Below are positions 1 through 25,499 of a stretch of 25,499 bases of DNA, piece after piece; position 1 is the stretch's first letter; each line of letters opens with the position of its first letter. Under the pieces are notes generated by a model. The model was not told the origin of the DNA and did no database searches. It saw only the letters and a program-made list of their open reading frames with translations. Source of the stretch: a virus; IMG/VR virus record IMGVR_UViG_3300042261_001237, positions 1 to 25,499 of that record. One strand, 5' to 3'. A program made the position numbers and the translations under genes.

Positions 1-2100
1 AAACCTCAATATGGAGATTTTGATTCAGCTTACTACAAACAAAATAACCCACAAGCTGTTCAACAATGGCAATCTGCTGTTGCAGACGATGACATTGACA
101 TCACTGAGAGATACGGGGAAGAAGGCTTTTATTTGCAACACTACACAACACAAGGCAAACCAGCTGGAGCACGAGGAAACGCCCCAGAAGCAACTGCGGC
201 AGCGTCTTCTTATGTAGAAAAAACACCTACCGAATCCGATTTACAAGCTGTTCGCGATCTTCAACTTGGCATCGATACAGGTACACAAACAGATCGTTTA
301 TTAAACGTTCCAGCGATCTCGGAAGAGTGGGATAAGGCCAGGGGCGGAGACCCTTATTGGGATTCTCTCGCCAAAAAATACTATTTAGATGTAAATAAAA
401 AAGATGATTTTGCTGCCTTATTCAGGCTTTCCGATAGACCAGAAGACAAGCAAATATCTTTCAACTACAACGCAAATGCCGGTTATGGCGTTACGGAATT
501 AGAAGACGCTTTAACGGAAGCTGTTGGCGAAAAGGCTCAAGTAGATGTTAAAAGGTTTGGAGCACTGGCCCAAAATGTATTGAAAGACACGATTGCTGAA
601 CTCACAAAAGCTAGGCAAAAAGAACAAATGCTGGACTTGATGGGAGGCTTCAGTGGCTTCAACGAGATTATGAATATCAATCAAACCCTTGCGGACTCAA
701 TTCTTGGAGATACGGGTGTTGGGGGCGTTTTATCGTTCACTTCAGCCGGAAAAGCTGAAGAGTCCTTGTTAAAAAATCTTCAAGGTATAACTGGCGTTCA
801 AAATAACAATACTTACAATTGGCAGCAATGGTTTGATAATACGCTTAAAGCAAAATATTCGCAGGCACAAGAACTGGGCTATACGGCTGGCGAGGCCCAG
901 GAAATGGTCAACATTGACGCCGACTTTGCAAAACAATTTATTGAAACTTATCTTCAGCCTCGCTTTGACGAATCCCGTTCTATGAACGAATTTGTTGAGT
1001 ATTTAGATATTCGTCAAGAGGAACAAAATCCCTTCCAAACCCAAGACATTATTAACGCAACTCAACTTGTTGCTGATTTACGTTCCAAGGCTTATTTAGA
1101 CAGTATTGCTAAAACACCGGAACGTTATTTCAATGCTGATTTTTATTTCAATCCGTCTGGTGACGCAGCAAGAGCAGATGCATATGTTGATCAAGCGAGA
1201 ACGGTTAGCGAGGATTGGGAGGCAGCTAAAAACGGCGATCCTTACTGGGCGCAGCAAGCCTATCGTTTTGGTATTGATCTAAATAATAAAGAACAATTTG
1301 CTCGCATGCATTTCCAAATTAAAGGCCAAGGACGGGGCTATGACGCTGCGGATGACATTTTAAATGCTTCTAAAGTTACCGATCAAATCTATAACAACAT
1401 TCTTCCCGCACTCAAAGAAGAAGCCCTTAAGCAAGGGTCTGTTTTTGGTCAGTTTATAACACCAGATGAATTCGCAGACGAAATGCTTGCTGGCTTGGAT
1501 CCCAATGATAAAGGCACCTGGGACGAAGTGTTAAAACGATATGGTTTGACCGATTTCAAAGGAACAGTTGAAGAATTAAAAGAATATATCAAAAATACTC
1601 TTCGCACTGGAACAGCAGAAGAAATTAGAGCACAAATTAAATATCTAAATGAACGTAGACAGCGGCCAACACAGGAGGTGCTTGGTCTTTCATACATCGA
1701 AAGGCCTGAAGACTATAAAGATGAAATGGCAACTCCTCAAACAGAGTTGTTTAAAACATTTCAAAGCGCTGGCTATCAAGGCACAGAAGATGAGTTTTAC
1801 ACCAAGTTTTTCCCTGATTTAGATAGGTCTGAACAAACGTTATTAACCAAGGCCGGATCTAATGAAGCCCTTAAAACTTATGGCCTTGACATGTCAGACC
1901 CCTTCGCATCCCTTGGTACGATTGAAAGTTTCTTTGACGAGCCTGCCCCAACTACAACCACAAGTAAAACAAGTGATACCGACTTGGATAGTTACTTTAA
2001 ACTAGGATTAGATGAAGATGATGAAGAAGAGGGTTACCAGAAGTCTGCTTCCGGTGAAAAAATCCTCGGTGAATTTACTTCTATGTTTAAAGGTTTCTAA
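1..2100 (+). CDS. C-terminal part of a large probable virion protein (5'-truncated by window)
   Basis: The frame is open from base 1 to the TAA at 2098-2100, so this is the 3' end of a longer gene. The TTG at 133 is only an internal codon, and no start is visible in the window. The 699 visible residues are soluble and rich in Asp, Glu, Gln and Ala, with no signal peptide or membrane segment. A block is duplicated inside: SEEWDKARGGDPYW and what follows (about 319-432) resembles SEDWEAAKNGDPYW and what follows (about 1207-1320), roughly 296 residues apart. The C-terminus has a Thr/Ser linker (PAPTTTTSKTSDTD) and an acidic patch (DEDDEEEG) before a short tail. Length, repeats and position upstream of lysis and fibre genes suggest a structural or internal virion protein. 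I do not recognise a named family. The next gene starts on the last base of the stop codon. Confidence 0.75.
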   Translation, partial: KPQYGDFDSAYYKQNNPQAVQQWQSAVADDDIDITERYGEEGFYLQHYTTQGKPAGARGNAPEATAAASSYVEKTPTESDLQAVRDLQLGIDTGTQTDRLLNVPAISEEWDKARGGDPYWDSLAKKYYLDVNKKDDFAALFRLSDRPEDKQISFNYNANAGYGVTELEDALTEAVGEKAQVDVKRFGALAQNVLKDTIAELTKARQKEQMLDLMGGFSGFNEIMNINQTLADSILGDTGVGGVLSFTSAGKAEESLLKNLQGITGVQNNNTYNWQQWFDNTLKAKYSQAQELGYTAGEAQEMVNIDADFAKQFIETYLQPRFDESRSMNEFVEYLDIRQEEQNPFQTQDIINATQLVADLRSKAYLDSIAKTPERYFNADFYFNPSGDAARADAYVDQARTVSEDWEAAKNGDPYWAQQAYRFGIDLNNKEQFARMHFQIKGQGRGYDAADDILNASKVTDQIYNNILPALKEEALKQGSVFGQFITPDEFADEMLAGLDPNDKGTWDEVLKRYGLTDFKGTVEELKEYIKNTLRTGTAEEIRAQIKYLNERRQRPTQEVLGLSYIERPEDYKDEMATPQTELFKTFQSAGYQGTEDEFYTKFFPDLDRSEQTLLTKAGSNEALKTYGLDMSDPFASLGTIESFFDEPAPTTTTSKTSDTDLDSYFKLGLDEDDEEEGYQKSASGEKILGEFTSMFKGF

Positions 2101-2399
2101 TGAGCGATAAACGACGCAAAGCTGCGAGTGCAGCCAAGATCGCCAAAGACAAAATGGCGTGTAACAAACCTAGGCGAACCCCTGGTCACCCAACCAAATC
2201 ACATGTGGTTAAGGCCTGCAAGGGCGGAGAAGAAAAGATTATTCGCTTCGGACAGCAGGGCGTAGAGGGCGCCGGCAAGAACCCACAGACGGCTAAGGAC
2301 AAGGCACGCCGCAAGTCTTATTACGCCCGCCACAACGCACAGGATGCGAATCCAGACATCATGTCAGCCCGTTACTGGAGTCATCGCGTCAAATGGTGA
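2100..2399 (+). CDS. Small basic conserved hypothetical phage protein
   Basis: The protein has 99 residues, is very rich in Lys and Arg, and starts at the ATG overlapping the previous stop by one base (TAATG), which suggests translational coupling. The segment TPGHPTKSHVVKACKGGEEK followed by IRFGQQGVEGAGKNP and a C-terminal ARYWSHRVKW resembles a short conserved hypothetical protein I associate with cyanophages and other marine phages. That link is from memory, not from a search. The charge suggests nucleic-acid binding or a virion-associated role, but no function is known to me. There is no membrane segment. Confidence 0.8.
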   Translation: MSDKRRKAASAAKIAKDKMACNKPRRTPGHPTKSHVVKACKGGEEKIIRFGQQGVEGAGKNPQTAKDKARRKSYYARHNAQDANPDIMSARYWSHRVKW

Positions 2400-2434
2400 T
2401 TCCGGTAAACTGGTGATGCCCAATTCTATTTGAC

Positions 2435-2560
2435 ATGGCAAAACCTAAAGCCAGCTCTTCCATCAAAATTGCGTCCAGACCCAAGAAAACACGCCAAGGA
2501 CAAGGTCAACATTCTTTGCCAAATCACGGGCGCAAGAAAATGCGCGGTCAGGGCAAATAA
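2435..2560 (+). CDS. Tiny basic protein (41 aa)
   Basis: ATG at 2435 opens a 41-residue frame ending at TAA 2558-2560. The product starts MAKPKASSSIKIASRPKKTR and ends GRKKMRGQGK. It is almost entirely Lys, Arg, Gln, Ser and Gly, and its pattern of KKTRQG in the middle with RGQGK at the end resembles tiny conserved cyanophage proteins as I remember them. It fills the gap between the 99-residue protein and the lysozyme start. No good ribosome binding site is seen, which lowers confidence. The same bases in another frame form an implausible extension of the lysozyme ORF (see the lysozyme entry). Confidence 0.6.
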   Translation: MAKPKASSSIKIASRPKKTRQGQGQHSLPNHGRKKMRGQGK

Positions 2561-2573
2561 ATTGTGTATATTA

Positions 2574-2593
2574 GGGGTAACAAGTGTTGCCCC
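2574..2593 (+). promoter_or_regulatory. Hairpin directly before the lysozyme start codon
   Basis: ggggtaac and gttgcccc can pair as an 8-bp stem (one G-T pair) around a 4-base loop, ending one base before the ATG at 2595. The only purine-rich Shine-Dalgarno-like bases (aggggt) lie in the left arm, so folding would hide them. No T-run follows, so it is not a standard terminator. Translational control of the lysozyme is an inference. Confidence 0.45.
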
Positions 2594-2594
2594 T

Positions 2595-3263
2595 ATGTTA
2601 GATCTTTCTCCTGCGGTTGAAATTATCTGTAAATATCAGGGCTTCAATGAACGTGCCTACCCAGATCCAGAAACAGGCGGCGTCCCGTATTCAATTGGCT
2701 ACGGCACACAGTTTTATCCAGATGGTGCGCCAGTAGGCAAAGGCCACCTCTGCACCAAAGAAAAGGCCCTGGAATATTTAGACTTTGAATTGCGTGCTAT
2801 TGATGCAGACCTTGATACGGTCAATTTAAAGCTTGACCCATCAATGCGTCTTGCGCTGATTTCATTCATTCATTCTGTTGGCTGGAACTGTTTTCTTTAC
2901 AGCGAACTTGTCGATTGTATTGCCAATGAAAATTGGGGTGGCGTTGGCTTAGAAATATCCCGTTGGATCTTTGACTGCAACTATCGCGTCATCGGGAACC
3001 TTATTGACAGGCGTCGGGAAGAAATCGCATTGTTCTTGGAGGATGTACCAGGTATTCCAGGCGCCTCCTCCGAGGTTTTACTGACCGCGTTTAGAAATTA
3101 TCTTGCTAGTCCCAGGCAAGTCAAGGCCATCCAAAAGCTGGAAGAAAACATCAACCCTTATGTGCTCGCAGAGTTTGCCAATGACTTTGACCTGTCAGAA
3201 GATGGTTGGCTCCAAGAGTTTCAAATTGACGAAAATGAAGTATTCGATAACCAATGGGATTAG
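2595..3263 (+). CDS. GH24-like (T4/lambdoid-type) lysozyme
   Basis: The product is a predicted phage muramidase cleaving the glycan of peptidoglycan. I place the start at ATG 2595 (222 residues). The frame stays open to a TTG at 2430, but that stretch overlaps the 41-residue ORF and reads as low-quality protein. The N-terminus shows the family signature: KYQGFNERAYPDPETGG followed by VPYSIGYGT. Compared with T4 lysozyme, Asp20 is kept (Asp24 here, same 9-residue spacing). The catalytic Glu11 is replaced by Gln15 and Thr26 by Ser33. The lysozyme domain spans about residues 1-150. A C-terminal tail of about 70 residues carries INPYVLAEFA, nearly the same as ITPEVLAEFA in the endolysin at 13567-14586. 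No signal peptide is seen, so release would need a holin unless the protein is virion-borne. With Gln in place of Glu, activity is uncertain. Confidence 0.78.
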   Translation: MLDLSPAVEIICKYQGFNERAYPDPETGGVPYSIGYGTQFYPDGAPVGKGHLCTKEKALEYLDFELRAIDADLDTVNLKLDPSMRLALISFIHSVGWNCFLYSELVDCIANENWGGVGLEISRWIFDCNYRVIGNLIDRRREEIALFLEDVPGIPGASSEVLLTAFRNYLASPRQVKAIQKLEENINPYVLAEFANDFDLSEDGWLQEFQIDENEVFDNQWD

Positions 3264-3287
3264 AATAAATTGAGCAACAAAAAATCC

Positions 3288-3578
3288 ATGGAGCGTTCTG
3301 TCGAACCAAGGGAATTTGAACTTCCGTTAGAGCTTCAATTTTCCATGCGTCGGGCTGAACTGCAAGCCCAAGAAATGACATGGGATGAGCTCTATTGTGC
3401 CTTGCTTAACCTCTATCGCCAACGGCTGATGGAATGGCAGGCCGTCAAAGAAATCCTGGAAAGCGAAAATATTAAAATCGAATTTGATATGCCAACTGAG
3501 ATGGAATTACTTGAACTCGCCGCCGCCTGCATGGCAGATGACGACGACGAGGAAGACGGTGAGCTTCAGCCGTTCTGA
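3288..3578 (+). CDS. nblA: NblA-like phycobilisome degradation adaptor with acidic C-terminal extension
   Basis: NblA is a small helical adaptor that binds phycobiliproteins and hands them to the Clp protease, dismantling the phycobilisome antenna. Residues 10-58 here (FELPLELQFSMRRAELQAQE, then MTWDELYCALLNLYRQRLME, then a final helix) align without gaps to the cyanobacterial NblA pattern I recall: LSLEQQFSIR, then VQNMS, then LVKLYEQM. NblA is usually about 60 residues. This protein has 96, with an added acidic tail (DDDDEED) near the end. I start at ATG 3288; an in-frame TTG at 3270 is possible. It lies 24 bases after the lysozyme stop and overlaps the convergent DUF3310 gene by 13 bases. 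nblA is known from freshwater cyanophages such as Ma-LMM01 and PaV-LD. The assignment rests on pattern only. Confidence 0.65.
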   Translation: MERSVEPREFELPLELQFSMRRAELQAQEMTWDELYCALLNLYRQRLMEWQAVKEILESENIKIEFDMPTEMELLELAAACMADDDDEEDGELQPF

Positions 3579-4066
3579 GCTTCGTCAAACGCAATAAGGT
3601 GATCCAGATACCACCCTGCTTTCTTTAATGATTCGGTATTTCCCTTAAAACGTTCACGCCAAATATATTTCACAATATTGCCCTTCATATAACCACGGAA
3701 CTCTTCGTCGGTTAATTGCGCTTCAATCGCCTCGATACATTCAATCGCCCCATCAGTGTAGTGAGATGGATGATTGACGTTATCTTCTTTGGTAATCGGA
3801 GAGCTTTCAACAACGGCCCAGGGTACGGGGCAAACACCCCCTGGGCACTCGCTTACGTCTTCTATCGGCTCAAACCACGGCGCTTGTTCGAGAGGATCAT
3901 CTCGGTCGTAGTGTTGGCTGGAGGTAGAACTACCAGTTTGCTTTTTGGCATTGGCAGTGTTCCCGGATACATCCCCGCCTCTTCCACGCTCGGAATGTAA
4001 CCCGTCTTCCCCGGACGGTCCATACCCTCCAGATTCAAGGGATTCCTCTCCAGCCCTTGTTCGCAT
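3566..4066 (-). CDS. DUF3310 family protein
   Basis: The C-terminal 70 residues carry the DUF3310 signature: VNHPSHYTDGAIECIEAIEA, then FRGYMKGNIVKYIWRERFKG, then LKKAGWYLDHLIAF. DUF3310 is a small domain frequent in phages, often labelled a nucleotide kinase without firm evidence; its function is unknown to me. The roughly 95 residues before it are Gly/Ser-rich then acidic and proline-rich (DDPLEQAPWFEPIED) and look like a linker. The start is uncertain. ATG 4066 overlaps about 205 bases of a second ORF in another frame (3862-4215) and has no clear ribosome binding site. The domain may instead be reached by a -1 frameshift from that ORF (see findings). The 3' end overlaps the NblA-like gene by 13 bases, convergently. 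Confidence 0.8.
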   Translation of the reverse strand: MRTRAGEESLESGGYGPSGEDGLHSERGRGGDVSGNTANAKKQTGSSTSSQHYDRDDPLEQAPWFEPIEDVSECPGGVCPVPWAVVESSPITKEDNVNHPSHYTDGAIECIEAIEAQLTDEEFRGYMKGNIVKYIWRERFKGNTESLKKAGWYLDHLIAFDEAQNG

Positions 4067-4215
4067 AACGTCAAACCACGGTTGTACATATCGTACAACG
4101 GGACATCATTCTCTGCATTGCCCAAAGGCTGGCCGAAGTCCTCTTCCGTGAGACAACGGCAACTCACCTCATCTTTTACATAGTTATCTAAAAAGCCACC
4201 GACGCCGTGCATCAT
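3862..4215 (-). CDS. Hypothetical protein overlapping the DUF3310 ORF
   Basis: ATG 4215 (followed by a second ATG at 4212) gives 117 residues, beginning MMHGVGGFLDNYVKDEVSCR. The frame stays open to a TTG at 4239. The first 50 residues lie outside the DUF3310 ORF and look like ordinary acidic protein. The later part, for example GYIPSVEEAGMYPGTLPMPK, also reads plausibly and overlaps the linker part of DUF3310. AGGA lies about 18 bases before the ATG. Either these are two overlapping genes, or one protein made by frameshifting near the A5 run at 3942-3946, or a broken single gene. No family is recognised. Confidence 0.5.
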   Translation of the reverse strand: MMHGVGGFLDNYVKDEVSCRCLTEEDFGQPLGNAENDVPLYDMYNRGLTLCEQGLERNPLNLEGMDRPGKTGYIPSVEEAGMYPGTLPMPKSKLVVLPPANTTTEMILSNKRRGLSR

Positions 4216-4252
4216 GGTGTTGTACTTATATATCCTCAATTAAAATATTATC
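4216..4252. promoter_or_regulatory. Divergent intergenic region with a T4-late-like box
   Basis: This 37-base AT-rich gap separates divergent genes (minus start 4215, plus start 4253). On the minus strand it reads GGATATATAAGTA, whose TATAAGTA matches the T4-type late box TATAAATA at seven of eight positions. Promoters in both directions are expected from the gene layout, but the exact site is a guess. Confidence 0.3.
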
Positions 4253-4624
4253 ATGGCTGATTCGTATTCCCTTAATTACGACCCCAGGCTGCGCTCTGGT
4301 ACGTCAGGAGCCGAGGTTTCCGACCTGCGCCCCGAGCAAGCTTATGACACCGATTTGCGTCGCATTGATCCAGAATCGCGTTCAGCCGTTGGGCCGATCA
4401 ATGACAATCAAGAGCGTATTGGTCGATTCATCAAAGCAGCCAAAACTGCTGGTCGCTTTAGGCAAAGTGCTTTAGTCAACGAACCCTCCATCAGGGGCAA
4501 GACGCCCCGAAGCGAAGCCACGATTGATGGCACCACAATTCCAAACCTTGGAGACCGCTTTGGCCGAGGTGGTGGCACCAACTATGCCAACAAACCTCAG
4601 CCACGCTTTGGTCGTTCCTTTTAA
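4253..4624 (+). CDS. Small basic hypothetical protein
   Basis: The product has 123 residues with an ATG start and begins MADSYSLNYDPRLRSGTSGA. Composition is rich in Arg, Asp, Gly, Asn and Pro, with a C-terminal RFGRGGGTNY and PRFGRSF. No membrane segment, signal peptide or known domain is visible, and much of the chain looks disordered. It is a lone plus-strand gene between minus-strand genes, overlapping the dcd stop by 4 bases at 4621-4624. Disorder and charge would fit a DNA- or virion-associated protein, but I do not recognise a family. Confidence 0.65.
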   Translation: MADSYSLNYDPRLRSGTSGAEVSDLRPEQAYDTDLRRIDPESRSAVGPINDNQERIGRFIKAAKTAGRFRQSALVNEPSIRGKTPRSEATIDGTTIPNLGDRFGRGGGTNYANKPQPRFGRSF

Positions 4625-5208
4625 GCCTTAGAAAGCACAACTTCTTTCAGTTGGTTTTGATACTTACCTTTACGGTCTTGGTAAGTTATCTCGCAGGGCT
4701 TGCCGCGATAAAACAACAGCTGGGTAATTCCCTCATCAGCGTAAATTCGGTTAAAAAGACCGGTGCAGTTGCTGATTTCCAGGGTCAAGTACCCCTCCCA
4801 CCCTGATTCCGCTGGGGTAATGTTGACCAAAATCCCCGACCTGGCATAGGTCGATTTGCCGACTGCAACAACGGTAATGTCCCTGGGCAGCTTAAGCCGC
4901 TCTTGTGCAACGCCTAAGCAGTAGCCGTAGGGAGGCAAAAGAAAATACTGTCCTTTCTCGTCTTCCAGTAATTCGGAAGGGCGCAAAATTTCGGGGTCAA
5001 AATCTTTGGGGTCGCAATCACCAGACGAGATCTTGCCAAAAAGCAAGCACTGTTTCGGCGAAAGGCGAATGTCGTAGCCGTAAGAACTCAGTCCATAGCT
5101 GAGGATTTTCTTCCCATCTCGTTCGCTACGGAGACGGTCTTCAAATGGGGAAATCATTCCTTCTTTCTCGGCAAGCTCCTTGATTTCCCAATCAGCCAAG
5201 ACCGACAT
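4621..5208 (-). CDS. dcd: dCTP deaminase
   Basis: The enzyme converts dCTP to dUTP and ammonia, feeding dTMP synthesis for phage DNA replication. The 195-residue protein covers the whole family length (E. coli Dcd is about 193). Family motifs are clear: SYGYDIRLS near 42-50, VGKSTYARSGI near 116-126, and TPAESGWEGYLTLEISN near 131-147, where Glu144 matches the catalytic Glu138 of the E. coli enzyme. A final DEGITQLLFYRG motif closes the nucleotide site. It is last in the minus operon, 35 bases after the Dam-like gene. Its stop overlaps the convergent hypothetical gene by 4 bases. Members that also act as dUTPases exist; I cannot tell these apart here. Confidence 0.93.
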   Translation of the reverse strand: MSVLADWEIKELAEKEGMISPFEDRLRSERDGKKILSYGLSSYGYDIRLSPKQCLLFGKISSGDCDPKDFDPEILRPSELLEDEKGQYFLLPPYGYCLGVAQERLKLPRDITVVAVGKSTYARSGILVNITPAESGWEGYLTLEISNCTGLFNRIYADEGITQLLFYRGKPCEITYQDRKGKYQNQLKEVVLSKA

Positions 5209-5243
5209 AAAACCTTTGCAACGACATTTAGTATACCGAGAAA

Positions 5244-5834
5244 CTAAACGAGAACCCGGCCTTTTGGCGAGTAAATATCGATGAATCTTTGGGTCGCTTC
5301 ACCGGATCGATCCTTGGGTTGCAAATAAACCAACACGGATGTTGAGGTCTTATGGTTGATGACCCCATCGTCTTTGCGGCGCAATAGTGTAGGGCATACC
5401 CGAAGGATGCACACGGGAAAATCAAAGATTTTTTGGTCGTAACGAATAATGTCAGGGCAGTTGGTAAAGAATAAGCCCTGATCAATTTCGTTTAGAAGCC
5501 AGGACTTATAGAGTTTTGCAAACCAGACTGCGTGAGATGAGCGGAGTGACTTGGCGCTGGTTCGGGTTAGTTTCCACTTCTGGTTCTTAAGATCCCAAAA
5601 ATACGTCCCAGAGGGGGGAAACAAATAAACGCGGCCAAACCAAGGCTGCTCATTAAGCCCGTCATCGGTGGGTGTGTAGAACTTATTTGCTTGGACGTAC
5701 TGATTCGCAAATTGAGAACTCGCTGGGTCTAAGTCGATTCCCCCAAGCAACTCATTGGCGGAAGCAACGAGATCCGCATTGGTGATTAGTTCAATACCTT
5801 CGGTAAAAGTATTGCGAATACCGGGAATCGCCAT
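5244..5834 (-). CDS. Phage Dam-type DNA N6-adenine methyltransferase-like protein, motif IV altered
   Basis: Residues 25-58 (ANELLGGIDLDPASSQFANQ, then FYTPTDDGL) match the start of the phage DNA N6-adenine methyltransferase family (Dam, PF05869), in which the DLDPAS segment is typical. Where active members have NPPY (motif IV), this protein reads LFPPSG (71-76), so the catalytic Asn/Asp is replaced by Phe and Tyr by Gly. The downstream part (SSHAVWFAKLYKSWL, then GLFFTNCPDIIRYDQKIFDF) is well formed and not decayed. It may be an inactive or re-purposed relative. I recall similar proteins in cyanophages but cannot verify this. ATG 5834 overlaps the preceding stop by one base (TGATG), implying coupling. 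Confidence 0.7.
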   Translation of the reverse strand: MAIPGIRNTFTEGIELITNADLVASANELLGGIDLDPASSQFANQYVQANKFYTPTDDGLNEQPWFGRVYLFPPSGTYFWDLKNQKWKLTRTSAKSLRSSHAVWFAKLYKSWLLNEIDQGLFFTNCPDIIRYDQKIFDFPVCILRVCPTLLRRKDDGVINHKTSTSVLVYLQPKDRSGEATQRFIDIYSPKGRVLV

Positions 5835-6220
5835 CAGCTCTCAGCTTGCTTGTTGTAATCAATCTCGAAATAACGGATGCCATCATTGTCATTAATTACG
5901 TATCCCGCCTTCTCCGCTGGGTCAATCTTTTGGGCTGCTTCCAGGATGCGCCTAAAGCTCTCCGCCAGATCACCGTCATTCTGCTGTTCACACTCTTCTT
6001 GTGCTGAGTGCAACTCTTTAAGCGTCCAGTAAAACATGGAACGCTCTTTGTTTTGTGGCTGAAAGACCATGACGCCAGGCCCTTCTATTTCCCACATTTT
6101 GAAATAGTTTTGCCCCATGTCGCCAAGGATTAACTTGATGGTGGCATCAAGCATCTTGGTTTTTGTTTCGTCAAGCTCAGGGCCAATCACTGAAGCAATG
6201 AGCTTTTCCCTTCGATTCAT
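5834..6220 (-). CDS. Hypothetical protein in the HTH-Dam-dcd operon
   Basis: The product has 128 residues if ATG 6220 is used (MNRREKLIASVIGPELDETK). An in-frame TTG at 6229 would add three residues. The start lies inside the end of the preceding gene (overlap about 44 bases) and the stop shares one base with the Dam-like start, so the operon is tightly packed. The chain is acidic, mostly helical in look (ELHSAQEECEQQNDGDLAES), and has no membrane segment, cysteine cluster or known motif. I do not recognise it. Confidence 0.75.
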   Translation of the reverse strand: MNRREKLIASVIGPELDETKTKMLDATIKLILGDMGQNYFKMWEIEGPGVMVFQPQNKERSMFYWTLKELHSAQEECEQQNDGDLAESFRRILEAAQKIDPAEKAGYVINDNDGIRYFEIDYNKQAES

Positions 6221-6674
6221 CTTTGACAAGTCCCTGGCGTTTAAGTGAGTCTAAAAGCTTTGGTAGTGGTTTGTAGATGACCACAAGTTTCCCAAGGTTA
6301 CCACGCTTTTTGATCAGCCTTCCGTTCTCGTCCTTTAGCTTGTCAAACTCCCCGGAACGGATAAGATATTCAGCCACGCAACGCAGCCTTCTCTTCAGCG
6401 GTAGTTCGGCAGACGGAAACTTCCCACAGATCGTATCGGGTTTCATGTCTTTGAAAGCCAGTCGCAACCGATTGGCCAAGGTCATGTTTGAGTTGGCGTC
6501 TTCTTCCTCGTAGTTCTTAAGGTTTTCTAAATAACGCCTAAGGCACCCATCATCAAAAGATCCTTCCGGCGGCAGGAACATGACCACCTGATCCGCCAGA
6601 GATGCTGGTAGATGGTCACCGTAATTTTCAACGGTAATCAAGGATAAGTCGATACCATCAAATCGATGAGACAT
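6177..6674 (-). CDS. Hypothetical protein, possibly DNA-binding
   Basis: The product has 165 residues from ATG 6674, which overlaps the HTH gene's end by 17 bases. Central and C-terminal parts are basic (LPLKRRLRCVAEYLIRSGEF, then RLIKKRGNLGKLVVIYKPLP) and include a run that could form a winged-helix-like fold, ending LLDSLKRQGLVKDESKGKAH. That resemblance is weak, and no family is recognised. Its place next to an HTH protein and before the Dam-like and dCTP deaminase genes suggests an early DNA-related operon. Confidence 0.72.
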   Translation of the reverse strand: MSHRFDGIDLSLITVENYGDHLPASLADQVVMFLPPEGSFDDGCLRRYLENLKNYEEEDANSNMTLANRLRLAFKDMKPDTICGKFPSAELPLKRRLRCVAEYLIRSGEFDKLKDENGRLIKKRGNLGKLVVIYKPLPKLLDSLKRQGLVKDESKGKAHCFSDWP

Positions 6675-7092
6675 ATTCTTTATCCACCATTTCCGTCAGG
6701 CTTTCACGTCGATACAACGGTGTAGAGGTCAGGTTGTGAAAGTCGGCTTTTTTATTTTTTGCAAAGGATTGCACCAGTGCGTTCCAGGGGATACGCAAGA
6801 TGGTCTTCTTGTTAGCCTCTGGAGAAATATTGATGTAATGAACACCTTCCTTCCAACCTTGCGTCGGACTTTTCTTGCCAACAGCAATCCAATTTCGAAT
6901 GGTTTGATCAGAGACGTTTAGGCGTCTACCACATTCCTCGGTCGAAATGTACTCATCGGCATAAGCCTCTGGCGACAACCCAGGAGAATCACTCTTTTCG
7001 TTCTGGAGTTGCCAAAAAGAATTCAAGGCAATTTTGATAGCCTTTAGTTCATACGCTATGTCTTCAAGACCTTTTCTAATGCCGTAAGCCAT
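6658..7092 (-). CDS. Helix-turn-helix (MerR/excisionase-like) DNA-binding protein
   Basis: The product has 144 residues from ATG 7092. Residues 47-75 (EYISTEECGRRLNVSDQTIR, then NWIAVGKKSPTQGW) match the winged HTH pattern of MerR/excisionase-type proteins: a short helix, a turn and a recognition helix starting at SDQTIRNWI. The next segment (HYINISPEANKKTILRIPWN) would form the wing and following strand. The N-terminal 40 residues look like a helix. It is first in a five-gene minus-strand operon and lies across a divergent gap from a plus-strand gene, a common place for a local regulator. Such domains also occur in excisionases and terminase small subunits. No integrase is seen here, so a transcriptional role is the simpler reading. 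Confidence 0.75.
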   Translation of the reverse strand: MAYGIRKGLEDIAYELKAIKIALNSFWQLQNEKSDSPGLSPEAYADEYISTEECGRRLNVSDQTIRNWIAVGKKSPTQGWKEGVHYINISPEANKKTILRIPWNALVQSFAKNKKADFHNLTSTPLYRRESLTEMVDKEYVSSI

Positions 7093-7148
7093 GTCTCACA
7101 ATGTTTTGATTAAATGCTAATGTATGGGAAAAGGTTTTGTTATTTCAA
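7093..7148. promoter_or_regulatory. Divergent intergenic region
   Basis: This 56-base AT-rich gap separates the minus-strand HTH operon (start 7092) from the plus-strand structural block (start 7149). It must hold at least the minus-strand promoter. AAAAGG at about 7130-7134 is a plausible ribosome binding site for the gene at 7149. No clear -35/-10 pair stands out. Confidence 0.4.
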
Positions 7149-7496
7149 ATGGAATCCGCCCCAGGACCCTCAAACCAAGCCCCGCTCCCGCAAATGAACA
7201 TCCCCGAGCAGTTCCCTGCATCACCAATGCCACCAGAGATCACACCGGAGATCCTGGAAGCCATGAAAGCAGAGGCAAGGCAGCGGGCCATTTACCAAGT
7301 GCTTCAGCAGCGGCAAGAGCAACCGCCAATGCCTTCTTTGGCGCCCCCCTCAAGAGTTGTGTATGTTCGGCGAAACCTGACCGTTGCAGAATTAATTTTA
7401 GTTTTTGCACTGTCTTGTGGCGCGGTTGTTGGTATTCAAACAGGTTGGGGTTTTGTATCTAATCTGCTTCCTAAAGTGGAAATTCGCGTGAAATAG
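7149..7496 (+). CDS. Small single-pass membrane protein with proline-rich N-terminus
   Basis: The product has 115 residues from ATG 7149 (an in-frame TTG at 7137 is less likely). Residues 1-70 are rich in Pro, Gln, Glu and Ala (for example PPEITPEILEAMKAEARQRA) and probably partly disordered or helical. A basic patch (VVYVRRN) precedes a single hydrophobic segment, LTVAELILVFALSCGAVVGI. The chain ends in an amphipathic tail (LLPKVEIRVK). The topology fits an inner-membrane anchor with a cytoplasmic N-terminus. It sits just upstream of the fibre genes. One membrane span before a lysis and fibre block could suit a holin- or spanin-like role, but nothing proves it. Confidence 0.7.
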   Translation: MESAPGPSNQAPLPQMNIPEQFPASPMPPEITPEILEAMKAEARQRAIYQVLQQRQEQPPMPSLAPPSRVVYVRRNLTVAELILVFALSCGAVVGIQTGWGFVSNLLPKVEIRVK

Positions 7497-7546
7497 ACTA
7501 AGCGCAGGTCAATTATAATTTAATTTATAGGCTTTTGGTTTAGTAG
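7497..7546 (+). promoter_or_regulatory. Probable promoter before the large repeat fibre gene
   Basis: This 50-base AT-rich gap contains a perfect TATAAT at 7514-7519, followed by AATTTATAG. No convincing -35 lies at the right distance (7491-7496 reads AAATAG). TAGTAGG just before GTG 7547 is a weak ribosome binding site. A middle or late promoter for the fibre genes is likely from the layout; the exact box is a guess. Confidence 0.4.
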
Positions 7547-10315
7547 GTGGCTAATAGGCGTATAACAGATCTGCCCGCCATTTCGTCATCAAGTATCAAT
7601 GATGACGATCTTTTAATGGTCGTTGATGTTGCAGAAGTTGACCCAGGCCTTAAAAATAAGAAACTTACTTTTACAGATACAAAGCAGTATTTTAATTCTT
7701 ACTATCTGCAACTCACCGGTGGCACAATTGCTGGCTCGCTGGTTGTTGCAAATAATTTGACCGTTAGTGGTACGTTTAATCCCGTATCTATCAATGTTAG
7801 TGGCACCGGTACTTTTGCCCAATTATTAGTTACTGGTAACGCAGAAGTTCGAAATAGCCTTAGTGGTACTACGATTACCGGCAACACAATTCAAGGCTTA
7901 AACGTTAATGCGTCTACGGGAAACGTAACGACATTAACTGTTGGAACTCAAACTGTTGGTACCGGTAACTTTACTCGTGTCAGCGGTGTCACAATTACCG
8001 GGACAACCGGCGCGTTTGGCACCTTAACGGGTCAAACGATCACGGGAACCACGGGTTTATTTAGTTCTTTAACCGGAACTAATATTACAGGCGTCAATAT
8101 TGTTGGTACAACTCAAATCTCCGGCGCCATCATTACTGGAGGCGCTGGTCGATTCAGCAATATTACAGGTGTTTCGGGTGTCTTTACAACCAGGTTGTCT
8201 GGCGCCACAATCACAGGCGACACTGTTCTATTCACGAACGCAACTGGAGCAACCGGGACCTTTACACGGGTTTCAGGAGCTACGGTTACTGGAAATACAG
8301 TCTTAGCTTCTAACCTGACAGGCGTCAGCGGAACTTTTACAAGAGTTTCCGGCACAACCGTTACCGGAGCAACTGGTTTATTTGGCACAGTAACCGGCTC
8401 TCTTGCAACCTTTACGACGCAAGTTTCTGGTGCTGTTATTACCGGGGACACCGCACAATTCAGTAACGCCACTGGAGTTTCTGGTGTCTTTACAACCAGT
8501 TTGTCTGGTGCCACTTTTACAGGCGATACTGTTTTAGTTTCTAATCTTACGGGTGTTTCCGGGACCTTTACACGAGTCTCCGGCACCACCATCACAGGGA
8601 TTACAGGTTTATTTCAAACAATTACCGCTTTAACCGGTACATTTACAAATACTATTTCAATTCCAACAATTACTACGACAGGCAGCATTAGTGCCGGTGG
8701 TAACCTAAATATCAGTGGGAACGCCATTTTCTCGTCTGGTATTGTTGTCAGCGGTCAAGTTTCAGGAGGTGTTGTTTCTGGAATTAGTGGTATTTTTGGT
8801 GAATTAAGTGGAAACAATATTTACGGATTGACTTCTATTTCCGGAGCAACTATTACAGGTATTTCTGGTAGTTTTGATCGACTTACTGGACAGACAGGTG
8901 TTTTCACAAGTCAGTTAAGTGGCCAAACAATTACAGGTAATACGATTAACGCCACGACCGGTAATTTTGTTACAGGTGTTTTTGGATTTATATCAGGCGC
9001 CACAATCACAGGCAATACCGTTTTATTCACAAGCGCAACAGGAGCAACCGGAACCTTTACACGGGTTTCAGGCTCCACAGTTACTGGTGCAGTCGGCGCA
9101 TTTGGAAATATTACCGGAGAAAACATATGGGCCACGAGTCTTTTATCTGGTCTCACAATTACTGGTAATACGGCTCGCTTTGGTGTTGTTACCGGCGTTT
9201 CTGGAACTTTCACAACTCAACTTTCTGGTGCAATTATTACAGGTGATGCGGGCCAATTCACTAGCGTCACAGGTGTTTCCGGTATTTTTACCACCCGAAT
9301 TTCTGGCAACACAATCACGGGTGTAACAGGTTTATTTACGCAAATCACTGGCGTTAGCGGAGTATTCACTAGCCAGATTTCCGGTGCTGATATTGTTGGC
9401 CAAACAGCCACAATTAATTTCATCACGGGCAGCACTCGAATCCAAAGCCCGCTTATTTCCGGGACATTTGTAACGGGTACTTCGGGACAGTTCACCAGTA
9501 TTGATGCTGATGCTTGTTTGTTTAATGAGTTTATTTCTAATACCGGAATTGTAGGCCACCTTTCGGTAACCACTCTTCTTTCTGGGGCAACGGGCACAAT
9601 TGACATTATTACTGGAAGCACCAGGGTTGAATCGCCGTTGCTTTCGGGAACTACCGTCACAGGAAATACGGGACTATTTACAAATCTCACCGGCGTCAGC
9701 GGAACATTTACAAGTAAGATTTCCAGTGCAAATATTACCGGTACAACAATAGACGCAGTTACCGTTAATGCCACAACCGGTAATTTTACTGTTGCCAACT
9801 TTACGCAAACAACAACAGGAAATATCCTTGCAAGCGGATACATTTCCGGGGTTTCTGGTTTATTTACAAGCGGCTCCGTTTCCGGTCAGGCTTATTACGC
9901 CAGCGGCGGCGTTTTAATTGTTTCTGGCTCTGGAGATATCAGACCCTATGGATTGTTTAGTTTCCCGCCAACGGTTGGAACTTCTGGTTATCAGTTAGTT
10001 ACTAACGGAGATGGAACTACCGCCTGGGGCGCAGGACAGTCCAACGCGGAATCGGTAATTCTCATCAGTGGAGACACAACTGCCAACTCCAACGCGTATC
10101 ATATTTTATTAACCGGTGTCAGCTTAACCTTGCCCGCCGCACCAGGTACCGGTGATTATGTTGGTATAATTAATAGAAGCGACACAGACACCGGCGTGGT
10201 TGTTAGAAACGGAAACAACATTATGGGGTTAGCCGAAAACCTAACGCTTAATGATTTTTACATTAGTTTCCGTTTGATTTATGTGAATTCTGCTCAAGGT
10301 TGGGTCATCGACTGA
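7547..10315 (+). CDS. Large repeat-built tail fibre-like protein (922 aa)
   Basis: GTG 7547 begins MANRRITDLPAISSSSINDD, an N-terminus of the kind found on cyanophage fibre proteins that attach to the virion (residues 1-60). Residues about 65-790 are a long array of 25-26-residue units with a core such as SGATITGDT, then TGVSGTFTR, alternating SG-x-x-x-TG turns with hydrophobic positions. This suggests a trimeric beta-solenoid shaft. The C-terminal 120 residues lose the repeat (GDIRPYGLFSFPPTVGTSGY to LIYVNSAQGWVID) and would form the tip domain. No catalytic motif is seen. Repeat units are also similar at DNA level, for example 8171-8208 and 8477-8514. A second fibre gene follows after 9 bases. 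The likely job is host recognition. Confidence 0.8.
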   Translation: MANRRITDLPAISSSSINDDDLLMVVDVAEVDPGLKNKKLTFTDTKQYFNSYYLQLTGGTIAGSLVVANNLTVSGTFNPVSINVSGTGTFAQLLVTGNAEVRNSLSGTTITGNTIQGLNVNASTGNVTTLTVGTQTVGTGNFTRVSGVTITGTTGAFGTLTGQTITGTTGLFSSLTGTNITGVNIVGTTQISGAIITGGAGRFSNITGVSGVFTTRLSGATITGDTVLFTNATGATGTFTRVSGATVTGNTVLASNLTGVSGTFTRVSGTTVTGATGLFGTVTGSLATFTTQVSGAVITGDTAQFSNATGVSGVFTTSLSGATFTGDTVLVSNLTGVSGTFTRVSGTTITGITGLFQTITALTGTFTNTISIPTITTTGSISAGGNLNISGNAIFSSGIVVSGQVSGGVVSGISGIFGELSGNNIYGLTSISGATITGISGSFDRLTGQTGVFTSQLSGQTITGNTINATTGNFVTGVFGFISGATITGNTVLFTSATGATGTFTRVSGSTVTGAVGAFGNITGENIWATSLLSGLTITGNTARFGVVTGVSGTFTTQLSGAIITGDAGQFTSVTGVSGIFTTRISGNTITGVTGLFTQITGVSGVFTSQISGADIVGQTATINFITGSTRIQSPLISGTFVTGTSGQFTSIDADACLFNEFISNTGIVGHLSVTTLLSGATGTIDIITGSTRVESPLLSGTTVTGNTGLFTNLTGVSGTFTSKISSANITGTTIDAVTVNATTGNFTVANFTQTTTGNILASGYISGVSGLFTSGSVSGQAYYASGGVLIVSGSGDIRPYGLFSFPPTVGTSGYQLVTNGDGTTAWGAGQSNAESVILISGDTTANSNAYHILLTGVSLTLPAAPGTGDYVGIINRSDTDTGVVVRNGNNIMGLAENLTLNDFYISFRLIYVNSAQGWVID

Positions 10316-10324
10316 GATTAGAAA

Positions 10325-13204
10325 ATGTCAAGCTATAGCGACTTTGTTGGTTATGTACCCGATAAGCTGAGGCTTCAGCTGTCCGGCACCGTCACGGGTG
10401 AAGGCGTCATCCCAGCAAATACCCTGGGCCTTCCAAATGAATTTTTTGTCAGTACTGCACAAGGTATTTCGACAACCAGTGGTGGCGTTAGCAACCCCGG
10501 TATTTGTTTAAATACTTCTAATAGTAATTTTAATATTGAAACTGGTGTTACATTTATCTCTTTTCAAAATATCGTTTCGGCCAACGGTGATTTAACAGTT
10601 TCCGGCGAATCAGGCGTAACAACGGCATGTGCGTTTCCAAAATTCGAATACAGTGCTGGTAGTATTACCGGAGTTAATTCTCGCCCCAATCAGTATAATT
10701 TTTCGGCATTAAAGGCAATTGAAGGAAATGTTTTTATAAGCGGAGCTCCAACCACTGGCTCCACCACGTTAAATTTTAGTGGGCTACGTCGTGCAAAAGG
10801 TTTTCTTCTTCAATATAACGCATCGGGCACCATAAGCGGGTTGGATTCTGCGTTTAAATCATTTATCGCTTGTGTTCCACAAGCTTCAATTACAGGTATT
10901 GCCGACGTAACCTTAAATACCTATCCTTTTACAGGTTATGCGGAAAGCACGGGAGGCTCCCTTCCCATTACGGAAAACTCAATTTATATCTTGCCCTCTG
11001 GCGCGCCTAGCGGCATAACCGCTTCTAGTACATTTACTGGTGACTTCTTATCTGGTTTAAAACAAGGTTCTGTTAATTTTTACAGTCCTAATAATTTTAC
11101 TGAAGTTAAACTAGCGCAAAATTATTTAAACCCAGTTCCCACAGGTGCTCCTGCGCTTTTTAATTACATTGTAACCTCGGGAGTGACCGGAGTAACTTTT
11201 CCGCCTGTTAGCGGTTATGTTTATTACATGGTTACATTGAACTCGGGTGCGGCATCGGGAGCCCCCTTAGATATTCAAGTTAAAACAACGGGGGGTAGCG
11301 GCACCTTTCTAGGGTTTGTTTACCAAACAAGATCGGCTTTATTTGGTTCTTATAAACGTGTAAATATTACATTTAGTGGTTATAGCGCTACCTCTGGTAA
11401 TCGTGTAATAAAAACACTTAACCCTGCAGTTCCTTTTGTTATTTCTTGTTATAACGCTTCTGGTGTTTTTGTTTCCGGCAATGACCTAACTCGTTTTCTT
11501 TCAGCTCAAGTAAACACCGGACCATCTGCATATATGATAACGACTAACGGGCCGTTAACATATACAGCAACGGGCACAGTCTTGTCATATGCCGGTGCCG
11601 CCGTTGGTAATAGTGGTGGCGTTTATTTTGCCGCCAGTGGTAACAGCACAACGGGAACATTTAATTTTCTTAATGTATTAAATATAACAGGCTCAAGCGC
11701 AAACCTAGGTGCTTATGCACTTATTGCTACAGGTACAAACTCAAGGGCAACACTTAATCTACCGCAAGCAACCGGGCTTTATACGACAATCTGTGGTATA
11801 GCTAACAACGCACAAGCAACTGTTGTGATTGACGCCCCTTTGCTTGCAACTGGAGATTCAAATGCAAACATAATTATTCAAGCAAATAATACAACCAGCG
11901 CAACCGGGATTCTTACCCTGGCGCACCCATTGGCAAACAATCAAATTACCATAACCAGTACAGCCAATAGCGGAAGAGTAACAATTAACACAACTGGTGG
12001 AACACCTATTACAAGTGGTTCTTTTAACCGTATCGCATTGAGCGCAACATCTGGCGGCACTGTTACGGGAGTCTTAGGTGCTACTAGCTCTGTAAGCGCT
12101 GGTATTAGCATTTCTGCAACAACCACCGGTATTGTTTCTTTAACAGCAACGGGACTTACAGGCGTAGCGTCTTTTACAGGAAGCACAGTTTCAGGAGGAT
12201 TTGTAACCGGTAATTTTCCAAACCTTCAAGAGGTTACGGGAGGGCTACTTTTTAGTATTAGTGGTAGTGGTGGGCTTGATATTTCAAACTTACGGAATGT
12301 TGGTGTATTTATAATCAGCGGTAGTGCAGCTGCGGGCAGTATTTCAATCAATGGACGTTCAGATTTAAGTGGGTTGAATACTGTAACTGGTATTGGTTCA
12401 ACCTCTAACAACACCACTCCATTTTTTATTGTAACTGGAAACAGTACTAGCCTTACGGGGGCCATTGTAATGACCGGCCTCAAGCAAATTGGGCCTACTG
12501 CTAATACAACAGGTTCGCCTAGTAATATTTTAAACAACAACATGCTAAGTAGGATTGAAACAACTGGAATTACTCTCTTTGATCTTCCAAACTTGACGGG
12601 CTGGTATGGTTCGGTTGTGGTAAACATTCCTCAAGCAACTGGCTTTAATTTATCTAACTTGCAATTTATAGGGGGCAACTCCGCGAATGGCTTCCAAAAC
12701 AATTCAATCTCGGGAATCGTATTTACAATTGGCAGCGGTGTTACTGGGAATATTACAATGACAGGCTTGCAATATATTTATGTTAGAGATCAGTACTCCA
12801 ATCCTGCTAATGCCACTCCAATACCTTTCATATTTCGTGCTTCAGGGGCAACAAGCATCTCCATGCCAAATATTATTACAGGATTCCTAAGGCACACATC
12901 AGGCAATTTTACAAACACTGGAACATTTTCCGGTGCAAATATCACGGGCCTTTCATTTGGTTCTTCTGGAATTACAAAAGAACTTACAATGAATTTCATA
13001 GCAAGTGGTTGTCCGCTTAACCAAGCGAGTGTTGATGATATTCTTAAGACGTTTGCCTCGCTTGATGGTACTAACGGAACTACCGTATATAGCGGACTTA
13101 CAATTAGACTTAATGGTTTATGTTCAGCACCCTCGGCAGCTGGTAGTGGTTATCGCACAACCTTGACGGGTGCTGGACGCCTCAACACGGTGTTGGTTAA
13201 CTAA
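10325..13204 (+). CDS. Second large fibre/adhesin-like protein (959 aa) with irregular leucine-rich-like repeats
   Basis: ATG 10325 follows a good ribosome binding site (GAGATTAGAAA). The N-terminus (MSSYSDFVGYVPDKLRLQLS) is followed by hundreds of residues rich in Thr, Ser, Gly, Asn and Ile. Irregular units pair a landmark such as FPNLQEVTG, ISNLRNVGV, MTGLKQIG, LPNLTGW or LSNLQFIG with a strand and a small-residue turn. This resembles receptor L-domain or BspA-type leucine-rich repeats, which make curved beta-sheet adhesion surfaces. Repeats run through most of residues 130-900. No enzyme motif and no membrane segment are seen. Composition and SG/TG turns resemble the upstream fibre, so the two may act together in adsorption. 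A structural carbohydrate- or protein-binding role is inferred. Confidence 0.72.
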   Translation: MSSYSDFVGYVPDKLRLQLSGTVTGEGVIPANTLGLPNEFFVSTAQGISTTSGGVSNPGICLNTSNSNFNIETGVTFISFQNIVSANGDLTVSGESGVTTACAFPKFEYSAGSITGVNSRPNQYNFSALKAIEGNVFISGAPTTGSTTLNFSGLRRAKGFLLQYNASGTISGLDSAFKSFIACVPQASITGIADVTLNTYPFTGYAESTGGSLPITENSIYILPSGAPSGITASSTFTGDFLSGLKQGSVNFYSPNNFTEVKLAQNYLNPVPTGAPALFNYIVTSGVTGVTFPPVSGYVYYMVTLNSGAASGAPLDIQVKTTGGSGTFLGFVYQTRSALFGSYKRVNITFSGYSATSGNRVIKTLNPAVPFVISCYNASGVFVSGNDLTRFLSAQVNTGPSAYMITTNGPLTYTATGTVLSYAGAAVGNSGGVYFAASGNSTTGTFNFLNVLNITGSSANLGAYALIATGTNSRATLNLPQATGLYTTICGIANNAQATVVIDAPLLATGDSNANIIIQANNTTSATGILTLAHPLANNQITITSTANSGRVTINTTGGTPITSGSFNRIALSATSGGTVTGVLGATSSVSAGISISATTTGIVSLTATGLTGVASFTGSTVSGGFVTGNFPNLQEVTGGLLFSISGSGGLDISNLRNVGVFIISGSAAAGSISINGRSDLSGLNTVTGIGSTSNNTTPFFIVTGNSTSLTGAIVMTGLKQIGPTANTTGSPSNILNNNMLSRIETTGITLFDLPNLTGWYGSVVVNIPQATGFNLSNLQFIGGNSANGFQNNSISGIVFTIGSGVTGNITMTGLQYIYVRDQYSNPANATPIPFIFRASGATSISMPNIITGFLRHTSGNFTNTGTFSGANITGLSFGSSGITKELTMNFIASGCPLNQASVDDILKTFASLDGTNGTTVYSGLTIRLNGLCSAPSAAGSGYRTTLTGAGRLNTVLVN

Positions 13205-13206
13205 TC

Positions 13207-13560
13207 ATGTCAGGAACACTGGGACCGGCTAAATCTTGGCGAGTTGTTTACAACGATGAGTTATTTGTAACTTTCTTTGAAGAAACTGATGGCATGTTAT
13301 ACACCGGACAAACATGCTTTGAATTCCCAACCAAAGAAGAATGCCTGACTGAAATGCGCAGGCTTAAGTTGAAGTTCGAATGCTGGAAATTCTGGACCTA
13401 CCCTGAAAACACCTGCAGCGCACCGTTGCTTTTTCCTTACTACGAAGCAGATACAGAAGTTCCCATCGGAAAAAGTTCACCGGACTACGGATATATCACT
13501 CGTCAAACACAAGATGAATGCATGGAGATCATCACCCAAAGAGGGTATCGAGTCAAATAA
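13207..13560 (+). CDS. Hypothetical protein between fibre and endolysin genes
   Basis: ATG 13207 lies 2 bases after the fibre stop, implying co-transcription. The 117-residue product begins MSGTLGPAKSWRVVYNDELF. It carries five cysteines (CFEF, EECL, FECWKFW, ENTCSAP, DECMEI) and many aromatics, looks compact and soluble, and has no membrane segment. Two similar patterns, PTKEECLTEMRRLKLKFECW and TQDECMEIITQRGYRVK, suggest a small duplicated fold. I do not recognise a family. Its place suggests a fibre-associated or lysis-associated virion component. Confidence 0.75.
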   Translation: MSGTLGPAKSWRVVYNDELFVTFFEETDGMLYTGQTCFEFPTKEECLTEMRRLKLKFECWKFWTYPENTCSAPLLFPYYEADTEVPIGKSSPDYGYITRQTQDECMEIITQRGYRVK

Positions 13561-13566
13561 AGGACA

Positions 13567-14586
13567 ATGACAATACAACTGGTCGATGCTGCTTTTTATT
13601 TCAAAAAAGAACAGCATCAGACTGATGCCTGGAATTGGCTACAAAAACAAATAACACCAGAGGTCTTGGCGGAATTTGCCAAGCGTTATCGGGAACCTGA
13701 ACAAAAAACAACGGCAACATTCCCAAATACTTGGGATGGAATCTACGCCGCTGCTAAAAGCGCAGGTGCAAAATACCCAGAAGTTGTTGCAGCCCAATGG
13801 GCATTAGAAAGTTCCTGGGGAAAGCACACCTCTGGCACTAACAATTACTTTGGATTAAAAGGCGACGGTACCAAAGCCAATACACAAGAATTCATTAACG
13901 GTAAATGGATCACAATTAACGCAGGTTTCTTGGATTTCCCCGATCTTTACACCTGTGTTTGTTATTTAGTTGACCGCTGGTACAAAGACTTTGGCCGCTT
14001 TTCTGGTGTTAATCGTGCCAAAAGCAGAAATGAATGTGCAGAGCTTTTAGTCAAAGAAAAATACGCCACAGATCCCGACTATGCAAAAAAATTGCAGCAG
14101 ATTATGGATCGGCAGCTTGGCACAGTCGGCTCAACCACAGTCAAAACAGATCCAGAACAAGCACATCCTTTTAATCCTTGGAGCCCCTTCACCTATAAAG
14201 TAACGCCCAACATTACTTATGGGGAACTGACCTTAAACCAAGAGGCCAGACGATTCCGCAAACAGTATCAATGTGACACTGCACTAGAACTCTGTCGTTT
14301 TCTGGAAAGAGTTAGGGCGGCTTTTGGCAACAAGCCGATTATTATCACTAGCGCATCACGACCAGAACCCATTAATACACAAGTTGGTGGCGCAAAGAAT
14401 AGTGAACATACTTTTAACGCTCCTTCCAAGGGCGCCGTTGACTTTTACATCCAAGGTGCCAGTATTTATGCAGTACAAGATTGGTGCGATAAACATTGGC
14501 CATACAGTGTTGGGTACGGCGCCGACCGTGGGTTTGTGCATTTAGGGATGAGAGAAAATAAACCAAGAGTGCGCTGGGATTATTAA
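13567..14586 (+). CDS. Two-domain endolysin: glucosaminidase-like plus peptidase M15-like
   Basis: AGGA six bases before ATG 13567 supports the start. Three parts are visible. Residues 15-43 (AWNWLQKQITPEVLAEFAKR) form a short module, part of which recurs in the lysozyme at 2595-3263. Residues about 50-185 resemble a GH73-type glucosaminidase, with the likely catalytic Glu81 in AAQWALESSWGKH and a following TNNYFGLKG. Residues about 205-339 resemble peptidase M15 (PF08291-like): SASRPEPINTQVGGAKNSEH, then GAVDFY, then GFVHLG, giving zinc ligands His281, Asp292 and His325. Together they would cut both glycan and peptide bonds of peptidoglycan. No signal peptide is present, so it is either virion-borne or released through a holin. 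The following 53-residue gene starts 3 bases downstream. Confidence 0.85.
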   Translation: MTIQLVDAAFYFKKEQHQTDAWNWLQKQITPEVLAEFAKRYREPEQKTTATFPNTWDGIYAAAKSAGAKYPEVVAAQWALESSWGKHTSGTNNYFGLKGDGTKANTQEFINGKWITINAGFLDFPDLYTCVCYLVDRWYKDFGRFSGVNRAKSRNECAELLVKEKYATDPDYAKKLQQIMDRQLGTVGSTTVKTDPEQAHPFNPWSPFTYKVTPNITYGELTLNQEARRFRKQYQCDTALELCRFLERVRAAFGNKPIIITSASRPEPINTQVGGAKNSEHTFNAPSKGAVDFYIQGASIYAVQDWCDKHWPYSVGYGADRGFVHLGMRENKPRVRWDY

Positions 14587-14589
14587 ACA

Positions 14590-14751
14590 ATGAAAAAATA
14601 TAAAGACCCGTACATACGCGTCAATATGTGCTGGGAAGTTGGCACTGAAAAAAAATGCGCAACCCTCAACAAACAAGAGGCTTACGCAACAAGAGATTGG
14701 GTTGAAAAAAATGACGGAACCGTGTTTTGGTTCCAAGCATTACCGAATTAA
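14590..14751 (+). CDS. Small hypothetical protein (53 aa)
   Basis: ATG 14590, 3 bases after the endolysin stop, opens a 53-residue frame ending at TAA 14749-14751. The product starts MKKYKDPYIRVNMCWEVGTE and continues KKCATLNKQEAYATRDWVEK. The pattern (basic start, two cysteines, aromatic end VFWFQALPN) looks like a real small folded protein. No ribosome binding site is obvious, so translation may be coupled to the endolysin. Its last 40 bases also form a terminator-like hairpin for the opposite strand. Family unknown. Confidence 0.65.
   Translation: MKKYKDPYIRVNMCWEVGTEKKCATLNKQEAYATRDWVEKNDGTVFWFQALPN
14705..14734 (-). terminator. Rho-independent-like terminator for the minus-strand operon
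   Basis: On the minus strand GGAACC (14734-14729), a 7-base loop and GGTTCC (14721-14716) form a perfect 6-bp stem. A run of seven T follows at 14711-14705 after a 4-base spacer. It lies just beyond the stop of the 54-residue minus gene (14752), where a terminator would be expected. The short stem and the spacer make it modest. It overlaps the coding end of the plus-strand 53-residue gene. Confidence 0.45.
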
Positions 14752-14916
14752 TCAGCGCTGTTTGGCTTTACCCACAACCAGAGCCAGAGTTTCGATGACC
14801 TTGTAAACCTTGCCAATGAATTTATCGTCAGAAGGTGTTGGAGTCAAAGCGCAAATTGCAGAAGCAACAGCGTGAATAGCAAGAGCAACTTCAACGTACT
14901 TAGAAAGGTGATCCAT
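14752..14916 (-). CDS. Small hydrophobic protein (54 aa), possible holin-like
   Basis: ATG 14916 opens a 54-residue frame ending at TGA 14752, directly next to the convergent plus-strand stop. The product starts MDHLSKYVEVALAIHAVASA and has a hydrophobic segment at 8-25 (VEVALAIHAVASAICAL), then a TPTPSDDK linker, a second weaker hydrophobic helix (VYKVIETLALVVG) and a basic end (KAKQR). Two short hydrophobic helices with a polar linker and basic tail fit a small holin-like shape, and the endolysin gene is adjacent. The segments are short, so it could equally be a soluble helical protein. I recall similar short cyanophage proteins of unknown function. Confidence 0.6.
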   Translation of the reverse strand: MDHLSKYVEVALAIHAVASAICALTPTPSDDKFIGKVYKVIETLALVVGKAKQR

Positions 14917-14943
14917 GGTTTTAAACCGTTTTCATCATTCTAC

Positions 14944-15171
14944 CTAACATGATTTATAAAAAAAGAAAGCCTTTTGGTCTTTTATAATTTGCCAACGGCG
15001 ATCTTCATGGCGTTGAAACCAACGACTCCAAACTCTGAATTGACGGTCAGGAGCGGCTGATTCACAACGCATTGCCAACGAATCACCCACCGGAATATAA
15101 GTTAGACATTCACGCATAAAGCGAACCGCTAAAGCCTGGGGCAAATTACCCGACTTACCGGTCAAACACAT
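14944..15171 (-). CDS. Small hypothetical protein (75 aa)
   Basis: I start at ATG 15171, which overlaps the end of the upstream gene by 17 bases and gives MCLTGKSGNLPQALAVRFMR and onward. The frame remains open up to 15372, but that extra part runs antiphase through the upstream gene and reads as Arg/Lys-rich noise, so it is rejected. The 75-residue product is basic and aromatic (FRVWSRWFQRHEDRRWQI) with no membrane segment or known motif. Its composition suggests a nucleic-acid- or protein-binding role, but no family is recognised. Confidence 0.6.
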   Translation of the reverse strand: MCLTGKSGNLPQALAVRFMRECLTYIPVGDSLAMRCESAAPDRQFRVWSRWFQRHEDRRWQIIKDQKAFFFYKSC

Positions 15172-15391
15172 ATCCAGACGGCGGACCCTTCTGTTTCCGC
15201 GCCTCTGCAGCCAATCGTTCACCTGCCTGTTGGACTTGGATACGGCCATGCTGGCTAGCCACACACAACCACTCGTGGTCCTCAACCACGGGATAAGTCG
15301 TACCTTGAGGAATGTCCCATCCTTTAAAAAAATCTTCCCAGTCTTTTTCTGTCGCTTCAGACGGAGGGACATGTCCTTGTTCGTTCTTCAT
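15155..15391 (-). CDS. Small hypothetical protein (78 aa)
   Basis: ATG 15391 uses the last base of the preceding TAA stop (TAATG), so translation is likely coupled. The 78-residue product begins MKNEQGHVPPSEATEKDWED and continues FFKGWDIPQGTTYPVVEDHE before a helical end (QVQQAGERLAAEARKQKG). It is acidic first and basic later, with no membrane segment. It is a plausible folded protein of unknown family in a string of tiny structural-region genes. Confidence 0.7.
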   Translation of the reverse strand: MKNEQGHVPPSEATEKDWEDFFKGWDIPQGTTYPVVEDHEWLCVASQHGRIQVQQAGERLAAEARKQKGPPSGYVFDR

Positions 15392-15525
15392 TAATTATCG
15401 TGTGTTTTACAGCTAGCCGCCCAAGGGTTTGAACTGCAATAAGTCTTAAATTTTTGCTCGGTTGTTTCGTGAATGTGGAAACGTTTTGACAGTTTACAAA
15501 CCATCCAATTATAAAAAGCAATCAT
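15391..15525 (-). CDS. Tiny hypothetical protein (44 aa), translationally coupled on both sides
   Basis: ATG 15525 overlaps the stop of the upstream 247-residue gene as ATGA, and its TAA stop (15391-15393) overlaps the next ATG as TAATG. Such double coupling is strong evidence that this 44-residue frame is translated. The product starts MIAFYNWMVCKLSKRFHIHE and ends CSSNPWAASCKTHDN, with three cysteines and a C-terminal pattern (NPWAASCKTHDN) that resembles small cyanophage proteins I recall. Function unknown; a virion or membrane-associated role is possible. Confidence 0.7.
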   Translation of the reverse strand: MIAFYNWMVCKLSKRFHIHETTEQKFKTYCSSNPWAASCKTHDN

Positions 15526-16265
15526 GGTTGTGTAGTCAAAGGAACAAGAACTGCTGGGAAGGGGACACCCTCTTGGTGCTCACGTCGCCACGCTTCATCC
15601 CAATCGGATAAAGAATGTGTGTGCAAGTCGTTTTCTACATAATCACTGACTGTGTCAGCAACAACGTAACTTTCCGTGGTGTCTTCATACAGTAAATAAG
15701 CATAGTCTTCCAGCAGAATATCAAACGTTGTTGTGGGGAATTCAACAACGAATGCCACTTCATAATCAAGTGGTTCATTGCGCGTTGTTGACACGCACAA
15801 CAAATAGGCACCAGCATCAAGTGGGTAGTAACGCAGATCACCTTTATCAAGACGTGCTGCCTCAAAGTTGTTATAGAGGTCAGACTGCCTATTCATAACG
15901 TGACCCACATAAGGGTAATAGACCTCACCGTCAAGAGTTTCCGAAATACTATCAGCATCAAAAATGGCTCGACCCTCAATTGGATTAAGGTTTAAGTCAT
16001 AGGTTGATACGTTGATATATTTAGGACGTGGGCCACCTTTTGCAATAATGATCCACGCAGGAGATGCAATTTCAATTCGAAACCAGTGATTGTAAGAGCC
16101 GCCGCCAAAGCCACCGTTTGAAATAAAACGTGTATCGGCTTTACCAATAACTTTATTTTGAGGACCCAACGTGCCCTTTAGATTTCGCACAGAAAGCTGG
16201 CTGAATGGACCCAGTACCAATGGATCATTCTGCGTCCTTTGTCGCTGCGTTTGCGAAATACGCAT
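15522..16265 (-). CDS. Conserved structural-type phage protein (247 aa)
   Basis: The product starts MRISQTQRQRTQNDPLVLGP from ATG 16265. The central part (SNGGFGGGSYNHWFRIEI, then SPAWIIIAKGGPRPKYINVS, then GEVYYPYVGHVMNRQSDLYN and YYPLDAGAYLLCVSTTRNEP) forms a regular beta-rich chain like a small adhesin or fibre domain. I recall very similar proteins in cyanophages, where they are annotated only as conserved or structural. The last 60 residues (FDILLEDYAYLLYEDTTESY) are acidic and different in character. No enzyme motif is seen. A virion part is inferred from fold type and the dense run of small genes behind it. Confidence 0.75.
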   Translation of the reverse strand: MRISQTQRQRTQNDPLVLGPFSQLSVRNLKGTLGPQNKVIGKADTRFISNGGFGGGSYNHWFRIEIASPAWIIIAKGGPRPKYINVSTYDLNLNPIEGRAIFDADSISETLDGEVYYPYVGHVMNRQSDLYNNFEAARLDKGDLRYYPLDAGAYLLCVSTTRNEPLDYEVAFVVEFPTTTFDILLEDYAYLLYEDTTESYVVADTVSDYVENDLHTHSLSDWDEAWRREHQEGVPFPAVLVPLTTQP

Positions 16266-16292
16266 TATGTGATTAATCTTGTTATTTCTATT

Positions 16293-16955
16293 TTACTCTT
16301 CGATTTCTTTGTGCTTCAAAGGGTTAGTAATTGTGTGTTTAAATTGCGCTTCCTGTGGCACTGGCGAATGGCCGTGCTTCCCATAAAACATCAATTTATT
16401 AGGGTCGAACTCCAGGCATAAAGGGTGAATTGTCTTAGGCGGGTATTCGCGATTCCAACTTGAAACCAAGTGCAGAGGATTGGCGCACAAAGGGTTATCG
16501 CAAAGCCTGGTGACAACATTGGAACCGATGTCACCCCAAGTGCACTGGTAGATCGCTTTATGGAATGTCACGTTTTCCGCCTTTTGTTTGCTGTAGGCAG
16601 AACGGTAAGAGGGAAAACAGAAACGCTTGGGAACATACGTCCCAGTGTTTTTGATCTCCCAGCATTCGTCCACGGGACCAATTTGAATTAATGCCCAAAG
16701 CTTGTGGTATTTGAATTTGTAGTCTGAATTGAGATAGTTGATATCAAACCCACAAACATTAGAAAGGATTTTCTTGACACAGAAATAACACCAGTGCTCC
16801 TCTTGGTCACGAATGGTGTGGTTGTGGGGACAGGTAAAACCCCTGTAGTAGCCACGATCTTTCAAGATTTCATCCGATAGGTCGCGAAGATCAAGTAGCG
16901 GACGGAACCCCCTGGTGCCCCTGGAAACCTTGGCATCACGGTGAAGATTGGCCAT
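16293..16955 (-). CDS. Zinc-binding HNH-endonuclease-like cyanophage protein
   Basis: The product has 220 residues from ATG 16955. It contains two zinc-ligand-like groups, CPHNHTIRDQEEHWCYFCVKK (about 42-62) and TRLCDNPLCANPLHLV near the C-terminus. The second resembles the final part of an HNH nuclease (CxNPxHL), with an upstream HKAIYQCTWGD that could supply the first His. The middle (ALIQIGPVDECWEIK, then FPSYRSAYSKQKAENVTFHK) matches the sort of sequence found upstream of HNH sites. I recall related genes in cyanophages. A DNA endonuclease role, homing or packaging-linked, is inferred. The 108-residue HNH-like gene ends 4 bases upstream. Confidence 0.65.
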   Translation of the reverse strand: MANLHRDAKVSRGTRGFRPLLDLRDLSDEILKDRGYYRGFTCPHNHTIRDQEEHWCYFCVKKILSNVCGFDINYLNSDYKFKYHKLWALIQIGPVDECWEIKNTGTYVPKRFCFPSYRSAYSKQKAENVTFHKAIYQCTWGDIGSNVVTRLCDNPLCANPLHLVSSWNREYPPKTIHPLCLEFDPNKLMFYGKHGHSPVPQEAQFKHTITNPLKHKEIEE

Positions 16956-16959
16956 GTTT

Positions 16960-17286
16960 TTAATACTTTTTTAAGGTTTTGTTGGGGATTGCGACCAGGG
17001 TTTTCCTGTTGTCCTTGCCGGGATTGTCTTCCTGGTGCACCACCGTCTGATACGTCACGTCCTCAAGGGTCCGTAGGAAATAAACGATGCGATGGGCCAG
17101 GTAGACCTTGTTGTCAATGCTGAGCATGTAGTAGCCAGTCCTTGGGTTCAGCCGTCCAGCTTGAGTCTCGGCCAGTCGCCTCCCCCTCGACACCCGCCAC
17201 TGAAGCCCAGAGGGGTGACAATCTGACAATTGGACCAGCTCCTGGAGGCGCCAAAGGGGCGGTAGGGGCATGTGATTGCGGGCCAT
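16960..17286 (-). CDS. HNH-type homing endonuclease-like protein, short
   Basis: The product has 108 residues from ATG 17286. The segment GLQWRVSRGRRLAETQAGRL, then GYYMLSIDNKVYLAHRIVYF, is the typical lead-in of phage HNH homing endonucleases: a Trp-Arg strand, a GY-x-x-hydrophobic strand, then AHR with a likely catalytic His. VVHQEDNPGKDNRKTL gives the second His and the Asn-rich part (usual form H-x-D-x-x-x-x-N). The usual C-terminal DNA-binding domain is lacking and the length is short, so it may be a minimal or decaying nuclease. It is followed after 4 bases by the second HNH-like gene. The repeat region 17288-17513 lies just upstream. Confidence 0.68.
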   Translation of the reverse strand: MARNHMPLPPLWRLQELVQLSDCHPSGLQWRVSRGRRLAETQAGRLNPRTGYYMLSIDNKVYLAHRIVYFLRTLEDVTYQTVVHQEDNPGKDNRKTLVAIPNKTLKKY

Positions 17287-17287
17287 A

Positions 17288-17314
17288 GTGTCATTAAAAC
17301 AGGGAATAAGGCCC
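17288..17314 (+). repeat. 27-bp repeat, copy A
   Basis: This 27-base block matches 17386-17412 at 24 of 27 positions, ending in GAATAAGGCCC in both. It lies immediately before the ATG of the HNH-like gene at 17286. Its first 8 bases (GTGTCATT) recur inverted at 17367-17374. Confidence 0.85.
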
Positions 17315-17332
17315 CTGGCATGCAGGGATTCA

Positions 17333-17343
17333 GAGAATAAGCC
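17333..17343 (+). repeat. Partial repeat GAGAATAAGCC
   Basis: This shorter copy of the GAATAAGGCCC core reads GAGAATAAGCC and is preceded by CA, as in the inverted copy at 17499-17513. It lies between the two 27-base copies. Confidence 0.65.
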
Positions 17344-17366
17344 TAATTTTTCTTTAGTACCAGATA

Positions 17367-17374
17367 AATGACAC
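17367..17374 (-). repeat. Inverted copy of GTGTCATT
   Basis: AATGACAC is the exact reverse complement of 17288-17295. A matching arrangement exists for the second block: GTGTAAT at 17386-17392 and ATTACAC at 17451-17457. Each 27-base block is therefore faced by an inverted copy of its first half. Confidence 0.6.
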
Positions 17375-17385
17375 TGTTGTAAACG

Positions 17386-17412
17386 GTGTAATTAAAACCG
17401 AGAATAAGGCCC
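17386..17412 (+). repeat. 27-bp repeat, copy B
   Basis: This block has 24 of 27 bases identical to 17288-17314 and starts 98 bases later. Its first half (GTGTAATT) is faced by ATTACAC at 17451-17457. Confidence 0.85.
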
Positions 17413-17498
17413 GTTTTATTTCTCTTCACTTTCCTCGGCAACTTTTCAACATTACACCCTTTTCAACAATGTAATTTACTTCTAGGGGGGAATAAAAG

Positions 17499-17513
17499 AC
17501 CCTTATTCTCTGC
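17499..17513 (-). repeat. Inverted copy of the GAATAAGG core
   Basis: The minus strand reads CAGAGAATAAGGGTC, sharing CAGAGAATAAG with 17331-17341 and resembling the ends of both 27-base blocks. It is the only copy of this core in opposite orientation. Confidence 0.65.
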
Positions 17514-17557
17514 TTCTCTGCACCTACAGGCAAGACTCACCGTAAGACTAAAACCCC

Positions 17558-17584
17558 AAAAAAAGACCCCGGTTTCCCGAGGTC
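17558..17584 (-). terminator. Rho-independent terminator of the replication/speD/GT4 operon
   Basis: On the minus strand GACCTCGG, a GAAA tetraloop and CCGGGGTC form an 8-bp stem (one T-G pair) at 17584-17565, followed at once by seven T (17564-17558). It begins 12 bases after the glycosyltransferase stop at 17597. Stem, GNRA loop and T-run are all textbook. Confidence 0.88.
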
Positions 17585-17596
17585 CGTTGCCATGAC

Positions 17597-18838
17597 TCAC
17601 TTTTTCCTATTCTTAGCCTTAGGTTTCACAATTCTGGGTTTAGTCTCTTCAGACTGACCAAGCACCTGCTGGAACACCTCGTCGAACTGAGATGCGACCG
17701 TATCCCAGCTGAAGCAAGGATCCGTCACGCGTTTGTAGCACTTCTCCGCCGTCTCATCCAGGAGTTTGCGGTTGTCGTACAGCTCACCAAGCAGTTCAGC
17801 CAGATGGTTGTCATCCGGGCAGGGCATGATGCGCCCGAAGTTGGTGTCCACATCAGCGTGGAGGGAGCGGATCAGACGCCCGCAGCCATCAAAGATTTCC
17901 TTACAGGACGTATGGTCTGGAACCACCTGAGCGACTTTGCAAGCTGCGTGCTCGAAGTTGACGAGACCCCAGCCTTCCCCTTTACAGGTGTTGACGCCCA
18001 CGTCGGCAACGTTGTAGATGGTGTTGAGAAGCTCCACCGGCACCGAGGGGGGATGGGGATGCGGCGAAGTCATGATGATGCGATTGTTCGGATCCAGTCC
18101 TTGGCGCATCATTTCCCGTGCAAACAGAGGCATGATGTCCCAACCCTGGTCCTTCATACCCATGTGCAGGTAGAGCTTTGTATCTGGACGACCGACTGCA
18201 AATTTGGCAAATCCACTGATCGTGATATCAAGCCGTTTGCGGAACTGGTTGCGGTTCCCGTTAAACACAATGAAGTCGTTGGGATCCAGACCCAGTTGCT
18301 TACGTGCTTCAGTCTTATCCATCGGATAGAACTGACCAGGTGTTACACCATGGGGCACAACCGAGATTGTGTTCTTGGCACCAGCGTTAATGGTTTCTTG
18401 GGCACCAAATTCGGTGTAGCAGACAGCCGCATCCCACTCGTTAATGGTGTCCATTAGGGACCCATACCACTCATAGGAATCCATGGGGTAGTAGCCAACA
18501 AACTTGAACTTCAGTTCAGCGCGTAGGTCAGCAATACGCTTCCACTGTTCGTTGATAATCCAGATGTCATTCATGGTGAAGACAACATCTGGTCGAATAT
18601 TGGCAACGATTTCACGAATCCGATCCTCACCAAAAGGCGCTTGCTGGAAGCGGTTTGATGCCGGATAGAGCTTATACACCTCCTGGAGCGGCGTGTAATC
18701 ACCATGCCAGTTACAACCAAGGACGTGGATTTCGTACTTGTCCTTCAGTTTGCTGAGCACGTTTTCAGTTACGCGGGCAAAGCCAGTGGTGGCGACGATA
18801 TCACCCACCCACAAAAGTTTGGGTTTAGTTTCAGTCAT
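17597..18838 (-). CDS. Glycosyltransferase, GT4-like (GT-B fold)
   Basis: The product has 413 residues from ATG 18838 and is predicted to transfer a sugar from a nucleotide sugar to an unknown acceptor. Residues 6-30 (LLWVGDIVATTGFARVTENV) resemble the first strand and glycine loop of GT-B enzymes. The middle has an NGNRNQFRKRLDITISGFAK segment typical of the nucleotide-binding half (N-x-x-x-x-KR). KGEGWGLVNFEHAACK near 285-300 is the E-x7-E motif of GT4 retaining transferases. The C-terminus is very basic (RIVKPKAKNRKK). It is the last gene of the operon, 35 bases after speD, and is closed by a strong terminator. The acceptor could be a glycan, a virion protein or modified DNA. Confidence 0.88.
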   Translation of the reverse strand: MTETKPKLLWVGDIVATTGFARVTENVLSKLKDKYEIHVLGCNWHGDYTPLQEVYKLYPASNRFQQAPFGEDRIREIVANIRPDVVFTMNDIWIINEQWKRIADLRAELKFKFVGYYPMDSYEWYGSLMDTINEWDAAVCYTEFGAQETINAGAKNTISVVPHGVTPGQFYPMDKTEARKQLGLDPNDFIVFNGNRNQFRKRLDITISGFAKFAVGRPDTKLYLHMGMKDQGWDIMPLFAREMMRQGLDPNNRIIMTSPHPHPPSVPVELLNTIYNVADVGVNTCKGEGWGLVNFEHAACKVAQVVPDHTSCKEIFDGCGRLIRSLHADVDTNFGRIMPCPDDNHLAELLGELYDNRKLLDETAEKCYKRVTDPCFSWDTVASQFDEVFQQVLGQSEETKPRIVKPKAKNRKK

Positions 18839-18873
18839 TACCTATTGATTGACTGAATTAACTATACATAATT

Positions 18874-19221
18874 TCAGGGTGTTGTAGACCGAACAAGCTC
18901 TTGTTGTTTTATAGTTTTGGCCTTCAATTTTGTCTTTAAAAATTGAGATGCCTTTTCGCCTTTTGTCTTGTCACCACAGGTGTAAAGATCAAGGGCGGCA
19001 TAGCCAATTTCTGGCCACGTATGAATAGATGCGTGGGATTCTGCCAATAGCGCCAGTAGCGTCACCCCTTGCGGCTTAAACTTCTCGCCAATGATCCGCA
19101 AGATGGTGGCATTCGCCATCAACAGAGCTGTCTGCAGCAGTTCCTGCAACCGATCAAAATCATCCAGAATTACTGGATCACAGTCATACAAATCCAGTAT
19201 TAAGTGACGACCGTTGCTCAA
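18874..19221 (-). CDS. speD: S-adenosylmethionine decarboxylase proenzyme
   Basis: SpeD decarboxylates S-adenosylmethionine to supply aminopropyl groups for spermidine. The 115-residue protein is the short prokaryotic type. LLALLAESHASIHTWPEIGY gives self-cleavage between Glu61 and Ser62 (Ser62 becoming the pyruvoyl group), His67 for processing, and Cys82 in LYTCGD as catalytic acid. These match Ser63, His68 and Cys83 of the Thermotoga enzyme, offset by one. The start is TTG 19221, overlapping the primase-helicase stop as TTGA. The next residues (SNGRHLILDLYDCDP) are the usual family start. speD is a known auxiliary gene of cyanophages, where it may support polyamine supply or photosystem stability. 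Confidence 0.93.
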   Translation of the reverse strand: MSNGRHLILDLYDCDPVILDDFDRLQELLQTALLMANATILRIIGEKFKPQGVTLLALLAESHASIHTWPEIGYAALDLYTCGDKTKGEKASQFLKTKLKAKTIKQQELVRSTTP

Positions 19222-21875
19222 AACTCGACATCATAATCAACTTCTATTGTGGCACTTCTATGCTCTTCCAGATTCAAACCATAGTTTTCTTGCCAGCCTT
19301 TTTTATTAAAACCAACGTCAATGATTGAGGGATAACCGTCGTAACGTGTTGGGCTGCTCTTACGGACTGCCACACCACAGATCAAAGAGCCACGCGATGT
19401 TGTTTTCTTGCTGACCCCAAGCCCAAGCTGATGGACACATACATCCAGTAGCAGGGACTCAAATCGGCTGCGCCCCAGGATGTTGTTATTGCTGCCCCTG
19501 GAGAAATCACAGTAGCTGGCGTAGAGATGCTTATCAGCATTTTCATAAACGTACATGCCACCCTGAGCGATCTTTGCCATGCCAATAGGTGTCTTGGCAT
19601 CCGGGTCAAAGACAACACAGTGGCTCATCCAATCCATGATCTGGTTGGATTTAAGGATTTGTTCACGGTGATGCTGAGCAAAGAAATCAACTTTCTTGTT
19701 AGTTTCCATCAGGTATTCCCGCATCTCAGCTTCTTCCATATCCAAGACCCAGTTCACGAGTCCTGGTAGGAAAGAGGCAAATTCACCGAACGGGGTGCCC
19801 CTGTCGTCCATATCAATTAAGGTTTTCTGCTCAGCAGATGAACCCTTAAACGGACTATCGAACGGAATCGTCAGGCGGCGACGCGCCAGACCCGATGTGG
19901 GATCTGTGGTCTGAATCGGTTCGTTGGCGGTGATCATCACCAGGCCATTGAACTTAAACGGCTTCTGGCTCGATGCCTGGAACTTGCGCTCATTACGGAT
20001 AAGGTCACGACCTGTAATTGCTTTCAACACCGAGACCGATCCGCCGTACCGCTCTACATCATTGAAGAGCAGTAGCTTTTTCTTGTAGAGGTTTGCCGTT
20101 TCAAACCGGTTTTTCTCCAGGTGCTCCAAGGAGGAGATCATGGCGTTCTCATCACCAACCAAAGCATGGGCCAAGTTTGCGTAGGTCGATTTACCCGACT
20201 TACCGGGGCCAACGATCTCAACAAACTTCTGAATTTCCGAGTAACCCAGCAGCACAGCCCGCAACCAGGCCCTCAAAACCTGGGTCCGATCCCAGCTTCC
20301 ATCTTGTGTACCCTTTAGCCACTTAATGATTGGTTCACAAGTAGCGCCAGGATCATATTCATAAGGCAGTTGTTGCGTGATGTACAAATTACGCTTGGAC
20401 TCAGTGAACTCCTTGGTACGGATATTCAACACACCATTGCGGAACAGCAGTAGCTCATTGCCTTCATACCAATCATCAAAGATGACCGTGATGCGCAGCT
20501 GCTCCATCACATCATTAATGAGACTCATGTTATATCCGTTTTTCAAGAATCCTTTTTTAATTTGATCCAGCTTGTTCTTGATGTCGCCCTTCATCTCAAC
20601 ATCCGACACCTGGCACCAAAGTCCAGCTCTACGGTTGTGTTCATAGATAAAGAAGGAATCATGCAGCTGGCTGTAATGAAGATTGCCTTCATACATCTGC
20701 ATCACAACGCTTGCCACCAAATCAGCAGAGGGGCCTCGGCTTTTTTGCTTTCCGCCGCCCGAGCCGGTGTCCTCGTTTTCTAGACACTCAGCCAACACCC
20801 TTACGTCTTGAACCCATGCTTTTTTTAGCGGATCGGTTATGTTGTTTTTCTCTGTTATTGCCAAATCCTCTTCTAGTTCTTTAAGAAGCTTGGACACCTG
20901 ATCCAGTGTTGAGTCGTCGACGGGCATAGCTTTGTGGTCTTGTGGTTCTACCCAGCCGTGTTGCTTGGCTGTATGAATGAGGGAGCCGATTCCACGGCCA
21001 CCGCCTTTATTGAAGGAAAGCCAACGGCGATGACACTCTCCTTCTTTATATTTTTCCGAACGTTGGGACCATGCATCCCATTGCTCTAACAAAGACTCAT
21101 CCAAATTGTGGAGCGATTGTCCGACCATGATCCAAATGTCGTAGTCATCGGCGGCCTCTTCCGGCAATGACCACATGGCATCCGTTGCCTTTTTGATGTC
21201 GCAGTCGAGGCTGACGACAGCGTTCACAGCAAAGTTCGGGCCCACAAACCGGGTGGTTTCCGTCGCTGGAATACCCTGCTTGTTGTTTTTGTTAATGATG
21301 CCATTCACAATCCAGGCCGGAAGTTCAGGCAAACGATCCGCCCACTCAAAACCCATGCCCGGGGCCGTGTAATAACCTTCGGTATCTGGGTGCAGACCCA
21401 TCAAAACGCCCTGGTGCCGAGACCAAAGAATTTCGAGTTTTTCCTTGTTGCTTCCTGCGTGCCAGGTGTATTTGTTACGAACGAAATGTTTTTGTTTTTC
21501 CCGTGAGAGGCGGTATAACTTCCGTTCCCGACCGGGTTTTCCGCTACAAATTGTTAAGGTTGGCGGCAGTGCTACATTGAAGTCTTCTTCTTGTGCAAGC
21601 TCTTTGACAAGAGGATAGACACTTTCCCCATCAACGTCGACCCAAACCAAACCGTAAGGATGATTGTAGACAGGACCGCCCAGCAACCCAATGGCCTTAC
21701 AGTCTCCCGATAAAAGTTCTTCTTCAATTTCGCGAACAGTGAATGGTTTGTTCTGCCAGCCAACAACGTATGGATCCTTGTTTGCACCCAGGGGTGTCAG
21801 CGGCCAATCGAACGGTACATAATCAAGCCTAATTTCGCCCGGCTTTACGGCTTGTTCGTTTTTATTTGTCATCAT
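19218..21875 (-). CDS. Primase-polymerase / SF3 (D5/P4-type) helicase
   Basis: This 885-residue replication enzyme would prime and unwind phage DNA. Residues about 15-200 are a primase-polymerase (AEP) domain: YGLVWVDVDG carries Asp80 and Asp82 of the metal site, and RHQGVLMGLHPDTEGYY matches a later motif. Residues about 215-305 (ATDAMWSLPEEAADDYDIWI to IGSLIHTAKQHGW) look like a PriCT-2 domain. The C-terminal half is an SF3 helicase: VGPGKSGKSTYANL (Walker A, about 555), KKLLLFNDVERYGG (Walker B) and LVMITANEP (sensor), followed by LARRRLTIPFDSPF. The start is ATG 21875 (a second ATG follows directly), overlapping the upstream gene by 14 bases. Its stop is shared with the speD start. Confidence 0.9.
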   Translation of the reverse strand: MMTNKNEQAVKPGEIRLDYVPFDWPLTPLGANKDPYVVGWQNKPFTVREIEEELLSGDCKAIGLLGGPVYNHPYGLVWVDVDGESVYPLVKELAQEEDFNVALPPTLTICSGKPGRERKLYRLSREKQKHFVRNKYTWHAGSNKEKLEILWSRHQGVLMGLHPDTEGYYTAPGMGFEWADRLPELPAWIVNGIINKNNKQGIPATETTRFVGPNFAVNAVVSLDCDIKKATDAMWSLPEEAADDYDIWIMVGQSLHNLDESLLEQWDAWSQRSEKYKEGECHRRWLSFNKGGGRGIGSLIHTAKQHGWVEPQDHKAMPVDDSTLDQVSKLLKELEEDLAITEKNNITDPLKKAWVQDVRVLAECLENEDTGSGGGKQKSRGPSADLVASVVMQMYEGNLHYSQLHDSFFIYEHNRRAGLWCQVSDVEMKGDIKNKLDQIKKGFLKNGYNMSLINDVMEQLRITVIFDDWYEGNELLLFRNGVLNIRTKEFTESKRNLYITQQLPYEYDPGATCEPIIKWLKGTQDGSWDRTQVLRAWLRAVLLGYSEIQKFVEIVGPGKSGKSTYANLAHALVGDENAMISSLEHLEKNRFETANLYKKKLLLFNDVERYGGSVSVLKAITGRDLIRNERKFQASSQKPFKFNGLVMITANEPIQTTDPTSGLARRRLTIPFDSPFKGSSAEQKTLIDMDDRGTPFGEFASFLPGLVNWVLDMEEAEMREYLMETNKKVDFFAQHHREQILKSNQIMDWMSHCVVFDPDAKTPIGMAKIAQGGMYVYENADKHLYASYCDFSRGSNNNILGRSRFESLLLDVCVHQLGLGVSKKTTSRGSLICGVAVRKSSPTRYDGYPSIIDVGFNKKGWQENYGLNLEEHRSATIEVDYDVEF

Positions 21876-22053
21876 CTAACGCCTGAGCAACCTTTACTTT
21901 AAAGTCTCTTTCCGCAAACTGCCCTTCTTTCAACAGCATGAAAGCATGAAAATGCATGGGGGTGGGCAGACAAAAACAGTCCCCGTCCACCGCATTATTC
22001 ATGCGGTTCACGAGACTATTCATCCACTCACCCACAGAAACCTGGACTTCCAT
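21862..22053 (-). CDS. Small hypothetical protein (63 aa)
   Basis: The product starts MEVQVSVGEWMNSLVNRMNN from ATG 22053 and overlaps the primase-helicase start by 14 bases. It contains two Cys and three His (GDCFCLPTPMHFHAFMLL), which could bind a metal, and ends with an acidic DDDK. It has no membrane segment and no recognised family. The gap before it (22054-22122) holds no gene and no clear signal. Confidence 0.62.
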   Translation of the reverse strand: MEVQVSVGEWMNSLVNRMNNAVDGDCFCLPTPMHFHAFMLLKEGQFAERDFKVKVAQALDDDK

Positions 22054-22122
22054 GGGGTGTTTTTTGGGTGTCTTCTTATCCTACGGTCCCCAATCCGAGG
22101 GGTCCATTACAACTTTCTGAAG

Positions 22123-22335
22123 TTATTTGGTCTCACTAGACTCATCTAAAACCGTGTGCCCATACATATCAACAGCCTTGAATTGTTCAAGCATTTTGTT
22201 GTAAATATCAATTGGTTGCTCACCTGTCTCAATTGCGCATGATGTTGCGACAGACCAGGCCGTACGCCTACGCAACTCTTCTGGATCATTTGGATTCCAC
22301 GGAGTCTTCTGATTGTCCGGCGTCCACTGTGTCAT
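22123..22335 (-). CDS. Small hypothetical protein (70 aa)
   Basis: The product starts MTQWTPDNQKTPWNPNDPEE from ATG 22335, lying within the last 50 bases of the upstream gene. The middle (LRRRTAWSVATSCAIETGEQ, then PIDIYNKMLEQFKAVDMYGH) looks like two helices of a small soluble protein. The C-terminus is Ser/Glu-rich. No known family. Its place between the exonuclease and the primase-helicase suggests a replication-linked accessory role. Confidence 0.65.
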   Translation of the reverse strand: MTQWTPDNQKTPWNPNDPEELRRRTAWSVATSCAIETGEQPIDIYNKMLEQFKAVDMYGHTVLDESSETK

Positions 22336-22582
22336 CTTGATACCAAGGTGCCCTTAGTTCCATTGCGCCACCAAGCTTCAGGGATTCCCCCGTCTGGAGC
22401 ACAGGATCAACTTCATGTTCAATATAAATAGGCTTGTTCTGCTCTTCGCGCTCTAACTCAGACTCAATTTGATTCTCAAGTTCTATCATTTTGAGACGAG
22501 CCGTGAGCTTAGCCTCAAACCAAAGCTTCTTCCACCACTTAACGATGGAATCAACCAAATCTTTAAATAAGGTCTGGATCAT
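22286..22582 (-). CDS. Small coiled-coil-like hypothetical protein (98 aa)
   Basis: I start at ATG 22582; an in-frame TTG at 22600 would add six residues. The product begins MIQTLFKDLVDSIVKWWKKL with an amphipathic, Trp-rich helix (VKWWKKLWFEAKL). A charged helix follows (LKMIELENQIESELEREEQN) with heptad-like Leu/Ile spacing, so it may form a coiled coil, then an acidic tail. The start overlaps the exonuclease stop by 20 bases. No family is recognised. Confidence 0.65.
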   Translation of the reverse strand: MIQTLFKDLVDSIVKWWKKLWFEAKLTARLKMIELENQIESELEREEQNKPIYIEHEVDPVLQTGESLKLGGAMELRAPWYQDDTVDAGQSEDSVESK

Positions 22583-23417
22583 AGGAGCCAACTGCGTCAA
22601 TCTGGCGGTAATACTCTTCTACTATTTTGTACCAATCTTCGTGAAGAATATCCAGAAATCTCCTGGAGATCTTAAAGACTTGTGTACGAACTGGCGTAGA
22701 AACCAAGATTGCAGCTTGCTGGACCTTCATTCCCAGAGTCTGCTCAATGGCAATGTCGTATGCCGCAAGTTGCTTACAGGTCTTTTTAAATTTCATGTGA
22801 CCACCCAAGAGATCACGCCATTCCGGCGAGCCCTTCTCCAAGTCCTTGGGCCACCTGCGGCTATAAGGTTTGACGCTGGTTTTTAAGTCAGCAAGAGTAA
22901 GCTTGTTGCCAACCACCCCAATGATGTCAGGAGCACCAGCCCAAGCCCGCCCTTCAGAATCGCAACCCCACACGCGAGCCACGTCATCGGCACCAATAGT
23001 AAAATTAAACTTGTCAAGTACCGGCGATTCCGCCCAAAGGACCTCCTGGAACTGGTCCAATATCGATGGCATTCCCGCCCAAAAATCCCCGTATTCTTCA
23101 GGAATTTCCGGATTTTTGTTCCCTTTAAGGTAGCATTCCATGCCATAGTGAATGGCCGTACCCCTTTCAGCAGCTGCTTCTTTAACACCCGGATTATTTT
23201 TAGACCACATTTCGAGCTTCCGTTTGTTTGCTTCGGAAGCTGTTTCACCAATAATAGTAGTTACGGACGGCGCAGGTCCAGTTGGTAAAGGCGTTGTATA
23301 GTGCCTTCGGCCATTGAGTGTAATTCTGGCTGCGGTCCTGTTCAGGTTCCGCATCATTTCTGGTTGCTGATCCTTAGCTTCAATCCAAGGATCCGCATTA
23401 TTTAGTTTAGCAACCAT
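22563..23417 (-). CDS. RecB/Cas4-like PD-(D/E)XK exonuclease
   Basis: The product has 284 residues from ATG 23417. The nuclease core is clear: RGTAIH (85-90), Glu129 in LWAESPV, then GAPDIIGVVGNKLTLADLKT, giving Asp164 and Asp177-Leu-Lys179, and QLAAYDIAI (Gln216, Tyr220), the Q-x3-Y motif of RecB-type enzymes. The residue order fits a phage exonuclease that trims DNA ends during recombination or host-DNA breakdown. No cysteine cluster for an iron-sulphur centre is seen, so it is closer to phage exonucleases than to Cas4. It heads the minus-strand operon and faces the Hli block across a 45-base divergent gap. Confidence 0.85.
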   Translation of the reverse strand: MVAKLNNADPWIEAKDQQPEMMRNLNRTAARITLNGRRHYTTPLPTGPAPSVTTIIGETASEANKRKLEMWSKNNPGVKEAAAERGTAIHYGMECYLKGNKNPEIPEEYGDFWAGMPSILDQFQEVLWAESPVLDKFNFTIGADDVARVWGCDSEGRAWAGAPDIIGVVGNKLTLADLKTSVKPYSRRWPKDLEKGSPEWRDLLGGHMKFKKTCKQLAAYDIAIEQTLGMKVQQAAILVSTPVRTQVFKISRRFLDILHEDWYKIVEEYYRQIDAVGSYDPDLI

Positions 23418-23462
23418 TTCAGGTTTTGTATATTATCCAGAGTATAAAGTATTTTTTACATA
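23418..23462. promoter_or_regulatory. Divergent promoter region
   Basis: This 45-base AT-rich gap lies between the exonuclease operon (minus) and the Hli block (plus). Plus-strand TATAAA at 23443-23448 and minus-strand TAATAT at 23434-23429 are -10 candidates. No clear -35 boxes are seen. Shared control of the two operons is plausible. Confidence 0.4.
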
Positions 23463-23567
23463 ATGGAAGAATTCAAACTTGTGATTCTAACTCTGCTCAT
23501 TTCGATCTTTGTTACGGCTACAATTGACATCTTCGTTGTTTTTGGCGGACTGCATTGGACGCACTAA
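23463..23567 (+). CDS. Tiny single-pass membrane peptide (34 aa)
   Basis: ATG 23463 opens a 34-residue frame ending TAA 23565-23567. The chain is one hydrophobic helix, LVILTLLISIFVTATIDIFV, with an acidic start (MEEF) and an aromatic end (GLHWTH). Its size and shape resemble small thylakoid membrane subunits, but the sequence does not match one I can name. It overlaps the Hli start by 13 bases, so the two may be translated together. A photosynthetic membrane role is a guess from context. Confidence 0.6.
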   Translation: MEEFKLVILTLLISIFVTATIDIFVVFGGLHWTH

Positions 23568-23803
23568 CCAAAGCCAAACTCTGGATCGTTGGAATCGGGA
23601 GTTGCTTTTCTTGGATATTCAAGGTGCTGTGGGATGAATACCTCGTCGATCTGCACAGCGACAAGTTCCCCTGGCACCCGAATGACTACATCTGGTATGC
23701 CGAACGCTGGAACGGACGTGTTGCAATGATTGGCGTCTTGGCTATTCTGCAGCTGGAATTGATCTACAAGGTCAGCATCTGGGAGCTTATCGGTGTCCTG
23801 TAA
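23555..23803 (+). CDS. hli: High-light-inducible protein (Hli)
   Basis: Hli proteins are single-helix chlorophyll-binding proteins of the thylakoid that protect photosystems from excess light and assist chlorophyll handling. Residues 49-72 (AERWNGRVAMIGVLAILQLE) show the LHC motif, with Glu50, Asn53 and Arg55 as chlorophyll and helix-pairing positions. The start is TTG 23555, giving 82 residues. The 40 residues before the motif (WIVGIGSCFSWIFKVLWDEY) are unusually hydrophobic, so the true start may lie further in, or this may be an added segment. hli genes are common auxiliary genes in marine cyanophages. The stop overlaps the next gene's start by 11 bases. Confidence 0.88.
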   Translation: MDALTKAKLWIVGIGSCFSWIFKVLWDEYLVDLHSDKFPWHPNDYIWYAERWNGRVAMIGVLAILQLELIYKVSIWELIGVL

Positions 23804-23975
23804 CATCACACGGTTTTACTACTGTGAATCCGACATCACGCTCCAAGAGTTCATTAAGCGCGACGCAAAGCTACGGATGGGCATTGCCTTCGAAGATATC
23901 GAAACCACAGAAGCCGACGCGCACGAGGCCAAGCTCATCGAAGAAAACGAAGACTACTTGAGGGTTGACCTGTGA
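23793..23975 (+). CDS. Small acidic hypothetical protein (60 aa)
   Basis: GTG 23793 lies 8 bases inside the Hli end, and the TGA at 23973-23975 overlaps the next GTG start as GTGA. The product starts MSCNITRFYYCESDITLQEF and is strongly acidic in its second half (EDIETTEADAHEAKLIEENE). It has no membrane segment or known family. Tight coupling on both sides supports translation. Confidence 0.65.
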   Translation: MSCNITRFYYCESDITLQEFIKRDAKLRMGIAFEDIETTEADAHEAKLIEENEDYLRVDL

Positions 23976-24709
23976 CCAAGCCCCTGGAGATGATCGGGAC
24001 CATGATCCTCAACGGAGCAGAGGATTTATGGAAGCAGTTCAATTGCATTGACCATCCGGTTGATCGCTACTTCATCCTGGATAACTCCATGGGCAAGGAC
24101 GCAGGCGTAAGGGATTGCATCCAAAAAATCCAAAGCGCCAACAACGAATTTGTAAAGGAAGTTGTTGTCGTTACCAACGCCATGAACGTTGGGTTCTCTG
24201 GCAGTGTCAATCAAATCATCAAGCAAAACACCGATTGCAGCTACTGGTGTGTGTTGTCTGTTGATTGGCACCCGCAGCCAAACCAACTGAAGAAGTTAGC
24301 CAAACGCCTGGAGCAACCATTTACCGGCATCTTGTGTGACAAATCACAGAACGGCTACTCAGCCCTGGTGATGGCACCAGAACTTCTTTACGAAGTCGGT
24401 TACCTGGACGAAAATTTTTTCCCTGCTTATTACGAAGATAACGACCACCGGTACCGCATGAAGCTTGCTGGACTCGAATGGGAATACCTGCCCCTTGATT
24501 ATGAGCATGCGGTGAGCAGCACAATCAAACGTGACACCCAAATCAACAGACGCAACCAGAATACTTTTCGCGAAAACGGTTTGTATTACATCGAAAAATG
24601 GGGTGGCCTCCCCGGCCAAGAGAAGTACGAAACGCCATTTGACCTGGAGCTACCCGTCGACTACTGGCTGTATGATCCCTGCAGAAGCGAACGCCAGCGA
24701 TGGATCTAA
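23972..24709 (+). CDS. GT2-like glycosyltransferase
   Basis: The product has 245 residues from GTG 23972, overlapping the previous stop by 4 bases. It resembles GT2/rhamnosyltransferase-type GT-A enzymes. The first strand is MIGTMILNGAEDL. TNAMNVGFSGSVNQIIKQ matches the N-x-G-x-x-G-x-x-N segment after strand 3. CVLSVDWHPQP is in place of the DXD site. FFPAYYEDNDHRYRMKLAG resembles the ED-D acceptor motif. The enzyme would add a sugar from a nucleotide donor to an unknown acceptor. The epimerase gene follows with a 10-base overlap, so the two probably serve one pathway. Confidence 0.8.
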   Translation: MTKPLEMIGTMILNGAEDLWKQFNCIDHPVDRYFILDNSMGKDAGVRDCIQKIQSANNEFVKEVVVVTNAMNVGFSGSVNQIIKQNTDCSYWCVLSVDWHPQPNQLKKLAKRLEQPFTGILCDKSQNGYSALVMAPELLYEVGYLDENFFPAYYEDNDHRYRMKLAGLEWEYLPLDYEHAVSSTIKRDTQINRRNQNTFRENGLYYIEKWGGLPGQEKYETPFDLELPVDYWLYDPCRSERQRWI

Positions 24710-25499
24710 GCATTTACGGTGCAACGGGAATCATTGGCAGCTACTACCAATCACTTTTTCCTGGCACCGTAATTCCCAGGGAACAGCTCGATCCTGAAAC
24801 CAAGGAAGTTCTTTACTTCATCAGCACAACAGACAACAGCAGCTACAAGGAAAACCCACTACTTGACATTGATACAAATCTTATTGTCTTAATGCGGCGC
24901 CTGCATGCGTGCAAAGAGGCTGGCATTGACACGTTCAACTTCATTAGCAGCTGGTACGTCTACGGGCCACATAACGAGAATCCATCGGAGCAAGACGACT
25001 GCAAACCCAACGGCTTTTACTCCATTACCAAGTACACAGCCGAGCGTTTGATCCAGGAGTATTGCAAAGAGTACAAGATTAATTACAGAATTTTGCGCCT
25101 GGGTAACGTGTATGGCGGCCCGGACTCTGGCAACAAAAAACGCAATGCCCTGCACTACTTGATCAATCAGTTGAAAGAAGGTAAAAAAATTTGCGTACAC
25201 AAGGAGATCACCCGCGACTTCATCCACATCTTTGACGTTTGTATTGCCATTAAACTCATCTGCGAAACAGGAGACATCAACAAGATCTACAACGTAGGCA
25301 ACGGCATCGAAGTCCCTTTGCTTGACGCACTGTTTTACTGCAAACATATCCTCAGCTCCCGTGGAGAAATTATGCAGAAATCAGTAGATTCAAACTATGA
25401 CCAAGCCGTTCGTTGTAGCTTAAACTGCACGGAGCTTCAGTCATTAGGCTTTAGCCCTACAATCAACATTTACGAGGGACTTGCAGATCTATGTCTACA
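24700..25499 (+). CDS. NAD-dependent sugar epimerase/dehydratase (3'-truncated by window)
   Basis: ATG 24700 starts MDLSIYGATGIIGSYYQSLF, and the frame stays open to the window end (266 residues visible). GATGIIGS (7-14) is the Rossmann G-x-x-G-x-x-G NAD loop of extended SDRs. FISSWYVYGP holds the catalytic Ser region, and YSITK gives Tyr107 and Lys111 of the Y-x3-K pair. LGNVYGGPD and TRDFIHIFDV match substrate-binding parts of NDP-sugar epimerases and dehydratases. The start overlaps the GT2 stop by 10 bases. It would make or modify an activated sugar for the adjacent glycosyltransferase. The exact product (UDP-, GDP- or dTDP-sugar) cannot be told. Confidence 0.88.
   Translation, partial: MDLSIYGATGIIGSYYQSLFPGTVIPREQLDPETKEVLYFISTTDNSSYKENPLLDIDTNLIVLMRRLHACKEAGIDTFNFISSWYVYGPHNENPSEQDDCKPNGFYSITKYTAERLIQEYCKEYKINYRILRLGNVYGGPDSGNKKRNALHYLINQLKEGKKICVHKEITRDFIHIFDVCIAIKLICETGDINKIYNVGNGIEVPLLDALFYCKHILSSRGEIMQKSVDSNYDQAVRCSLNCTELQSLGFSPTINIYEGLADLCL

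Follow-up and report, generated by a model that had tools for sequence, protein, structure and literature searches.

A viral DNA stretch of 25,499 nucleotides (positions 1 to 25,499 of IMG/VR virus record IMGVR_UViG_3300042261_001237; hereafter the window) encodes a 96-residue protein that is by descent a homolog of NblA, the protein that sets off antenna breakdown in cyanobacteria, and is not a typical NblA. We consider it, on balance, probably a lineage-specific, divergent NblA-type Clp adaptor of S-EIV1-like cyanophages that most likely still serves phycobilisomes. NblA has been described as an adaptor of about 60 residues for ClpC, with a helix-loop-helix fold (PMC7966870). Phage nblA genes are already established in Ma-LMM01, MaMV-DC, PaV-LD, and T7-like and T4-like marine phages, and phycobilin was lost upon heterologous expression of phage NblAs, whether these came from freshwater isolates or from marine viral metagenomes (PMC9602691). 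What appears to be new here is a conserved, tailed NblA homolog in the S-EIV1-like lineage. A 2017 survey gives the S-EIV1 group hli and ptoX only and credits nblA to other groups (PMC5332604), and the passages covered of literature naming both S-EIV1 and nblA do not assign the gene to the S-EIV1 lineage, so far as those passages go; an earlier notice is possible. Cyanophage NblAs are known to act on the antenna of the host, and an effect on oceanic photosynthesis is reported in a 2025 Nature paper (cited in PMC13386980). The S-EIV1 lineage is widespread and its gene is annotated as hypothetical; if the protein acts on phycobilisomes, a further whole phage lineage would join the NblA account. 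The features of the gene and its neighbors are collected in Table 1.

Table 1. Coordinates in the window of the tailed NblA-like gene, its parts, and the adjoining genes
Feature	Position	Strand	Basis or remark
Tailed NblA-like gene, 96 aa	3288..3578	+	ATG 3288, stop 3576-3578; translation
NblA-homologous core, residues 10-58	3315..3461	+	Pfam PF04485, hhalign, and 1OJH matches
N-terminal E-L-P-L-E-L-Q-F, residues 11-18	3318..3341	+	Counterpart of NblA E-L-S-L-E-Q-Q-F; column comparison
Predicted helix 1, residues 14-28	3327..3371	+	AlphaFold2
Predicted helix 2, residues 32-59	3381..3464	+	AlphaFold2
Family-specific extension, residues 59-81	3462..3530	+	Stands where NblA has H-Q-W-G-L; invariant residues
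Acidic stretch DDDDEED, residues 84-90	3537..3557	+	Acidity kept across the family, length varies
C-terminal tip L-Q-P-F, residues 93-96	3564..3575	+	Resembles the SSB acidic-x-P-F tip
Phage lysozyme/endolysin, upstream neighbor	2430..3263	+	PF00959, E = 3.2e-13; PHROG endolysin
DUF3310 gene, convergent downstream neighbor	3566..4066	-	PF11753, E = 4.5e-20

The open reading frame is a real, translated gene under purifying selection, as its median dN/dS is approximately 0 in the core and 0.15 over residues 59 to 82. Comparison with relatives places the start of conservation at the ATG and not at an upstream TTG at position 3270. The protein reads F-E-L-P-L-E-L-Q-F-S at residues 10 to 19, M-T-W-D-E at residues 30 to 34, L-Y-R-Q at residues 42 to 45, and DDDDEED at residues 84 to 90; every motif listed in the preliminary description is thus present, and in register.

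The preliminary description had matched residues 10 to 58 to the NblA pattern without gaps, and three alignments agreed. The Pfam NblA model (PF04485) matched residues 11 to 57, the profile of the tailed family aligned ungapped with residues 5 to 53 of Anabaena NblA (PDB 1OJH; E = 1.3e-4), and hhalign against 27 cyanobacterial NblAs gave 50 ungapped columns with 36% identity (probability 95.1, E = 3.4e-8). The Pfam search that the same description had proposed as a check gave a divided answer, in that the match was significant (E = 1.6e-4) but its 22.5 bits fell below the curated cut-off of 25 bits. All 22 family representatives matched this model (best E = 2.6e-6), and in genome-wide HMM searches nine relatives rose above the cut-off, at 25.6 to 29.0 bits. 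The Synechococcus elongatus NblA structure (PDB 3CS5) was reached by the family profile with E = 0.8. In 200 column shuffles the best hhalign score was 21.3, against 43.8 for the real alignment, and the probability did not exceed 15.5, so the resemblance goes beyond chance. From these profile comparisons, we judge residues 10 to 58 to be homologous to NblA, with a kinship that is real and distant. It is highly improbable that a short two-helix protein with no kinship to NblA produced the likeness by chance; such a reading would accommodate the score of the 96-residue protein under the Pfam cut-off, a core of just 50 residues, and the lack of an NblA among the Foldseek results, but it is opposed by the matches of all representatives to one Pfam family, by shuffled profiles that reached no more than half the real score, by the concordance of reciprocal HMM searches between the tailed family and NblA, and by the origin of the DNA in a cyanophage, a type of virus in which nblA is known. 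Weak Pfam matches to PHF12_MRG_bd, DUF4030, and TADA2A, and PDB matches of the family profile to HRD1, were below cut-off or reflected acidic or helical composition and were discarded. A tblastn search of phage records with Nostoc NblA returned nothing even at E = 10; the method is too insensitive for this family, since it missed the NblAs of Ma-LMM01 and S-TIP37 that an HMM detects.

The tailed family and cyanobacterial NblA (PDB 1OJH, 3CS5, 2QDO, and 2Q8V) have in common the 50-column ungapped core with its helix-turn-helix, the E-L-x-L-E-x-Q-F motif, the M-[ST] turn, and L-Y-x-Q in helix 2. Four residues that are invariant in the tailed family, W32, R46, W50, and K54, are not shared by the cyanobacterial proteins. 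The two ends of the core have fared differently. At the N-terminal end, where the ClpC-binding motif of NblA has been reported (PMC4103541), L-S-L-E-Q-Q-F has become L-P-L-E-L-Q-F, with five of the seven positions kept and the changes of S to P and of the first Q to L found family-wide. The region of NblA reported to bind phycobiliproteins is C-terminal and holds the K-H-Q-W-G-L motif at the end of helix 2, whose K and W occur in 27/27 cyanobacterial NblAs. Leu51 and Lys53 of Anabaena NblA are implicated in phycobilisome binding, Lys53 being the counterpart of residue 58 in the tailed protein. Column by column, K-H-Q-W-G-L was missing from 39/39 family members, and among 120 distinct members none had W-G-L or a K at position 58, which is A, E, Q, or D. 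The reported ClpC-facing part thus appears to be mostly kept and the reported cargo-facing part remodeled, given an N-terminal motif that is largely retained and a residue 58 that is never Lys.

Behind the core, the protein has what cyanobacterial NblAs do not. It is not a typical NblA, since it has neither the C-terminal motif nor the usual length: it is about 25 to 30 residues longer, with an acidic tail and an aromatic C terminus, and its 120 distinct family members span 93 to 106 residues, against 58 to 66 in the 27 cyanobacterial NblAs. Counted from the start of the L-S-L-E motif, the cyanobacterial proteins end after 52 to 60 residues and the 96-residue protein after 85, which bears out the earlier observation that extra residues, DDDDEED among them, run beyond NblA length. 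Residues 59 to 81 follow the consensus xENI.[IL][DE]FD.PTD.EL.ELAAAC. Across 39 distinct sequences this segment is conserved nearly as well as the core, with E60, D67, P69, T70, E73, L74, E76, and L77 invariant. After residue 81, D and E make up 58% of the residues in the 120 distinct proteins, whose acidic runs are of differing length. At the C terminus, 117/120 distinct relatives have F and 2/120 have Y, hence an aromatic residue in 119/120; the penultimate residue is P in 98 of the 120, and one branch of the family ends in S-V-F, S-I-F, or S-F-F. The tail had been described as an addition that standard NblAs lack. It is indeed absent from the standard NblAs examined, but it is not an add-on in one phage; it is a conserved trait of the whole phage lineage and not a peculiarity of one protein. 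The alignment columns further indicate that it stands in place of the K-H-Q-W-G-L region and not merely behind it. The Clp-recruiting role suggested for the tail is hypothetical, the ClpC-binding motif reported for NblA being at the opposite, N-terminal end (PMC4103541).

In the AlphaFold2 model, the two core helices (Table 1) have pLDDT values mostly above 90, with 93 to 97 in most blocks, and the full-length model adds a third helix at residues 71 to 88 with lower confidence. The predicted secondary structure of the core corresponds to the NblA helix-loop-helix. The expected helix-turn-helix was predicted for the core, but a structural match to NblA was not obtained: Foldseek gave nothing meaningful and no NblA for the full-length model against PDB and BFVD, and no NblA structure for the 62-residue core against PDB, a two-helix hairpin this short being a poor and uninformative query.

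The best match in an isolate was to Synechococcus phage S-EIV1, whose host is Synechococcus; its protein AHV82245.1, annotated as hypothetical, is 61% identical over residues 1 to 70. The S-EIV1 protein and the IMG/VR family represent the same gene with the same neighbors and whole-length similarity (59 to 96% identity), and in the S-EIV1 branch the acidic part is longer and the protein ends in K-E-L-A-P-F. Scans of IMG/VR gave 389 relatives in one case and at least 556 and at least 536 in two others, and the family is present in at least 550 viral stretches. A scan of 84,980 genomes of bacteria and archaea, which reaches close relatives only, turned up none. The lysozyme stop codon lies 24 bases ahead of the NblA-like ATG, and the NblA-like and DUF3310 genes share 13 bases where their ends meet. 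The earlier placement of an NblA homolog beside a lysozyme in a cyanophage stands. The arrangement is uniform: among loci with room for the neighbor, all of them fetched through the NblA-like gene itself, the lysozyme was upstream on the same strand in 146/146, the DUF3310 gene adjoined on the opposite strand in 144/144, and a dCTP deaminase came next in 126/126. With loci retrieved by way of the dCTP deaminase instead, 70/70 of those with room carried the NblA-like gene. This test used the 80 closest relatives and a deaminase approximately 1 kb away, and it is for that reason a fair one for the S-EIV1-like lineage and not for remote ones. In light of the 70 loci, the NblA-like gene is a core gene at a fixed position in the S-EIV1-like lineage, as far as sampled.

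The gene ends a rightward block holding a terminase, a peptidase M23, and the lysozyme, and this position at the end of a terminase-to-lysozyme block suggests late expression. No promoter of its own was seen on the plus strand before the gene, and promoter- and terminator-like sites between positions 1900 and 4700 were no commoner than in shuffled sequence. The fixed place right after the lysozyme, where the terminase-containing block ends, and the standing of the gene as a core gene and not a come-and-go auxiliary one would both suit a helper that acts late, in the virion, in assembly, or in lysis, and borrows an NblA-type hairpin with no Clp or antenna role. We find this distinctly unlikely, as NblA-specific residues stay in register over 50 columns and would be needless in a generic helical hairpin.

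The simplest function would still be antenna degradation through a changed interface, and an NblA-like mode of working is likely. As we picture the divergent Clp adaptor, its core would fold and dimerize like NblA, and its retained N-terminal half would engage the ClpC chaperone of the host. The remodeled C-terminal half, comprising the end of helix 2 and residues 59 to 96, would contact the cargo, for which phycobiliproteins of the host Synechococcus, bound by way of the changed interface, are the likeliest candidates, and the complex would deliver antenna to the ClpC-ClpP protease. In the infected cell, antenna breakdown could then free amino acids and lower light capture. A separate protein-protein contact is probably made by the acidic tip with its terminal Phe. 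This picture is favored by the profile homology, the predicted helix-turn-helix, strong purifying selection, the Synechococcus host of S-EIV1, and the phycobilin loss that other cyanophage NblAs cause (PMC9602691). Several observations weigh against an antenna-directed NblA, including the family-wide absence of K-H-Q-W-G-L, the replacement of the first Q of L-S-L-E-Q-Q-F by L throughout, and the missing Foldseek match, for which the hairpin was a poor query. The late-type position counts against it as well, being unlike that of nblA in Ma-LMM01 and S-TIP37, which lies beside genes of nucleotide metabolism. The Microcystis phage Ma-LMM01 NblA (BAF36096) has the NblA core and scores 52 bits to PF04485, but unlike the tailed protein it retains K-K-N-W-G-L-E, ends soon after, and adjoins nrdA. 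The NblA of the T7-like cyanophage S-TIP37 (MH540083), the one such phage examined, likewise has a diverged C terminus without W-G-L and scores 28 bits, above the Pfam cut-off. By analogy with S-TIP37, whose NblA is also without the motif, loss of the exact K-H-Q-W-G-L need not abolish an antenna role. The S-TIP37 protein differs from the tailed one in having no long acidic tail and in lying between exonuclease and ribonucleotide reductase genes, and it reaches only 10 bits against the tailed family profile. Its coding region (MH540083.1, 12521-12661) carries no CDS annotation and overlaps the end of the exonuclease gene.

The main rival is a retargeted adaptor, in which the core still binds ClpC and the new C-terminal part presents some other host cargo, a possible if unlikely arrangement. 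It draws on the same pattern of an N-terminal motif largely kept and a phycobiliprotein-binding end swapped for an equally conserved new segment. In one version the acidic Pro-Phe tip would imitate the C-terminal peptide of SSB and capture SSB-binding replication or repair proteins. The tip is acidic and then x-P-F in most members, with the aromatic end noted above, and so resembles the SSB tip DDDIPF (PMC5872125), an acidic run followed by Pro-Phe at the extreme C terminus; all 18 SSBs inspected from the S-EIV1-like lineage end in acidic-x-P-F. Four sequences from the lineage contain 727 frames of at least 90 codons, and just 10 of these end in PF, of which 4 are the NblA-like protein and 3 are SSB. 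Unlike SSB, the tailed protein has no OB fold, and its Pro is not invariant. Short acidic hydrophobic tails also arise easily. Moreover, the branch with the S-V-F, S-I-F, or S-F-F tip keeps P-P-F on its SSB in the two genomes checked, so that the NblA-like and SSB tips do not co-vary in the sole branch where this can be judged. Competition for SSB partners by the tip could occur, and the likeness of the termini is a lead rather than a result. That an NblA scaffold with its ClpC end kept and an SSB-like tip has become a Clp adaptor for replication, repair, or another non-antenna host target strikes us as very unlikely. Because the tailed protein is without the end that usually binds cargo, it can serve as a natural test of which NblA parts choose cargo and of whether the Clp protease of the host can be redirected by phages.

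One contig, IMGVR_UViG_3300042503_000838 (G007), seemed to carry two NblAs, one tailed and one classical, with 13 kb between them, and was set aside as such a case. Its bases 46000 to 125842 are a full-length S-EIV1-like genome, and between 11 and 37 kb its terminase, connector, capsid, DNA polymerase, and other genes match those of the T7-like phage S-TIP37 in order; on that basis G007 is probably a chimera of a T7-like cyanophage section (1-46000) joined to an S-EIV1-like genome. The other family contigs searched yielded no second NblA, barring a 12-bit match with a stop in one of them (G001).

Some further genes are worth recording. In S-EIV1 itself (KJ410740), besides SSB and the NblA-like protein, a further open reading frame ends in acidic-x-P-F, its end being MMNKFAGPSRTTGNMPSQRGDDTPF. 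In the window, two large proteins of 922 and 959 residues (7547-10312 and 10325-13201), neither with a PHROG match, are rich in G, T, and S and are perhaps tail fibers; the 922-residue protein is built of repeats like G-T-F-T-R-V-S-G-A-T-I-T-G. A second lysis-type protein with glucosaminidase and peptidase M15 domains is encoded at 13567-14583, so that together with the lysozyme the phage has two cell-wall enzymes. An 82-residue open reading frame at 23555-23803 contains E-R-W-N-G-R-V-A-M-I-G and resembles high-light-inducible proteins, with no Pfam match at 1e-3. An S-adenosylmethionine decarboxylase (PF02675, E = 6.6e-36) lies beside a primase at 18874-19221, and S-EIV1 has one too.
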